Source: Thermococcaceae archaeon (GTDB lineage: Archaea; Methanobacteriota_B; Thermococci; Thermococcales; Thermococcaceae). From it: a stretch of DNA of 64,000 nucleotides. A model generated the notes under the pieces. That model did no database searches. It saw only the letters and a program-made list of their open reading frames with translations, and was not told the origin of the DNA. A program made the translations under genes and the position numbers. The DNA lies in NCBI GenBank assembly GCA_030156945.1, contig JASGLT010000005.1, positions 1 to 64,000 of the forward strand, in the 5' to 3' direction. This document shows, piece by piece, positions 1 through 64,000 of the stretch (position 1 is the stretch's first letter; each line of letters opens with the position of its first letter).

Positions 1-200
1 TTTTATGATCAGGATTTTCCTTTGAAAGCTCAATACAACCACCAATCAACCAAAAGACTTAAGTGCTTATAACTCTAACGATCTAATGGGAACTAGGGTG
101 ACTTATATAAGTTTCTGCTCAGATTTAAGTATAAACCTCCCAATAATGATGCATCCATACTGGTCCGGTAGTTCGTTGTTTAACATCCAAGGTGTTTGAG

Positions 201-767
201 ATGAAATTGGTAAATATCCAACACGATTCAGTGAGCATTGAGGATTGTGTGGCAAACGTTGTGATGAAGTCCCAGCGGGTACTCTCAAACACCGAGGGCT
301 ACATAGTGTCCTCAAAGATAAGCCTTACCTTCGGTGCCTTCATGAATCTCTCCGTTACGCTCGCCATAGATTCCGAGAAGGACATGAAGAAGGGGATAAT
401 AGCTGACTACTCCCACGGGAGGAGCCGTGGGGAGGCCCTTTCCCGGGCCATCGAGAGCCTCAACTCCAAACTGCCAGCCAGGGCTCAGATAGTCGACTTC
501 GAGACCGGCACCTACACCACGCCCGTAACGAGGAGGATATACGCTGTGGCAGTCGCCGTCTACAACTATCCCCTCGAAGAGAAGAGGCTCGATGGAATGG
601 GACCGGCTGAAAGGAGGAGCCTCCTGAGAAAAGTCCTCAGGGAGTTCAACTACAACCCGAAGGTCCTCAACATCTCCGAACTCGCCAGGGTCTTCGGCGT
701 TTCGCGGGACTCCATATACTACGACATCGAACAAATCCTTAAGGAAAGGAAGGTCAGGAAAGGCTGA
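201..767 (+). CDS. HTH-domain protein, function unknown
   Basis: A 188-residue protein. The C-terminal ~30 residues (ISELARVFGVSRDSIYYD) form a clear helix-turn-helix, so DNA binding is likely. The N-terminal ~130 residues are a compact alpha/beta domain I do not recognise. A GTG at 192 is in frame, but the ATG at 201 follows GGTGTTTGAG at a better spacing and is preferred. A TATA-like element (TTATATAAG, 103-111) lies upstream. The 3' end overlaps the convergent protease gene by 14 bases. A transcriptional regulator is the most likely role, by inference from the HTH only. Confidence 0.75.
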   Translation: MKLVNIQHDSVSIEDCVANVVMKSQRVLSNTEGYIVSSKISLTFGAFMNLSVTLAIDSEKDMKKGIIADYSHGRSRGEALSRAIESLNSKLPARAQIVDFETGTYTTPVTRRIYAVAVAVYNYPLEEKRLDGMGPAERRSLLRKVLREFNYNPKVLNISELARVFGVSRDSIYYDIEQILKERKVRKG

Positions 768-2028
768 AAGGAACCGGCGTGGCCGAGAGCACGAAAATAA
801 CAACAGCCACCACAACCAGAAGAAGTCTCTTCTTGGAGACCGGGCTAACTTCATCCAGAGCTCCCGGGTTTCCTGCAGAGCCCATGAGGAGTATAAGCAT
901 TCCCCAGAGCGTCCAGCCCACCCAGAGGATTCCCATGGCGACTAAAATTACTCCCAGGGCGAGGGTGAAGTAGCGGTGGGTTCTTTCGCTCATGAAGGCC
1001 CGCGCTATATGCCCCCCGTCAAGCTGGGCCGCGGGGATGAGGTTCAGGAAGGTAACTAATATGCCCACCCAGCCCGCAATCGCCATGGGGTGGAGATAGA
1101 GAACGTAGTCTCCGCTCTGGCTCAGGGAGAGCTTCATCAGGAGGTAGAAGAATAGGTTGCTCCCAAAGGCTATGCCCCCTTCCGACGGGAGCGCCGAGGG
1201 TGGGACCATCACCGATAGTTTTATGCCAATCAAGGTTACCGGGATTGCCACAAGGAAGCCCGCTATCGGCCCGCTGACACCGAGGTCTATGGCAGCATCC
1301 CTCGTGGGGACGGGAGATTTAACCCTTATGAGGGCCCCGAGCGTGCCTATAATGTTGGGGAAGGGAATGAAGTAGGGGACGGTGGCCCTTACCCCGTGGA
1401 GGGTTGCGGCCGTTTTGTGGGCCAGCTCGTGGGTGCCGAGAATGGCAAGCACGCTCACAGAGAAAGAGAGGGCTATCAGGTAGGGATTCCTCAGTCCCGG
1501 GATTCCAAGGTAATCGAGGAGCCATATGAAGTTAACGGCCTGATAGTAGCCCGCCAAAAACGTCGTCCCGACCGTGGCCAGTAAGAGAATCCAGGGAAGC
1601 CAGGAACGCCTCCCCTCCTCCTTGACTGCAGGGAAGATGAAAAGCACGATTTTTCCGTTGCGTTTCTTCAAAGCGGCCCAGTATCCGAGCTCTTCAAGCT
1701 CACCAAGGACCCTTTCAAAATTCTTCTCGTAAATTTCGAGGACTTCAAATGCAGCCACGCGACCGTCGAAACCCTCGAAGCGCAGTGAGCAGAACTCAGA
1801 GAGCTTGGATTCCACTTCAGGGGAGAGGGGTCCATAAGCCCCAGTTGTCCCTTCCGTTGGGGCAGAGGCAGTTTCCACATTATCCTGCCTTTCCGACCCT
1901 TCGATGGAGTACCCCACGAGTATCATGTCGCCCCCGCATTTCGGACACGCCCGGGGGAGAATGGGCTCGGTGGTGTCAAGAACCTCCCTGTGAGCGCAGT
2001 TTACACACTCGTAGATTCCCCTCGGCAT
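754..2028 (-). CDS. Site-2 protease family (M50) membrane metalloprotease with N-terminal zinc ribbon
   Basis: About 424 residues from the ATG at 2028; an upstream in-frame start (2088) would run into the neighbouring gene, so 2028 is preferred. Residues ~7-33 contain CVNC and CPKC pairs that make a zinc ribbon. A soluble segment follows, then several membrane helices. The zinc protease signature HELAH is in the first part of the membrane domain and the third ligand motif LDGGH is near the C-terminus, as in M50 intramembrane proteases. The family cuts transmembrane substrates, often anti-sigma or regulatory proteins; the substrate here is unknown. Downstream of, and in line with, the phosphomevalonate dehydratase genes. 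Confidence 0.9.
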   Translation of the reverse strand: MPRGIYECVNCAHREVLDTTEPILPRACPKCGGDMILVGYSIEGSERQDNVETASAPTEGTTGAYGPLSPEVESKLSEFCSLRFEGFDGRVAAFEVLEIYEKNFERVLGELEELGYWAALKKRNGKIVLFIFPAVKEEGRRSWLPWILLLATVGTTFLAGYYQAVNFIWLLDYLGIPGLRNPYLIALSFSVSVLAILGTHELAHKTAATLHGVRATVPYFIPFPNIIGTLGALIRVKSPVPTRDAAIDLGVSGPIAGFLVAIPVTLIGIKLSVMVPPSALPSEGGIAFGSNLFFYLLMKLSLSQSGDYVLYLHPMAIAGWVGILVTFLNLIPAAQLDGGHIARAFMSERTHRYFTLALGVILVAMGILWVGWTLWGMLILLMGSAGNPGALDEVSPVSKKRLLLVVVAVVIFVLSATPVPFSLS

Positions 2029-2068
2029 CTCAACTTCCCGAAAAGGATTGGGAGGGAGGGTTAAAAAC

Positions 2069-2464
2069 TTACTCCTCCAGGACTTCAACCTCCCCGGTGT
2101 CAGCGTTTACCCTTACCCTCATCCCGGTTCTGAGCTTCGAGACGTCTACCTTGTCCACCATCGGTATACCGGCTATTATAGCACCTGTCGCCACTATGGT
2201 TTCCGCTTCACCGACTATTATTGCCTTAGGCGCTTTCCCACTCTTCTTGAGGGCATAGATTACATAAGATCCCACCGTTGAGCCTTTGCCCCTCGGGAAG
2301 ACGAGTATCTTGCCCGCTACGCTCTGTCCCTTTATGTCACTCTCTGCATCGGTGACGATTCCAGTTTCAGGGTCAACTCCTCCAAGGAACGACAGAGGTT
2401 TCTCAGAAACTACCACCTCCCCCTCGGCCTTCCCGCCAACTATCTTCCTCCCCTTCAGCTTCAT
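2069..2464 (-). CDS. Phosphomevalonate dehydratase small subunit (aconitase X swivel domain, DUF126)
   Basis: A 131-residue protein with the swivelling-domain pattern of the aconitase X small subunit, including FPRGKGSTVGSYVIY and a conserved AIIVGEAE segment. Together with the large subunit encoded 9 bases upstream it should form the Fe-S dehydratase that converts mevalonate 5-phosphate to trans-anhydromevalonate phosphate in the archaeal mevalonate pathway, the route to isoprenoid ether lipids. The family role is established for Aeropyrum pernix; assignment here rests on the paired large and small subunits in the usual order. Cytoplasmic. Confidence 0.88.
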   Translation of the reverse strand: MKLKGRKIVGGKAEGEVVVSEKPLSFLGGVDPETGIVTDAESDIKGQSVAGKILVFPRGKGSTVGSYVIYALKKSGKAPKAIIVGEAETIVATGAIIAGIPMVDKVDVSKLRTGMRVRVNADTGEVEVLEE

Positions 2465-2473
2465 GCTCTCACC

Positions 2474-3634
2474 TCACGGAGCTTCATTTATCAGGTTCTC
2501 GGCATCGTCCAGCCTCACGCTGAAGCCGAAGGAGCGGAAGTAGAAGGCCGACTTACCGCTGTTGGTCGCTATTCCATTGTACCAGCCCTTTATCGGAGAG
2601 ACGACGAAGCATGCGTCCGGGACTATCCTCCCGTTGTAGCGCTCTATGACTTCCGTGTAGCCGAGGGCATCAGCCAAAGCCTTCACCGCCCTGCTCGCCG
2701 TGATGAAGAGGGGTATCTTGAGGGGCTTCCCGCGCATTCTGAGGAGCTCAGCAATTTCTTTCACCTCGGGCAGGGAAGCGTGGGGACAGCCAATTAAAAT
2801 CATGTCTATTTCGCCCCAGTCGTCCTGGAAGGACTCCCTAACGGCTCTCAGGTCAGACTCCTCGACGGTTATCGTCTCCAGTTTGTCCGCTATAGCGCTT
2901 CTGTACTCTGGGGTCTCGCCCTCGACGTGGTAGAGGGCTACCGAGCCGGTAGCTGCCATCGCCGCCCCGAGCTCCTTCAGGAACTCCGTCTTCTCCGGCT
3001 TAAGGTTCCTCAGGTATGGGACGTCGTTTTCGAGGGCTTTACCGAGGTGGTAGCCGAGGGCAGAATAATCAACGAAACTTCTCACCCTGGCATTAACCTC
3101 AACGATGACCGTTGCCTTCCTGTTCTCATCGAGGTGAAGGCCGTAGTTGGGTGTTTTACCGACTATTGCCGCAGCTAAGCTCGACGGTCCGCCTTCCCTG
3201 TTCGTCCTCGCCCCCAGTATGGAGTTGGCAAAGCTTACCGCAGAGCTCTCGCTCCAGGCTACGTGGTCACCGAACTTGGGAAGGTTTGCGCCGTAGTAGG
3301 GGGTGCAGGTTGAGGTAACCTCTATTCCCATCTCGCGATACAGCCCAATGATCTCCGCCTGCTTCTCCATGAACTCTTCATCGCCGATTCCAGCCGGGTT
3401 GAGTGTAGTGTAGACGCTGACTTTTGCCCCAGCGTTAACGAAGTCCCTAAGGAACTCAATTCCGGCATCGCCGATGTTCTTGTAGGAGACCCCCGCAACC
3501 TGGGCGCTTTTTATCGGGATGAGCCTGTCGGCACCGTAGATGTCGCCGAGGGCAACCAGTATCTCCATGGCCTTCTGGAGGGCGTAGCCGTACTCGCCGG
3601 CTAAAATCAGTTCCTCCTCTTTCGTCAGGTACAT
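2474..3634 (-). CDS. Phosphomevalonate dehydratase large subunit (aconitase X catalytic domain, DUF521)
   Basis: About 386 residues starting at the ATG at 3634, chosen because GGTGGTGAC sits just upstream; the longer reading frame adds 17 residues without support. The protein contains the aconitase X features TCTPYYG, GARTNREGG and IGCPHASLPE, with cysteines that would hold the 4Fe-4S cluster. It forms the catalytic half of phosphomevalonate dehydratase with the adjacent small subunit. Transcription probably starts in the 3640-3725 gap shared with the divergent tRNA-Met gene. Confidence 0.9.
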   Translation of the reverse strand: MYLTKEEELILAGEYGYALQKAMEILVALGDIYGADRLIPIKSAQVAGVSYKNIGDAGIEFLRDFVNAGAKVSVYTTLNPAGIGDEEFMEKQAEIIGLYREMGIEVTSTCTPYYGANLPKFGDHVAWSESSAVSFANSILGARTNREGGPSSLAAAIVGKTPNYGLHLDENRKATVIVEVNARVRSFVDYSALGYHLGKALENDVPYLRNLKPEKTEFLKELGAAMAATGSVALYHVEGETPEYRSAIADKLETITVEESDLRAVRESFQDDWGEIDMILIGCPHASLPEVKEIAELLRMRGKPLKIPLFITASRAVKALADALGYTEVIERYNGRIVPDACFVVSPIKGWYNGIATNSGKSAFYFRSFGFSVRLDDAENLINEAP

Positions 3635-3727
3635 GTCACCACCGGCGAAAATAGGGGAGAAGGGGTTATAAAACCGCTCCCGCAAAGTTTATAAACCCTC
3701 CCCGGTTCACTAACTAACGGGTCGAGC

Positions 3728-3805
3728 AGCGGGGTGGGGCAGCTAGGAGTGCCCGCCGGGCTCATAACCCGGAGGTCGGAGGTTCAAATCCTCCCCCCGC
3801 TACCA
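3728..3805 (+). tRNA. tRNA-Met(CAT), initiator
   Basis: A 78-nt cloverleaf with acceptor AGCGGGG/CCCCGCT, anticodon stem CCGGG/CCCGG, loop CTCATAA, T-loop GGTTCAAATCC and encoded CCA. The A1:U72 pair and the three G:C pairs next to the anticodon loop are the marks of archaeal initiator tRNA. A TATA box TTTATAAAC (3688-3696) lies about 35 bases upstream of the mature 5' end. The 3' half also served as an attachment site (see the adjacent integrase relic). Confidence 0.95.
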
Positions 3806-4029
3806 GGCCACTTTTGTGCATTGATGTTTGTGTTTGTTCACCAAGTAGTCCCCCCTCATAAAGGGCTTGTGCCAGCTTTTGTTGCCTTCTCTGGATTGTG
3901 AAGCCTATCGGAGGATGATAGTTCAAAACGCTGTTTCTACCATGAACTCTGGCTTCGTACAAATCTTGCTTGTATTCATACCACTTACCCCGTATTTTGA
4001 CGGGAGTTCCCTTTGGTGACCTGAGGCAT
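3762..4029 (-). pseudogene. int(N) relic: N-terminal fragment of an SSV1-type integrase ending in the tRNA-Met gene
   Basis: The minus strand is open from upstream of 4022 through the tRNA T-arm and stops (TGA) at the tRNA anticodon. The peptide contains RGKWYEYK, then about 45 residues, then the tRNA-encoded GGGFEPPTSG. SSV1 integrase has the same plan: a KGRYYVYK-like segment near residue 20 and PPGFEPGTSG encoded by the attachment site near residue 70. An ATG (4029) is one frame away, so a 1-base indel near the AAAGGG at ~4012 probably broke the start. No int(C) half or second tRNA 3' copy is seen nearby, so the element itself is gone. GFEP alone is a trivial tRNA antisense peptide; the upstream segment makes the case. 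Confidence 0.6.
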
Positions 4030-4076
4030 GTCCGGGGATAACTTTTTAAACTCCTTCCGCTACGCCGATGCGAAGG

Positions 4077-4100
4077 GGCGGCCGGCGGGAGCTGGCCGTC
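4077..4100 (+). promoter_or_regulatory. Leader hairpin before rpsO
   Basis: GGCGGCC (4077-4083) can pair with GGCCGTC (4094-4100), one pair being G-U, around a 10-nt loop. The hairpin ends 3 bases before the GGGAGGTG ribosome binding site of the S15 gene. A TATA-like CTTTTTAAAC at 4042-4051 would put it inside the mRNA leader. A role in S15 autoregulation is only inference. Confidence 0.4.
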
Positions 4101-4117
4101 ACCGGGAGGTGTATGAT

Positions 4118-4573
4118 ATGGCAAGGATACACGCGAGAAAGAGAGGTAAGTCGGGTTCTAAGAAGCCCCCGAGGACTGCCCCGCCCGCATGGGTCGAGTA
4201 CACGGCGGAAGAGGTCGAGGGGCTTGTTGTAAAGCTCAGGAAGGAAGGCTACAGCGCAGCTATGATAGGCACAATCCTCAGGGACCAGTACGGAATCCCG
4301 AGCGTCAGGCTCGTGACCGGTAAGAAGATCACCAAGATCCTCGAGGAAAACGGTCTCGCCCCGGAGATTCCGGAAGACCTCATGGCGCTCATCAGGAAGG
4401 CCGTAAATCTCAGGAAGCACCTCGAGCAGCACCCCAAGGACAAACACTCGATGCGCGGCCTTCAGCTCACGGAGAGCAAGATCAGGAGGCTCGTCAAGTA
4501 CTACAGGAGAACCGGAAAGCTCCCGGCCAAGTGGCGTTACGACCCAGAGCAGGCCAAGCTCCTGGTTCGCTGA
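4118..4573 (+). CDS. rps15: 30S ribosomal protein S15 (uS15, archaeal type)
   Basis: 151 residues beginning [18 protein letters not shown], the usual archaeal S15 start; the ATG at 4118 follows GGGAGGTG. Longer in-frame extension to 4028 is not coding. The protein binds 16S rRNA in the platform of the small subunit. It has the archaeal/eukaryotic N-terminal extension relative to bacterial S15. First gene of a probable operon with GAN and Pcc1, 30 bases ahead of the next start. Confidence 0.97.
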
Positions 4574-4603
4574 CCCCTTTCCTTCTTCTTCCGGTGATGC
4601 AAG

Positions 4604-6037
4604 GTGGATAAAGGAGCTTTCTTGGAGCGGGCCAGGGAAGGAGCTGAGCTAATAAAGATGCACATAGAGTTAGGGCACACCATAAGGCTCATCTCCCACA
4701 GAGACGCCGACGGCATAACAGCCGGGGCAATCCTGGCGAAGGCCGTTGCGCGAGAGGGAGCCAGTTTTCAGCTCAGCATCGTAAAACAGGTGAGTGAAGA
4801 CCTAATCAAAGAACTCGCCGAGGAGAGAAGGGAGATCTACGTTTTCAGCGACCTCGGAAGCGGCTCTATGGGACTCATCGAGAAGTACCTCGATTTTGCC
4901 ACAGTAGTGGTTGCAGACCACCACCCGCCCGAGAAGGAGTCCTTTTCCACAGATTCCCACGTTCTCGTAAACCCTGTTCCCTTCGGGGCCAACAGCGTTC
5001 GCGACCTGAGCGGTTCCGGAGTTGCCTACTTCGTTGCCAAGGAGATTTCCAGGGAAAACGCGGATTCGGCTTACATAGCCATGGTGGGTGCGGTCGGTGA
5101 TATGCAGGATGTCGACGGGACCTTCCACGGCATGAACCTCGACATAATCGAGGACGGAAAGGAGCTGGGAGTTCTGGAAGTCAGGAAGGAGCTCAGGCTG
5201 TTCGGGAGGGAGAGCAGGCCGCTTTACCAGATGCTGGCATACTCAACAAACCCCGAGCTCCCGGAGATAACCGGCGACGAGAGGAAGGCCATCGAATGGC
5301 TGAGGAGCAGGGGCTTTGACCCGGACATGAAGTACTGGCAGCTGAGGGAAGAGGAGAAGAGGAAGCTCCACGATGCCCTCGTCATCCACATGATAAAGCA
5401 CAACGCCCCCAAGGAGGCAATAGACAGGCTCATAGGCGACGTTGTGATAAGCCCCCGCTATCCAGAAGGGGATTCAAGACACGAGGCGAGGGAGTTCGCC
5501 ACGCTCCTGAACGCGACTGGCAGGCTCAATGCAGGGACCCTGGGGGTGGCTATATGCCTGGGAGACGAGAACGCCTACCAAAAAGCCCTGAAGATGCTCG
5601 AAGACTACAAGAGGGAGCAGATTGAGGCCAGGAAGTTTATAATCCAGAACTGGAACATGGCGGAGGAAGGAGAGCACGCCTACGTCTTCTACGCTGGAAA
5701 GAACATAAGGGACACCCTCGTCGGAATAGCGGCCAACATGGCCATAAACTCCGGCCTTGCCAACCCCGAAAAGCCCGTAATAATCCTGGCGGACAGCGAG
5801 GAGGACGAGAATCTCGTTAAGGGCTCAGCGAGAACAACTGAAAGGGCACTCCAGAAGGGCTACCACCTCGGGGAGGCCCTGAAAGAGATAGCGGAAAAGC
5901 TCGGAGGAGAGGGAGGGGGGCATGCAATAGCGGCAGGGATAAGGTTCCCCAAAGCGAAGCTCGAAGAATTCATCAAACTCATCAACGAGCTCCTCGGAAA
6001 GCAGGTGAGGGAGAATGGAGATAAGAGCGAGAGCTGA
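4604..6037 (+). CDS. gan: GAN: GINS-associated nuclease, archaeal RecJ-like DHH exonuclease
   Basis: 477 residues from a GTG start after GGTGATG. DHH superfamily motifs are in order: [12 protein letters not shown] (~residues 31-42), SDLGSG, ADHHPP (~105) and the DHHA1 glycine-rich [12 protein letters not shown] near the C-terminus. In Thermococcales this protein is a 5'-3' ssDNA exonuclease bound to the GINS complex of the replicative helicase and is the archaeal counterpart of Cdc45/RecJ. The 3' end overlaps the Pcc1 gene by 23 bases, which suggests coupled translation. Confidence 0.9.
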
Positions 6038-6275
6038 ACTAGTATGGCATTACCGTGACGAGGATAAGGCGAGGGCAATAGCGGAAGCTATAGAAGTCGA
6101 CAACAAGTCCATACCACCTTCGCTAAAGAAAAGTTTAAATGTGGAAACCCGATGGGTTGATGGGGACGTAATAACAAAGGTTAAATACCGGGGAGAAATT
6201 GAGACTCTCATCAAGGCACTGGATGACCTTGTGTTTTCCGTCAAAATCGCGGAGGAAATCGCTGAAAAGGCGTGA
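6015..6275 (+). CDS. pcc1: KEOPS complex subunit Pcc1
   Basis: 86 residues of the Pcc1 family, including the central [17 protein letters not shown] segment and the C-terminal dimerisation helix. Pcc1 is the dimer core of KEOPS, which with Kae1, Bud32 and Cgi121 makes t6A37 on ANN-decoding tRNAs. It overlaps the end of the GAN gene and is followed 15 bases later by S3Ae, so it lies in a translation and replication operon. Confidence 0.92.
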
Positions 6276-6290
6276 ACTGGAGGTGTTAAG

Positions 6291-6893
6291 ATGGCGAAAG
6301 CTAATCCGAGAAGAAGGGTTGCGGCTGCAAAGGATAAGTGGAAGCTCAAGGAGTGGTACGTTGTCTACGCTCCCGACTTCTTTGGGAGCAAGGAGATAGG
6401 CCTCACACCTGCCGATGATCCCGAGAAAGTAATCGGCAGGGTAATCGAGACCACGCTGAAAGACCTTACCGGTGACTTTACAAAGGGACACGTGAAGCTC
6501 TACTTCAAGATATACGACGTGAAGGGACAGAACGCCTACACCAAGTTCAAGGGGCACACTCTCGCGCGCTCGTACATCCGCTCCCTCGTCAGGAGGAGGA
6601 CAACGAGGGTTGACGGCATTTTCAACGTGACCACCAAGGACGGCTACAAGCTTCGCGTCATGGGAATGGTGATAGCCTACAGGAGGATTCAGACCAGCCA
6701 GGAGAGGGCAATCAGGGAAATCATCAGGGAAATCATCTACAGGAAGGCCGAGGAGCTCAACTTCCAGGACTTCGTTCTCCAGTCCGTCACCGGACAGATA
6801 GCAAGTGAGATAGCCAAGGAAGCGAGGAAGATATACCCGATAAAGAGGGCCGAAGTTAGGAAGATAAAGGTCCTCGCCGAGCCCGAGGCCTGA
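6291..6893 (+). CDS. rps3ae: 30S ribosomal protein S3Ae (eS1)
   Basis: 200 residues, full length for the family, starting [18 protein letters not shown] and ending in a basic tail. A good ribosome binding site (GGAGGTG) precedes the ATG. eS1 sits on the platform near the mRNA exit. T-rich tracts just after the stop (about 6897-6917) look like a Thermococcales oligo-T terminator, so the S15-GAN-Pcc1-S3Ae unit probably ends here. Confidence 0.97.
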
Positions 6894-7048
6894 AGGCTTT
6901 TTCAATTCCTTTTTGCGGTCTTCTCAAAATTTGCGCGACTCTTAGAATGCAAAACGTTATATTCTCCACCCCCTATCCCAACTTGTGAGCTTGTGAACCA
7001 TCCACGATCAAGTTCAGAATTATCTCGTAAATGTCTGGAGGTGGTATT

Positions 7049-8116
7049 TTGAAGCTTCTCGTCAAAACGCAGAAGGGTATGGAAGCGGTGGCAGGAAACT
7101 ACATCAAGGAGGCCCTTCCAGATGCGAAAGTTTGGGCTTCTCCTATGGGTTATTCGGGTCTCGTCATAGTTGAAACCAATGATGAGAACGTCGAGGAAAA
7201 ACTCCTCGAGATACCGGAAGTGGAGCGCGTTATCCCTGTTCTCGTCGAGACGCAAGCGGAACTTGAAGAGATTACAAAGTCCGCAGAGGAAATCGCCCGG
7301 TTCATAGGAGAAAAGGAAACCTTCGCCGTGAAGACCAAGAGGCGTGGAAAGCACGACTTTTCGAGCATTGACGTCAACCGCACCCTGGGAGCGAGGGTTA
7401 AGGAGCTGACAAACGCAGATGTAAACCTCAGCTGGCCCGATAAGGTGGTTCAAGTCGAGATAATAGGAGACAGGGCGTTCATCTCAGTTCTCCCCGGTGA
7501 GGAATACCGCAAGTACACTCCGGACAAGTTCGACGCAAGGAAACTTTTTTCCAAGGTTACCCTCGTCCAGATGCCATACTGGGGCGATTACAAAGCCTGC
7601 AGGTCCTTCGGCGAAAAAATTGGCAGGGCAGCTCAGGCCTTTGAGGTTAAGGAGCTCATAATAGCACCCAAGGAGAAGATGGACGCATACGAGCTTATGG
7701 AGTTCTTAAAGGGGATAAAGGTGGGCCAGGAAAGCAGGTACCAGATACAGAAGGAGGCATATCCCTGGAAGGTTGAGAAAGTTCCCGTTTCGGTTTGGGA
7801 CCTCTACCAGGTAGCCAGGGACAAGAGAAGGAACAAGAGACTCCTAATAATCACCGACCCCAAGGGGCCGACTTTAGCAGAGGTGAAGGAGAATCCGGCA
7901 AAAGATATGCACCACGCAAAAGAAGTCGTCATCTTCATAGGCTCCAGGGAGGGGATTCCGAGGGGACTTTTCAGGTTCGCCGACTACGTTGTTGACCTTG
8001 CACCGTACATGACGTTTGCAACGGAACACGGCATCCCAGCGACTCTGGTATCGCTCTGGGAGGTCTACGAGGAATTCCTGAGGGAGAAGGAGAAAAAATC
8101 GGACGAATCCAAGTGA
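7049..8116 (+). CDS. THUMP-domain SPOUT-family RNA methylase
   Basis: An ATG at 7031 is in frame, but GGAGGTGG (7037-7044) falls inside that extension and positions a TTG at 7049 as the start (reads MKLLVKTQKGME, 355 residues). Residues ~60-160 are a THUMP RNA-binding domain; the C-terminal ~120 residues (LLIITDPKGPTLAEV, then FIGSREGIPRG and a TEHGIPATLVS end) have SPOUT-like topology. Likely modifies a structured RNA, tRNA or rRNA; the substrate is unknown. Its own TATA-like element (ACGTTATATTC) lies near 6955. Rare TTG start deserves care when annotating. Confidence 0.82.
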   Translation: MKLLVKTQKGMEAVAGNYIKEALPDAKVWASPMGYSGLVIVETNDENVEEKLLEIPEVERVIPVLVETQAELEEITKSAEEIARFIGEKETFAVKTKRRGKHDFSSIDVNRTLGARVKELTNADVNLSWPDKVVQVEIIGDRAFISVLPGEEYRKYTPDKFDARKLFSKVTLVQMPYWGDYKACRSFGEKIGRAAQAFEVKELIIAPKEKMDAYELMEFLKGIKVGQESRYQIQKEAYPWKVEKVPVSVWDLYQVARDKRRNKRLLIITDPKGPTLAEVKENPAKDMHHAKEVVIFIGSREGIPRGLFRFADYVVDLAPYMTFATEHGIPATLVSLWEVYEEFLREKEKKSDESK

Positions 8117-8168
8117 GTCATTTATCCATTTTCCCTCTTCTCGGCCAGTAGATGAAAGGGGCAAACCT

Positions 8169-8227
8169 GGCGTCAGACCCTAAGGTCATCCTCACCCCTC
8201 GGGAATCCGCCGTATTCATCATCCGCC
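8169..8227 (-). ncRNA. C/D box guide sRNA
   Basis: Read on the minus strand: terminal stem GGCG, box C GATGATGA, a 13-nt guide, weak box D' CCGA, box C' AGGATGA, a ~9-nt guide, box D CTGA and the closing stem CGCC. The two 4-bp stem arms match perfectly. It begins 6 bases after the stop codon of the DUF92 gene on the same strand. Predicted 2'-O-methylation targets are the complements ending at D' (GAATCCGCCGTAT) and D (ACCCTAAGG). Box D' is degenerate, so the D guide may be the active one. Confidence 0.75.
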
Positions 8228-8233
8228 GGAGGC

Positions 8234-8944
8234 TCACATGAGCAGGGAAAGGGTTAATGCACCAACACAGCCCCCGCAGAAGGAAGCTATAAAGTTCGTG
8301 GAATTGTTATCCGTGATTCCCCTTTCCTCCAGGGTTGCACCGATGAGGCTGTCAAGGTTTACGCCAACGATGCCCCCGAGCACAATTGAAAACAGCATCC
8401 TCAAGGGCTCTGAAGCAAGGGGGATTGAAAATACCCCAACCGCAAGGATTCCCAACAGGGCGGCAAGTTCTCCCTGAATTGAGACCGCACCGTTTTCACC
8501 CGGGCTAACCGGCTTAAGGGTTGTTATTAGCCTGGGCCTCTTACCGAGAACCTTTCCCAGCTCGCTCGCCAGAGTATCGCCGCTCGCCGTCGCTATTGAG
8601 GCAAAGGTTGCAGCCCAGAAAACGTCCTGCCTTGTTATGTACTCCACTGCAATGAAAATGACCGCGGGGAGGCCATTGCCGAGTACATTCCTCCAGCTCC
8701 TGACCCCAAGCCCACTCTGGGCTATTCCCAGTCTAAGCTTCTCCGAGAAGCGGTAGCGAGTTGCAACAACGCCCGCAACCATGAAGGTCAAGAGGGCCAG
8801 AAACGGGTAAACCCCACCAAAATGCAGGGTTGTAACGCCGATTAACAGCGCTGTCAAAGTGCCTTTTGCATCAAGCGCCCTGCCCCTGTAAGCTCCCAGA
8901 GCGAGTATCAGCATCACTGCAACTTCTGCCGCTACCCTTTCCAT
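8234..8944 (-). CDS. DUF92/TIGR00297 integral membrane protein
   Basis: About 236 residues with six or seven hydrophobic helices and the family hallmark ATASGDTLASELGKVLG in the middle, followed by a SPGENGAVS segment and a C-terminal NNSTNFIASFCGG. Homologues include eukaryotic TMEM19 and the plant VTE6 phytyl-phosphate kinase, so a prenyl-phosphate or lipid-head-group reaction is plausible but not shown. The ATG at 8944 is preferred over GTG 8947 because GGTGG lies upstream. A C/D box RNA starts just after its stop. Confidence 0.8.
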   Translation of the reverse strand: MERVAAEVAVMLILALGAYRGRALDAKGTLTALLIGVTTLHFGGVYPFLALLTFMVAGVVATRYRFSEKLRLGIAQSGLGVRSWRNVLGNGLPAVIFIAVEYITRQDVFWAATFASIATASGDTLASELGKVLGKRPRLITTLKPVSPGENGAVSIQGELAALLGILAVGVFSIPLASEPLRMLFSIVLGGIVGVNLDSLIGATLEERGITDNNSTNFIASFCGGCVGALTLSLLM

Positions 8945-9033
8945 CACGGATTTCCACCTATCCTCACCCTCTGCAAGCCCTTTATTACTCTTTCTATCGT
9001 CGGTTGCCGAAGATTCGAATTTTCTTAACTCCT

Positions 9034-9483
9034 TCAGAGAGTATCAAACTTGATGACATCTGTGACTATCGTGACGTCAATTCTCTCGATTCCAGGTATA
9101 ATCTTCGATATTTTCCTAAGCTTCGATTCGAGCTCCCTGATGTCGCTGTTACATATGACGTGAGCAATGATGTCGTATGTTCCAAGGCCCCTCTCAAGAG
9201 TCTTGATCTCCTCGAGCTTTCCGAGGTGGTTTAACATGGCCTCCATGTCCGCCTCAGCCTTTAGCTTTATCCCCAGGATTATGCGAACGTATCCAAGGGC
9301 ATCATAGTCCGGGAGGATTGTGTATTTTTTGATTACGCCCAGCTTTTCCAGTCTCTCTATTCTCCTTGAAACCCTCTGGCGGGTGGTCCCCAAGGCTTCA
9401 GAAAGCTCCCTGTGGGTTGTCCGGGCGTTCTTTGAGAGCAATTTGAGCAGCTCCATGTCAATACTGTCGAGACTCTCCCCCAT
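9034..9483 (-). CDS. Lrp/AsnC family transcriptional regulator
   Basis: 149 residues. The N-terminal HTH (IDMELLKLLSKNARTTHREL then TTRQRVSRRIERLEKLGVI) is followed by an alpha/beta RAM ligand-binding domain (GLGTYDIIAHV). The start is the ATG at 9483, preceded by GGGGGTTG; upstream in-frame codons lie in the promoter (TATA-like elements near 9510 and 9550). Family members form octamers that sense amino acids. No target can be read from the sequence. An intergenic gap separates it from MazG upstream of it on the map. Confidence 0.9.
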   Translation of the reverse strand: MGESLDSIDMELLKLLSKNARTTHRELSEALGTTRQRVSRRIERLEKLGVIKKYTILPDYDALGYVRIILGIKLKAEADMEAMLNHLGKLEEIKTLERGLGTYDIIAHVICNSDIRELESKLRKISKIIPGIERIDVTIVTDVIKFDTL

Positions 9484-9628
9484 TGTACAACCCCCTACCG
9501 TTTGAATTTTATACGATGGCAGTGTAGATATTGCAAAGTAACTATAAAAATCTTCCTGATAATCCAAACTAATCCGCCATAATCATCAAAAATAGTAATC
9601 ATGAAAAGAGGAATAAAACGGAAATAGC

Positions 9629-9913
9629 TCACCCGGCTAAATCCCTCTTTCGGTATTTTTCAATACTTTTCTCAAGCGCCCTAAAAATGTCTATCTCGTA
9701 GTAGTTTGCTATGCACGCTGTGGCGAAGATGAGGTCTCCGATTTCCTCTTCGAGCTTCTCTAGATTTCCCTCCCCCTTTACTCCCTCCAGCTTCAGGAGT
9801 TCCCTCGAAACCTCTCCCAGTTCTTCGGCTAGGGCTGCGAGCATCTCAAATGGGCTCCAGTATCCCCCAAGCTCGGAGATTAGCCTGTCAACTCGCTTCT
9901 GGAGTTCGTTCAT
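9629..9913 (-). CDS. MazG-like nucleotide pyrophosphohydrolase
   Basis: 94 residues with the MazG helical core: EELGEVSRELLKLE and EEEIGDLIFATACIANYY, containing the EExxE and ExxD Mg-binding patterns. Such small MazG proteins hydrolyse (d)NTPs to monophosphates for pool cleaning. The ATG at 9913 follows GGGGGTTG. Its start lies 2 bases from the end of the ArsR gene upstream, so the two are co-transcribed and probably translationally coupled. Confidence 0.88.
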   Translation of the reverse strand: MNELQKRVDRLISELGGYWSPFEMLAALAEELGEVSRELLKLEGVKGEGNLEKLEEEIGDLIFATACIANYYEIDIFRALEKSIEKYRKRDLAG

Positions 9914-9915
9914 GA

Positions 9916-10299
9916 TCAACCCCCTAACAGTATCTCTCCAACCCTTTCCAGGTGCTTCTGAACCGCTTCTTTGTTGAGTCGGTAGAAGTGCATCTTCCCT
10001 ATTCTCTTCTTCTCCACCAAACCGGCCTCCTTGAGGGTCCTGAGGTGATGGCTTATCAGCGTCTGGTCTTTTTCAAGTATGGACGATATCAGACAGACAC
10101 ACAGCCAGCCCTTGCTGAGGAGTTTGAGTATCTGAAACCTAATCGGGTTTGAGAGGGCTTTTAGGAACTCTATCGTATCTTTGTCCACCGAGGCATCAAC
10201 CTCGAGGTCCAGGTCGAGCATGCCGGTGCTCTGGTAGGCCTTCATGACCGTGTTCCTTTGGGGTTCTTCCAGCTTATTGAGAAACTCCAGTATCTTCAT
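9916..10299 (-). CDS. ArsR family winged-helix regulator
   Basis: 127 residues. A non-family N-terminal ~40 residues precede an ArsR fold: ALSNPIRFQILKLLS, then LCVCLISSIL (helix 3, a CxC resembling the metal-binding ELCVCDL of ArsR/SmtB), then QTLISHHLRTLKEAGLV. The CxC makes metal or redox sensing possible, though the aspartate that usually follows is absent. ATG 10299 is used, after GGGTGGTTG. An inverted repeat lies between its TATA box and start. It heads a two-gene operon with MazG. Confidence 0.88.
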   Translation of the reverse strand: MKILEFLNKLEEPQRNTVMKAYQSTGMLDLDLEVDASVDKDTIEFLKALSNPIRFQILKLLSKGWLCVCLISSILEKDQTLISHHLRTLKEAGLVEKKRIGKMHFYRLNKEAVQKHLERVGEILLGG

Positions 10300-10308
10300 C
10301 GCAACCAC

Positions 10309-10326
10309 CCTAAGGTTTATGTTAGG
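10309..10326. promoter_or_regulatory. Inverted repeat in the ArsR-MazG promoter
   Basis: CCTAA and TTAGG arms flank an 8-base spacer. The site lies between a minus-strand TATA box (GTTTTTATAGG, rc of about 10333-10343) and the ArsR start at 10299, so it overlaps the expected transcription start. This is the usual place for an autoregulatory ArsR operator; binding is inferred. Confidence 0.4.
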
Positions 10327-10348
10327 TTCCCCTATAAAAACCCAGCCC

Positions 10349-10717
10349 TCAGGGTACCACCTTGAACCTTACGGGGGTGCCGTCGCTGAGGTATGCTTTC
10401 ACAGAAAAGGGTTCAAAAGGGTAAGCTATTATGAAGTGAACGCCGCCAAACTTGGAGAAAAAGTGAAGGTCGGCCTTTGATGGGACTGGGCTCGGGGAGG
10501 GATGCGAGTGGACGGTTCCCTTAATCGACTCGTCCATGGGGAGCATCCATGTGTCGAAGAATGCCGCCCTGCTCCCAAAGTGTGGATTGGGGGCCAGTAA
10601 AACTTCCTCAAAAACCCCGTTCCTCTCCCTAAGGAAGCCGGCAAACTCGTTGGGGTAAAAGTCCCGGGAAAGCTCCAGCAGATACTCCAGAAGCTCCTTT
10701 CTTATCATGACCTCCAT
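10349..10717 (-). CDS. JAMM/MPN domain metalloprotease-like protein
   Basis: About 122 residues containing the complete JAMM zinc motif: an early glutamate in NEFAGFL and HSHP followed by ten residues to Asp (HxH-x10-D). Stand-alone archaeal JAMM proteins can act as isopeptidases that release SAMP/ubiquitin-like modifiers, or as relatives that act on cysteine-carrier proteins. A MoaD/SAMP-like protein is encoded elsewhere in the window (61.7 kb), which fits but does not prove that role. Start ATG 10717 chosen with GGTGATC upstream. Confidence 0.85.
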   Translation of the reverse strand: MEVMIRKELLEYLLELSRDFYPNEFAGFLRERNGVFEEVLLAPNPHFGSRAAFFDTWMLPMDESIKGTVHSHPSPSPVPSKADLHFFSKFGGVHFIIAYPFEPFSVKAYLSDGTPVRFKVVP

Positions 10718-10738
10718 CGTGATCACCGAAAAAATAAA

Positions 10739-11119
10739 TCAGAGAAGGGCTATGGCCTCTATCTCGACATCAACGCCCTTAGGGAGCCCCGAAACTTCAA
10801 CCACAGCTCTGGCAGGCTTTGATTTCGAGAAATACTCCTCATAAACCTGGTTGAACTTGGCGTAATCATTGATGTCCCTCAGGTATACCGTGACCTTCAC
10901 CACGTTTTCAGCGCTCCCCCCGGCGGTCTCCACAATTGCAAGGAGGTTCTCGATTGCCCTTCTGGCCTGCTGCTCGATGGAACCCCTAACTAATTCTCCA
11001 CTTTCAGGGTCTATCGGTATCTGGCCCGAAACGAAGAGGAGCTTCCCCTCCCCAAGAACCCCCTGACTGTAGGGCCCTATCGGCCTTGGGGCCCTTTCGG
11101 TGAAGACAAACTCCCTCAT
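10739..11119 (-). CDS. ridA: RidA family reactive enamine/imine deaminase
   Basis: 126 residues, standard length, with the family features GPYSQG near the N-terminus, [15 protein letters not shown] and the substrate Arg in [15 protein letters not shown]. RidA hydrolyses 2-aminoacrylate and related enamines produced by PLP enzymes, protecting other PLP enzymes. Trimeric and cytoplasmic by family. It lies downstream of a C/D box RNA and DUF2666 on the same strand. Confidence 0.95.
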
Positions 11120-11126
11120 AGCATCA

Positions 11127-11183
11127 CCCCTCAGCGAAGCGAAGACTCATCACCGCTCAGGTGTCCTCGGCCTCATCATTTCT
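11127..11183 (-). ncRNA. C/D box guide sRNA, overlapping a stop codon
   Basis: On the minus strand all four boxes are exact: C ATGATGA (11179-11173), 12-nt guide, D' CTGA (11160-11157), 4-nt spacer, C' TGATGA (11152-11147), 12-nt guide, D CTGA (11134-11131). Spacing is canonical for Thermococcales. Box C contains the TGA stop codon of the DUF2666 gene. Predicted target complements are GTGTCCTCGGCC (methylated C, fifth base) and CGAAGCGAAGAC (methylated G). I see no separate promoter, so it is probably processed from the DUF2666 mRNA. Confidence 0.88.
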
Positions 11184-11964
11184 TCTCCAGGTACTTCTCC
11201 AACGCCTTTGACGGGACGTAGAGGGGGAGTCCAAGCTTCTCCAGGAAAACCCTCAGGGCGTGAATCCTTGCGTGCGGCAGGAACGGCTCGTCGGCATAAT
11301 CCGAAGGTTCAAACTGCATGTACCTCTCGACAGCCTTGGGTATTTCACTCTTCTTAACCTTCTTGAGGTCTCCAAAGAACTCCTCTATCCCCTCCACATC
11401 TATCCCCGCGTAATGGGGGAGCTTAGCTGTCACGCTTTCATTTATGGCAGCGAGCAGCCTTGCCACGTCGGCCATTGGAGTCTTTTCATCGAGTATCAGT
11501 CTCCTAACGGCTATCCAGCTTCCATGCTTTGCGGTAAAGTTGATGTGCGGCTCCTTAAACGGGGGCTCGACCTTTAGCTCTCTGATGGAACCCTCAGGAT
11601 ACAATATCTCCACCTTTCTGCCCAGAACCCCCCTTACGAGAACTGCCTTTGCAACGTCCACAAGCAGTTTTTTGAGCTTCTTGTCCTCCTCAAACACAAA
11701 CGCCCCCAGTTTTCTTGCAACCCCTGGAGACTTCAGAGCGCCAACGGCCTCCTGGAAATCCATCGCCTCAAACTCTTTAGCCAGCCCCATTACGCCCTCA
11801 ACGTCCATAACGTCCCTCAGGTAAACTGGAATGCGCTCGTTTACGGTGTTGGAAATCCTTGCCAGGATGCCAGCTATCTTCTCATCTTCCATCTCCGTTA
11901 GCTTTTCACCAACTTTCCAGTCCCCGTGGATAGCGGTAAATGCTATGTGGTCTTCCACCTTCAT
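11176..11964 (-). CDS. DUF2666 family protein with internal duplication
   Basis: 262 residues of the archaeal DUF2666 family as I recognise it; no biochemical role known. The protein is a tandem repeat: HIAFTAIHGDW at residue ~6 matches HINFTAKHGSW at ~139, and each is followed by a helix-rich segment ending NERIPVYL or TAKLPHYA. No membrane helix or signal peptide. Its stop codon lies inside the box C of a C/D guide RNA. Transcription is away from LonB, from a shared ~110 bp divergent promoter region. Confidence 0.75.
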   Translation of the reverse strand: MKVEDHIAFTAIHGDWKVGEKLTEMEDEKIAGILARISNTVNERIPVYLRDVMDVEGVMGLAKEFEAMDFQEAVGALKSPGVARKLGAFVFEEDKKLKKLLVDVAKAVLVRGVLGRKVEILYPEGSIRELKVEPPFKEPHINFTAKHGSWIAVRRLILDEKTPMADVARLLAAINESVTAKLPHYAGIDVEGIEEFFGDLKKVKKSEIPKAVERYMQFEPSDYADEPFLPHARIHALRVFLEKLGLPLYVPSKALEKYLEKK

Positions 11965-12074
11965 CGTCCTTTCCCCGGCTTGTTATGGACCGCCCCATAT
12001 TTTAGCTTTTCTCTCAAAAAAGTTATAAGCACGGAACCCTACCGACCTTCAGAGAAGGGGAAGAGGGAATAAGT

Positions 12075-13976
12075 ATGGACGAGGAGAAAGAAGTCAAAAG
12101 ACCAGAGGCTTTGGAGTACCGGGAGAAAATTGACCTGGGTATCGAATTCGAGACTACAGAGGAAATCCAGGTGCCGGAAAAGCTCATAGACCAGGTTATA
12201 GGACAGGAGCATGCAGTTGAAGTCATTAAGACTGCAGCCGGGCAGAAGAGACACGTCCTCCTAATCGGCGAACCTGGAACCGGAAAATCCATGCTCGGCC
12301 AGGCAATGGCAGAACTCCTCCCCACCGAGAACCTGGAGGACATCCTCGTCTTCCCGAACCCGGAAGACGAAAACATGCCCAAGATAAAGACCGTCCCCGC
12401 GTGTCAGGGCAGGAGGATCGTAGAAAGCTACAGGGAAAAAGCCAAGAGCCAGGAGAGCATAAAGTCATACCTCCTACTTGCCATAGTCTTCCTCGTCATG
12501 ATGGCGGTCCTGATGGACTACAACACCACGAACTTCCTGATGGGTCTCTTCGTCATTCTCCTGACCATGATGCTCCTCTCGAACATGCGCTTTAAAACCA
12601 CGGTGCTCGTGCCGAAACTCCTCGTCGACAACTGCGGAAGGACCAAGGCCCCCTTCGTTGACGCCACAGGTGCTCACGCCGGTGCACTGCTCGGAGATGT
12701 CAGACACGACCCATTCCAGAGCGGTGGTCTCGGCACTCCAGCCCATGAGCGCGTTGAGCCGGGCATGATACACCGCGCCCACAAGGGAGTTCTCTTCATA
12801 GACGAGATAGCAACACTCTCCCTTAAGATGCAGCAGAGCCTCCTCACTGCGATGCAGGAGAAGAAGTTCCCGATAACCGGCCAGAGCGAGATGTCGAGCG
12901 GTGCGATGGTGAGAACCGAGCCGATTCCATGCGACTTCATCCTCGTCGCGGCCGGAAACCTCGACACCGTCGACAAAATGCACCCTGCCCTCCGCTCCCG
13001 TATAAGAGGTTACGGATACGAGGTCTACATGAGGACAACCATGCCAGATACCATAGAGAACAGGAGGAAGCTCGTCCAGTTCGTGGCCCAGGAGGTTAAG
13101 AGGGACGGCAAAATCCCCCACTTCACAAGGGATGCGGTAGAGGAGATAGTCAGGGAGGCCCAGAAGAGGGGTGGAAGGAAAGGACACCTAACGCTTCGCC
13201 TAAGGGACCTCGGCGGCGTTGTGAGGGCTGCTGGAGACATAGCCATCAAGAAGGGCAAGAAGTACGTGGAGAGGGAGGACGTACTCGAGGCAATGAGAAT
13301 GGCCAAACCTCTCGAAAAACAGCTCGCCGACTGGTATATCGAGAACAAGAAGGAATACCAGGTCATAAAGACCGAAGGCGGCGAGATAGGGAGGGTCAAC
13401 GGTCTGGCAGTGATAGGAGAGCAGAGCGGTATAGTGCTCCCGATAGAGGCTGTAGTCGCTCCGGCAGCGAGCAAGGAGGAGGGCAAGATAATCGTCACAG
13501 GAAAACTCGGTGAGATAGCAAAGGAGGCCGTCCAGAACGTCTCGGCCATCATAAAGCGCTACAAAGGTGAGGACATCAGCAAGTACGACATACACGTTCA
13601 GTTCCTCCAGACTTACGAGGGCGTCGAGGGCGACTCGGCAAGCATAAGCGTTGCGACAGCTGTGATTTCAGCCCTCGAAAACATACCAATAAGGCAGGAT
13701 GTGGCAATGACAGGTTCTCTAAGCGTCCGTGGGGAGGTGCTCCCGATAGGCGGGGCTACGCCGAAGATAGAAGCCGCCATAGAGGCGGGCATAAAGAAAG
13801 TCATCATACCCAAGGCCAACGAGAAGGACGTGTTCCTGAGCCCCGACAAGGCCGAGAAGATAGAGATAATCCCCGTAGAGAGGATAGACGAGGTGCTGGA
13901 GATAGCACTGGAGGACTGCGATAGAAAGAAAGAGCTTATAGAACGCATAAGAGGCGCTCTGCCCCTCTACACCTGA
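12075..13976 (+). CDS. lon: ATP-dependent Lon protease, membrane-anchored archaeal LonB
   Basis: 633 residues. Order: AAA+ module with Walker A GEPGTGKS (~60), two closely spaced transmembrane helices inserted at ~130-170 (the LonB hallmark), Walker B FIDEIATL, and the C-terminal protease domain with catalytic Ser in EGDSAS (~521) and Lys in ATPKIEAA (~564). It degrades misfolded and regulatory proteins at the membrane and is the only Lon type in archaea. A TATA box AAGTTATAAGC is near 12022. The T. kodakarensis homologue carries an intein as I recall it; none is present here. Confidence 0.96.
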
Positions 13977-14545
13977 CTCCTTTCTTTTCCTACCCTGAAG
14001 AGATCCACCCGAGTAATTATGCCGATAATTCTTCCTGACCGATCCTGGACGAGGACGGCCGGATGCTCCTCAAGGAGGTACCTGACGACCTCAAGGTCCT
14101 CTTCCTCCCCCACTATCGGGAAAGGCTCCTCCATGACATCCATGACCTTTCTTTCGTAGATGTTATCGTATTCAAGGCTCTTTCTAACGAGGTTTCTCTC
14201 AGTAACCGACCCAACTACCTTTGTGCCCGAAATTACAGGAAGCTGGGAGATGTTGTTCTCGCTCATAAGCTTTATGACCCTCTCCACGGATTCGGAGGGC
14301 TTCACAGCTATCACGGGAGAGGACATTATGTCCTTCGCCTTCAGCTGGGCCTTTTTACACTCCAGAAGCGCCTGCAGAATTCGATTGAACGTTGAGAGAC
14401 GAGGATCCACCTTTCCAGACTCAAGTTTTGCTATGTAAGCCTGCGTAACCCCGGCACGTCTTGCAAGCTCCTCCTGAGTGATACCGAGCTCCTTTCGTAT
14501 CCTCCTGATTTCCGTGGGGTCTATAGGCCTGGGGATGGGAGACAT
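13967..14545 (-). CDS. XRE-type HTH regulator with paired CBS domains
   Basis: 192 residues. Residues ~10-60 are an XRE HTH ([21 protein letters not shown]). Two CBS repeats follow (starting [11 protein letters not shown] at ~72 and [13 protein letters not shown] at ~135), forming a Bateman module that usually binds adenosyl ligands. Likely a transcription factor sensing AMP, ATP or SAM. The convergent Lon gene overlaps its end by 10 bases. A minus-strand TATA (AACTTATAACCC, about 14577-14588) lies between this gene and a guide RNA locus. Confidence 0.9.
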
Positions 14546-14608
14546 AAATAACCACCGGTTATTAAGTTCCCAAACGGGTTATAAGTTTTCCTCAGAAGGG
14601 CATCGAAT

Positions 14609-14770
14609 TGTGGGCCGGGTACAGAGGCCCGCGGTCACCGTTCCCACGGGTGGATGCTCCCGGCCCTGTGGGCTCGGCGTGAGCACGCTCCGCTCACGGA
14701 ACCCGATGCCTTGCGGAGGCGGTACTACCGAGCCCGTGCGAGGAGACGGATTGTCCCCCCGCTGTCGGCG
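14609..14770 (-). ncRNA. Tandem H/ACA guide RNA (two motifs)
   Basis: Minus strand. Motif A has an 8-bp lower stem (14728-14735 with 14670-14677, GGGCTCGG/CCGAGCCC) followed directly by ACA (14669-14667). Motif B starts at the next base: GGGCCGGG/CCCGGCCC (14659-14666 with 14612-14619) followed directly by ACA (14611-14609). In motif B an upper stem CCCG/CGGG leaves 8-nt pockets on each side and 16 nt from upper stem to ACA, the archaeal spacing. A UGA-containing apical loop could be the K-turn/K-loop for L7Ae. A TATA-like ACTTTTAAAGG near 14791-14801 places the start at ~14770. Predicted motif B target: UACAGAGG-UN-UGGAUGCU. About 30 nt at the 5' end are unassigned. Confidence 0.7.
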
Positions 14771-14801
14771 TCTGATATTTCTGAACTCTCCCTTTAAAAG
14801 T

Positions 14802-15662
14802 TTAAGCCGTCGATATTAAAATCACACCAATGACCGCAAGGACGAGGGCCTCGATTATCCTCCTGTTTGCAGGCTCTTTAAGAAGCAGTATGGCCAGGAG
14901 CGAGGAAATTATGGGGTTTATGGCCGAAACTGGGGCGGCCACTTCGGAGCCCACTGTCTGGACTGAGTAAACGAATGCATACTGCCCCAAGAAGAGTCCG
15001 AAAAATGCCGCGCCGGCGAGCAGAAGGGCTTCTCTTTTGGTTATTCTCCTCACTTCCCCAGCGTACTTCGGGAGAAGCAGGGAAATCCCAAGGGCAGCCA
15101 TGAGCATCCTTAGCCCCGCCAGAGTTAGAACCTCAATGCGCTGGGAAAGCCAGTCCATGATGGTTATCGCAATGCTCCATGAGATGGGGGCGAGTATTGC
15201 AAACAAGAAACCCCTGGGATCAACACCCCCACCATCGTCGGCCTTTCTCACTATGATGATCGCCTCCACCACCAGAACCGCACCCGCAACTATCTGGAGG
15301 TTAATCTCCCTGCCCAGGAAAATTATTGCCCACACTATCGTCCAAAGGGGGTAGGTCGACGTTATGGGCACTGTCCTCGAGACTCCCATTATCTTCAGGG
15401 CTGCAAAGTAGAAGTAATCCCCTATAACGAATCCAAACTGGGCGGATATGAAGGCAATGAGCAGGAACTCAGGGCTGAGGGAGATGAGTTCTTGAAACCT
15501 TCCGGTGAAATAGAAGACCACAGCGTACATTAGGGCGACGGTGTAAAGCCTGAAGATGTTCGCGGATATGGGGCTCTTATCCTTCATTCCAACTTTGATG
15601 AGGATGGTTGAAAATCCCCATGTGAAGGCAGAGGTGAGGGCGGCAAGAATTCCCAGCAGCAT
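14802..15662 (-). CDS. EamA/DMT superfamily transporter
   Basis: 286 residues with about ten hydrophobic helices in two homologous EamA halves (repeats starting near residues 1 and 148). Drug/metabolite transporters of this family export amino acids, metabolites or toxic compounds; the substrate is not predictable. The ATG is preceded by a weak site and AATTTAAAAATG-type TATA. The tandem H/ACA RNA lies directly downstream on the same strand. Confidence 0.9.
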   Translation of the reverse strand: MLLGILAALTSAFTWGFSTILIKVGMKDKSPISANIFRLYTVALMYAVVFYFTGRFQELISLSPEFLLIAFISAQFGFVIGDYFYFAALKIMGVSRTVPITSTYPLWTIVWAIIFLGREINLQIVAGAVLVVEAIIIVRKADDGGGVDPRGFLFAILAPISWSIAITIMDWLSQRIEVLTLAGLRMLMAALGISLLLPKYAGEVRRITKREALLLAGAAFFGLFLGQYAFVYSVQTVGSEVAAPVSAINPIISSLLAILLLKEPANRRIIEALVLAVIGVILISTA

Positions 15663-15756
15663 GGTATCTTGAACTTGCGCTCAATTTAAAAATGTAACGT
15701 TTCGATTAGGGCCGAACCCATGGTAGCATTTTTATAAGACCCCCTGGAAATAACAC

Positions 15757-15819
15757 AGAGCGTGATGAGCTCGGCAGAACTGACCCTCGGAATGATGAGG
15801 ATCTTGAGTGCTGAATTAA
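15757..15819 (+). ncRNA. C/D box guide sRNA with its own promoter
   Basis: Plus strand: box C GTGATGA (15762-15768), 11-nt guide, D' CTGA (15780-15783), spacer, C' ATGATGA (15792-15798), 12-nt guide, D CTGA (15811-15814). All four boxes are perfect. A TATA box (TTTTTATAAG, around 15729-15738) lies ~25 bases before the expected 5' end. Both flanking genes are on the other strand, so this RNA is transcribed independently. Predicted target complements: TTCTGCCGAGC (fifth base G) and CACTCAAGATCC (fifth base C). Confidence 0.9.
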
Positions 15820-15831
15820 AAAGAAAAGAGC

Positions 15832-17571
15832 TCAGCGGAGTATTATGTTGAGAACGCCTATCCTCATTGATACTCCGTAGTCCCTGCTGACATCCCTCAC
15901 CGCCTTCTGGATAGCCTCAGATATTTCCCTTCTAAGCCTCTCCTCCGAAACTCCTGAGAATGAACCAAAGAGGGCGCTGGTCTGCTCCTGAAGGAAGCTG
16001 ACTTCTATGTCCAGGATGACCTTGTCCTCAGCCAGGGTGTGCTTTATCTTCAGCCACTTAAGTGTCCCCCTCGGTATCTGACGCAGCTCCTCGTAGATTC
16101 TTTCCCTGAGCTTTTCAAGTGCCGGCTCCACCTTAGATTTCAGGAAGGTTTCTTTTGCAGCCTCCTTCTTCTCCTCCGTGAGGAAGGAGAGCTCGTCAAT
16201 GCCTGCTGCTTTGAGGAGTTTTTCCACTTCCTTTTCGAGGTCTTCCTTCTTAGCGAGGATTTCCGAGGCCTTTGCGCTAACTGGCACTGAGCCAGGGGTC
16301 GCTGGGGCGACTTTTGGAAGCTCCACCTCAACCTTGTGAACGGTGATGTACCTGTTTATCGTGCGCCCGAGTTCCCTCGCGTGCTTCGTGAGTATGCTTC
16401 TTATCCTGCTCTCGACTTCAGTCTCTGGAAGGGTGCTCCTAACGGAGGCGTAGAGGTTTATCTCAAACTCCCTTCTTCCCTTTATGTCGAAGTAGGCCTT
16501 CTCGATTTTTATTCCCGAGTTCTCTATTTCAGTTGCAACGGTCTTTGCGTAGGCGCTGAAGTAGGGCCACACGTCCTCCAGCACGGACATGGTAATTCTT
16601 CCATCGGGGGTTACTTTGCCGCTCTTCTTTTTATCAGCCTCAACGATTTCCTGGGGCTTTATTTCCTCCCCGTTTATTATTACAGCGCTTTCCTGCAGGA
16701 TGGGCTTGAAGCCGGTTTCCCTCAGGATAATCGGTGCGTGCTGGCTTATTGAATGGAGTAGCCGCTTCTCCGCAATCTCAATCTCCCGGGAAGAGGCCTC
16801 CGAAACCCCGTAAACCCTTACCTTCAGGTAGGTGACTCCTTCCCCAGCCTCCGAATCGAACTCTATTTTGTAGACTGTGACGTTTTTGATCCTCTTAGCG
16901 TCCCTCAGAATTGCTTCCGCATAGTGCTTAAACGCCTCCTCCGGCAGTTTTTCGCCCTTAAGGTTAACGACGACCTGGGGCTCCTTCGGTATCTGAACTG
17001 GAGCCTTAGGCTTTTCCTGGGGTTTCTTAGCCTTCGGAACCTCTTCGGATTTCTTTTCTTCAGGCTTTTTGATTTCAGGCTTCTTGGCTTCAACCGGAGG
17101 TTTCCGCTCCTCTACTTTGGCCTTTTTTTCAACGACGGTCTTTTCCCCCTCAACCTCGACGGGAGCTTCTGGCTTCTCCTCCGTGACCTCAACTCCAAAC
17201 AGTTCGGATATGGGAATCTGCGGCGTTTGTGAATACACGTCCACGTTGTCCGCTATTGAAAGCTTAGTCTCGAGCTCATCGAGAGAATAAACGTCAACAA
17301 CCATTGGATTGTTAACCACCGAGGGGAGCACTTCCAGTGCATCTTTGCCTACCAGCTCCTTTTTTTCGTCTATCAGCAGTCCTTCCGCAGCCAAGACCTT
17401 TGATCTGTCAAACAGCACTGTGATGTAGTACTTCCCTGCCTCATTGCGTCCAAGTATCTTAGCGAATGCCCCACTGGCACCAGATAAAGCCTCCTCAAGG
17501 AGCTTTAAAAACTCCTCCCGGGACGTGACTACCACGTTTTCCTTGAGGGGCTGCTTTGTTGGCAGTTTCAT
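15832..17571 (-). CDS. Conserved archaeal protein, possibly DUF2226 N-terminus, with Lys/Glu/Pro-rich linker
   Basis: 579 residues. The N-terminal ~130 residues (MKLPTKQPLKENVVV, LAAEGLLIDEKKELVG) resemble archaeal DUF2226 proteins. Residues ~130-200 are a low-complexity Lys/Glu/Pro/Val linker. Two alpha/beta repeats follow (~205-275 and ~335-400, each with a helix EIE...KRLLHSI or ESRIRSILTKHARE), then a helical stretch and a final similar domain. No membrane segment. Function unknown; the linker and repeated domains suggest a scaffold or multi-partner protein. Confidence 0.75.
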   Translation of the reverse strand: MKLPTKQPLKENVVVTSREEFLKLLEEALSGASGAFAKILGRNEAGKYYITVLFDRSKVLAAEGLLIDEKKELVGKDALEVLPSVVNNPMVVDVYSLDELETKLSIADNVDVYSQTPQIPISELFGVEVTEEKPEAPVEVEGEKTVVEKKAKVEERKPPVEAKKPEIKKPEEKKSEEVPKAKKPQEKPKAPVQIPKEPQVVVNLKGEKLPEEAFKHYAEAILRDAKRIKNVTVYKIEFDSEAGEGVTYLKVRVYGVSEASSREIEIAEKRLLHSISQHAPIILRETGFKPILQESAVIINGEEIKPQEIVEADKKKSGKVTPDGRITMSVLEDVWPYFSAYAKTVATEIENSGIKIEKAYFDIKGRREFEINLYASVRSTLPETEVESRIRSILTKHARELGRTINRYITVHKVEVELPKVAPATPGSVPVSAKASEILAKKEDLEKEVEKLLKAAGIDELSFLTEEKKEAAKETFLKSKVEPALEKLRERIYEELRQIPRGTLKWLKIKHTLAEDKVILDIEVSFLQEQTSALFGSFSGVSEERLRREISEAIQKAVRDVSRDYGVSMRIGVLNIILR

Positions 17572-17681
17572 GGTTCATCACCATTAGGTATATATAGCCC
17601 AAAAAGGTAAAATACCCGTGGCCTAATCACCAGTATAGCTCTGCAGATATTTAAACATTGTTGTACTAAAAGGTGGGGAAG

Positions 17682-19145
17682 ATGAGGGTGCTCATACTGG
17701 GAGGAGGCTCCTTGGGACGCTCAATCGCACAAGCACTAAGCAGCAGATTCGAGGTAGTGATTATTGAAAAAAATGAACTCAGGGCAAGTGCGCTTATGGA
17801 AGGCGGCTTCTCCGTGGTGCAGGGCGACTTTTCCTACACCGCAAGCCTCCTGAAAGCTGGCATCGACAAAGCCGACCTTGTTATCATAACCACGATGGAC
17901 GTTGATACGATCAAAAAGACCGTATACGTCATAAGAAGCAACAACAATGAAGTCCCCCTGATAACAGTTCTCCCCGATAACGTTGATCTTGATGAGCTCG
18001 TCTCTTCTATAGAGGAGGAGTTCAAAATAAAGGCCAGAATAGACTACGCAATAACACCAAAGGATGCCATAATGAACGCCGTGTTGAAAACTGTAGACTC
18101 GGTTGGTGAGAAGAAGAACGTAAACCAACTGATGAAGAAGCTGAGGGAGCTAAAGGAGCAGGGGGATGCCCTCCTGATCGTGGTTCACGATAACCCCGAT
18201 CCCGACTCAATAGCAAGTGCAGCCGCTTTAAAGACTATAGCCCAGACCATGGGCTTCAAAACCCAGATCGTGTATGGAGGAGAAATTACCCACCATGAGA
18301 ACAGGGCCTTCGTAAACCTGCTCGGTATAAACCTCTTGAGGGTTTCGAGGGGAAGCTACGAGCTCAAGAGAGTGCCATTCATAGCCCTCGTAGACTGCCA
18401 GCCCAACGGAAACCTGACTATCCTCGATGAGGAGGACTACGGCAAGATCCAAATAATCATCGACCACCACCAGATTCTTCAGCACCTCAAGGAAAGAATC
18501 CCGGAGGAGGCCTTCGTTGATATAAGGCCCGAGGTTCAGGCGGCCGCTTCCATCCTCACAGAGTACATAAGAAGCCTCAACATAGAACTCTCCCCCGAGC
18601 TCGCCACGGCCCTTTTCTATGGAATATACGTTGACACCAAGAAGTTCTCCCGTCTCGGCAGCACGGATATAAAGGCAATCGAGTTTTTAGGGAACAAAAT
18701 CAACTCGGAACTTCTCCAGAAGATAGAGTATCCCGATATAAGCACAGAAACCGCTGAGATACTCGCCAAGGCAATCATAAACAGAAAGGTCTACAAGAAC
18801 GTTGTCATATCAAACGTTGGATTCATAACGAACCGTGATGCCCTGGCAGAATCGGCAGACTTCCTCCTCAGGCTGGAAGGCATAAACACCGTCCTAGTTT
18901 TCGGGATAGTCGATGACAGGATAGAGATATCCGCGAGAACAAGGGACGTAAGGGTGAACATTGGGCAGGTTCTAAGAGATGCCTTCGGAGATATAGGAAG
19001 TGCCGGAGGTCATCCACAGGCAGGCGGTGCCAGAATCTCCCTCGGCATTTTCAAACTGGCCAAGGACAGAAACTCCCTCCTCCGCCTCGTGGAGGAAGCT
19101 ATAACAGAAAAGTTCCTGGAGGCTCTAAAAGTTAAGGAGGGATGA
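17682..19145 (+). CDS. TrkA-N (RCK) and DHH-DHHA1 fusion phosphoesterase
   Basis: About 487 residues from ATG 17682, which follows GGTGGGG; GTG 17673 is less likely. The N-terminal Rossmann domain starts MRVLILGGGSLG and would bind NAD or a nucleotide. From residue ~165 a DHH domain carries HDNPDPDSIAS and DHHQ, and the C-terminus has the DHHA1 glycine motif GGHPQAGGAR. Related proteins hydrolyse c-di-AMP or short oligonucleotides; the RCK-DHH fusion is consistent with cyclic-dinucleotide or potassium-linked signalling. Substrate not determined. Confidence 0.85.
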   Translation: MRVLILGGGSLGRSIAQALSSRFEVVIIEKNELRASALMEGGFSVVQGDFSYTASLLKAGIDKADLVIITTMDVDTIKKTVYVIRSNNNEVPLITVLPDNVDLDELVSSIEEEFKIKARIDYAITPKDAIMNAVLKTVDSVGEKKNVNQLMKKLRELKEQGDALLIVVHDNPDPDSIASAAALKTIAQTMGFKTQIVYGGEITHHENRAFVNLLGINLLRVSRGSYELKRVPFIALVDCQPNGNLTILDEEDYGKIQIIIDHHQILQHLKERIPEEAFVDIRPEVQAAASILTEYIRSLNIELSPELATALFYGIYVDTKKFSRLGSTDIKAIEFLGNKINSELLQKIEYPDISTETAEILAKAIINRKVYKNVVISNVGFITNRDALAESADFLLRLEGINTVLVFGIVDDRIEISARTRDVRVNIGQVLRDAFGDIGSAGGHPQAGGARISLGIFKLAKDRNSLLRLVEEAITEKFLEALKVKEG

Positions 19146-19355
19146 TCACCCCTCCTTGGCCTTAACGAGAATTATGTCTCCTATGGCGGTTACCCTGTCG
19201 TAGGGCACTCCAACTTTTTCTCCAGGGAGTCCAAGGGCCAGAACCCTGCCCTTTCCACTCTCGATCTCAATAAGAACCTCATCAACGTAACCCACGTAGT
19301 TGCCCTTTGTGTTGTAAATCTGCTTCCCGTATAGCTTTGAAAGCCTCATCACCAT
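19146..19355 (-). CDS. PRC-barrel domain protein (CdpB-like candidate)
   Basis: About 69 residues forming a single PRC barrel (KLYGKQIYNTKGNYVGYVDEV and GVPYDRVTAIGD). Small PRC-barrel proteins of euryarchaea, CdpB1/CdpB2, join the FtsZ-based division machinery; an ftsZ gene is 19 kb away. Whether this is CdpB or another PRC protein needs a phylogeny. ATG 19355 is chosen with GGTGG upstream; ATG 19349 is an alternative. It abuts the stop of the TrkA-DHH gene on the opposite strand. Confidence 0.85.
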   Translation of the reverse strand: MVMRLSKLYGKQIYNTKGNYVGYVDEVLIEIESGKGRVLALGLPGEKVGVPYDRVTAIGDIILVKAKEG

Positions 19356-19414
19356 TTCAACCACCATAACTGCTTATCAGAGGACATATTTAAACGTTAC
19401 CTATCCCGGAACCC

Positions 19415-20050
19415 TCATCTAAGAACCCTTATCCTAACCCTGTCCCCATCTTTGAGCCCAAGTGTTTCTCTGAGGTTAACTGGAGCAATTATCTCAGCTA
19501 TCTTTGGCGGGTGTACGGTTCTTGATGGGATCACTATAGCCCCCTCAACGTCTCCAAGCTTTATCCTGTAGGCCTTTACGTCACCAAACGTTCTCCCATC
19601 CTTTACAAACCCCGGCAGCACCACAGGAGAAACGTCAGAAATCGCATCGAAAACTGTCTTGGGGAAGATAACTCTGACGTTGAGGGTTCCGGGGTAAGGA
19701 TCAAACCCGAGGTATTCCCTGATAAGTGGGGCGTACTGCTTTACGTAATAAGCCCCCTCACCGAGTCCCGAGATGACCTCCCCAACGATAAGCCCCCTGG
19801 ATACGGACTCAGAGATTTCATCACATATCCTCTCAAGGAACTCCAAACCGTCCTCTGTTATGGAAACCAATGTCTTCTTTCCATCCCTATGTCTTTTGAT
19901 GAGGTTTTCCTGCTCCAGTTCATTAAGGAGCCTCATAACCGATTGGGGCGAGATGCCAAGCTCCTTCGCGAGGTCTCTCAGAGTAACGCGGATCCCTTCG
20001 AAAGCAGCCCCCCTCTTTCCAAGGCTGAGCAGCAGCTCAAGCTTTTTCAT
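19415..20050 (-). CDS. ribK: CTP-dependent riboflavin kinase fused to winged-helix regulator (RbkR)
   Basis: About 211 residues from ATG 20050. The N-terminal ~90 residues are a winged helix ([23 protein letters not shown]); residues ~95-211 are the archaeal riboflavin kinase ([31 protein letters not shown] and [17 protein letters not shown]). It phosphorylates riboflavin with CTP to give FMN. The fused HTH is known as RbkR, a repressor/activator of riboflavin genes in several archaea. A guide RNA locus lies in its upstream region. Confidence 0.93.
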
Positions 20051-20165
20051 TGCAACCACTTCCCTCAGATCACCATGTACTTTCCCAATAATCCAGCATC
20101 CCCCACTTAAATAAACCTTTCTGGGCAGGAGGAAGGCTCACCCCCCTACCAGCAGAATGGACCCC

Positions 20166-20318
20166 TGTGGGCCCGACCGATCCCCCACCTTCATAGAATG
20201 CCAGCGGCACCCTCGGGCAGTCCGGAGGGCGGGCCCTGTACGCCCGGCATCGTCTGCCTCCTTCACGGGCGGCCATATACCCCCTCCAGGGCACGGGCCA
20301 CCGGGCGCGACCGTCGGC
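20166..20318 (-). ncRNA. Tandem H/ACA guide RNA (two motifs)
   Basis: GC-rich gap between riboflavin kinase and SAM synthetase. Minus strand, motif A: 8-bp lower stem GCGCCCGG/CCGGGCGU (20301-20308 with 20240-20247) followed directly by ACA (20239-20237); upper stem UGCC/GGCA and a 7-nt 3' pocket give 15 nt to ACA. Motif B starts at the next base: GGGCCCG/CGGGCCC (20230-20236 with 20069+100 to 20175) followed by ACA (20168-20166). A TATA element CTTTAAAG (about 20340-20347) predicts a start near 20318, ten bases before motif A. Predicted motif A target CAUCGUC-UN-CGGGCCA. Motif B's upper stem is less clear. The architecture copies that of the 14.6 kb locus. Confidence 0.62.
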
Positions 20319-20459
20319 GAATATTATTCGGCCCGTGCTTTAAAGGTTTCGAAGTTTCGACCTTTTAATAACTCTCAGGAATATCATTCCCCGGCTTTCA
20401 TGCCGAAAATTATATAAACGGATGGACAGACCAGTTCACACGTCCAGGAGGTGACGCTC

Positions 20460-21677
20460 ATGGTGGAAAAGGTTAGGAACATCGTTGTTGAGGAGCTCGT
20501 CAGAACTCCCGTGGAAATGCAGAGGGTTGAGCTCGTTGAGAGGAAGGGTATTGGGCACCCGGACAGCATAGCGGATGGTATAGCCGAGGCAGTGAGCAGG
20601 GCACTCAGCAGGGAGTACATAAAGCGCTACGGGATAATACTCCACCACAACACTGACCAGGTCGAGGTCGTTGGAGGAAGGGCCTACCCTCAGTTCGGCG
20701 GCGGGGAGGTCATCAGACCAATATACATCCTCCTCTCGGGAAGGGCCGTTGAGATGGTAGACAGGGAGTTTTTCCCAGTTCACGAGGTGGCAATAAAGGC
20801 TGCAAAGGACTACCTAAGAAAGGCCGTAAGGCATTTGGACCTCGAGAACCACGTTATAATAGACTCGCGCATCGGGCAGGGAAGTGTTGACCTCGTTGGA
20901 GTTTTCAACAAGGCCAAGGAAAACCCGATCCCCCTTGCCAACGACACTTCCTTCGGCGTGGGCTACGCTCCCCTCAGCGAAACCGAGAGGATAGTGCTTG
21001 AGACCGAAAAGTACCTCAACAGTGACGAGTTCAAGAAGAAGTGCCCTGCAGTTGGAGAGGACATCAAGGTAATGGGTCTCAGAAAGGGAGACGAGATTGA
21101 CCTCACGATAGCTGCCGCCATAGTGGACAGCGAGGTAAGCAATCCCGACGACTACATGGCGGTTAAGGAGGAGATATACGCGGCCGCCAGGGAGATCGTT
21201 GAATCACACACCCAGAGGCCCACCAAGATATACGTGAACACCGCCGACGATCCAGAGAAGGGTATCTACTACATAACCGTCACCGGAACGAGTGCGGAAG
21301 CCGGAGATGACGGCTCAGTCGGAAGGGGCAACAGGGTAAATGGCCTCATTACCCCCAACAGGCACATGAGCATGGAGGCCGCCGCTGGCAAAAACCCCGT
21401 AAGCCACGTCGGGAAGATATACAACATTCTCTCAATGCTCATAGCTAACGACATAGCTGAGAAGGTTGAGGGAGTTGAAGAGGTCTACGTCAGGATACTC
21501 AGCCAGATAGGCAAGCCCATTGACGAACCGCTCGTCGCGAGCATACAGGTCATCCCGAAGAAGGGCTACTCCCTTGACATCATCGAAAGACCCGCATACG
21601 AGATTGCCGACGAGTGGCTGGAGAACATAACAAGCATCCAGAAAATGATACTGGAGGATAAGGTGAACGTTTTCTGA
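20460..21677 (+). CDS. mat: Archaeal S-adenosylmethionine synthetase
   Basis: About 405 residues, full length for the archaeal MAT family, which is distinct from bacterial MetK. Diagnostic segments: [14 protein letters not shown] near the N-terminus, [12 protein letters not shown] and the glycine-rich [16 protein letters not shown]. It makes SAM from ATP and methionine. ATG 20460 follows GGAGGTGACG; a strong TATA box ATTATATAAAC is at 20409-20418. Stands alone in the operon map. Confidence 0.96.
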
Positions 21678-21695
21678 CTTTTAAAATTTTTAAAA

Positions 21696-21902
21696 TCATC
21701 CAGCCTGTTTTATGGCCCTCAGAAGCCTTGCCTCCTCCGCCATTACCGCAAGCTTTTCCCTTTTAACCTTGGCAAGCTGAAGGGCGACCTGCTTTTTCTG
21801 CTTGGCCAGCCTCATTAGTCTGGCCTCTTCCCTGATTATTGCATACTTTCTTAGTTTTACAACCTCAAGGCGCTTCGAAAGGATGGACTTTATCCGCTCC
21901 AT
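21696..21902 (-). CDS. Small basic coiled-coil protein, unknown function
   Basis: 68 residues, rich in Lys, Arg, Glu and Ala, almost entirely predicted helix with heptad-like spacing (EEARLMRLAKQKKQVALQLA). No cysteine, no membrane segment. A minus-strand TATA (CTTATAAGG) near 21938-21946 and GGTGATTCC before the ATG support a real gene. It converges with the SAM synthetase gene 18 bases away. Function unknown; a nucleic-acid or protein-binding helix hairpin is possible. Confidence 0.6.
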   Translation of the reverse strand: MERIKSILSKRLEVVKLRKYAIIREEARLMRLAKQKKQVALQLAKVKREKLAVMAEEARLLRAIKQAG

Positions 21903-22029
21903 GCCGGAATCACCCGGATATGCTTAGGATGTTCTCCCTTATAAGTATTTCGATGAATGCCAACAACTAATTCGACGATTGACTAAAAAAGTTCTTAAAC
22001 TCGGTTGAGAAGCTATTTGGGGGAGGAAC

Positions 22030-22671
22030 ATGAGGGTGCTTGCCATAACGGACATCCACGGTAAACTCGAGGCAGTCCACAGACTTCTGAAAACCTTGGA
22101 ACATGGCGATTTCGATGGGATTTTTATAGCCGGAGACATAACCCATTTTAGCGGCGCGGATGTCGCCCTAAAGGTCCTTGAGCCGCTTCTAAAGACCGAG
22201 AAACCCATAGTGGCAGTCCATGGCAACTGCGACGGCAGGGACGTGCCGGAGCTCTTAGAAAAGCTCGGAATATGGGCCCACGACAGAAGGATTGAGGTCA
22301 ACGGGATGGGAGTGGTTGGCATAGGGGGCTCAAACATAACCCCCTTCAGAACGATCTGGGAGCTCACGGAGAAAGAAATTCACTGGATTCTCGAGCGAAA
22401 CTGGAGGGAAGGCGACATAATTCTCTCCCACGTGCCGCCATACAACACCTCCGCGGACAGAGTTTATTCAGGCCATCACGTTGGCAGCAGGGCTCTAAGA
22501 GAATTCATAGAGGAAAACGAGCCGCCACTGGTGATTACAGGTCACATACACGAGGCAAGGAGCATAGACAGGATAGGCGATGCCCTCATTGTGAACCCCG
22601 GTCCCCTCTTCAGGGGCTATTACAGCATAGTCGACCTTAGGGAGAGAAAAGCGCATCTTCTGGAGCTCTGA
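22030..22671 (+). CDS. Calcineurin-like metallophosphoesterase
   Basis: 213 residues with the full metallophosphoesterase motif set: TDIHGK (D-x-H), AGDITH (GDxxx), HGNCD (GNH-type, here GNC), SHVPPYN and GHIHEARS. Two divalent metals are expected. The family covers phosphodiesterases of the YfcE/MJ0936 type, cytoplasmic, substrate uncertain. GGGGGAGG precedes the ATG. A tandem pair with the prolyl oligopeptidase 50 bases later, though that gene has its own TATA-like sequence. Confidence 0.9.
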   Translation: MRVLAITDIHGKLEAVHRLLKTLEHGDFDGIFIAGDITHFSGADVALKVLEPLLKTEKPIVAVHGNCDGRDVPELLEKLGIWAHDRRIEVNGMGVVGIGGSNITPFRTIWELTEKEIHWILERNWREGDIILSHVPPYNTSADRVYSGHHVGSRALREFIEENEPPLVITGHIHEARSIDRIGDALIVNPGPLFRGYYSIVDLRERKAHLLEL

Positions 22672-22723
22672 AGCTGAGAAAACCTTTTATTTATTCCAGT
22701 ACAACGTTAAGATGGTGATTTAC

Positions 22724-24574
22724 ATGGAAGACCCGTATCTGTGGATGGAAAACCTCCAAGATGAGAGGGTTCTGAAGCTCGTTGAAGAGGAAAACAAACG
22801 CTTCCGCGAATTCGTTGGAGAAATTAGCGAGAAACTGTTCCCAGAGGTCTGGGAGTTGTACTCCATCCCAACAATAGGTGGAGTAAAGCTCACCGAAAGG
22901 GGAATCATAGCAATGTACCGCGAAAGGGATAGGCAGGTCATAAGGTGGCTCGGTGGTGAGGTTATAGTCGACTCAAAGGAACTCGAAGAGGAAGTCGGTG
23001 ACCAGGTGCTGCTCCAGGGGTTCACGGCCGATAAATCTGGAAAAAAGCTCGCATACAGCTTCTCCATCGGAGGTGCTGACGAGGGAGTTACCAGGATAAT
23101 CGACCTCGAAAGTGGAGAGCTAATAGACGAGCTAAAGCCTTCCGTCTGGAACGTGACCTTCCTTGGGGACGGATACTACTTTTCGCGCTTCTACCGGCAC
23201 GGCGAGACCCCCGATGGAGTAAAAGCGCCGGCAGTGAGGCTCTTCTGGAAGGACAAAAATGGGGAAAAATTAGTATTCGGAGAAGGTTTCGGCTCGGGCT
23301 ACTTTATGGGGCTTAGGAAAAGCACAGACGGGAAGTGGGCAATGCTCACCGTTACCTTCGGCTGGAACAAAGCCGATATCTACATTGGGCCGATTGACGC
23401 TCCAGACCTATGGCAAAAGGTCTACTCTGCAGAGGTCCCTGCAGAACCTATAGACGTGGTCAACGGCAGACTGTACATCCTCACGAGGGAGGGAAAAGGC
23501 CTTGGAAAGGTCGTTGCCATAGAAGGGGAGAAGACCAAGGAGGTTGTTCCCGAGGGGGAGTTCCCGCTCGAATGGGCAGTAATCGTGGGAGACAAAATCC
23601 TGGCCGGCAGACTCGTCCACGCGAGCCACAGACTTGAGCTCTACACACTCGAAGGAGAAAAATTGAGCGAATTTGGCTTTGAACTCCCCGGAAGCGTTTA
23701 CCCTCTCGATTCTAATGGGAAGAAGGTTCTCCTCCGCTACGAGAGCTTTACAGTCCCCTACAGGCTCTACGAGTTCGACGGAGAGCTGAAGCTTATTGAG
23801 AAGCAGGAGGTCGAAGGCGAATTTACAGTTGAAGAGGACTTCGCAACGTCAAAGGACGGGACAAAGATTCACTACTTCCACGTCAAGGGTGAGAAAGACG
23901 AGAAGAAGGTCTGGGTTTTTGGCTACGGCGGCTTCAACATCTCCCTGACCCCACGATTCTTCCCGCAGGCGATTCCGTTCATCAGGCGCGGCGGAACCTT
24001 CGCCATGGCCAACCTGCGTGGGGGTAGTGAATACGGCGAAGAGTGGCACAGGGCAGGGATGAGGGAGAACAAGCAGAACGTCTTCGATGACTTCATAGCG
24101 GTTCTGGAAAAGCTAAAGAAAGATGGCTACAAGGTTGCCGCATGGGGAAGGAGCAACGGCGGGCTTTTGGTATCAGCCACGCTCACGCAGAGGCCGGACG
24201 TTATGGATGCGGCCCTAATCGGCTACCCCGTTATCGACATGATGCGCTTCCACAAACTCTACATCGGCAGTGTCTGGATTCCAGAATACGGAAATCCGGA
24301 CGACCCAAATGACCGGGAGTTCCTGCTGAAGTACTCTCCCTACCACAACGTTGACCCTAACAAGAAGTATCCCCCAACGCTCATCTACACGGGTCTGCAC
24401 GACGATAGGGTTCACCCGGCACACGCCCTCAAGTTCTTCATGAAGCTGAAAGAAATAGGCGCGCCGGTTTACCTCCGCGTCGAGACTAAGAGCGGTCACA
24501 TGGGGGCTTCACCTGAGACCAGAGCCAAAGAGCTAACGGATCTCCTCGCATTCGTCCTCAGGACCCTTTCCTGA
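22724..24574 (+). CDS. Prolyl oligopeptidase (S9A)
   Basis: About 616 residues from ATG 22724 (MEDPYLWMEN), which follows GGTGATT; an upstream GTG/ATG adds four residues. An N-terminal beta-propeller is followed by an alpha/beta hydrolase domain with catalytic Ser in GRSNGG (~477), Asp in GLHDDRVHP (~559) and His in SGHMG (~592). Cleaves short peptides after proline. No signal peptide, so cytoplasmic, probably serving peptide fermentation. Slightly shorter than mammalian enzymes, as usual in Thermococcales. Confidence 0.94.
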   Translation: MEDPYLWMENLQDERVLKLVEEENKRFREFVGEISEKLFPEVWELYSIPTIGGVKLTERGIIAMYRERDRQVIRWLGGEVIVDSKELEEEVGDQVLLQGFTADKSGKKLAYSFSIGGADEGVTRIIDLESGELIDELKPSVWNVTFLGDGYYFSRFYRHGETPDGVKAPAVRLFWKDKNGEKLVFGEGFGSGYFMGLRKSTDGKWAMLTVTFGWNKADIYIGPIDAPDLWQKVYSAEVPAEPIDVVNGRLYILTREGKGLGKVVAIEGEKTKEVVPEGEFPLEWAVIVGDKILAGRLVHASHRLELYTLEGEKLSEFGFELPGSVYPLDSNGKKVLLRYESFTVPYRLYEFDGELKLIEKQEVEGEFTVEEDFATSKDGTKIHYFHVKGEKDEKKVWVFGYGGFNISLTPRFFPQAIPFIRRGGTFAMANLRGGSEYGEEWHRAGMRENKQNVFDDFIAVLEKLKKDGYKVAAWGRSNGGLLVSATLTQRPDVMDAALIGYPVIDMMRFHKLYIGSVWIPEYGNPDDPNDREFLLKYSPYHNVDPNKKYPPTLIYTGLHDDRVHPAHALKFFMKLKEIGAPVYLRVETKSGHMGASPETRAKELTDLLAFVLRTLS

Positions 24575-24676
24575 GATCCTCTCCATTCTTTACATTCCCC
24601 CAAGGTAACTCTTAAAATGGGGGTCTCCTTACAAAAAGTTATTAACTTTTGGTGCCAAATTCTAGCAGGGGTCATT

Positions 24677-25408
24677 ATGGAAACCTTTCAAGCTGCCGCA
24701 AGAATATCAACAGGCGTGGAAGGATTAGACAGGATGCTGAACGGCGGACTCATACCAGGGAGGAGCTACCTGGTGAAAGGTGCCCCCGGGACCGGGAAGA
24801 CCACTCTCGCGATGCACTTTGCCATGGCCGGCGTTTCAAACGGAGAGAACGTTCTTTTTGTGACGCTGGAGGAACCCCTCGATAACCTTCGCGCCGACAT
24901 GCTGAAGCTGGGCTTCAACGTAGACGATCCCCGCCTTGAGATAATTGATGCCACCCCAGCATCCGACAACTACGTTCTGCTTGAAGACTATTTTGAGTCA
25001 TTTGCCAAGAGCCTGGAAAGGCTCACCGACACAATAAAGCAGAGAATGGCAATAAAACGCTACTCCAGGATAGTGGTGGACCCCATAACCATCCTGAAAC
25101 TTGCCTCCGGAAACGAGATGGACTACAGAAAGTCGTTCCTCTCCTTCGTAAAGAGCATGATGAAAATGAAGGTCACCGTTCTACTAACCTCCGAACTCCA
25201 GAGAACCGATGTTGAGGAGTACATAGTGGGGGGCATAATTGAGCTCAGGAACTTTGAAATCGACGGATTTATGGTGAGAGGTATCAAAATAACCAAGTTC
25301 CGGGGGAGCGACTTTGACAAAGCCTTAAGACCCTACGAAATCTCCGACAGGGGCATAGTTGTCTACACCGACAAGGTCGTCAATCCCGCGAAGTCCCTTC
25401 CCCTATGA
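24677..25408 (+). CDS. RAD55/KaiC-like RecA-superfamily ATPase
   Basis: 243 residues from ATG 24677. Walker A is GAPGTGKTT (~35) and Walker B SRIVVDPITIL (~140). It opens with ISTGVEGLDRMLNGGLIPG, typical of the RAD55/KaiC single-domain family. Such proteins are signal-transduction or gas-vesicle/archaellum-type ATPases rather than true recombinases; the target is unknown. The 3' end overlaps the convergent Lhr helicase gene by 29 bases. Longer in-frame extension to 24617 lies over the TATA region and is rejected. Confidence 0.85.
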   Translation: METFQAAARISTGVEGLDRMLNGGLIPGRSYLVKGAPGTGKTTLAMHFAMAGVSNGENVLFVTLEEPLDNLRADMLKLGFNVDDPRLEIIDATPASDNYVLLEDYFESFAKSLERLTDTIKQRMAIKRYSRIVVDPITILKLASGNEMDYRKSFLSFVKSMMKMKVTVLLTSELQRTDVEEYIVGGIIELRNFEIDGFMVRGIKITKFRGSDFDKALRPYEISDRGIVVYTDKVVNPAKSLPL

Positions 25409-27989
25409 TGGCCATGATTTTTCTGTGAAGCTCCTTTATCAGCTCCCTTCTGTCCTCCATGAGAACGACATCGCTTGAACCTATCACCTCAAGGTGGAAA
25501 GCGAATGGACTCGGTAGTCTGTTGTGCTCTATAACGAGCCCTATCCTCCCCTCCCTGACCCAGCTCAGAAATAGCTCCGCACTTTCAACGTCCATTTTAT
25601 CCTCCATTATCTCCCTATAGACCTCACGGAGGAGAGGAAAGTCAGGATAGTGCTTCTTCAGGATTTTCAGAAGTGTAACTGCCATCATCTGCTGTCTGCT
25701 TAAACTCTTATCCCTCCCCACGTATCTTCTAAGGATGAGGAGCCCCCTGTTAGCAACGTGCCTAAAACGTCTCTTCAATAGCTCTGTGTTGTCAAGGGCT
25801 TTCTTCAATGTTCCCCTCAGGTCTTCAAGGTTGAAGAGCTCTCTGATTTCATCCTCAGTCAGTCGCTTGTCATGGGGGACTATAAGGGAGAAGCCGTTGT
25901 CGCTTATGGCGACGCCAACGTTGCAGCGCTTTCTTCTGCTCACGAGGTACGCAAAGGCCCTGCTGAGGGCTTCGTTGGCTCTCCTTCCTACCAAAGTGTG
26001 GAAAAAGTACTCATAAGTCCTTTCTTTCTCAACTTCCTCAACGAGGAGGAGCCTATCGTCGGGAATCGTTGAATATCTTTCCTGCTCCCTGAAGTATGCC
26101 AGTATTGCCCTTGCAGCTCTTTCGTCGATCTCATACTTTTTCATGAGTTTTTTCAGGGCGTCTTTTCGCCCGAGGAGCCTTTTCATTTCCCTCCTGAACG
26201 CCTGAATATCGAGCGCGAGGTCAAAGCTCAGGGGCAGCATCTCTGAGAACCAGGCTGGGATAGTTGGCTTTGCACCCTCGCGGGGGATCACGTAAATCCT
26301 GTTTCCCCTGCTCTTCACGAATTCGTAGGTTCTGCCTGCCAAGACAAAGATGTCTCCGGGCATCAGTCTCTCCGCGAACTCCTCCTCCACAGTTCCTATT
26401 AGCCTCTTGTCCATGCTGTAAACCTTAACCTTTGCCTCGTCCGGGATGGTCCCCGTGTTCATGTAGTAAATCGCCCGGGTCATCTTCCCCCGTTTTCCGA
26501 ACTTGCCCTCATCAAGCCATATTTTTGCATACACCTTCCTCTCCTCAAGGCCAACGTACTCGCCGGCAAGGTACCTAAGCACGCTCATGAAGTCCTCAAA
26601 GGGGAGGTCACGGTACGGGTAAGCCCTCCTGACAACTCTGTATGCCTCTTCGACATCCCATACGCGAGTGAGGGCCATGCCGAGGACGTGCTGCACCAGG
26701 ACGTCTAAGGGGTTTCTGGGGATTTTAACCCTATCAAGCTTTCTTCTCCTCGCGTTGTGGGCCAGAATGGTGACCTCAACAAGGTCGTCCCTGTCGAGGG
26801 CGAGTATTATCCCTTTACTCACGTCGTGGAGCCTGTGGCCTGCCCTCCCTATCCTCTGCAGGGCCCTGTTAACGCTCTTCGGCGAGCCGATTAGAACGAC
26901 GAGGTCTATCGTACCGATGTCAATACCTAACTCCAGAGATGTACTGCTGACAACACAGCGAAGTTCTCCCCTCTTCAGCCTTTCTTCAACGTCCAGGCGG
27001 ACCTCTCTCGACAAGGAAGAGTGGTGGGCCTCTATTAGACCCTCAAATTCAGGAAACCTTTTCTTCAGATTGAATGCAACCCTCTCCGCCCCGCTCCTCG
27101 TGTTGGTGAAGATGAGCGTCGTTCGGTGATTCCTTATGAGCTCCGCCAGGCGGTTGTATAGAGCATCGCTAAGGACGTTGGCAGGGGTGTAAATCAAATC
27201 CTCAACGACGCTCTCGACCCTTATCTCAGTCTGCTTGGCGAAGGAAACATCAACTATGAGGCCGGGCCTCGGGTTTCCATCGTCATCAAAGCCAAAGACG
27301 AACTTGGCGACCTCTTCAAGCGGGTGTATGGTGGCGCTGAGCCCAATCCTCACGAACTCGTTCTCGGCCATCTCCTGGAGCCTCTCAATGCTGAGCGCAA
27401 GGTGAGAGCCGCGCTTGTTTTCAGCGAGCGCATGAACCTCGTCGATGATGACGTACTTCACCGTCTTCAGCCTCTCGCTGAACTTGGGGGCGTTTAAGGC
27501 AATGGCAAGGCTTTCTGGAGTTGTTATCAAGATGTGAGGCGGTTTCTTAACCATCTTGCTCTTCTCGTAGCTCGAGGTGTCGCTCGTCCTTATCCCAACT
27601 CTTATTTCGGGCAGTTCGTAGCCGAGCTCCTTCGCAACCTCCTTTATCTCAGCCAGCGGGCCTTCAAGGTTCCTCTTGATGTCGTTGTTCAGGGCGCGGA
27701 GAGGGGAGACGTAGAGGACGTAGATTTTATCCTCAAGCTTTCCCTCCTTTCCAAGGAGTATCAGCTCGTTTATGGCAGAGAGAAATGCCGATAGAGTCTT
27801 CCCAGAACCGGTGGGAGATGATATGAGGACGTTCTCACCTTTGTGGATTTCAAGAACGGCATACCTTTGGGGGGGTGTAAAGGTGCCAAATTTTCTTTTA
27901 AACCATTCTCTAACCGGTTCCACTAGAATTGAGAATATCTCTTCGTCCCCGTACTCTTTTCTCGCCCACCTTATCCTCTTCCTCGCCAT
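25380..27989 (-). CDS. lhr: Lhr-type superfamily 2 helicase
   Basis: 869 residues. Motif I SSPTGSGKT (~56), motif II DEVHAL (~180), SATIHP, and motif VI QRIGRAGHR (~375) identify the Lhr family. A winged-helix and the Lhr core domain follow. Archaeal Lhr helicases remodel branched DNA (forks, D-loops) and DNA:RNA hybrids and appear in RNA metabolism too. I cannot separate aLhr1 from aLhr2 by eye. Its 5' end is divergent from nothing; upstream lies a 125 bp gap with T-rich sequence. Confidence 0.92.
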   Translation of the reverse strand: MARKRIRWARKEYGDEEIFSILVEPVREWFKRKFGTFTPPQRYAVLEIHKGENVLISSPTGSGKTLSAFLSAINELILLGKEGKLEDKIYVLYVSPLRALNNDIKRNLEGPLAEIKEVAKELGYELPEIRVGIRTSDTSSYEKSKMVKKPPHILITTPESLAIALNAPKFSERLKTVKYVIIDEVHALAENKRGSHLALSIERLQEMAENEFVRIGLSATIHPLEEVAKFVFGFDDDGNPRPGLIVDVSFAKQTEIRVESVVEDLIYTPANVLSDALYNRLAELIRNHRTTLIFTNTRSGAERVAFNLKKRFPEFEGLIEAHHSSLSREVRLDVEERLKRGELRCVVSSTSLELGIDIGTIDLVVLIGSPKSVNRALQRIGRAGHRLHDVSKGIILALDRDDLVEVTILAHNARRRKLDRVKIPRNPLDVLVQHVLGMALTRVWDVEEAYRVVRRAYPYRDLPFEDFMSVLRYLAGEYVGLEERKVYAKIWLDEGKFGKRGKMTRAIYYMNTGTIPDEAKVKVYSMDKRLIGTVEEEFAERLMPGDIFVLAGRTYEFVKSRGNRIYVIPREGAKPTIPAWFSEMLPLSFDLALDIQAFRREMKRLLGRKDALKKLMKKYEIDERAARAILAYFREQERYSTIPDDRLLLVEEVEKERTYEYFFHTLVGRRANEALSRAFAYLVSRRKRCNVGVAISDNGFSLIVPHDKRLTEDEIRELFNLEDLRGTLKKALDNTELLKRRFRHVANRGLLILRRYVGRDKSLSRQQMMAVTLLKILKKHYPDFPLLREVYREIMEDKMDVESAELFLSWVREGRIGLVIEHNRLPSPFAFHLEVIGSSDVVLMEDRRELIKELHRKIMAIIGEGTSRD

Positions 27990-28114
27990 CGTCCCCCAGT
28001 CTCTTGCTCAGATTTTTAAACTATTCGGTTTTTTCATGAAACCAATTAGGTTCTTAAAACCTCCTCTGAGGAATTCGACTCAGCGTAAGATAAGAGGGTT
28101 AAAAACAAAAGAAC

Positions 28115-29074
28115 TCAGTCCACCCTCAGCTCGACCCAGTTCTCCCTTCCGAGCCTGTAAACCCTTACGAGACCCCTTTCCTCAAGACGCCTAAACATCC
28201 TCCAGGCAGTGGACTTTGGAATCCCCAGAGCCTTTCTTATCTTAGCCTGGGGTGCTTTGCCGCCGTTTTCGAGCAGGAATATTAGAGCTCCTCTTTCGTC
28301 GTCATTCAGATCGTCAATTGATTCTATCCTCTCCCGGATTCTCTCAAGGGCCTCTTCACTTCTTGGAAAGTCCTGAGGAGGGATTTGAGTTCTGTTCCTC
28401 TGGAAGTAGAAGTAAGCACCCAATGCAAGAAGGCCGAGGAGCACCAGAACTCCGGCGAACTTGAGAACCGATGAACTGCCCCCTTTTTGAGGGGCTGAAG
28501 ACTGGGAAATCCCCGCATTTGCTCCCGATGTAGTGTAAGAGTCCCCTCCGGAGCCCGTCGTGTAAGTTGCTCCCGCGCCCTCCAAAACGTAAGACACCGT
28601 TACGTTCCCAGCGGGCATGAGAACGGTTGTTCCCTTTATCTCCAGGGGGATACTGCTGAGGTCCACTATAACGGCATCCGCGGGGAGAAGTATCCTCACG
28701 GGTACGGGGCTCTCAAGGGAGAGAGTCCAAACAGGACCCTCCTTGGAGGTGAGGTCCGGAGTGTAGTAGGAAAGGGTTATGAGCTGGGAGTCCTCAAAAT
28801 AAACGGTCGCATTGCCCCCTTCAATCTCAACGGGTAAAACTTCACCCCGCTCGTCCACCGCCAGAATTCCCTCCACGTGTTCTCCCAAAAGGGGGACTTC
28901 CAAAACAACGGTATAGTTAACGGTGGTTATGGTCTCGTTAACGAGAACGTACCCATCCTCATAGACAGTGAGGGTAAGGGATTGAACCTCCTGGGAATGA
29001 ATCAGGGGTGCCGTTGTGGAGAGCAACATGATGGAGATAAATAGAGCGCTCACTGGAAGGTTTCTGCGTTTCAT
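28115..29074 (-). CDS. Membrane-anchored winged-helix regulator with extracytoplasmic domain
   Basis: 319 residues. A signal peptide (~1-27) leads to a ~150-residue extracellular beta-rich domain with N-glycosylation sequons. A Ser/Gly/Thr-rich linker (~175-205) precedes one transmembrane helix (~208-225) and a cytoplasmic C-terminal winged helix (residues ~255-315, LLENGGKAPQAKIRKALGIPKSTAWRMF). This is a one-component sensor: an outside domain wired to a DNA-binding domain. The ligand is unknown. It lies downstream of, and in line with, the secreted helical protein gene, which suggests a shared function. Confidence 0.8.
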   Translation of the reverse strand: MKRRNLPVSALFISIMLLSTTAPLIHSQEVQSLTLTVYEDGYVLVNETITTVNYTVVLEVPLLGEHVEGILAVDERGEVLPVEIEGGNATVYFEDSQLITLSYYTPDLTSKEGPVWTLSLESPVPVRILLPADAVIVDLSSIPLEIKGTTVLMPAGNVTVSYVLEGAGATYTTGSGGDSYTTSGANAGISQSSAPQKGGSSSVLKFAGVLVLLGLLALGAYFYFQRNRTQIPPQDFPRSEEALERIRERIESIDDLNDDERGALIFLLENGGKAPQAKIRKALGIPKSTAWRMFRRLEERGLVRVYRLGRENWVELRVD

Positions 29075-29135
29075 CTCTCACCACCACCTGTACTTCCCCA
29101 AACACTCTAAAAAACTAACGGAAAAGAGAAAAAGG

Positions 29136-30215
29136 CTAAGGTCTCTTACCCATCCCAGGATTTTCCTTGGAGTTACCTTTTCCTTTCTCAGTTCCTTTTC
29201 CTGGAGACTTAACGGGCCATTTTGGTTCCTCTTTCTTTTCCGCCCACCTGAGGTGCATTGCCGTTACTCTGAGGGTTTTACCTGACTCTTTTGCGAGCTT
29301 AAGCGCTTCAAGGTACTTGCCCTCCTGGATGAGCCCCATGATCCTGTTTTGGAGCTGATTGAGTGCCTGAGTAAGGTTGACCACTTCAGTTTCATTCGCC
29401 CCGGCCATGTACTTGAACCTCTCAAACATTCTGCACTGAACCTCAAGCCTCTTCTGGAGGCTCAGCGCAAGACCAGGTGCCTTGGCCTTTAGGAGTTCCA
29501 TGTGGAGTTCCCTTACAGCATCGTCCAGCTGCCTCTTTAGCTCCCTTGCAACCTCAAGGTTTTCAAGCAGTGCCGTTGTGTTCCCGCTCATAACGCTCTC
29601 AACGACCTTGGCATAGGCTTCCCTCGTCTGATTCAGGAGGAGTTTCACCTCCGTAGTGTTCGCCCCGTTCTCTTCCGCCGCCTCAATCAACGCCTCCACG
29701 TGCCTGAAGTACCCGTTCATCCTGAGGGCCTCAACTTTTGCGACGAGATCAATTGGAAGGCCCGTCCTCCCTGGAATCTCATCAGTAACGTTTCCGGATT
29801 CCCTCTCATTTTCCTCCTCGGAGATTCCATGAGCAACGGCAAAAATGACATCCCTGTAAGCTTTCATGGCTTCAATTGCAAGCTTCATAGCCTCCTTATA
29901 GTTGCCCTCCTCGTACGCCGCCTTTGCCTCTTTGATAAGGTTTTCGGCCGACTCAAACTTCTCCTGCACTTCAGGGGTCACGTTAGTCGCGTTGGATAGC
30001 AGTGAGGCGGTGTAGTTTGCAAGCCTCTCAGCGTTTCTGATGAGATTCTCAGCTGCTATCTGGAGCCCGGGGGCGTTAACGCTCACGTTGGTCGTTTGGT
30101 TGGTGGTAACGTTCACGCTGGTGTTTGCGGCCTCATCTGCCATCACGGCATACGATGGAATGAGGCTAACCATCAGTATTAGACTAACGAGCACTCCCAA
30201 CTTCTTCCTCCACAT
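29136..30215 (-). CDS. Secreted or membrane-associated helical protein, unknown function
   Basis: 359 residues. A cleavable signal peptide (~1-27) is followed by an Asn/Thr/Val-rich segment with many NxT/S sequons, then long helical repeats resembling TPR-like or bundle helices (AYEEGNYKEAMKLAIEAMKA at ~97 and IQEGKYLEALKLAKESGK at ~300). The C-terminus is a Lys/Gly/Pro-rich tail. Only one cysteine. Probably an extracytoplasmic helical bundle; no known family recognised. Its promoter contains a twin repeat (30274-30315). Confidence 0.75.
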   Translation of the reverse strand: MWRKKLGVLVSLILMVSLIPSYAVMADEAANTSVNVTTNQTTNVSVNAPGLQIAAENLIRNAERLANYTASLLSNATNVTPEVQEKFESAENLIKEAKAAYEEGNYKEAMKLAIEAMKAYRDVIFAVAHGISEEENERESGNVTDEIPGRTGLPIDLVAKVEALRMNGYFRHVEALIEAAEENGANTTEVKLLLNQTREAYAKVVESVMSGNTTALLENLEVARELKRQLDDAVRELHMELLKAKAPGLALSLQKRLEVQCRMFERFKYMAGANETEVVNLTQALNQLQNRIMGLIQEGKYLEALKLAKESGKTLRVTAMHLRWAEKKEEPKWPVKSPGKGTEKGKGNSKENPGMGKRP

Positions 30216-30273
30216 CTCACATCACCACTTTAAACTGGGGCATACACCCATATTAGGGACTCGGATGATAAAT

Positions 30274-30315
30274 AAGGTTCAAAATCGTTCCATTAGTCAT
30301 TTAAAGGTTCAAAAT
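30274..30315. promoter_or_regulatory. Twin direct repeat AAGGTTCAAAAT in the 30.2 kb promoter region
   Basis: AAGGTTCAAAAT occurs at 30274-30285 and again at 30304-30315, exactly 30 bp apart, close to three helical turns. Read on the minus strand, each copy (ATTTTGAACCTT) runs into a TATA-like element (CTTATTTATC and CTTTAAATG). The site controls the secreted-protein/membrane-regulator pair or contains duplicated promoters. Confidence 0.5.
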
Positions 30316-30431
30316 AGGTTTTTTATTAATTTAAGAACATTAAAACACTTCATTCTGCCCAAAACCTGCTAATTAGCCATTTTCTAGCTGTGAGGTTAAC
30401 CTTTAAAAGGCTTGCCCCCGGTAATCCTCAC

Positions 30432-31484
30432 ATGAACCCGCTCCTACTCGGGCTAATCCTCATCGTGCTTTGGGATTCCTACTTTTTCCTCAACTACCTC
30501 CTAAGCCTTCTCCAACCCTACAGAACCCGGGAATGGAGCCCGCGGGTTAGTCTGATAATCCCCGCATATAACGAGGGGAAAAGGGTTTTGAGGGCCATAA
30601 AAGCCGCCCTGGAGCAGGATTATCCGGACTTTGAAGTGGTCTTTGTAGACGATGGGAGCGAGGATGATACATTCAAATGGGCATCCTCCATAAAAGATTC
30701 AAGGCTCAAGCTCCTCAGGATAAAACATGGGGGGAAAGCAAGGGCTCTGAACGCAGGGCTGGTGCATTCAAATGGCGAGATAATTGCTGTAAGTGATGCC
30801 GACAGCATCTTGGAGAGGAGCGCTCTCAGAGGGCTGGTAAGACGGTTCTACTCGGATGAAATAGTGGGGGTCGGCGGGCAGGTCAGGGTTATGGGAGGTT
30901 CGTTTCTCGAGAGGGCCCAGGACATTGAACACCTCCGAATAGCCATGTTCCGAAGGGCGAAGGAGCTGGAAAACCTCAGCCTCGCCCCCGGGCCCATAGC
31001 GGCGTTCAGAAGGGGCGTGTTGGAGAAAATTGGAGGCTTTGTAGAGGATATTGTTGAGGACTATGCAACGACTAAAGCCGCTAAAAGGTTCGGCAGGGTT
31101 GTTTACGCCCCCAGGGCAAGGGTATGGACCGAAATGCCCACAAGCCTTCGTTCTCTATGGAAACAGCGCAAAAGATGGGTCCTCGGGGACATGAAGGGCA
31201 TGGGCGGAGGTTTCACAAAGGAATGGGCCTTCATGATATTCTCGGACATCGTGGCCCTCATGGACGTCCTCGTGCCACCATTACTCCTGCTATCCGGGGC
31301 ATGGCATGCTTTTCTGTTCTGGTATCTTTTTGAGGTCACCACGATGCTGATACCCTCAAAAATCGAGGGGGGTTCCCTTGTCAGTGCCCTGATCTTCCCA
31401 TTCATCCTGTGGTTCTGGGCGGTCTTTTACCTCTCACTGCACGTTTACGGATACTTCACCCTGCTCCTCAACAGATCAAAGTGA
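30432..31484 (+). CDS. Family 2 glycosyltransferase, membrane-bound
   Basis: About 350 residues. The ATG at 30432 (MNPLLLGLIL) is preferred; TATA ACCTTTAAAAGG (30400-30411) puts the transcript start very close to it, so the mRNA is probably leaderless. One N-terminal helix, then a GT-A domain: SLIIPAYNEGKRVLRAI, VFVDDGSEDDT, the DxD in VSDADS, and QRKRWVLGD (QxxRW). Two or three C-terminal helices anchor it. Such enzymes extend polysaccharides or glycolipids at the membrane; donor and acceptor unknown. Confidence 0.9.
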   Translation: MNPLLLGLILIVLWDSYFFLNYLLSLLQPYRTREWSPRVSLIIPAYNEGKRVLRAIKAALEQDYPDFEVVFVDDGSEDDTFKWASSIKDSRLKLLRIKHGGKARALNAGLVHSNGEIIAVSDADSILERSALRGLVRRFYSDEIVGVGGQVRVMGGSFLERAQDIEHLRIAMFRRAKELENLSLAPGPIAAFRRGVLEKIGGFVEDIVEDYATTKAAKRFGRVVYAPRARVWTEMPTSLRSLWKQRKRWVLGDMKGMGGGFTKEWAFMIFSDIVALMDVLVPPLLLLSGAWHAFLFWYLFEVTTMLIPSKIEGGSLVSALIFPFILWFWAVFYLSLHVYGYFTLLLNRSK

Positions 31485-31560
31485 AGTCTCACCCAGAAAT
31501 TTTTTAAACGATTCCAGGTCTTTGCTATATAGACTATTTAGAGACAAGGAGAATATAGAG

Positions 31561-32466
31561 ATGATAACTGCAATCTTCATGGCGTGGGCAATAGGGGCAA
31601 ACGACAGCGCAAAGGCCGTCGGAACCGCTGTAGGTTCTGGAATACTCGGCTTCAAGAGGGCTGTACTCCTCATTGGAGTCTTCGTGTTCATCGGAGTCTT
31701 CCTCGGCGGTTCCCAAGTTTCGAGCACGGTGGGAGGGTTAGCGGAGGGTATGGGAACCCAGACAGTAGAGCTCGTCCTGTTCAGTGCAGCCACTACCGTG
31801 ACCCTCGCGAGTCTCTGGGGGAATCCGATTTCTACAACTCAGGCCATAATAGGCGCCCTCGTGGGTGCTTCCATTGCGGAGGGTCTCCCCATAGACTGGC
31901 CCGTTGTTGAAAAGATCGTGGTCACCTGGATCGTCTCACCAGCTCTGGCAGGGACTTTGGCCGTTGGAATTTAAATTCCATACAAACATATCCTTAACAG
32001 GATAAAGCACCTCGGAACCTTGGAGCTGACACAGAAATGGCTCGCATTCATAGCCTCCTCCTACGCCTCATTCAACCTCGGAGCAAACGAGCTCGCCAAC
32101 GTGATTGGGCTGGCAGATGGAAACGCAGCCCTCAGAAGCCTTTTTGCAATTGTCCTTACAACCGGGGCACTGACGTTCAGCTACGAGGTCATAATGACGG
32201 TAGGGAAGGATCTCGCCCCCCTCGGTCCAACATCAGGATTTTCAGCCCAGATGGGAGCGGCTATAGCAGTTACCCTGGCCAACACCTTCAGAATTCCGGT
32301 AAGCTCAGGACAGGCCATAGTTGGTGCAATCTCAGGCGTGAGCCTCTACAAGGGGGAGAGGATAAACAAAAGGGCCTTTAAGGGAATTCTGAGGGGCTGG
32401 ATCACCGCCCCTACCAGCGCTGGCATTCTTGCATTCCTTCTCCTAAAACTATTTTCAACCCTTTGA
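31561..32466 (+). pseudogene. pitA: PiT family inorganic phosphate permease interrupted by an in-frame TAA
   Basis: One reading frame of 302 codons from ATG 31561 (after AAGGAGAAT) to 32466, broken only by TAA at 31972-31974 (codon 138). The first half holds the PiT signature GANDSAKAVGTAVGSG, the second GANELANVIG, the two halves expected of one transporter. The frame is intact on both sides, so a single nonsense change (TAC or TAT to TAA) is enough to explain it. Possibilities: recent pseudogene, sequencing error, or translation of two half-proteins; no good ribosome site is seen before the second half. No DUF47/PhoU partner is adjacent. Confidence 0.85.
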
Positions 32467-32508
32467 AGCTTTTTAAAGGCTTCTCCCAACTTATGGGAGG
32501 TGAGAAAA

Positions 32509-34251
32509 ATGGTCGATTTCAGGTTCGAGGTCAAGGCGCGCGATGCAGCCGGTAGGATTGGAAAGCTCACGATAAACGGGAAGACAATAGAAACCCCGGC
32601 CATAATGCCCGTCATCAACCCAAAACAGCTCATCGTGACGCCGAAGGAGCTCAGGGAGATGGGCTTTGGGATGATAATCACAAACTCCTACATCATCTAC
32701 AAGACTCCCGAGCTGAGGAAAAAGGCGCTGGAAGAGGGTATCCACAAACTCCTCGACTACGACGGGATAATTGAGGTTGATTCCGGCTCCTTCCAGCTCA
32801 TGCGCTACGGTGGGGTTGACGTGACCAACAGAGAAATAGTGGAGTTCCAGCATAATATAGGCGTTGATGTCGGGACTTTCCTCGATATCCCGACACCGCC
32901 GGACGCGCCGAGGGAGAAAGCAGAAGAAGACCTTAGGATAACGCTTGAAAGGGCAAAAGAGGCCGAAGAGATCAAGGAGATAGCCATGAACGCCGCGGTG
33001 CAGGGCTCAACGTATCCCGACCTGAGAACATATGCGGCAAAAAAGCTGAGCGAGATGAACTTCGAGATACACCCGATCGGCGCAGTGGTTCCGCTGATGG
33101 AAAGCTACCGCTATAGGGATCTGGTTGATGTTGTCATAGCTTCTAAGGTGGGACTGAGACCGGACAGACCGGTTCACCTTTTCGGTGCAGGTCATCCGAT
33201 GATATTCGCAATGGCGGTGGCTATGGGGGTAGACCTTTTCGATTCGGCCAGCTATGCCCTCTACGCCAAGGACGACCGCTACATGACGCCCGAGGGGACA
33301 AAGAGGCTGGATGAGCTCGAGTACTTCCCGTGCTCCTGTCCAGTCTGCTCCCGTTATACTCCCCAAGAGCTCCGCGAGATGCCGAAGGAAGAGAGGACGA
33401 GGCTTTTAGCTCTCCACAACCTCTGGGTGATCAAAGAAGAGCTAAACAGGGTCAAGCAGGCTATAAAGGAGGGGGAGCTGTGGCGTCTCGTCGATGAGAG
33501 GGCGAGAAGCCATCCCAAGCTTTACGCAGCTTACAAGAGATTGCTCGAGTACAGGGAGTACCTTGAGAAGAACGAGCCTGTAACGAAGGCGAGCGCTTTC
33601 TTCAAGGTGAGCGAAGAAGCGTTGAGGTGGCCAATCGTTGAGCGCGCCAAAGAGAGGGCAGAGCGCGTTAGAGCAAAGTTCCCCGAAACCATCAACCACC
33701 CGATCTTCGGAGATGTTCCGAAGTACCTCTCTCTCAGCTACCCGTTTGCCCAGAGCGAGGGTGAGGAAGACTTCACAGTTGAGAAGCCGGAGAAGGGCGA
33801 AGCCAGGAAGTACGTTATGGCCGTTGCCGAGTATCAGTTTGGAGAGGGAGCAGGAGAGGCCTTCAAGGACGCTTTCGTAGAGCTTTCAAGAAAGACAGGG
33901 ATGCCGAGGCAGATAAAGGCCAAAGGCAGACATCTCGCTACCTTCAGAGCTGAGGACGGCCTGCTGACGCTCGGAATTGAAGGTGCCAGGAGGCTCCACG
34001 AAGTCCTCCCGTTCCCGAGAATGAGGGTCATCGTTGATGAGGACGCAGAACCCTTCGCGAAGAGGGGCAAGAACGTCTTTGCGAAGTTCGTTGTGGATGC
34101 TGATCGGGATATAAGGCCCTACGACGAGGTTCTTGTGGTTAACAGGAACGATGAGCTCCTCGCGACTGGGCAGACCCTCCTCAACGGTGAGGAGCTGAAG
34201 ATATTCCAGCAGGGGTTGGCAGTGAAAGTTAGGAGGGGAGTCGAGAAGTAG
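32509..34251 (+). CDS. tgtA: Archaeosine tRNA-guanine(15) transglycosylase
   Basis: About 580 residues. ATG 32509 follows GGGAGGTG. The N-terminal TIM barrel has the nucleophile region DSGSFQLM, catalytic SASYALYAKDDRYMTP and the zinc ligands CSCPVC. A central domain leads to the C-terminal PUA domain (DRDIRPYDEVLVVN). It swaps G15 of tRNAs for preQ0, the first step of archaeosine. Length matches the full four-domain archaeal enzyme. Confidence 0.97.
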   Translation: MVDFRFEVKARDAAGRIGKLTINGKTIETPAIMPVINPKQLIVTPKELREMGFGMIITNSYIIYKTPELRKKALEEGIHKLLDYDGIIEVDSGSFQLMRYGGVDVTNREIVEFQHNIGVDVGTFLDIPTPPDAPREKAEEDLRITLERAKEAEEIKEIAMNAAVQGSTYPDLRTYAAKKLSEMNFEIHPIGAVVPLMESYRYRDLVDVVIASKVGLRPDRPVHLFGAGHPMIFAMAVAMGVDLFDSASYALYAKDDRYMTPEGTKRLDELEYFPCSCPVCSRYTPQELREMPKEERTRLLALHNLWVIKEELNRVKQAIKEGELWRLVDERARSHPKLYAAYKRLLEYREYLEKNEPVTKASAFFKVSEEALRWPIVERAKERAERVRAKFPETINHPIFGDVPKYLSLSYPFAQSEGEEDFTVEKPEKGEARKYVMAVAEYQFGEGAGEAFKDAFVELSRKTGMPRQIKAKGRHLATFRAEDGLLTLGIEGARRLHEVLPFPRMRVIVDEDAEPFAKRGKNVFAKFVVDADRDIRPYDEVLVVNRNDELLATGQTLLNGEELKIFQQGLAVKVRRGVEK

Positions 34252-34289
34252 AAAAAATTATAAACCCTCTCCTTTTTCCTATTCCGGGC

Positions 34290-34366
34290 GGGCCCGTGGT
34301 CTAGATGGTTATGACGCCACCCTTACAAGGTGGAGGTCCGGGGTTCGAATCCCCGCGGGCCCACCA
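34290..34366 (+). tRNA. tRNA-Val(TAC)
   Basis: 77-nt cloverleaf: acceptor GGGCCCG/CGGGCCC, anticodon stem CCACC/GGTGG, loop CTTACAA, T-loop GGGGTTCGAATCCCC, discriminator A, encoded CCA. A TATA box AAATTATAAACC is at about 34256-34267. A perfect 11-bp hairpin begins 3 bases after the CCA (34369-34393). Confidence 0.97.
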
Positions 34367-34947
34367 TAGAAACTTTTGCCAAGCAAAAGTTTCATCAAAA
34401 ACGAATGTCCTTTTGAGTGCCCTGCTTTTCAGTGATTCTCAATCATCAATTAGCAATTTCAGGGGGTTACTCATAGTATAACGCCCGACGGGCGTTAAAA
34501 AAGAAGAAAACCCTCATTTCTCTGCTTGCTCATTAAGAGAATCCTTATTCTTAGCCAATCCTCAAGGACATTCAAACTTTTGGTGAAGCTTTTTCTAAAA
34601 GCTTCAGCGCTGGCGGAAGAAAAGTATGCGATTCTAACGAGCTGGCTTTTGAGTGGGTTTACCCTCGAGTTGCCAGATATACTGGATTTCCTTCACAGTA
34701 TAGCGCTCGAAGAGCGCTAAAAAGAAAGCTGAAATCACAATTAACGAGAAATTTTGAGAGCAAACCCGCTCGAGGTTGTCTTTTCAAGGGCATGCTCTCA
34801 TCAACGGGCAAGTTCAAAAGGAAGGGAAACCTTTGGTCAAGCTTTTCCCAAAAGCTTGCTAGAAAAGTTTCAATGGTGAAGCTTTTTCTAAAAGCTTAAG
34901 GGCAAAGTTTCGTCAGAACATAAGAATATAGAAAATGGGAAGAGGGA
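34367..34947. repeat. Gene-free, hairpin-rich gap after tRNA-Val
   Basis: No convincing gene. It contains: a perfect inverted repeat GAAACTTTTGC/GCAAAAGTTTC (34369-34393); three copies of AAGCTTTT-nnn-AAAAGCTT with a TGGT(G/C) just before (34585-34605, 34838-34858, 34879-34897); and two near-identical hairpins followed by A-runs, AGTATAACGCCCGACGGGCG (from 34475) and AGTATAGCGCTCGAAGAGCG (from 34697). The pattern looks like a repeat family or a set of structured transcripts. The L12 gene ends at its right edge. Confidence 0.6.
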
Positions 34948-35268
34948 TCAGCCGAAGAGGGCACCGAGACCGGCGAGGGCTTCCTCCTCGCTGGCCCCCT
35001 CCTCTTCTTCCTCTTCCTCCTGAGCAGCGGCCTCAGCGGCACCGCCCTCGGCAGCCGGAGCGGTGGCAACTGCCACCGGAGCGGCGACCGGCATGGCCGC
35101 CTTCTCGATGACCTCGTCGATGTTGACGCCCTCGAGAGCTGCCACGAGGGCCTTTATCCTGGCCTCGTCCGGGGTAACACCAGCGGCCTCAAGGACTGCC
35201 TTGAGGTTCTCCTCAGTTATCTCCTTACCAGCGGCGTGGAGCAGCAGAGCGGCATACACGTACTCCAT
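34948..35268 (-). CDS. rpl12: 50S ribosomal protein P1 (L12)
   Basis: About 106 residues from ATG 35268 ([10 protein letters not shown]), with GGAGGTG upstream. An N-terminal helical dimerisation domain, an Ala-rich hinge and the acidic C-terminal tail [22 protein letters not shown]-type end, identical in style to L10. It forms the stalk that recruits translation factors. Last gene of the L1-L10-L12 operon. Confidence 0.96.
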
Positions 35269-35337
35269 TTTTCGCACCTCCAATCATCTTCATCCTTTTT
35301 CTTTTACCACATGTTGAGGGATACATGGGAAAGGAAA

Positions 35338-36360
35338 TCAGCCGAAGAGCGCGCCCAGTCCAGCGAGCGCGTCCTCCTCAGAGGCTTCCTCCTCTTCCTC
35401 TTCTTCCTCCGCCTCCTCAACCTTTTCCTCGGTCGGCTGAGGAGCGGCGGCAACTGCCATTTGCGCCTGGGCGTTTAAAAGTTCTTTGGTCTTTTCATCG
35501 AGCAGATCCCCAGGCAGGTTCTGTGCTATGAGGAGGACGGCACGGATAGCCCTGCCAAATATGTCCTCCACAGTGTCCTTGGTGATGTAGCCGGCCTCGA
35601 CTGCGACATTCTTCGCTCCGAGGTAGGCCTTCTGGATGATGGCCTCGATCGTCTGCTTGGTCGGGTAGGCTATGTTGACTGACAGGTTGAACGCGTGCAT
35701 GTAGGCCTGCTGGAGCATGTTGATGTACTCGCTCTCGTCGATTGCCAGGACCTCTGGGGTATAGACGATGCCGTCTTCGTAAGCAGCGAGCAGGTTGAGA
35801 CCGACCTCGAGCGGCTCAATACCGAGAGCGTTGAGGATCCTCGCGAGTTGCTCAGTTATTACCTCACCTGCCTTAAGGACGGTGTAGTCCTTCTGGATGC
35901 TGACCTTACCCTTCTCAATCCTCGCCGGAATGCCAAGGGACTGCATCTCACCCACGAGCGGGCCCGGGGCGAGTGATGTAGGCCCTGCAGGAATTACAAC
36001 GTCCTTCGGAACGACCGCTCCCGGCTTTGGCGGAGCAGGGGTCTTGCTCTCCTCAAGGAGCTTGTAGAGCTTGAACGGGTTCATTTCTGTGGCAAGTATT
36101 GCAGCGCCACCCTGGATGTGGTCAACGAGCTTCTCAAGCTCCGGCTGTCCAAGCTCCTGAGCGGCCTTCTTTATGGCGAGCTCGATGAGGGTGTTCCTGC
36201 TCACCCTGAGAAGGGCCTTGCCACGGAGTTTCTCACGCATCTTGCTGAGGGGGTAGGCTGGGACTCCGGCCACATCAACGAGCGCTATCACTGGGTGGCT
36301 CTTGATGATGTTGGCAAGCTCCTCAACTTCCTTCTTCTTCCACTCTGCTACGTGGGCCAT
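35338..36360 (-). CDS. rpl10: 50S ribosomal protein L10 (uL10, P0)
   Basis: About 340 residues from ATG 36360 ([10 protein letters not shown]), preceded by GGTGAGGAGG. An rRNA-binding N-domain, the archaeal insertion domain, three stalk helices for L12 dimers and the acidic C-terminal tail that ends like L12. Its start is 5 bases after the L1 stop, so translation is coupled. Confidence 0.97.
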
Positions 36361-36365
36361 CCTCC

Positions 36366-37016
36366 TCACCTCTCCACCTTAACGGCCGGGCCCATGGTAG
36401 TCTTGATGTACACTGACTTCACCTGGTTTTCACCGCGCTCAAGCTTGTTGATGATGGCGTTGAGTACTGCCTCTGCGTTCTCGGCGAGCTTCTCATCCTC
36501 CATGTCCTCAGTCCCGATGGGGGCGTGCACAACCGGGTTGTTCTTGAGCTGAACCCTGACGGTTCTCTTGAGTTTCTCAACGATGGGCTCGAGGTTGGTC
36601 ATTGTCGGCGGGACGACCTGGGGCATCTTGTTCCTCGGACCGAGGTACCTACCGAGGTACCTACCGATCTTCGGCATCAGTGGTGCAGCCGCTATGAAGA
36701 AGTCGTACTTCTTTGCTATTTTCCTAGCCTGTCTGGGGCTCTTTGCTAGCTCCTCCAACTCTTCACCACTAATCACATCAAGCCCGAGCTTTTTAGCCGC
36801 CTCGGCCACGGCACCATCAGCGATGACCGCGATTTTTGGCTCCTTCCCACGACCGTGGGGCAGCACAACCTCAAGCTTAAACCTGTTCTCCGGCTTGCGG
36901 AGGTCGATATCCTTGAGGTTGACTGCCATCTCGACGGTCTGTGTGAAGTTACGCGGCTTAGCCCGGGCCTTCGCCTCCTTCACCGCTTCCACGAGTTTCT
37001 GCCTGTCGAAGGCCAC
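36366..37016 (-). CDS. rpl1: 50S ribosomal protein L1 (uL1)
   Basis: 216 residues from a GTG start after GGAGGG. Two-domain L1 fold, with KNMPQVVPP-type segment ([10 protein letters not shown]) in domain II. It forms the L1 stalk by the E site and is a known translational repressor in methanogens. A TATA-like AAGTTTAAAAATACC about 80 bases upstream (near 37095) suggests this operon has its own promoter despite L11 being close. Confidence 0.97.
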
Positions 37017-37131
37017 TTTACAGCCCTCCTTCTTTTTTTCTCAACTGATTCCAGCAACCGAAACGAGAATCAAAGATGGCTAACGGGAGGTATTTTTAAA
37101 CTTTTCCCTGAAATTTGGGAAGAAGGGGGCC

Positions 37132-37629
37132 TCATGAGCCCTCCTCAGCCTTTGCAAAAAGCTCGTCGTAAGCCCCTTCATCAATCTCCCTCTGGACTTC
37201 CCTGGGATCCTTGCCTTCAACGGTAACCCCCATGCTGAGTGCCGTGCCAATGACCTCCTTGGCTGCAGCCTTGAGGTCGGCGGCGAGCATCTGCTCCTTC
37301 TTGGCCTTGGCGATCCTTATCACCGCGTCCATGCTCAGGTCTCCAACGGGGCTGTGACCCGGCTCGCTGGACCCCTTAGGAATCCCAAGCTCCTTCTTAA
37401 TAAGCTGGCTTACCGGCGGTATGCCGACCTCTATGCGGAAGGTCTTCTTTTTGGGATCCTCGACGATAATCTTAACGGGGACCTGCATCCCCTCAAATTC
37501 CTTCGTCGCCTTGTTTATCTCATCAACAACCTGCTTAACGTTAAGACCCAGTGGACCGATTGCAGGACCGAGTGGGGGTCCCGGGGAAGCTTTCCCACCT
37601 TCGACGAGAACTTCAACAACCTGTGCCAT
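37132..37629 (-). CDS. rpl11: 50S ribosomal protein L11 (uL11)
   Basis: 165 residues with the proline-rich N-domain ([18 protein letters not shown]) and the C-terminal rRNA-binding domain ending [14 protein letters not shown]. Contacts the GTPase centre of 23S rRNA. Follows Spt5 by about 30 bases, in the usual archaeal order SecE-Spt5-L11. Confidence 0.97.
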
Positions 37630-37658
37630 TTCTTCTCACCCCTCGCGCCTTTGACTGT

Positions 37659-38117
37659 TCACTCCTTTTGGCGCTTATTTATAAGTCTAACGTATTCGCC
37701 CCTAACTGTAACGGGTATGGGTACTATGGAGCCTATGAGCTCAACTACTATCTCGTCCTTACCCTCATCAACGCGGACGACTTTGGCCTTCTCGCCCTTG
37801 AAGGGACCGGCGATGAGCTCAACGATATCACCAGGCTCAAACCCGCTTACTGCCGGCTTCTCCTCAAGGAAGTGCTCTACCTCCTCAAATCTAACCTCAC
37901 CAGGCAGTGTGCCCTTCGCATGCCGTATTCCCCTTATGGCTTCGTCAACTGCACTCTTGCTCGGTGCTTCTACGAATATGTACCCTTTAACCTTCGAAGG
38001 AGCGAGTATGGCTTTTATCGGAAGCCCATACGTCTGAACCTTGCTGTATACGAGCTTTGCAGTGGTTTCCTCCTGTCCCACCGTGACCCTCACTGTGAAT
38101 ATCTTGCCCTCACTCAT
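37659..38117 (-). CDS. spt5: Transcription elongation factor Spt5
   Basis: About 152 residues: an NGN domain and one KOW domain ([19 protein letters not shown]). Archaeal Spt5 binds the RNA polymerase clamp with Spt4 and closes it over DNA. ATG 38117 follows GGTGATGAAA; upstream ATG 38123 is possible. Second gene of the SecE-Spt5-L11 cluster. Confidence 0.96.
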
Positions 38118-38134
38118 TTTCATCACCGGTGAGT

Positions 38135-38320
38135 TCATGAACCCAAAACAAGCTGCCCTATAAGTCTTATGATGAGGCCTATCGTGCCTATCAGCAGCAT
38201 GCCTATTCCCGTGATCTTCGCCGCCATCTTGAACTCCTTCATTCCAGGCTTCTTAGTAACCATGAGCACTCTTCTGGACTCCGCAAAGAACCCCTTAACC
38301 CTCTCCATGGTGATGGCCAC
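38135..38320 (-). CDS. secE: Protein translocase subunit SecE (Sss1)
   Basis: 61 residues with the family pattern: an amphipathic N-terminal helix ([17 protein letters not shown]) and a single C-terminal membrane helix. SecE clamps SecY in the translocon. A GTG at 38320 follows GAGGTGA; ATG 38308 is an alternative start. It lies directly downstream of ftsZ, a common archaeal arrangement. Confidence 0.92.
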
Positions 38321-38369
38321 TTCACGTCACCTCACTGAATTGTTAGATTTTAGAAAACTAAAGGGAGCA

Positions 38370-39491
38370 TTAGAGCTCCTCGAGATCCAGTTTAATAACT
38401 TTTCTCTCCTCTTCCTCACCATAGTAAGTAGGTTCTTCCTCAGCCACGGCATAAGGCGAGCTTACGCCCGTGACTACCAGGAGCACCCTAATCATCTTGC
38501 CGAGCTCCTCATCGAGCTGGATGCCCCAGATGACCTGGGCCTCCGGGTCGAGCTTGCTGGTGACTAGCTCGATTATCTGCTGGGCCTCCTCGAGCTTGAC
38601 GTCGCTTCCGCTGATGCTTATGAGAGCGCCCTTGGCACCGCTGATGTCAACGTCGAGGAGCGGGCTGTTGAGTGCCTGCTGGGCCGCCTCAAGGGCTCTC
38701 TTCTCGCTGTCGCTCTCACCAATACCTATCATTGCAACGCCGCCGTCCTTCATGACAGCCCTGACATCGTTGAAGTCGAGGTTGACGAGACCAGGCTTGG
38801 TGATGAGTTCGGTTATGCCCTTGACTGCCTGGACGAGTATCTCGTCCGCAACCTTGAAGGCCATGTGTATCGGCAGGTTCGGAGCAACTTCCATGAGCTT
38901 GTCGTTCGGGATAACTATGACTGTGTCGCTGTTCTTCCTGAGCCTCTCAAGGCCGTACTCCGCGTTTTTGATGCGCCTGATGCCCTCCACGGTGAAAGGC
39001 AGAGTTACAACAGAGACCGTTAGCGAGCCCATCTTCTTGGCTATTTCAGCAACAACCGGAGCAGCACCAGTACCGGTACCACCACCAAGACAGCAGGTTA
39101 TAAAGACCATGTCCGCGCCTTCGAGGGCATCCCTTATGTCCCTCTCGCTCTCCCTTGCAGCCTCTTCACCGACCTTCGGGTTGTTTCCTGCCCCTAAGCC
39201 GCGGGTAAGCTCCTTGCCTATGAGAATCTTCTTGTGGGCGCGAACCTTCAGAAGATCCTGTGCATCGGTGTTAACGGCTATTATTTTGGCACCCTCAATT
39301 CCAACCTGCATCATCCTGTTTATCGTGTTGCACCCAGCACCGCCGACACCTATGACGTATATCTTGGCCTGTATCTGCTCCAGAATCTTTTTGAGCTCTT
39401 CATCAATGTCGCTCTGGGGCACCTGGGCCTCCGAAACCTTGTTGAGGTCTGCGGAGGTTCTTTCGATGGCATTTTCAATCAGCTTCAGCAT
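38370..39491 (-). CDS. ftsZ: Cell division GTPase FtsZ (FtsZ1 type)
   Basis: 373 residues. The tubulin signature GGGTGTG (~133) sits in the GTPase domain, with GVGGAGCN near residue 49 and NTDAQDL. A ~38-residue N-terminal extension and an acidic/charged C-terminal tail match archaeal FtsZ1. It polymerises into the division ring. A TATA box AATTTATATACTCC lies at about 39548-39561. It leads the FtsZ-SecE-Spt5-L11 run. Confidence 0.97.
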
Positions 39492-39618
39492 TTTCCCAAC
39501 CTCCGTCCCAAATTACAAACATGCCTGTTTCAGTTTGTTTGGAGGGAGTATATAAATTTAGCTAAAGGGTTACCTCTAAAATCTCCGTCACCATCTTTAA
39601 ATATTTCGATGAGAGGGG

Positions 39619-40437
39619 TCAGTCCCTAATGAACTCCAGACCGAGCTCTTCTGCAAGGGCTCTTACAAGACTCCTCATCTCACTTAAGCTCCCCTTCCAG
39701 TCAATGTAGAGTGCATCGACACTCCCTGACGTCCTCCTAATCGCTTGAATCAGCATTTCCCTGCTTAGGGGGTGAACGTACTTGGGAGCTATGTGGCTGA
39801 ATGCAATTTCCCCCTCCAGGGCTCTTTTAGTCTGTTTGGGAGCATAGTGTCCCCCACCAACACCCACGGCCACTGAGAATTTGGAATTCCTGTAATTTTC
39901 CAAGACGTAGAGTATTGTCTCAGCTATTATCTCCCCGGCCCTTTCATTTCTCCACTCCGTCTCGCTCGAACCTATCTCGATGAAGAAGCTGGGAACATCG
40001 AGCTCGCTCGGTCCGTGGTGTGTTGCCTCATAGCAGACAGTCCATCCAAGGTCGTTGAGCTCGTACATCTTTAAAAGCGCAAGCTTCATTGCCCTCGGTT
40101 CGGCAAGGGCGAGATGTCCATCAACGCCCCCGTACATAGCGTCCTTCCAGTTCCCAGTTACATGAACAGTCAGTGCAGGGAGCTTCTGCTGGCTGGAATG
40201 CCTGGAAGCAAAGGCTATCATCTCAGGCTCAACGTTAATCTGCCTCTCGATTTCCCTGTCGAGATGATCGTAGTATATCATTTCCCGGTTGGTAGTTAAA
40301 ATCAGGAAATCCCTCATTTTGTAGACGGGAATCCCATCGAAGCTCAGATCAACCTCCTTGAACCCAAAATTTTCAATGAGCTTCTCCCTGATGTTCATGG
40401 ATGCCCTATCAACCTCTGTCGTCATTATGATCTTCAT
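39619..40437 (-). CDS. dtdA: D-aminoacyl-tRNA deacylase DTD2
   Basis: 272 residues of the archaeal/plant DTD2 (GEK1) family, with [27 protein letters not shown] and GVGGGHYAP. It removes D-amino acids, and in plants acetaldehyde-modified ones, from tRNA. Zinc-dependent by family. Start ATG at 40437 agrees with a methionine-rich conserved N-terminus. Transcribed in the same direction as ftsZ but 128 bases upstream of it. Confidence 0.93.
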
Positions 40438-40485
40438 GGAACCACCGAGAGATGTGAGCGGAATAATGCCTTAATATACTTTCCC

Positions 40486-40662
40486 TCAACCACTGGATGA
40501 ACTCATGTTACGGAGGACCTCAAGTATCTCCCTGCTCGTCCGGTTCACATGAAGTTCCACTTTGCTGGCAGTTTGATGGACGAGCTTTATTGTGATGAGA
40601 ACCATGATTAGGGCTAGTGAGACCATAAACAAGTACTCGACGGCTGCTTGGGCTCTCCTCAT
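40486..40662 (-). CDS. Class III signal peptide protein (archaeal pilin-like), 58 residues
   Basis: A small gene of 58 codons. The N-terminus MRRAQAAVEYLFM followed by a 15-residue hydrophobic stretch is a class III (type IV pilin-like) signal peptide with the QxxxEYL motif cut by prepilin/EppA-type peptidases. The short exposed tail is polar. GGAGGTGAG precedes the ATG at good spacing and a minus-strand TATA (GTTATATAGT) is at about 40696-40705, so it is expressed. Likely a minor pilin or membrane-associated small protein. No other pilus gene is nearby. Confidence 0.75.
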   Translation of the reverse strand: MRRAQAAVEYLFMVSLALIMVLITIKLVHQTASKVELHVNRTSREILEVLRNMSSSSG

Positions 40663-40700
40663 GCTCTCACCTCCAGTACAATAATCGAAAAGGGACTATA

Positions 40701-40714
40701 TAACCATTTGGTTA
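40701..40714. promoter_or_regulatory. Palindrome at the class III peptide promoter
   Basis: TAACCATTTGGTTA is a perfect 6-bp inverted repeat around TT. It overlaps the upstream edge (BRE side) of the TATA box of the 40486-40662 gene, a position where a bound protein would block TBP/TFB. Operator role is inferred. Confidence 0.45.
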
Positions 40715-40862
40715 AATTTAAGGGGTTTTTAGGCTTTTTAACCTCCTAACGAGCCGAGCTGGGTCAATCTTAAAGGGGCAAAATCGTCGGAGTCAAGAGC
40801 AGGCCCTCCCCCCATCACCCATCTTTTTAAGGAGGATGTGCCTAAAACACTCCGTGGTGGGC

Positions 40863-41480
40863 ATGAAATTCGTCCTCGATACCAGCATATTCGTGAACCC
40901 TGAAATAAGAGGAAGGTTTGGAAAAAGCCCCTCTGAAGCTATGAGGGAGTTTTTAAGGTATGCTGAGAAGCTTTTCGGAAAAGTTGAGTTTTACATGCCT
41001 CCCGGGATATACCGAGAGGTGATGCACTTCGTCGATGACGAAAGCCTCAGGCCCCATATAGAGCTTTACATAGTCAAAAAACCGCCCAACGTGCACGAAA
41101 TCAAGATTCCAGCTTTCGTTGTTTACGAGCTTATCGACGACATAAGGAGAAGGACAGACAAAGGTCTTCGAGTAGCTGAGTCCGCAGTCAGGGAGAGCGT
41201 CATAGAGACCGACAACGTTGACAAGATCATACAGAAACTTAGGAGGAACTACAGAAAAGCCCTCAGAGAAGGAATAGTCGACAGTAAGGAGGATTTTGAG
41301 CTGATACTGCTCGCAATGGAGCTGGACGCAACAATAGTCTCGGCCGACGTTGGGATACTTACTTGGGCCCAGAAAATGGGGATAAAGTGGGTCGATGCCT
41401 CAACATTCCGTGATGTGCTTGAGGGCCTTGTTGAAAAGCTAACGGGCAGTGATCCCTCTAAAAGGTCCCAAGTGGAATGA
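40863..41480 (+). CDS. HARP: PIN-domain RNase P-like protein ('RNA ligase partner')
   Basis: About 205 residues from ATG 40863, preceded by GGTGGGC. The PIN acidic residues are in VLDTSIFVNPE, DSKEDFELILLAMEL and SADVGILTWAQKMGI. The family, once called RNA ligase partner, is the homologue of Aquifex protein-only RNase P, able to cut tRNA 5' leaders. In archaea that also have RNase P RNA its role is not settled. A tRNA-Thr gene follows 92 bases downstream on the same strand. Confidence 0.88.
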   Translation: MKFVLDTSIFVNPEIRGRFGKSPSEAMREFLRYAEKLFGKVEFYMPPGIYREVMHFVDDESLRPHIELYIVKKPPNVHEIKIPAFVVYELIDDIRRRTDKGLRVAESAVRESVIETDNVDKIIQKLRRNYRKALREGIVDSKEDFELILLAMELDATIVSADVGILTWAQKMGIKWVDASTFRDVLEGLVEKLTGSDPSKRSQVE

Positions 41481-41572
41481 AGTAAGTTCCCAAGCCCCCG
41501 GGCAAGATTCATGAATGCCGGGGACAAGGGGGAGAAAAATTTATAAACGCTGCACTTCATGGTTTCATCGAC

Positions 41573-41649
41573 GCCCCGGTGGCTCAGCCTGGTGGAGCGG
41601 CCGCTTGGTAAGCGGCAGGTCGCGGGTTCAAACCCCGCCCGGGGCTCCA
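41573..41649 (+). tRNA. tRNA-Thr(GGT)
   Basis: 77-nt cloverleaf: acceptor GCCCCGG/CCGGGGC, anticodon stem GCCGC/GCGGC, loop TTGGTAA (anticodon GGT, U33 in place), T-loop CGGGTTCAAACCCCG, encoded CCA. TATA AATTTATAAACGC at about 41538-41550. Confidence 0.96.
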
Positions 41650-41783
41650 TAAATCGATTCTCAAAACTTTAACCCCTCAGACGCAACCCCGGGGAAGATT
41701 GTAGCTATTTCAAAAATGCAAGTTTTGTCGCGCTTCTTCCCCCGTCGACACGACGTACACCCATAACACTTTTATCTACCAAA

Positions 41784-41797
41784 GTGGAAAATTCCAC
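41784..41797. promoter_or_regulatory. Perfect palindrome before the 41.8 kb broken gene
   Basis: GTGGAAAATTCCAC is a perfect 14-bp palindrome between a TATA-like ACTTTTATC (about 41768-41777) and the ATG at 41811. The place and symmetry fit a dimeric-repressor operator near the transcription start. It remains although the gene it would control is broken. Confidence 0.5.
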
Positions 41798-41810
41798 CAG
41801 GTTGATGCTA

Positions 41811-42128
41811 ATGAGCGTGGGGATAAAACCCGGATACATCCTCAAAAGTACGAAATGGAAAGAGCCGTTTCTCGTCAGAATGGTGCAGGCTCAGGGAGAC
41901 ACAATGATGGTAGCCGGCCACTACCTGCTCCGGTGAATCTTCTTCAACGTGACTCAGGTCATCAGCGAGGTACTTCCGAAGGATAGCAGGGAGAAGAAGC
42001 TCCTTGGTGGGTTCCTGGCTGGCAGGGAGCACATAAGGAGGGCCATTGAGAAGGGGGACTACTCGCTGTTCAACGGTGAGGAAGAGCCGGAGAGGCAGGT
42101 TACTATTGACCAATTCGTGCGGAGATAA
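41811..42128 (+). pseudogene. Broken 105-codon gene, family not recognised
   Basis: A single frame from ATG 41811 (after GGTTGATG) to TAA 42126-42128 is coding-like except for TGA at 41934-41936 (codon 42). The peptide before it ends AGHYLLR and continues IFFNVTQVISEVLPKD, then KLLGGFLAGREHIRRAIEKG. Codon use matches the neighbours. A CGA, AGA or TGG codon changed to TGA would explain it. No family is recognised. It lies between tRNA-Thr and tRNA-Pro with other debris, so a mobile-element origin is likely. Confidence 0.55.
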
Positions 42129-42242
42129 CGTTTTTTCAGCTATTTTTATCTCCTTCCTTTGAGTAGTGGGCCGAATGCCTCTTCTGGATCACAACTGTTA
42201 CATGCCTTTCTGGATGTTCCCCATTATGGAGTATGTTCATAA

Positions 42243-42383
42243 ATGTTGTTTGATACTCAACCCAATACATCGATTGACGAGCTGTTCGGGAGGAAAGCCG
42301 AGTATTTGGGCTTCATTAATGCTTTATCAAACCAAGAGCTGGACATAGAGATAGATGAGAAGGTACCTTTCAAAGCTTTATGA
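42243..42383 (+). pseudogene. Remnant of an archaeal AAA ATPase N-terminus
   Basis: A 46-codon open stretch starting MLFDTQPNTSIDELFGRKAE resembles the N-terminus of archaeal (Arch_ATPase type) ATPases, which typically start MLFDxxPKxxRxDLFDREKE. It stops before any Walker A, so it cannot be functional. No ribosome site is seen. Base composition is AT-richer than the flanks. It sits in the same decayed inter-tRNA gap as the broken gene at 41.8 kb. Confidence 0.4.
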
Positions 42384-42578
42384 ATTACGGTTTTGTTGAA
42401 ACTATAGGATAAGGCAAGTATAGAATCCTGATCCCGTAATGTGTAGGGTCTTTAGGAGAATGTGAGTGAGACATGAACAATTTTACCAAAATCAAGACAG
42501 TCAAAGGTTTCTGCTCAACCTTTTTTGAAGCCTTCAGCGAAAAGCTTAATAAGGGCACCTCACCACATACGGCGGGCT

Positions 42579-42656
42579 GGGGCCGTGGGGTAGCTTGGTC
42601 TATCCTGCGGGCTTTGGGAGCCCGTGACCCGGGTTCAAATCCCGGCGGCCCCACCA
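42579..42656 (+). tRNA. tRNA-Pro(TGG)
   Basis: 78-nt cloverleaf: acceptor GGGGCCG/CGGCCCC, anticodon stem CGGGC/GCCCG, loop TTTGGGA (anticodon TGG), T-loop CGGGTTCAAATCCCG, discriminator A, encoded CCA. Upstream TATA-like GCTTAATAAG at about 42544-42553. Confidence 0.96.
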
Positions 42657-42886
42657 GGTTCTTGAGCCTTTTCAACCCAAGTCATTAAGGTTCACGGACT
42701 CTTCCCGGAAGCCATGAACACAATAATACATCAAAGAAGCATTCTGGCTTCAAAAAAGGTTCTTAAAGTTTTCGTAAGCAATATAAAGGCTTGTTGCTGA
42801 GTTACAACACGAAAAGCTTATATATCATTACCAAAACTCGGGGGGTAGAGAGATCGTTCTAAAAAATATTAAGGGGGCAGTTCTCG

Positions 42887-43135
42887 GTGGCGAGGAAAAA
42901 AGAGTTTGATATATTTAGTCACGAATTGGTTCCTGAGCATAGAGTCCTCAGCGAAGAGGAGAAGGAAGCCATCCTGAAGAAGTACAAAATAAAAATCTCC
43001 CAGCTACCCCAGATAAAGGCTTCTGACCCCGCCGTCGTGGCACTTGAGGCAAAGCCCGGAGATGTCATAGAGATCAAAAGAAAAAGCCCAACTGCAGGTT
43101 ACTATTACTACTACCGCCTGGTTGTGGAGGATTGA
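42887..43135 (+). CDS. rpoH: DNA-directed RNA polymerase subunit H
   Basis: 82 residues from a GTG start. The archaeal/eukaryotic RpoH (Rpb5 C-terminal) pattern is clear: [19 protein letters not shown] and [17 protein letters not shown]. Binds downstream DNA in the polymerase jaw. TATA GCTTATATATC at about 42812-42822. First gene of the rpoH-rpoB-rpoA1-rpoA2 operon. Confidence 0.97.
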
Positions 43136-43150
43136 TTTTGAGGTGAGAGC

Positions 43151-46100
43151 ATGAGAGGACCTACCCTTGTAGAGGTTACTCCTGACGACCTTTGGATTGT
43201 TATGGAAGCTTACTGGAAAGAAAAGGGACTCATCAGACAGCATCTGGACTCCTACAATGCCTTTCTAGATAGTGGACTCCAGGAGGTCATTAACGAGTTC
43301 GGCGGCATAAAGCCAGATATCCCGAATTTCGAAGTCAAATTTGGCAGGATAAGGCTTGGGGAACCTGAGTTCCAGGAAGCTCAGGGACAGAGGAAACCCC
43401 TCTACCCTATGGACGCCAGGGTGAGAAACCTCACCTACTCAGCACCACTTTTCCTTGAGTTCATACCCGTTGTCAACGGCATTGAGCAGGAGCCAGTTGA
43501 GGCAAGAATAGGGGAACTCCCCATAATGTTGAAATCCAAAGCCTGCAGGCTCTACGGCCTCAGCGATGAGGAGCTAACGAAGCTTGGTGAGGACCCCAAG
43601 GACCCCGGAGGATACTTCATAATAAACGGCTCTGAGAGGGTCATCGTTTCTATCGAAGACCTCGCACCAAACAAGACCCTCGTAGAGAATGATGAGAGGC
43701 AGAACAGGATAGTAGCCAAAGTTTTCTCTTACAGACACGGTTACAGAGCTCTAATAACCGTTGAAAGGAGAAAGGATGGAATACTTTACGTAACTATACC
43801 CAACGTCCCCAGACCCGTCAAGTTCGTATACGTAATGCGCGCCCTGGGCATTCTAAGTGATAAGGAGATAGTGGAGAGCGTTAGCGCCGACCCCCGCATC
43901 CAGCAGATACTATTCGACAACCTTGAGGACGCAAGCGACATCACTACGCAGGAAGATGCCCTCGACTACATAGGAAAGCTCTCACTGCCCGGTCAGCCCA
44001 AAGAGTACCGGCTGAGGAGGGCCCAGAACATAATAGACAACAACCTCCTCCCCCACATGGGTGTCGAAGAGAAGGACAGGAGGGCAAAAGCCTACTACCT
44101 CGGCATGATGGCACTGCGCGTTCTTGAACTGTCCCTCGGCCTTCGCGGGGAGGACGATAAGGACCACTACGTCAACAAGAGGCTCAAGCTGGCAGGAGAT
44201 CTTCTCAAGGACCTCTTCCGTGTTGCCTTTGGCCAGCTCGTCAAGGACATGCAGTACCAGATGACCAAGACGTACCAGAGGAAGGGCGAACGCTACACCT
44301 TTGAAAACGTACAGCGCTTCATCAAGAACTCAATCAGGCCTGATGTACTCAGTGAAAGGATTGAACACGCCCTGGCAACTGGTTCGTGGCCCGGCGGAAG
44401 AACCGGTGTAAGCCAGCTCCTCGACAGAACAAACTACATGTCAACTCTATCTCACCTGAGGCGCGTGACTTCACCGCTGAGCAGGGAGCAGCCTCATTTC
44501 GAGGCCCGTGATCTTCACGGAACACACTGGGGCAGAATCTGTCCAACCGAAACCCCCGAAGGTCCGAACTGTGGTCTCGTGAAGAACCTCGCTCTTATGG
44601 CCCAGATAACCACCGGACTACCGGAGGAAGAAGTTAAATCTTACCTCTTAAAGCTCGGAGTTGTCCCAATAGAGGACCAGAGACCGGCTCCGGGCCTCTA
44701 CAAGGTCTACCTAAACGGCATCCTGATAGGCACAATAAAGGACGGGGCAAAGTTCGTGGAGAGGATTAGAAAGGACAGGAGGAGCGGAAAGATAAGCGAT
44801 ATCATAAACGTTGCCATCTACGATGCCGGAGAGGTCAGGGAAGTATACATAAACAGCGACGACGGCCGCGTTAGGAGGCCCCTTATAATAGTCGAAAACG
44901 GAGTGCCAAAGCTTACGAAGGAGCACGTTGAAGGGATAAAGAACGGAACTCTAACCTGGAGCGACCTTGTAAAGAGCGGTGTAATCGAATACCTCGACGC
45001 AGAGGAAGAGGAGAACGCCTACGTCGCAACATGGCCCTGGGAGGTTACCGAGGAGCACACTCATCTCGAGGTCATGCCAGCGGCCATCCTCGGAATTCCT
45101 GCATCACTCGTCCCGTATCCCGAGCACAACGCCGCCCCGCGTAACACCTACGGAGCGGGCATGGCAAAGCAGAGCCTCGGTCTCGGTGCAGCTAACTTCA
45201 GGATAAGGGTGGATACCAGGGGCCATCTCATGCACTATCCGCAGGTCCCCCTCGTCAACTCCCGCATAATGAAGGCTGTAGGCTTTGAGGAGAGGCCGGC
45301 CGGCCATAACTTCGTGGTTGCAGTCCTCAGCTACCAGGGATACAACATGGAGGATGCCATCATAATGAACAAGGCCTCCATCGAGAGGGGCCTCGCAAGG
45401 AGTACTTTCTTCAGAACATACGAAGCTGAGGAAAAGCGCTACCTCGGCGGCCAGATGGACCGCTTTGAGGTACCAGACCCAACGATACAGGGATACCTCG
45501 GAGAAAAATACTACAGAAACCTCGATGAGGACGGTCTGATATTCCCAGAGTCAAAGGTCGAAGGAAAGGACGTTCTCGTCGGAAGAACTTCTCCACCAAG
45601 GTTCCTTGAGGAGCAGAGCAGCCTGGGAGGAATAATCCTTCAGGAGAGGCGGGAAACGAGCATAACCGTTAGACCCAGCGAGAAGGGAATAGTTGATAAG
45701 GTTATCGTGACCGAGACCGGTGATGGAACAAAACTCGTCAAGGTCACCGTGAGGGACCTCCGCATCCCGGAGCTTGGTGACAAGTTTGCCTCAAGGCACG
45801 GTCAGAAGGGTGTTATAGGCCTCATAGTCCCGCAGGAGGACATGCCCTGGACGGAGAGCGGAATAGTGCCGGACCTCATAGTCAACCCGCACGGTATCCC
45901 GAGCCGTATGACCGTCGGACAGCTGATTGAGGCCATAGGCGGTAAAGTAGCTGCTCTTACGGGCAGGCGCGTTGATGGTACTGCCTTCATCGGAGAGCCG
46001 GAGGAGAAGCTCAGGAAGGAGCTTGAGGAGCTCGGCTTCAAACACAGCGGAAGGGAGGTCATGTACGACGGCATAACCGGAAGGAGGCTTGAGGCGGACA

Positions 46101-46513
46101 TATTCGTGGGTGTCATCTACTACCAGAGGCTCCACCACATGGTAGCCGACAAGATGCACGCGCGCTCGCGCGGTCCGGTTCAGGTGCTCACAAAGCAGCC
46201 AACCGAGGGAAGGGCCCGTGAGGGAGGTCTCAGATTCGGTGAGATGGAAAGGGATGTGCTCATCGGCCACGGTGCTGCTATGCTGCTCATCGAGCGCCTC
46301 CTCGAGGAGAGCGACAAGACAGAGGTCTGGGTCTGCGAGAGCTGCGGACACCTGGCCCTGGAAGACAAGCGCCGTGGAAGGGTTTACTGCCCCGTCTGTG
46401 GAGAGGAAGAGAGGATAAGCAAGGTAGAAATGAGCTACGCCTTCAAGCTCCTGCTCGATGAGCTTAAGGCGATGGTAATAAGGCCCTCCCTCAAGCTAAC
46501 GGATAGGGTGTGA
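43151..46513 (+). CDS. rpoB: DNA-directed RNA polymerase subunit B
   Basis: 1120 residues, one unsplit chain as in Thermococcales (methanogens and halophiles split it). Key features: [21 protein letters not shown] (fork/link region), [12 protein letters not shown] (active-site face) and the C-terminal zinc site CESC...CPVC (~1058-1080). GAGGTGAG precedes the ATG. Second-largest polymerase subunit. Confidence 0.99.
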
Positions 46514-46517
46514 TACC

Positions 46518-49235
46518 ATGCAGTCGATAAAGAAGATCATCGGAAGTATTGAGTTCGGAATCCTCTCCCCCCAAGAGATTAGAAAGATGAGCGCCGCCGA
46601 AATCACCATCCCCGACACCTACGACGATGACGGCTACCCCATTGAAGGAGGCCTCATGGACAAGAGACTCGGTGTCATAGACCCCGGACTGAGGTGTGAG
46701 ACCTGTGGGGCGAGGGCCGGAGAGTGTCCAGGTCATTTCGGTCACGTGGAACTCGCGAGGCCCATAATCCACGTCGGATTTGCAAAGACCATTCACAGAG
46801 TGCTCGAAAGCACCTGCAGGGAGTGCGGAAGGATAAAGCTCTCGGACGAAGAGATTGAGGAGTACATGAGCAAGTTCGAGGTAATGAGCGACAGAAGAAA
46901 GGCCAGGGAGAGCCTGATAAAAGAAATCCACAAGAAGGCCAAGGAGAGGATGGTCTGCCCGCACTGTGGAGCTCCACAGTTCCCCATCAAGTTCGAGAGG
47001 CCAACCATTTACTGGGAGCTCAGGAAAGACGAGGAAGGCAACGAGTACAGGCACAGAATGATGCCGAGCGAGATAAGGGAGAGGCTTGAGAAGATTCCCG
47101 ACAAAGACTTACCGCTTCTCGGCCTACACCCGGAGAAGTCCAGACCTGAGTGGATGGTGCTAACGGTTCTCCCAGTGCCGCCCGTTACCATGAGACCCTC
47201 AATTACCCTTGAGAGCGGCATCAGAGCCGAGGACGACCTCACCCACAAACTCGTTGACATAATCCGTATCAACAATAGGCTCAAGAGCAACATTGAGGCC
47301 GGAGCACCGCAGCTCATCATCGAGGACCTCTGGGACCTTCTCCAGTACCACGTCACCACCTACATCAACAACGAGACATCCGGCGTTCCACCAGCAAAGC
47401 ACAAGAGCGGAAGGCCCCTTAAGACCCTCGCCCAGCGTCTCAAGGGTAAGGAGGGCAGGTTTAGAGGAAACCTCAGCGGTAAGCGTGTCAACTTCTCGGC
47501 CCGTACGGTTATCAGCCCCGACCCGATGATAAGCATCAACGAGGTCGGCGTTCCGCTGGCCGTGGCAATGGAGCTCACCGTCCCTGAGAAGGTCACGGAG
47601 TTCAACTTCGAAAAGCTGAAGCAGAGGGTCCTCAACGGCCCCGAGAAGTATCCTGGTGCCAACTACGTCATTGACCCAGAGGGAAGGAGAATCCGCCTCA
47701 TGGAGAACAACCTCGAGATAATCGCAGAAAAACTCGACATAGGATGGACGGTTGAAAGACACCTTGAGGACGGCGACATAGTGCTTTTCAACAGGCAGCC
47801 CTCCCTTCACAGGATGAGCATAATGGCGCACAGGGTTAGGGTCATGCCCTACAAAACCTTCTGCCTCAACCTCTCGGTCTGCCCGCCCTACAACGCCGAC
47901 TTCGACGGTGACGAGATGAACCTCCACGTTCCTCAGACGGAGGAGGCGCAGGCAGAGGCGAAGATCCTCATGGAGGTTCAGAACCACATCATCTCACCGC
48001 GCTATGGAGGCCCGCTCATCGCTGGAATTCAGGATCACATTTCAGGTGGCTACCTCCTCACCAGGGAGGGAGCCTATTTCACCCGCTCAGAGGTCGAACA
48101 GATGCTAATGTTTGCTGGGGTGGAGGTTAGGGAACTTCCCAAACCAGACAAAGTCGAAAACGGCATCGAGCTCTGGAGCGGAAAAACGATATTCTCCCTG
48201 ATACTCCCAGAAGACCTTACGATCTGGTACCGCAACAAGCTCTGCGATGAGCCCGAGCGCTGTGAGGCTCTCGAGAAACTCATAGAAGAAAAGCTCGTCC
48301 CCGAGCCCGAGGAAGTAAGAAAGCTTGCCTACGACGGCTTCGTCTACATCCAGAACGGAAAGCTCCTCAGCGGAGCTATAGACAAAAAAGCCTACGGAAG
48401 GGAGGATGGAAAGCTCCTCGACATAATAGTTAGAGAGTACGGGGCCGAGAGGGCCAGGCAGTTCCTCGACCAGGTGACCAAGCTCTCAATATGGGTCATA
48501 ACCCACAAAGGCTTTACAACTGCAATAGACGACGAGGATCTGCCCCAGGAAGCTCTCGACAGAATCAGGGAAATCATCAGAGAGGCCGAGGAGAGGGTGA
48601 AGAGGCTCATAGAAGCCTATAGAAACGGTGAGCTCGAGCCGCTTCCCGGCAAGACCCTCGAAGAAACCCTTGAGAGCCACATCATGGCAGTTTTAGCCGA
48701 GGCCCGTGACAACGCAGGTAAAGTGGCCGAGAGGTACCTCGGTATGAACAACCACGCCGTCATAATGGCCAAGACCGGAGCAAGGGGTAAGATACTCAAC
48801 ATCACCCAGATGGCGGCTATGCTCGGTCAGCAGTCCATCCGTGGAAAGCGTCTCTACCGCGGCTACCGCGGAAGAGTCCTCACTCACTTCAAACCAGACG
48901 ACCTCAGCGCCAGGGCAAGGGGATTCATCGTTAACTCCTACAAGAGCGGCTTAACACCCCAAGAGTACTTCTTCCATGCGATGGGTGGAAGGGAAGGTCT
49001 CGTCGATACTGCGGTCAGGACAGCGCAGAGCGGTTACATGCAGAGAAGACTCATCAACGCCCTGCAGGACCTCAAGGTTGACTACGATGGAACCGTCAGG
49101 GATCCAAGCGGCATCATAGTTCAGTTCAAGTACGGAGAGGACGGTATTGATCCCATGAAAAGCTGGCAGGGCAAGACCCTCGATGTGGATAGGATCATAG
49201 TTAGAACACTTCTGAAAGCGAGGAACTCGGGGTGA
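46518..49235 (+). CDS. rpoA1: DNA-directed RNA polymerase subunit A'
   Basis: 905 residues. The catalytic Mg loop NADFDGDEM is at ~457. N-terminal zinc residues are in [17 protein letters not shown] (~57) and CPHCGAP. Contains the clamp, active centre and first part of the bridge helix. Starts 4 bases after rpoB. Confidence 0.99.
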
Positions 49236-49240
49236 TGATA

Positions 49241-50416
49241 ATGGTGGCAGCGAAAACCATAAAGAAGCTGGTTTATGATTCAGAGCTACCAGAGAATCTT
49301 AAAGAGGAACTATACAACAAGCTGATAGACTACAACAAGAAGTACAAGCTGAAGAAGAGTGAAGTCGAGGCAATAGTGAACGAGGCCGTTAATGAGTACA
49401 AAAAGGCACTCGTGGAGCCAGGTGAGGCCATCGGAACTGTTGCCGCCCAGTCAATAGGAGAGCCCTCAACGCAGATGACCCTCAACACCTTCCACTACGC
49501 CGGCGTCGCGGAGATAAACGTCACCCTCGGTCTGCCAAGGATTATCGAAATTGTGGACGCGAGAAAGAACCCATCCACACCGATCATGACCGTATACCTT
49601 GACGAAGAGCACCGCTACGACCGTGAGAAGGCCCTTGAGGTCGCGAGGAGGATAGAGGGCACAACCCTTGAGAACCTCGCGAGAGAAATTACAACCGATA
49701 TCCTAAACTACGAACTCGTTGTCGAATTAGACCCCGAAAGGCTTGAAAAGCGCGGTTTGGACATGGAAAAGATAAAGAAAAAGCTGGAAGCCTCATTTAA
49801 GAGCGCAGAATTCGAAGTGGAAGGCTACACCCTCATAATGAGGCCAAAGAAGGCAGGTAAGCTCTCAGACCTCAGACGGCTCGCCGAAAAGGTTAAAAAG
49901 CACCGCCTGAAGGGTCTCTCTGGCGTTGGAAAAACCATCATAAGAAAGGAAGGCGACGAGTACGTTATCTACACGGAGGGCTCCAACTTCAAGCAGGTGC
50001 TCAAGGTTCCAGGCGTTGACCCGACGAGGACGAGGACAAACAACATATGGGAAATCGCCGAAGTGCTTGGCATTGAAGCTGCCAGAAATGCTATCATAGA
50101 GGAAATCGTCAACACGATGCGCGAGCAGGGTCTTGAGGTCGACATAAGACACATAATGCTCGTCGCTGACATGATGACCCTCGACGGGGTCATCATGCCC
50201 ATAGGAAGACACGGTGTAGTTGGGGAGAAGGCAAGCGTCCTTGCCAGGGCCGCTTTCGAGATTACCACCCAGCATCTACTTGAGGCGGCCGAAAGGGGTG
50301 AAGTTGACACCCTAAACGGAGTAGTTGAAAACGTGCTCATCGGGCAGCCCGTGCCACTCGGTACGGGAATGGTCAGGCTGGCAATGAGTCTCCCCCTGAG
50401 ACCGAAAAGGGAGTAG
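49241..50416 (+). CDS. rpoA2: DNA-directed RNA polymerase subunit A''
   Basis: About 391 residues from ATG 49241 (MVAAKTIKK); upstream GTG/ATG codons overlap the end of rpoA1 and GGGGTGATG serves as the ribosome site. Carries the trigger-loop region [11 protein letters not shown] and the C-terminal jaw/cleft ([19 protein letters not shown]). The A'/A'' split is the archaeal norm. No intein. Confidence 0.98.
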
Positions 50417-50429
50417 GGAGGTGTGAACT

Positions 50430-51175
<746 letters not shown>

Positions 51176-51185
51176 GGTGATGATC

Positions 51186-51629
51186 ATGGCTGGGAAGAAA
51201 GCCCCATATGGAGAGTTCGCTGGAAGGAAGCTCAAGCTCAAGAGGAAGAAGTTCCGCTGGAGCGACATCCGCTACAAGAGGAGAGTACTCAGGCTCAAGG
51301 AAAAGAGCGACCCGCTCGAGGGTGCTCCGCAGGCCAGGGGCATCGTCCTCGAGAAGATAGCCGTCGAGGCTAAGCAGCCCAACTCGGCTATGCGTAAGGC
51401 TGTCAGGGTTCAGCTCATCAAGAACGGCAAGGTCGTTACCGCCTTCACCCCTGGTGACGGTGCTATCAACCACATCGATGAGCACGACGAGGTCATCATA
51501 GAGGGCATCGGCGGTCCAAAGGGTGGTTCCATGGGTGATATCCCGGGAATCAGGTACAAGGTCGTCAAAGTCAACAGGGTCTCCCTCAAGGAGCTCGTCA
51601 AGGGCAGGAAGGAGAAGCCGAGGAGGTGA
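51186..51629 (+). CDS. rps12: 30S ribosomal protein S12 (uS12)
   Basis: About 147 residues from ATG 51186 ([17 protein letters not shown]) with GAGGTGATG upstream. Contains the decoding-centre loop [15 protein letters not shown] and [15 protein letters not shown]. Followed with little gap by S7. Confidence 0.97.
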
Positions 51630-51634
51630 AGCCA

Positions 51635-52282
51635 ATGGCCAAGCCGCTTACCGAGAGGTTCTTCATCCCGAAGGAAGTCAAGGTCATGGGCAGGTGGAGC
51701 GTTGAGGACGTTACCGTCGAAGACCCGTCCCTCAGGCCCTACATCAACCTTGAGCCAAGGATCCTCCCCCACAGCCATGGAAGGCACGCCAAGAAGCCCT
51801 TTGGAAAGGCCAACGTCCACATCGTTGAGCGCTTGATTAACAAGGTCATGAGGAGCGGTGCCAGCCACTACAAGGCCGGCGGCCACTTCATGAGGCGTGA
51901 GCACCGCTCGATAATGAGCAAGAAGATGAAGGCCTACGAGGTCGTCAAGGAGGCCTTCACCATTATCGAGAGGAGAACCAAGCAGAACCCGATCCAGGTT
52001 CTCGTCAAGGCCATCGAGAACTCCGCCCCGAGGGAGGACACCACTACCATAGCCTTTGGTGGAATCCGCTACCACATGTCCGTTGATGTTTCACCGCTCA
52101 GGAGGCTCGACATAGCCCTCAAGAACATCGCCCTTGGTGCCAGCATAAAGTGCTACAGGAACAAGACCACCTACGCCCAGGCCCTCGCGGAGGAAATAAT
52201 AGCTGCAGCCAACAGGGACCCGAAGAGCTTCGCCTACAGCAAGAAGGAAGAGATCGAGAGGATCGCCCAGTCCTCACGCTGA
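51635..52282 (+). CDS. rps7: 30S ribosomal protein S7 (uS7)
   Basis: About 215 residues from ATG 51635 ([14 protein letters not shown]); the GTG at 51626 is inside the S12 stop region. Contains the archaeal S7 features [19 protein letters not shown] and the C-terminal helix ending ERIAQSSR. 16S head assembly protein. In many archaea elongation factor 1A follows here; it does not in this window, where an accessory island starts instead. Confidence 0.97.
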
Positions 52283-52397
52283 GGGCTGGAGGCCTTTCTC
52301 TTCTCTCTATTGTTCTTGAGCGAGCATTTTTACACAGGTTCTCATCTTTGGAAATGTTTTTATGCTCCAGAGGTAAAACTATTCTGGTGAAAGTAAA

Positions 52398-52634
52398 ATG
52401 GTTACTGTAAAAGTTTCCTCAAAGGGACAGATAGTTTTACCCAAATCAATCCGCGAGAAGTTCGGCATCAGACCGGGGGATGAGGTTGAGGTACTTGACT
52501 TTGGCGATGAGATTGTTATAGTGCCCATCAAAAAAGACATGAAACTGCGGGGCTTAGTCAAGTTCGAGAAGTCGGTAAAGGAGATACTAAAAGAAACTAG
52601 GGCGGAGGAAGAAGAGCTGGAGGCCAGGAAATGA
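52398..52634 (+). CDS. AbrB/SpoVT-family antitoxin (VapB type)
   Basis: 78 residues. The first ~45 form the swapped-hairpin AbrB fold (VKVSSKGQIVLPKSIREKFGIRPGDEVEV), which binds DNA; the helical tail should neutralise the toxin. Stop overlaps the PIN gene start by 4 bases. TATA-like ATGTTTTTATGC at about 52353-52364. Opens the toxin island. Confidence 0.88.
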   Translation: MVTVKVSSKGQIVLPKSIREKFGIRPGDEVEVLDFGDEIVIVPIKKDMKLRGLVKFEKSVKEILKETRAEEEELEARK

Positions 52635-53026
52635 GGGCTGTTCTGGATAGCTATGCAATTCTGGCTTACATCGCAGATGAAGAGGGGGCAGATAAAGTCG
52701 AGGAATACCTGAGTCTTGCACGGGCTGGAAAAGCGGAGCTTTACATGAACGTGGTAAACCTCGGAGAGATATACTATATCCTCGCACGACGGAAGGGTGT
52801 TGAGGTTGCGAACCTTTCCGTGGCCCTCCTCAAGGAAGAGCCAATTAAGTTCGTGTCCGTGGATGAGAGACTCTCCCTCCTCGCCGGGAGAATAAAAGCC
52901 TTCCACAGACTCAGCTATGCAGATGCTTTTGCCGTTGCAACGGCCATAGACCTCAAAGCCACGTTGGTAACTGGCGACGAAGAGTTTAGGGCCGTCGAGG
53001 ACAAGGTGAGGATAGAGTGGCTTTAG
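52631..53026 (+). CDS. PIN-domain toxin (VapC)
   Basis: 131 residues. PIN acidic residues: Asp in MRAVLDSYAI, Glu in NLGEIYYILAR, Asp in SYADAFAVATA and Asp in TGDEEF. Predicted Mg-dependent RNase, inhibited by the AbrB-type antitoxin upstream. Start coincides with the antitoxin stop (ATGA overlap). Confidence 0.9.
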   Translation: MRAVLDSYAILAYIADEEGADKVEEYLSLARAGKAELYMNVVNLGEIYYILARRKGVEVANLSVALLKEEPIKFVSVDERLSLLAGRIKAFHRLSYADAFAVATAIDLKATLVTGDEEFRAVEDKVRIEWL

Positions 53027-53077
53027 CCATTTCCAAACGCTTTTTAAATCTCAAAGGGGAGTTTCTCTGGTGGTAAG

Positions 53078-53470
53078 ATGATATTCCTGATAGGGTTCTC
53101 CGAGGAAGAGGTAAACCTAATCAAGGAAGCCTTTAACGGCGTTCCCGTCTACGAGATACCGAGCTACTGCAGGGACTGGGTTTTGAGTGAAGTCATTGAG
53201 AAGGCCGACTCGCTTGAGGGGAGCGGAAACTGGCACGAGAGGAAGTTCTTCCTCATGCACAACCTGAGCAATGACGAAGTTAAAGAAGCGTTGAGAAAGA
53301 TGAAATCTCTAGGCTTCAGGGGAGTTATCTATGCGACAACAACGCCGACATCTCTCACGATGAAGCTCGATGAGCTGATAGAGGAGTGGCTTGAGGAAGA
53401 TGCCTACTTCCGCCAGCTCAGGAGGATGAAGAGGGGGCCGTACTTGGATATCGGGGGAGGGTCTGGTTAG
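53078..53470 (+). CDS. DUF3783 family protein
   Basis: 130 residues of a Thermococcales-type DUF3783 protein; alpha/beta fold with no known activity (EEEVNLIKEAFNGVPVYEIP and YATTTPTSLTMKLDELIEEWL). The C-terminus RGPYLDIGGGSG is basic/glycine-rich. It overlaps the convergent nucleotidyltransferase gene by 4 bases. TATA-like GCTTTTTAAATC near 53040-53050. Confidence 0.75.
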   Translation: MIFLIGFSEEEVNLIKEAFNGVPVYEIPSYCRDWVLSEVIEKADSLEGSGNWHERKFFLMHNLSNDEVKEALRKMKSLGFRGVIYATTTPTSLTMKLDELIEEWLEEDAYFRQLRRMKRGPYLDIGGGSG

Positions 53471-53772
53471 ATCTCGAGCGGTATCCCTTCTGATTTTACC
53501 GTTTTTATGAAGCTGTCGTTTCTCTTTTTGAATTCATCCGGCTTGAGGAGTATTGGGCTTATTAGTTCTCCGTATCTGAGGAGTACATCCGTTACCAGCT
53601 CTATTAGTTCGTCAAAATCAACCTCCCCAACTACCAGAACATCAATGTCGCTCTCCTCATCGTAATCTCCCCTGGCGTAGGAACCGAATAGAAAGACCCT
53701 CTCTATTGAGCTTCCGAATCGTTCCTTTAAAAGCCTTAAAAACTCGTTAAGGGCCTGAGCTTTCTTGTCCAT
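53467..53772 (-). CDS. Minimal nucleotidyltransferase (MNT) protein
   Basis: About 101 residues from ATG 53772, after GGGTGTG. The nucleotidyltransferase motif GSYARGDYDEESDIDV (GS...D-x-D) is complete. MNT proteins usually pair with a HEPN partner as toxin-antitoxin, where the MNT AMPylates or polyadenylates the HEPN toxin. No HEPN gene is present beside it; the divergent neighbour is a membrane protein. Its promoter is one copy of the duplicated cassette. Confidence 0.85.
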   Translation of the reverse strand: MDKKAQALNEFLRLLKERFGSSIERVFLFGSYARGDYDEESDIDVLVVGEVDFDELIELVTDVLLRYGELISPILLKPDEFKKRNDSFIKTVKSEGIPLEI

Positions 53773-53802
53773 TTTCACACCCAAAAAGGTTGCTGAATTG
53801 CG

Positions 53803-53848
53803 TATTTAACCCTTCTCCCGGTATTATACCCTCCGGTAGGAGGGAAAT
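53803..53848. repeat. Bidirectional promoter cassette, copy 1
   Basis: 46 bp starting TATTTAACCCTTCTCCC and ending GGTAGGAGGGAAAT. It nearly matches 54899-54945 (one extra C and one changed base in copy 2). GGTTAAATA (minus strand) is the TATA for the MNT gene; GTATTATACC is the plus-direction TATA. A second TATA (TCTATAAATACC) and a second GGTAGGAGGGAA follow before the membrane-protein ATG, so this copy has been partly rebuilt. Confidence 0.65.
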
Positions 53849-53880
53849 CTATAAATACCCGGAGGTAGGAGGGAAGGAGA

Positions 53881-54294
53881 ATGGCAGGCTCCGGACCTCT
53901 CAGCGCTATCTTTGGCCTGTACGTCTTCATTGGAGGTGTTATAGGGATCTGGGATGCTTTATTTGGTCTATTCAAACCTAAATTTGACATTGAGTACTAC
54001 AAAACAACAGAAGAAATACAATCCGAGAAAGATCATTTGCTGAAGGGAATCCTCCTGACATCGTTCGTGACATTGCCTACTCTTTCTTACGTAGGTTTTC
54101 TGGCTCTTGAGGATCCACAGGAGGATACTTTTGGAACTGTCATTATTTCTTTGTTCTACCTCGGTGCTTGGGCGAGATTGATACATAAGCTATACCTCTG
54201 GAAGAAGCTGAACTACCGCCATAAACAGTTTCTCCTCCAAGAGGCCGTAGCTAAGGGCGTTGAAATCGGCATGAAGAAAGCAAAAGAGGGCTAA
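53881..54294 (+). CDS. Small membrane protein, unknown function
   Basis: 137 residues with an N-terminal hydrophobic helix (LSAIFGLYVFIGGVIGIWDALF), two more in the middle (ILLTSFVTLPTLSYVGFLAL and VIISLFYLGAWARLI) and a basic cytoplasmic tail. Divergent from the MNT gene, convergent with a PIN gene (overlap of 4 bases). GGAGGGAAGGAG precedes the ATG. No family recognised. AT-richer than its neighbours. Confidence 0.65.
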   Translation: MAGSGPLSAIFGLYVFIGGVIGIWDALFGLFKPKFDIEYYKTTEEIQSEKDHLLKGILLTSFVTLPTLSYVGFLALEDPQEDTFGTVIISLFYLGAWARLIHKLYLWKKLNYRHKQFLLQEAVAKGVEIGMKKAKEG

Positions 54295-54695
54295 TTCCTT
54301 CCATCAACCTTTTCAAATGGGTTATAGATTCTAAGCCCCTCAATGCCTTTGAAGTCTCTGACGTTTCTCGTTACAAGGGTGTAGTTGTATCTCAGGGCAG
54401 TGGCCGCTATTACGGCATCGGGGAGCTTTATGCTTTTCCTTCTCCTCAAATCAATCGCAAGTTCTGCAATGTCATCCGTGAGGGGAATTACATGGGCGAA
54501 GCTTATGAACTCCCTTGACTTCTCAAAACCCTCTGGAGTGTGACCCTTCCAGCCGAGGAACTCTATCTTGGTGATTATGGAGATGTTGAAGCTCTCCTTT
54601 AGGATTTTCTCTATCCTGGGTATCTCCTCCTCCGGAATGGCATCCGCGAGGTAGTATATGAGGATGTTGGTGTCTATCAGAAATCCCTCTCCCAT
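54291..54695 (-). CDS. PIN-domain toxin (VapC)
   Basis: 134 residues with PIN acidic residues in FLIDTNILIYYL, TKIEFLG, KLPDAVIAATAL and TRNVRDF. Predicted RNase toxin. Starts inside the antitoxin gene (19-base overlap), which is upstream on the same strand, so the two are translated together. Confidence 0.9.
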   Translation of the reverse strand: MGEGFLIDTNILIYYLADAIPEEEIPRIEKILKESFNISIITKIEFLGWKGHTPEGFEKSREFISFAHVIPLTDDIAELAIDLRRRKSIKLPDAVIAATALRYNYTLVTRNVRDFKGIEGLRIYNPFEKVDGRN

Positions 54696-54865
54696 TCCGA
54701 CCTCAGCTCCCGAAGGCTCTTTTCGAGGTCTTTTTTCCCTTTGTAAATCCCCCTGTACTTTGAAGGCTCGAATAGCCTATCTTTTATCTTTTCCCACAGT
54801 TCTGGGGAGACTATCACACCCTTTATCCTGCCGTGCTCATCGTAGATGTACTCAACCCCTTCCAT
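54677..54865 (-). CDS. Short antitoxin partner of the PIN gene (VapB-like)
   Basis: 62 residues, acidic/basic: EYIYDEHGRIKGVIVSPELWEKI then a helical tail ending RELRSEWERDF. The pattern fits small PHD/DUF-type antitoxins that sit directly before VapC genes. Its promoter is the second copy of the bidirectional cassette (GGTTAAATA, rc of about 54899-54907). Confidence 0.75.
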   Translation of the reverse strand: MEGVEYIYDEHGRIKGVIVSPELWEKIKDRLFEPSKYRGIYKGKKDLEKSLRELRSEWERDF

Positions 54866-54898
54866 ATCTCATGCCCGAGAAAATGTTGGCGGAGGGTC

Positions 54899-54945
54899 TA
54901 TTTAACCCTTCTCCCCAGTATTATACCCTCCGGTAGGAGGGAAAT
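54899..54945. repeat. Bidirectional promoter cassette, copy 2
   Basis: 47 bp matching 53803-53848 almost base for base. The minus-strand TATA GGTTAAATA serves the antitoxin-VapC genes; plus-strand GTATTATACC and GGAGGG lie before the ATG at 54944, which is inside the repeat (AAATG). In copy 1 the same place reads AAATC, so the ancestral start codon was lost there. Confidence 0.65.
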
Positions 54946-55552
54946 GACAGTTGAAACTGGCAAAAGGGCCAGTGAGTTGATTTCCCGGATAAAAGGATAT
55001 GACGCCGATGTTAAATCTATTATTGGGATGATTGTTGAGATCTTTCTACTCACATTTGGGTTATTTTTCTTAGCAATAGACTTGGACAGCAGTTCTTGGG
55101 CCCCGGTGTTTGTGTTTGCCTCAATCATTTCCCCATTTGGACTAATCATTCTTTTACTTCCCATCATGTTCCATATACATGCAGACCCCCAGGAATTCGT
55201 TGAAGCTTTTAAGATGGACAATAAGAGCAAAGACGTCTCCGAAATAGAGATTCTCGAGAAAGCTTACTCAACGTGCCGTCCTTTTGTAAAAAAGGGATTT
55301 GAATACTCCCTAGAATCCTGGTTGTTGCTGAGTGTCTGGACATCACTACTTGAAGTGAGTGCAACAACGGGAAACATTACGATAAGAAACTGGTCAGCAT
55401 TTTGGTTTCTACTTTTTATCTCATCAGTGGGAGCTTTGGTGGGTTTTGTTTTGACCATTGTGTTTTACCTCCGCAAGCGCTCAATCGAGAAGGCCCTCTT
55501 TGCCATTCAGCTCAAGAAGAGCGACAAGGCGGAAATCTCGATTAAGCTTTGA
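54944..55552 (+). CDS. Membrane protein, unknown function
   Basis: About 202 residues from ATG 54944; longer readings run through the promoter. Two N-terminal membrane helices (IVEIFLLTFGLFFLAI, FASIISPFGLIILLLPIMF), a ~60-residue loop with a conserved-looking AFKMDNKSKDVSEIEI, then two C-terminal helices. Faces the VapBC pair back to back across the duplicated promoter cassette. Not related in sequence to the 53.9 kb membrane protein. No family recognised. Confidence 0.65.
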   Translation: MTVETGKRASELISRIKGYDADVKSIIGMIVEIFLLTFGLFFLAIDLDSSSWAPVFVFASIISPFGLIILLLPIMFHIHADPQEFVEAFKMDNKSKDVSEIEILEKAYSTCRPFVKKGFEYSLESWLLLSVWTSLLEVSATTGNITIRNWSAFWFLLFISSVGALVGFVLTIVFYLRKRSIEKALFAIQLKKSDKAEISIKL

Positions 55553-55561
55553 TATTGCTTT

Positions 55562-56686
55562 TTATTCCTTTACCAAACTCTTTCCCACCATATTCGCCGG
55601 CTTCTCAACTCCAAAGAACTTCAGAACCGTCGGAGCTATGTCCATAAGGCTTGGCTCTTCAAGTTCAACGTTCTCGAAGCCCCATAGTATAAGGGGCACT
55701 TTCATCACGGGCTCGTTCATCGAACCGTGCATCCCCCTTACCCAGTGGCTCGCTCCCTTTACACCTCTACACATCCGATGGGAGCAGAACCAGTAGCCGG
55801 GCTTTGCAGAAACTATGAGCTCGCCGCTGTTTGGATTGTCCAAGTGCGGAAGCTCCTCACGGAAAAAGACCTCCTTAACTACAGGCGCCCGTCTAAGGGC
55901 TTCAAAGGCTTCTTCGCTCTGGTTGGGATCTTTGAGATAAACGTGGACACCTCCGCCGGAGGAGACTCTCAGAACCTCAATTCCCTTCTCTTTAAGGTAT
56001 GTCTTCAGGTTCACCCAGGTGTGCACCTCCTCCTGCCCGTGGTCGGCGAAGATTATGAACGCATACTCGTTCTTCAACCTCTCCCAGAGGGTTCTCACGG
56101 CCGTATCTACCGTCTCGACGGCTTTCATTGCCCCCTCGCTTAGCGGCCCGTGATCGTGCTGCATCCCGTCTATCGAGGCGAAGTGGACAAGCAGGAGGTC
56201 AGGCTTGCACTCCTCGTAAAGGTAGAGCGCTGAGTTGAGAACCCAAACGTCCTTCCTCCAGTCCCGCCCGTGCTTCCTGTACATCTCGTTGCTCGCGAAG
56301 AAGGGTGGGAAGATTCTAACGTCGGTCCCGCTGAAGGGCGGCATCGTGTAGCCTGAAACCGAGGCAGTTCTAACTCCTTTTTCTCTAAGGATGTCAACTA
56401 TTGTGGGGGTTTTGATACCCTTGTGTGGATTGAATGCAACCTCGTATTCGTAGAAGTTCACCTTCCTGTCGGCTATCCTGTCGTAGTAGCCGTTCTCGAC
56501 GACGCCGTGGTCCCTCGGCCACACACCTGTCATGACGCTCGTGTGGACTAAGTCGGTCAGAGTTGGGAATATCGAATCAACGACCGCGAAGTGCCCGCTC
56601 TCGGCGAGCTCGCTCAGGAAGGGCATGTGCTTTAAGTTGTAAACCCCGTTCCCGTCGAGGCTTATAAGGGCGAGCTTCTTCCTCAC
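55562..56686 (-). CDS. Alkaline phosphatase superfamily phosphodiesterase
   Basis: 374 residues (PF01663 type I phosphodiesterase/nucleotide pyrophosphatase). Metal and nucleophile sites: SLDGNGVYN (Asp), FPTLTDLVHTS (Thr nucleophile), SIDGMQHDHG, FADHGQ and RGMHGSM. GTG start at 56686 lies in the overlap GTGA with the small coiled-coil gene stop. The first ~20 codons are duplicated at 57352-57429 (see that entry). Now the last gene of a toxin operon. Confidence 0.92.
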   Translation of the reverse strand: MRKKLALISLDGNGVYNLKHMPFLSELAESGHFAVVDSIFPTLTDLVHTSVMTGVWPRDHGVVENGYYDRIADRKVNFYEYEVAFNPHKGIKTPTIVDILREKGVRTASVSGYTMPPFSGTDVRIFPPFFASNEMYRKHGRDWRKDVWVLNSALYLYEECKPDLLLVHFASIDGMQHDHGPLSEGAMKAVETVDTAVRTLWERLKNEYAFIIFADHGQEEVHTWVNLKTYLKEKGIEVLRVSSGGGVHVYLKDPNQSEEAFEALRRAPVVKEVFFREELPHLDNPNSGELIVSAKPGYWFCSHRMCRGVKGASHWVRGMHGSMNEPVMKVPLILWGFENVELEEPSLMDIAPTVLKFFGVEKPANMVGKSLVKE

Positions 56687-56814
56687 TCTTCCTCCTCCTT
56701 CTGGGCTTTCTCTATCTTTTCAAGGGTCTTGCTGAGCCTTTCAAGCTCTTCTCTGAGCTTTTTAACTTCCTCGGCCATTCTTTTGAGCTCTTTAATGTTC
56801 TCGTCCATTCCCAT
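56683..56814 (-). CDS. 43-residue coiled-coil protein inside the toxin operon
   Basis: Starts MGMDENIKELKRMAEEVKKL and is one Lys/Glu-rich amphipathic helix with leucine heptads. Its ATG shares a base with the MazF stop (TAATG), and its TGA overlaps the GTG of the phosphodiesterase (GTGA), so it is translationally coupled on both sides. Too short for most gene finders. Likely an oligomerisation or antitoxin-like helix; function unknown. Confidence 0.65.
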   Translation of the reverse strand: MGMDENIKELKRMAEEVKKLREELERLSKTLEKIEKAQKEEEE

Positions 56815-57155
56815 TACTCTACTATCCTAAGATTGGAGCACAGTTTTGAGTTTACTTCTTGAAATAAATCTTTGGGAAGTTCTCCAAGGACACCAATTAG
56901 CAAGCCCTTGTGAAGCGTAGCTATCTTTGTTAGCTTGATAATTGAAGAGACCTTGAGACCAGTGCTCGTAAATTCAGGATGAGAGGTCTCTATTTTTACA
57001 TCAGTATCAGGCTCAAACCTATTTTTTCGGGAGGAAACGAAAGCAACGACGACGTCCTCTTTGCCCTCATGGAGAACCAATGCTGGCCGGAGTTTTGTGG
57101 CTTTTAGGTTAGTAAAGGGAAACGGAACAAGGACAAACTTGCCCTTCAAGTTCAT
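56814..57155 (-). CDS. MazF/PemK-type endoribonuclease toxin
   Basis: 113 residues with the MazF fold signature: GKFVLVPFPFTNLKATKLRPALVL, then EDVVVAFVSSR, then VSSIIKLTKIATLHK. The family cuts mRNA at short sequences. Directly follows a Lys/Glu-rich antitoxin-like gene (4-base overlap). Confidence 0.88.
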   Translation of the reverse strand: MNLKGKFVLVPFPFTNLKATKLRPALVLHEGKEDVVVAFVSSRKNRFEPDTDVKIETSHPEFTSTGLKVSSIIKLTKIATLHKGLLIGVLGELPKDLFQEVNSKLCSNLRIVE

Positions 57156-57355
57156 CTAAGCTTCACCTTTACATCGTTCTCGGTGTAAATATCAGGTTCG
57201 GACTCAAGGAACTCCCACAGAGACTCCTCCGAAAGCTTCATGATGCCGTACCTTTCATTGTCTTCGATTAACTCATCCAGTTTCTTTTCTATTTCCTCAA
57301 GCTTCTTCTCGATTTTCATTATCTCCACCATAACCTTTGAGACGCTCTCACTCAT
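57152..57355 (-). CDS. Antitoxin partner of the MazF gene
   Basis: About 67 residues from ATG 57355 after GGTGG. Helical, with heptads in IMKIEKKLEEIEKKLDELI and an acidic C-terminal segment that could mask the toxin (FLESEPDIYTENDV). Not a canonical MazE/AbrB; assigned by position and 4-base overlap with the toxin. Its ATGA start overlaps the stop of the duplicated fragment upstream. Confidence 0.7.
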   Translation of the reverse strand: MSESVSKVMVEIMKIEKKLEEIEKKLDELIEDNERYGIMKLSEESLWEFLESEPDIYTENDVKVKLR

Positions 57356-57429
57356 TTCCACCACCATTTATGCTCCAGATTGTAAACCCCGTTCCCGTCG
57401 AGGCTTATGAGGGTTAGCTTTTTTCTCAT
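57352..57429 (-). pseudogene. Duplicated 5' end of the phosphodiesterase gene
   Basis: A 25-codon frame starting MRKKLTLISLDGNGVYNLEH. The first ~20 codons match the phosphodiesterase start MRKKLALISLDGNGVYNLKH, mostly with synonymous changes. It then runs through TGGTGGTGG and stops at TGA overlapping the antitoxin ATG (ATGA). Upstream TATA AACTTTTTAAC (rc, about 57447-57457) is thus the original phosphodiesterase promoter. The peptide may act as a coupling leader. It marks the left edge of an inserted toxin-antitoxin cassette. Confidence 0.8.
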
Positions 57430-57594
57430 AGGGGAAACTGGTGATGAAAGTTAAAAAGTTTAGTCCCTACGGAATTTCTGCAGTCCATTAGTCCCTTGCT
57501 GGCCTCCTCTTTTGAGGCTTAAACTGCATACAGGGGCTGGCGGGTATCTGAAGATTTCAGGAGGACTTGGTGTGGTAACAAACCCGAGCCACGG

Positions 57595-58062
57595 TTATTT
57601 CTTCACAACTGGGATGTAAATATAGAACACAGAATTTCGATCTTCAGGTGAGAACGAGTCATCATAGAGTTCAAACTCTGGTCCACTACCCCGTACAAAT
57701 TCTTTGGAATTAGGCAGCCATTCATCGTAAATGTACCTAAATATCGCGTGGACTTTTTGTAATGTAGTGGGAAACACGGCATAAGTTTGTGCCGGTATAT
57801 TCCACTTGATCATGCCATGGGGCGGCTTTGTATCCGGCGGAACCTCAACACCCGCCATATAGTCGTATTCTCCGGTATTTTTGTCAAAGTTTCGTATAAC
57901 ACCGTAGGTAAACTCCGGATGGACTATGGCCGCTATTTCCTTGTACCGTTGCATAAACTGATTCCACAATTTCGGGATTTCAGGGCCTCTACCCTTTGTT
58001 CTGATAACCAGCCCCATTACAGTGAAAGCTCCAAGTGATTGTATTTTTGGCTCAATTTCCAT
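57595..58062 (-). CDS. GyrI-like / AraC effector-binding domain protein
   Basis: About 155 residues from ATG 58062 after GGAGATGA. A single SOUL/GyrI small-molecule-binding domain (LGAFTVMGLVIRTKG, DYMAGVEVPPDTKPPHGM, YRYIYDEWLPNS). Such stand-alone domains bind or hydrolyse small aromatic molecules. Co-oriented with a small winged-helix gene upstream of it; the pair could be a split ligand sensor and regulator, an inference. Confidence 0.82.
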   Translation of the reverse strand: MEIEPKIQSLGAFTVMGLVIRTKGRGPEIPKLWNQFMQRYKEIAAIVHPEFTYGVIRNFDKNTGEYDYMAGVEVPPDTKPPHGMIKWNIPAQTYAVFPTTLQKVHAIFRYIYDEWLPNSKEFVRGSGPEFELYDDSFSPEDRNSVFYIYIPVVKK

Positions 58063-58075
58063 TTGCGTCATCTCC

Positions 58076-58285
58076 TTATGTTTTAGAAATTTTCCACAAA
58101 TAGGCTCTGCCCTTTCCCTTGACCCTGATAAGCCCTATTTCCTGCTCCAGCCTTTTTGTCCAATTGGGGCATGGACGTTCGTAAGGCAGTTCCAAAATTG
58201 TTTTCAACTCCTTCCACGTCAGACCCTCTGGATGTTTGAGCAGTTCATCATGTATTTTCTTTTTGAATTCTACGTACCTCATCAT
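58076..58285 (-). CDS. Small winged-helix-like protein
   Basis: 69 residues: FKKKIHDELLKHPEGLTWKELKTILELP followed by a basic wing (IRVKGKGRAYLWKI). Fold reads as a minimal winged helix with likely DNA or RNA binding. Ends 13 bases before the GyrI-like gene, so they are one operon. ATG after GGAAGTG. Confidence 0.65.
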   Translation of the reverse strand: MMRYVEFKKKIHDELLKHPEGLTWKELKTILELPYERPCPNWTKRLEQEIGLIRVKGKGRAYLWKISKT

Positions 58286-58335
58286 ATCACTTCCTAACGA
58301 GAGAGTCCATTATTAAATACAAGCTTATGTCGAGC

Positions 58336-58394
58336 ACCGTCAGACTGACGTGCACTCCTCACCACTCAGTGGGATGGAAGGCTCATCATCCGGT
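58336..58394 (-). ncRNA. C/D box guide sRNA
   Basis: Minus strand: terminal stem ACCG (58394-58391), box C GATGATGA, 13-nt guide, D' CTGA (58369-58366), spacer GTGG, C' TGAGGA, 12-nt guide, D CTGA (58343-58340), closing stem CGGT. Stem arms pair fully. It starts 7 bases after the stop of the Nre gene on the same strand, like the RNA at 8.2 kb. Predicted target complements: TGGGATGGAAGGC (fifth base A) and ACTGACGTGCAC (fifth base A). Box C' is one base off consensus. Confidence 0.82.
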
Positions 58395-58401
58395 TTGGCT
58401 A

Positions 58402-59640
58402 TCACGTTAAAACCTTTCCCAGCCACTCGTCTAAAGTCTTCTGCCTCGCCAGGTGGCCGAGGAGATAGCTCCTCTGGAGGTACTTCTCAAGCGGGTGTTC
58501 GAGGAACTTCCTTACGGCCTCCAAGGCCTCGTTGAGCGTCTCAAACCTTCCAACTGGATTCTCAAGGGCCTTTTTAACTCCTACCCTTATCTGCCAAACA
58601 CCGACGGGAGCGTAGTAGGCAGGTGTCACCTCGCGGAAGACGATTACCCTCCCCTGTCTCCTTCTTTTCCTCAGATGCTCAAGAACGCTTAGGCGTGCCG
58701 CGTAGTAGGCCCCGGTAGTCTCGTTGGCGTACCCCTTTATGCCCCTAAAGTCCTCATAATCCCTCAAAACCTGAGGCTCCGCACTCCCGAAGAGCGAGCC
58801 CTTCAGCCAGACCTCCAGGAGCTCAAATGCGTAGCTTTCCGGCATTAGAACGACCGCATAGCGGTTCCCGAGGAACTCGTGGAAGTACACCTCATAGGCG
58901 TTTATCTCAGGATAGCTCAAAATTTCCCGCCTCAGGTTCTTCCCAATCGTGTCCTGAACTGCGGTGATGCTCCACCTCGTTGGAACCAGCTTTCTGTCAA
59001 TCCCCAGCAGCCCAGCTGAGAGGAGCCTTATTATGTAGTACTCGTCGAAGCCCCAGTTGTAGAGCCTCATTATCGCCTGTTCTGCCTTAAGCTCGTCCCC
59101 CACCACGTAGTCAGTTCTACGGGGTATCTTGGGGTTCTCCGTCAGCTCGAAATCGAGTAGCTCCGCCTTCGGTCCGAGTGGAGGGGCGAACTCGCTCGGG
59201 ACGACCTTGACGACGGGCTTCCTCTTCAGGATAACTTCGCTGTCCACTGGCCTTATGCTCATAGCCAGCTCCTGGATTTCGCCCAAAACCCTCCCGCTCT
59301 TTCTGACGCTGACCTCCGCCCTCGTCTCACCCATAACAAGGAGGGAGCGGTAGTAGAGGATGTCCTTTATTGTTTTGTTTTCCCACTTGAGTGGACTGTC
59401 CAGATGGATTGTATTGCCCTCTATCGGTGGCACGAGGGGGCCTACCCTCACCTTGGGGTAGCCGTACTCTCCCACGAAGATGCTCGGCGGGGAAGAGCCG
59501 AAGATGTGCCTTTTGTTGAGTTTCTGCTCCACAGTCTGGGCTACCCTGAATCTCTCGAGTATCGGACAAGTGGGCCTACCGCAGAGGAGCTTCCTTCCCT
59601 TGCATATCGCACAGAGTTTTGAGTTGAAAAGCTCCGTCAT
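58402..59640 (-). CDS. nre: Archaeal Nre family DNA repair protein
   Basis: 412 residues. An N-terminal zinc finger (CAICKGRKLLCGRPTCP, ~10-26) leads to the Nre core (FVGEYGYPKVRVGPLVPP; TRWSITAVQDT) and a C-terminal PCNA-binding-like sequence QKTLDEWLG. Haloarchaeal NreA/NreB act in repair of DNA damage with PCNA. Role here inferred from family. Its stop codon is 7 bases from a C/D box RNA. Confidence 0.9.
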   Translation of the reverse strand: MTELFNSKLCAICKGRKLLCGRPTCPILERFRVAQTVEQKLNKRHIFGSSPPSIFVGEYGYPKVRVGPLVPPIEGNTIHLDSPLKWENKTIKDILYYRSLLVMGETRAEVSVRKSGRVLGEIQELAMSIRPVDSEVILKRKPVVKVVPSEFAPPLGPKAELLDFELTENPKIPRRTDYVVGDELKAEQAIMRLYNWGFDEYYIIRLLSAGLLGIDRKLVPTRWSITAVQDTIGKNLRREILSYPEINAYEVYFHEFLGNRYAVVLMPESYAFELLEVWLKGSLFGSAEPQVLRDYEDFRGIKGYANETTGAYYAARLSVLEHLRKRRRQGRVIVFREVTPAYYAPVGVWQIRVGVKKALENPVGRFETLNEALEAVRKFLEHPLEKYLQRSYLLGHLARQKTLDEWLGKVLT

Positions 59641-59787
59641 TGTACCTCAATACACGTGGATTCGTTTAAATTTTTGCCCTGGTTGAGGATGGATAACTAA
59701 TCCGCTTAACACTATTCAAAATGCATCAAATTGCGTTTTCCTAAACTCTTATATACCTCTAGTACTTATATGTTCTGAGGTGTTTTT

Positions 59788-61605
59788 ATGTATGGCAACT
59801 GGGGAAAGTTTCTACGCGTAAACCTCTCCACGGGAGAGGTGAAGGTTGAGGAATACGAAGAAGAGCTTGCCAAGAAGTGGCTCGGAAGCAGGGGGCTGGC
59901 GATATACTTCCTTCTGAAGGAGATGGACCCGAAGGTGGACCCCCTTGGCCCGGAGAACAAGTTAATCCTCACGCCGGGTCCGCTGAGCGGTACGAGCGCT
60001 CCCACCGGAGGCAGGTACAACGTCGTTACAAAGAGCCCGGCTACGGGCTTCATAACCATGGCCAACTCGGGCGGCTACTTTGGAGCCGAGCTCAAGTTCG
60101 CGGGCTGGGACGGAATAATAGTGGAAGGGAAGGCCGAGAAGCCCGTCTACATCTACATAAAGGACGAGCACGTCGAGATTCGTGATGCGAGCCACCTATG
60201 GGGCAAGGTCGTTAGCGAGACCGAGGAGGCAATAAGGAAGGAAATAGGAAGCAAGAAGGTCAGAATAGCCCTGATAGGTCCCGCCGGTGAGAACCTCGTC
60301 AAGTTTGCCGCGATAATGAACGACGGACACCGCGCTGCCGGAAGGGCAGGTGTTGGAGCTGTCATGGGAAGCAAGAACCTCAAGGCGATAGCCGTCGAGG
60401 GAAGCAAGAGGGTTCCCATAGCGGACAAGCAGAAGTTCATGCTTACGGTTAGGGAGAAGATAAACAAGCTCAAGAACGACCCGGTTGCCGGTGGTGGGTT
60501 ACCAAACTACGGTACCGCTGTCCTCGTCAACATCATAAACGAGAACGGCCTCTATCCCACGAGAAACTTCCAGACGGGAGTTTTTGAACACGCCTACGAG
60601 CAGAGCGGAGAGGCCATGGCCAAGAAGTACCTCATAAGGAACCAACCGTGCTACGCCTGTCCTATTGGCTGTGGAAGAGTAAACAAGCTCCCGACCGTTG
60701 GCGTGACCGAGGGACCGGAGTATGAAAGCACGTGGGCCTTTGGAGCGAACCTCGGCATAAACGATTTGGCGAGCATCATCGAGGCCAACCACCAGTGCGA
60801 CGAGTTCGGTCTCGATACCATCTCAACGGGTGGAACGCTCGCCACCGCCATGGAGCTCTACGAGAAGGGTTACCTCACCGACGAAGAGCTCGGAGACGCT
60901 CCGCCCTTCAGGTGGGGCAACACGGAGGTTCTCCACTACTACATCGAGAAGATAGCCTACAGGAAGGACTTCGGCGACAAGCTGGCCGAGGGCGGCTACC
61001 GCCTTGCGGAAAGCTATGGTCACCCGGAGTACTCCATGAGCGTCAAGAAGCTCGAGCTCCCGGCCTATGACCCGAGGGGAGCGGAAGGACACGGTTTAGG
61101 ATACGCGACCAACAACCGCGGTGGATGCCACATCAAGAACTACATGATAAGCCCCGAGATCTTAGGCTATCCCTACAAGATGGACCCGCACGACATAAGC
61201 GACGACAAGGTGAAGATGCTCATAATCTTCCAGGACCTGAGTGCGCTGATTGACGCCGCCGGTCTGTGTCTCTTCACGACCTTCGGCCTTGGAGCGGACG
61301 ACTACCGCGACATGCTCAACGCGGCCCTCGGCTGGGATTTCACTACGGAAGACTACCTCAAGATCGGCGAGAGGATATGGAACGCCGAGAGGCTCTTCAA
61401 CCTCAAGGCCGGCCTCGTTCCGGAGAGGGACGACACATTACCCAAGCGCTTCCTCGAGGAGCCAATGCCCGAGGGGCCGAACAAGGGGCACGTTGTAAGG
61501 CTCAAGGAGATGCTGCCGCGCTACTACAAGCTCCGCGGCTGGACGGAGGACGGAAGGATTCCAAAGGAGAAGGCGGAAGAGCTCGGCATAGCCGAGTTCC
61601 TCTGA
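59788..61605 (+). CDS. aor: Tungsten-containing aldehyde:ferredoxin oxidoreductase
   Basis: 605 residues, the same length as P. furiosus AOR and closely similar. The 4Fe-4S cysteines are at ~288, 291, 295 (CYACPIGC) and ~494 (AAGLCLFTT). It oxidises aldehydes from amino-acid fermentation to acids, passing electrons to ferredoxin. TATA elements CTTATATACC and CTTATATG precede the ATG (59788); an imperfect repeat AAAATGCA/TGCGTTTT (59718-59739) is just upstream of the TATA. Followed by MoaD-like and radical SAM cofactor genes. Confidence 0.98.
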   Translation: MYGNWGKFLRVNLSTGEVKVEEYEEELAKKWLGSRGLAIYFLLKEMDPKVDPLGPENKLILTPGPLSGTSAPTGGRYNVVTKSPATGFITMANSGGYFGAELKFAGWDGIIVEGKAEKPVYIYIKDEHVEIRDASHLWGKVVSETEEAIRKEIGSKKVRIALIGPAGENLVKFAAIMNDGHRAAGRAGVGAVMGSKNLKAIAVEGSKRVPIADKQKFMLTVREKINKLKNDPVAGGGLPNYGTAVLVNIINENGLYPTRNFQTGVFEHAYEQSGEAMAKKYLIRNQPCYACPIGCGRVNKLPTVGVTEGPEYESTWAFGANLGINDLASIIEANHQCDEFGLDTISTGGTLATAMELYEKGYLTDEELGDAPPFRWGNTEVLHYYIEKIAYRKDFGDKLAEGGYRLAESYGHPEYSMSVKKLELPAYDPRGAEGHGLGYATNNRGGCHIKNYMISPEILGYPYKMDPHDISDDKVKMLIIFQDLSALIDAAGLCLFTTFGLGADDYRDMLNAALGWDFTTEDYLKIGERIWNAERLFNLKAGLVPERDDTLPKRFLEEPMPEGPNKGHVVRLKEMLPRYYKLRGWTEDGRIPKEKAEELGIAEFL

Positions 61606-61678
61606 TCACCTTTTCCCCATTTTTGTCCAGCAACTCTTTTATGTCCCGATGTTGAGAGTTCACTTTAAGGTGGTTTAC

Positions 61679-61927
61679 GTGCTGGTCAAGCTGTTTGCAA
61701 CCCTCATAGAGTTCACCGGGAAGAGGAAGCTTGAGATAAGCGGCCCCAAAACAGTTAGAGAGCTTCTCGACGAGCTTGAGAGAACCTTCCCGGGCTTCAA
61801 GAAGGAACTCGAAAAGGGACACATAATCCTCGTCAACGGGAAGAACATCGAGCACCTTCAGGGACTTGACACTCCTCTTAAGGATGACGACACTGTAAGC
61901 ATCTTCCCACCGGCCGGGGGCGGCTGA
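61679..61927 (+). CDS. MoaD/SAMP-like ubiquitin-fold sulfur carrier
   Basis: About 82 residues from GTG 61679 (MLVKLFATL) after GGTGG; longer readings are doubtful. Beta-grasp fold ending in the di-glycine tail PAGGG, which is thiocarboxylated to donate sulfur to molybdo/tungstopterin or conjugated to proteins. Between AOR and its maturation gene, so a role in pterin synthesis for AOR is likely. Stop lies 1 base before the radical SAM start. Confidence 0.9.
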   Translation: MLVKLFATLIEFTGKRKLEISGPKTVRELLDELERTFPGFKKELEKGHIILVNGKNIEHLQGLDTPLKDDDTVSIFPPAGGG

Positions 61928-61928
61928 A

Positions 61929-63062
61929 GTGGAGAAGGAGTACACCTTTTCCCTCTGGGACGGGAAGGTCATAGTTAGGCCGAAGCTCGACATGAAGTAC
62001 CTGTACATAGAGACCACCAGCCGCTGCAACCTGAAGTGCGAGATGTGCTTCAAGCAGTACTGGGAAGATGAAGAGGGCGACATGGACTGGGAGCTTTTCC
62101 TCAAGATACTCGACGATGCCGAGGAGTTCCCGGAGCTTAAGATGATCTACTTCGGCGGCATCGGGGAACCAACGGTCCATCCTCGCTTCATGGACATGGT
62201 GAGGGAAGTCAAGAGGCGCGGCTTCGCCCTCGGCATGAGCAGCAACGGAACACTGATGACGGATGATATGCTGCGGGAGTTCGCGAAGCTTGGCGTTGAG
62301 CTTATCTACTTCTCCATGGACACGGTCCCAACCGCTCAAAACGTCATAACCCTCGGCCATCTTGCCGCTGCAGCCACGGCCGACAGAATAAAGAAGCTCG
62401 TGGAGTACCGCGAGGAGTATGGAACGCATAAGCCGAGCATAGGCGTTGAGGTGGTCGTTACAAAGGAGAACTACAAACAGCTGCCCGATATGGCCCGATT
62501 TCTCCTGAACCTTGGCGTTGACTCCATGCTCATCTCGAACCTCCTCCCGCTCACGCCGGAGCAGACGGATGACGTAATCTACGATGGGAGCGTTGACATG
62601 GATCCTATCCTCGACCAGCTCTACAGGGTCGCCCACAGCGGGCTCTACATAAAGCTCCCCCACTTCGAGCTGAAGACGGAGCGTTCCTGCGACTTCGACG
62701 AGAACAACGTTGCCGTTGTGCGCTGGGACGGGGAGGTTTCACCGTGCTACCGCTTCCTCCACACCTACAAGGAGTACATCTTCGGCAGGGAGAAGAGGGT
62801 CAACGCCTACTCCTTCGGCAACGTGAGGGAGAAGAGTTTGGCGGAGATATGGACGAGCGAGAAGTACACGTGGTTCCGCTTCACCATGAAGAACTACATG
62901 TATCCCTCATGTACCGACTGCCCGCTGGTTGATGCATGCGACTTCGTCAAGACGAGCGACATAGACTGCTGGGGCAACGAGCCGAGCTGCGCCGACTGCC
63001 TGTGGGCGAGGAGAATAGTCCAGTGCCCCATCCCCCAGCACAACTTCGGGAAGTTCTACTAG
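61929..63062 (+). CDS. cmo: Radical SAM protein of the AOR cluster (cofactor-modifying)
   Basis: 377 residues from a GTG start. Radical SAM motif CNLKCEMC (~33-40) and C-terminal SPASM-like cysteines (CTDCPLVDAC and CWGNEPSCADC). In Pyrococcus the gene beside aor is called cmo, for cofactor modifying; it is thought to act in tungstopterin or Fe-S assembly. Translation is coupled to the MoaD-like gene (TGA then GTG 1 base later). Confidence 0.88.
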   Translation: MEKEYTFSLWDGKVIVRPKLDMKYLYIETTSRCNLKCEMCFKQYWEDEEGDMDWELFLKILDDAEEFPELKMIYFGGIGEPTVHPRFMDMVREVKRRGFALGMSSNGTLMTDDMLREFAKLGVELIYFSMDTVPTAQNVITLGHLAAAATADRIKKLVEYREEYGTHKPSIGVEVVVTKENYKQLPDMARFLLNLGVDSMLISNLLPLTPEQTDDVIYDGSVDMDPILDQLYRVAHSGLYIKLPHFELKTERSCDFDENNVAVVRWDGEVSPCYRFLHTYKEYIFGREKRVNAYSFGNVREKSLAEIWTSEKYTWFRFTMKNYMYPSCTDCPLVDACDFVKTSDIDCWGNEPSCADCLWARRIVQCPIPQHNFGKFY

Positions 63063-63071
63063 ACTCTTTCT

Positions 63072-63368
63072 TCACTCTTTGAACACTTCTCCCGTAACCA
63101 AGTCTATTCCAATCCTCCTGACCTTCAGCTTCCAGAGCTTCTCGGGCGCTCCTCCCCCTTCTTCTCTGTATCCGACCATCTCAATTATTCCCGCATCCTC
63201 AAGGGCTGAAAGGTGGTAGTAGAGCGTTGAACGGGGCATGTTCAACCCCCTCTCCTGGAGCGCCCCATAGATTTCGTTCGTCCCCTTAACCCCTTCGCTC
63301 AGGATTTTGATGATGCTTCTCCTCGGTTCGGCCAGAAGGGGCTTGAGGAGCATCATGCTCGCGCTCAT
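63072..63368 (-). CDS. Winged-helix transcriptional regulator
   Basis: 98 residues: LAEPRRSIIKILSEGVKGTNEIYGAL then NMPRSTLYYHLSALEDAGIIEM, an ArsR/PadR-like winged helix, and a Gly-rich GGGAPEKLWKL. No TATA box is visible upstream: the sequence before its ATG codes on the other strand for a truncated transporter. Probably displaced from its own promoter or transcribed from the OsmC gene. Confidence 0.82.
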   Translation of the reverse strand: MSASMMLLKPLLAEPRRSIIKILSEGVKGTNEIYGALQERGLNMPRSTLYYHLSALEDAGIIEMVGYREEGGGAPEKLWKLKVRRIGIDLVTGEVFKE

Positions 63369-63627
63369 AACGTGGCTCGACAGGGTTCTCGGCCTGAGCT
63401 ACAAGGAGCACATGGGAATAGCTTTCCTCAGCGTCGGGAAGAACAACGGAACGGCCATAGCGATAGCTACGCTCGCGTTCCAGCCCCTCGTGGCCATTCC
63501 AGCGGCTACCCTTCCAATATTCCAGATAATCTTCCTCATCCTATACCTCAAGCTTGCGGAGAGGGTAAGGTGCCTCTTTGAGAGCTGTCTCGAACTCGAT
63601 GAGAAAAGCAAAGCGGAAGCCCTTTAG
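63355..63627 (+). pseudogene. C-terminal remnant of a bile acid:sodium symporter family transporter
   Basis: About 90 codons reading MLALITWLDRVLGLSYKEH then FLSVGKNNGTAIAIATLAF and two membrane helices ending ILYLKLAERVR. The KNNGTA segment belongs in the last third of BASS/ACR3-like transporters, which have ~10 helices; here only the last two or three remain. Its N-terminus is missing and replaced by the winged-helix gene on the opposite strand. No ribosome site before it. Confidence 0.65.
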
Positions 63628-64000
63628 TCCGCCGGCTTTACTATCTCCACTTCTCCCCTTATCTTTTCCGCCCTAACGGTGTTGAAAACCGTTCCGTACT
63701 TCTCGGCCAGCTCCTTAACACGCATGATCTTTTTCTCGTCCTCGTTGGTGAAGACGGTGATCCTGTAGGTTATCTCCTTCAGCTGGGGCTCATCGAGCCC
63801 GCGCCAGCCCCTGACCTCGACCTCAAAGCCTTTGACATCAAGGCGCATCTTCTTGATCAGCCTGCCCCAGTTGACGGTTAAACAGCCTCCTATGGCAGCC
63901 AAGAGGTACTCTGTCGGGTTAGGGCCTCTGTTGTGGCCGTCCGTGTTCGTGTCTATGTGGAATGTAAATTCCCCCACCTTTGCCTCGCTCCCAACGTTGC
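63624..64000 (-). CDS. OsmC family protein, 5' end beyond the window
   Basis: A partial gene running off the right edge. The visible part has EFTFHIDTNTDGHNRGPNPTEYLLAAIGGCLTVN, the OsmC core with the active-site cysteine in GGC. OsmC/Ohr proteins reduce organic peroxides. The frame stays open to the edge (VGSEAKVGEFTF), so the GTG at 63977 is probably not the true start. Stop overlaps the transporter remnant by 4 bases. Confidence 0.9.
   Translation of the reverse strand, partial: NVGSEAKVGEFTFHIDTNTDGHNRGPNPTEYLLAAIGGCLTVNWGRLIKKMRLDVKGFEVEVRGWRGLDEPQLKEITYRITVFTNEDEKKIMRVKELAEKYGTVFNTVRAEKIRGEVEIVKPAD

Follow-up and report, generated by a model that had tools for sequence, protein, structure and literature searches.

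What are the two nearly identical blocks of DNA that stand, in this archaeal genome, in front of genes unrelated to one another? They occupy positions 53803-53848 and 54899-54945 of the window, by which we mean the whole 64,000-nucleotide stretch of the Thermococcaceae contig analysed here, and when the sequence is read directly they agree in 45 of 47 aligned columns, differing by one substitution and one 1-nt indel. The near-identical block of about 46 bp noted in the preliminary description is therefore real, and TATA-like boxes are found in both directions, as had been claimed. In each block two halves can be told apart. On the left, TATTTAACCCTTCTCCC(C)[GA]G is a promoter that, read leftward, places a TATA box ahead of a toxin–antitoxin (TA) gene; on the right, TATTATA-CCCTCC-GGTA-GGAGGG-AAAT forms the 5′ leader to a gene for a membrane protein.

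The blocks lie between rpsG (S7) and a phosphodiesterase gene (55562-56686, minus strand; PF01663, 1.5e-54), the latter forming the fixed right border of an insertion hotspot, outside the cassettes themselves. On the left stands the usual neighbour of cassettes at this chromosomal site, a MazE-type VapB and PIN toxin pair (52398-53026, plus strand; PF04014, 5e-16 and PF01850, 5e-19) that adjoins leaders in other genomes. The first TA-side promoter, TATTTAACCCTTCTCCCGG (53803-53821, minus strand), delimited by sequence reading and comparison, has the leftward TATA box TTAAATA and precedes the gene of a 101-aa MNT nucleotidyltransferase (53467-53772, minus strand; PF01909, 2.6e-14). Rightward, the first leader core (53822-53844, plus strand), comprising the TATA box TATTATA and the dyad CCCTCC-GGTA-GGAGGG, is separated from the ATG at 53881 by a second 29-nt promoter unit, AAATCTATAAATACCCGGAGGTAGGAGGG (53845-53873, plus strand; consensus over 37 leaders with the ATG at +31), which had been overlooked. 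The gene that follows (class B; 53881-54294, plus strand) encodes a 137-aa membrane protein with three predicted long helices and closes with the constant 3′ tail ...QEAVAKGVEIGMKKAKEG. Its stop codon shares 4 bp (CTAA) with that of a PIN-domain toxin gene (54291-54695, minus strand; PF01850, 6e-13). Together with an overlapping upstream gene (54677-54865, minus strand) for a 62-aa VapB-like antitoxin of the MEGVEYIYDEHG... family, assigned by position and recurrent pairing with a weak Pfam match, this toxin gene makes up a VapBC arrangement. Next come the second TA-side promoter (54899-54918, minus strand) and the second leader core (54919-54941, plus strand), which leads straight into the ATG of a class A gene without a second unit. 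The class A gene (54944-55552, plus strand), its cassette boundary drawn by comparison with genome G038, encodes a 202-aa membrane protein and ends in the constant tail ...LFAIQLKKSDKAEISIKL. As first described, the two rightward genes encode predicted membrane proteins that are mutually unrelated and belong to no Pfam family. A 58-bp direct repeat, 84% identical, was also seen nearby at 56628-56685, the 5′ end of the phosphodiesterase gene, and at 57371-57428, which resembles a fragment of a second copy.

The suggestion that each block drives a toxin-type gene leftward holds for the VapB-like/PIN pair and probably fails for the MNT gene, the likelier product of which is an antitoxin. HEPN–MNT modules are type VII TA systems in which MNT is the antitoxin half (PMC7641770). 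In the window the MNT antitoxin domain is present and an adjacent HEPN toxin gene is absent. Because an MNT gene adjoins a HEPN gene at the same site in genome G024, we regard the window's MNT as probably the orphan antitoxin of a HEPN–MNT pair that lacks its HEPN. Its match to the MntA family (NF047752, 7e-7) lies below the cut-off of 60 bits.

The leader is far from unique to this locus. Its core, a 23-25-mer searched with up to three mismatches, has three copies in this genome and at least 80 among 94 Thermococcaceae genomes, 38 of which carry it; a reversed-pattern control gave no match in the same 94 genomes. The named genomes that carry it belong to Thermococcus or to Thermococcaceae MAGs, apart from three single bacterial matches (L039, L054 and L060), where about 0.5 would be expected by chance under equal base frequencies. 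Leader copies thus appear almost confined to the genus Thermococcus. Three matches to a short form of the pattern lie in viral contigs. Throughout, the leader takes the form of a TATA box about 26 nt ahead of the ATG with the CCCTCC/GGAGGG dyad between them; some leaders carry the promoter as one or two tandem repeats of 29 nt, and where leaders occur in arrays, the units are spaced at 1.1-1.3 kb with their copies direct rather than inverted.

To count neighbours, 94 distinct leader copies were gathered with their context. Every readable leader precedes a single superfamily, whose members are small membrane proteins or PH-like proteins, or remnants of it: 31 genes of class A, 29 of class B, 12 soluble PH-like, six of class C and 16 unclassified, the last mostly broken or short. 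Only 59 of the 94 copies have a first open reading frame of at least 100 aa, which indicates that decay is common. The superfamily is built on one plan, with a constant leader, a hypervariable core and a few constant types of 3′ tail. N-terminal and central parts are unrelated between classes and the C-terminal tails are constant; in classes A and B, DNA identity reaches 0.72-0.91 along most of the final ~50 nt and 0.31-0.35, the random level, further inside the genes, the tail identity being owed in part to protein constraint and codon bias. Although they share a common leader, classes A, B, C and PH have no visible homology to each other.

Known families offer little guidance to what these proteins are. 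The membrane proteins scanned match no Pfam, NCBIfam or PADLOC family above cut-off, and the PH-like members show a weak, below-cut-off match to bPH_3 (E = 0.0057). The PADLOC family PDC-M48A was considered for class A and set aside as too weak a match (E = 0.0016, 16.6 bits). AlphaFold models, built on thin alignments (pLDDT 72), are all-helical, with the last long helix extending into the tail, and a Foldseek search of the class A model against the PDB returned nothing at E ≤ 0.001, the hits being generic helix bundles, the best of them at E = 0.07. With the window's class A gene as the protein query, relatives were found in 28 of the 94 genomes. Among six informative class A loci without a strict leader match, five (L157-L160 and L162) have a visible leader or one that has recognisably diverged, and none was found in the stretch read at the sixth (L163). 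The leader genes appear in sum to form a hypervariable membrane-protein superfamily that matches no known family. As a separate observation, a 396-aa AAA ATPase often adjoins class A genes (L068, L070, L157, L162, L166 and L171); the L070 copy matches PADLOC PDC-S01 (E = 4.5e-31), and GAGAAC/GTTCTC repeats lie upstream of the ATPase in several genomes.

The TA-facing half of the block has a distribution of its own. Its usual form, TATTTAACNCCTTCG, has 53 matches in 28 genomes, and at nearly all of the 30 loci read it lies about 30 nt ahead of a TA gene. This one promoter is common to unrelated families, namely UPF0175, VapB-like and two HEPN types, with DUF104 at other loci. About half of the TA-promoter loci read abut a leader. 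In the rest the promoter lies, for example, where an RtcA-like gene ends, a place at which the TA family varies by genome; loci L087, L090, L091, L095, L102, L105, L106, L111 and L113 carry different TA families there under the one promoter. In this genome L108 (G000:C20:939-953) departs from the association with TA genes, its TA-type promoter box preceding a dehydrogenase gene; that box adjoins a gene end at which other genomes have TA modules.

From the leader's side, a divergent TA gene starts within 150 bp in 44 of the 94 copies, and the TA promoter box is present in 42 of these, with 11-16 bp (mode 13) between the opposed TATA boxes. The other 50 copies have no divergent TA gene and the partners are not fixed, so the expectation that the membrane gene always faces a nuclease or nucleotidyltransferase does not hold. 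VapB and UPF0175 each face classes A, B and PH, and one HEPN type (HEPN_a) faces A and B. A TA gene nonetheless lies within about 2 kb of 75 of the 94 copies (up to 1.5 kb upstream or 2 kb downstream), and TA genes downstream are antiparallel in 44 copies as against parallel in three. UPF0175 genes number only ~1.4 per genome, yet 15 of the 94 leaders face one, far more than co-location by chance would give. Convergent stop codons share exactly 4 bp in 13 membrane/TA pairs, which are of several unrelated kinds; such an overlap is also frequent in compact genomes generally.

Comparison across genomes bears on how these combinations arise. The phosphodiesterase gene is present in 60 of 61 genomes of the genus. 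At the site between it and rpsG, about a dozen Thermococcus genomes are nearly empty, with just ~20-140 bp and no target-site duplication noted by inspection. Other genomes hold varied mixes of VapBC, DUF3783, MNT with or without HEPN, PIN/VapB, UPF0175 and leader-membrane genes, and some hold other DNA of no identified kind. In 31 pairs of related leader genes that lie in different upstream contexts, every alignment begins at -37 to +46 of the leader, left breakpoints that in TA-facing pairs are partly forced by the ~50 bp of intergenic space, and in eight of the 31 one alignment end falls within 8 nt of a stop codon. Of eight pairs that share their context, six remain alignable for another 266-600 bp upstream. 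The best example is offered by the class A gene of the window at 54944, which is 88% identical to a gene of G038: the match opens 10 bp ahead of the leader, closes 2 bp short of the stop codon and has unrelated sequence on either side. The PH-type gene that G030 carries at this site terminates within a left-over class A tail. This genome also has a third leader, missed at first, on contig C39 (L078:6557-7500, G000:C39), where the gene has been deleted and the leader is fused to a remnant of a class A tail. Behind that remnant lies a PIN/UPF0175 pair, antiparallel and showing signs of decay.

This loss of similarity at leader and stop, together with the polymorphism of the site, indicates that the region of the window consists of exchangeable cassettes in a TA-rich hotspot. 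We infer the exchange from sequence comparison, having observed neither a recombinase nor an exchange event. Part of the pattern would be expected of a fast-evolving gene family that conserves its promoter and C-terminus, and the many pseudogene copies can also reflect junk turnover. The idea of a modular system with swapped parts nevertheless fares well: when the block was searched across the genomes of the family and its flanks were listed, a shared bidirectional promoter set between TA genes and non-homologous membrane proteins emerged as a genus-wide arrangement.

How the leader might act follows partly from its spacing. The consensus TATA-to-ATG distance is ~26 nt in both one-unit and two-unit leaders, and a TATA-to-start spacing of ~23 bp has been measured in T. 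kodakarensis (PMC4247193), so that a nearly leaderless mRNA is expected from the proximal promoter; the dyad would then sit between TATA box and start, a position typical of repressors. TA and membrane-gene transcription could also compete through the abutting TATA boxes. That the leader works mainly as RNA, through a hairpin hiding the ribosome-binding sequence in read-through transcripts or a temperature sensor, seems to us distinctly improbable. The one-unit form CCCUCC-GGGA-GGAGGG has a predicted pairing of ~0.95 at 80 °C that falls to ~0.2 at 100 °C, and the dyad arms change jointly at one pair (C-G to T-A) in 16 copies, with one paired-change variant in 13 copies, as either a hairpin or a DNA dyad would have it; these copies are mostly one variant, however, and the double change may be a single inherited one. 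Transcription is predicted to start past the 5′ arm, which native mRNAs would therefore lack, and no Rfam family matches. The hairpin would cover the purine run in the one-unit form, whereas the two-unit consensus is predicted to fold otherwise and to leave that start-proximal run free, for which reason RNA control is ranked second.

An ordinary regulon would need no dedicated swapping at the leader: a fast-evolving Thermococcus membrane family would keep one conserved promoter and operator and lie near TA genes only through genomic islands. That all readable leaders precede one superfamily or its remnants agrees with this, as do the position of the dyad between TATA and ATG, where archaeal repressors usually bind, and the symmetric changes (CCCTTC...GAAGGG) that preserve it. 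We judge it unlikely all the same, since four classes without visible homology use one leader, similarity is lost abruptly at leader and stop, and neither the antiparallel TA order (44:3) nor a TA-specific abutting promoter is expected from mere co-location. We think it very improbable that the membrane protein works as a third member of the TA module opposite, for instance in an MNT-membrane effector pair like HalB-HalA of Hailong: the head-to-head genes with a shared promoter and a weak similarity of the MNT to HalB (E = 7e-6) would fit, but the HalB score is 25.8 against a cut-off of 190, partner specificity is lacking and 50 leaders face no TA gene. We give hardly any credence to the block being a mobile element's end or recombination site (a MITE, an IS end or an integron-like site), for although scattered copies, a dyad and regularly spaced arrays recall one, and TnpB adjoins three leaders, those three are its only occurrences, no integrase gene was found among the neighbours examined, the array-unit copies are not inverted, and the cassettes have their own promoters and alternating gene orientation. 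The repeat listing of the window contains no inverted-repeat pair bounding the cassettes. The class A protein has no plasmid match either; plasmid origin was looked into as a possibility and dropped after a tblastn search of PLSDB gave no match.

We therefore favour, as probable on balance, the explanation that the region belongs to a genus-wide family of exchangeable gene cassettes, and the leader marks a cassette system without a previous name. A constant rightward leader stands ahead of small membrane or PH-like genes whose cores vary and whose 3′ ends are of few types, back to back with a constant leftward promoter serving unrelated TA modules, and arrays alternate membrane gene and TA gene in convergent orientation. 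Genes retain their leader while neighbours change; similarity ends at the leader and, frequently, also at the stop codon or tail. Recombination in the short constant ends would swap cores and neighbours. TA modules would help to keep these arrays from being lost from the chromosome. The membrane-gene promoter, giving nearly leaderless mRNA, would be shut by a putative repressor on the dyad, by competition with the abutting TA promoter, or by both. The company of TA genes, the hypervariability, the fast turnover and the decay to pseudogenes are circumstantial grounds for thinking that the membrane proteins may be accessory conflict proteins, for defence or competition, which would include the antiviral role first proposed. 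A bolder version of the cassette explanation, which we hold only tentatively and think rather doubtful, is a dedicated, integrase-free diversification system for anti-virus or inter-strain conflict, in which leader and tail would be recombination handles for swapping membrane-effector cores between cells, TA modules interleaved stabilisers, and the overlapping divergent promoter a coupling of membrane-gene expression to TA state.

A literature search, with subscription papers mostly outside its scope, brought up no account of such a gene family or gene arrangement. One DNA element here joins shuffled TA modules and an uncharacterised hypervariable membrane superfamily, which were not known to go together. 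The leader can serve as a search key to a whole class of accessory genes in laboratory-grown archaea, and it makes testable both cassette exchange without an obvious recombinase and the role of TA genes in such arrays.

Among known systems, Hailong consists of the HalB nucleotidyltransferase with a membrane effector, and the window likewise has a nucleotidyltransferase adjoining a membrane protein; the MNT scores far below the HalB cut-off, however, and its pairing is one of many combinations. Integron arrays, including archaeal ones (PMC9668308), also separate small variable genes by a constant element, but their cassettes are promoterless and mostly co-directed, whereas here each cassette has its own TATA boxes and membrane and TA genes are antiparallel. 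The leftward genes are members or remnants of type II and VII TA modules (VapBC, UPF0175-PIN and HEPN-MNT; PMC7641770), set apart by the placing of unrelated families under one promoter that abuts a membrane-gene leader. The nearest regulatory parallel is the early-promoter regulon of archaeal virus anti-defence genes (PMC11065993), in which one promoter sequence likewise serves unrelated small accessory genes; that regulon is found in viruses of other archaea, whereas the present arrangement is chromosomal and has TA modules, constant gene tails and a dyad. The nearest hypervariable system of Thermococcales is VARTIG (PMC8416519), which shares with these cassettes the restriction to that order, hypervariable loci, recombination, membrane proteins and a possible role in conflict or immunity. 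VARTIG proteins are large, secreted and built of Ig domains, a family not found in the window or the related cassette proteins scanned, and are encoded in co-directed arrays, whereas the cassettes described here encode small membrane and PH-like proteins beside TA neighbours, behind a constant bidirectional promoter.
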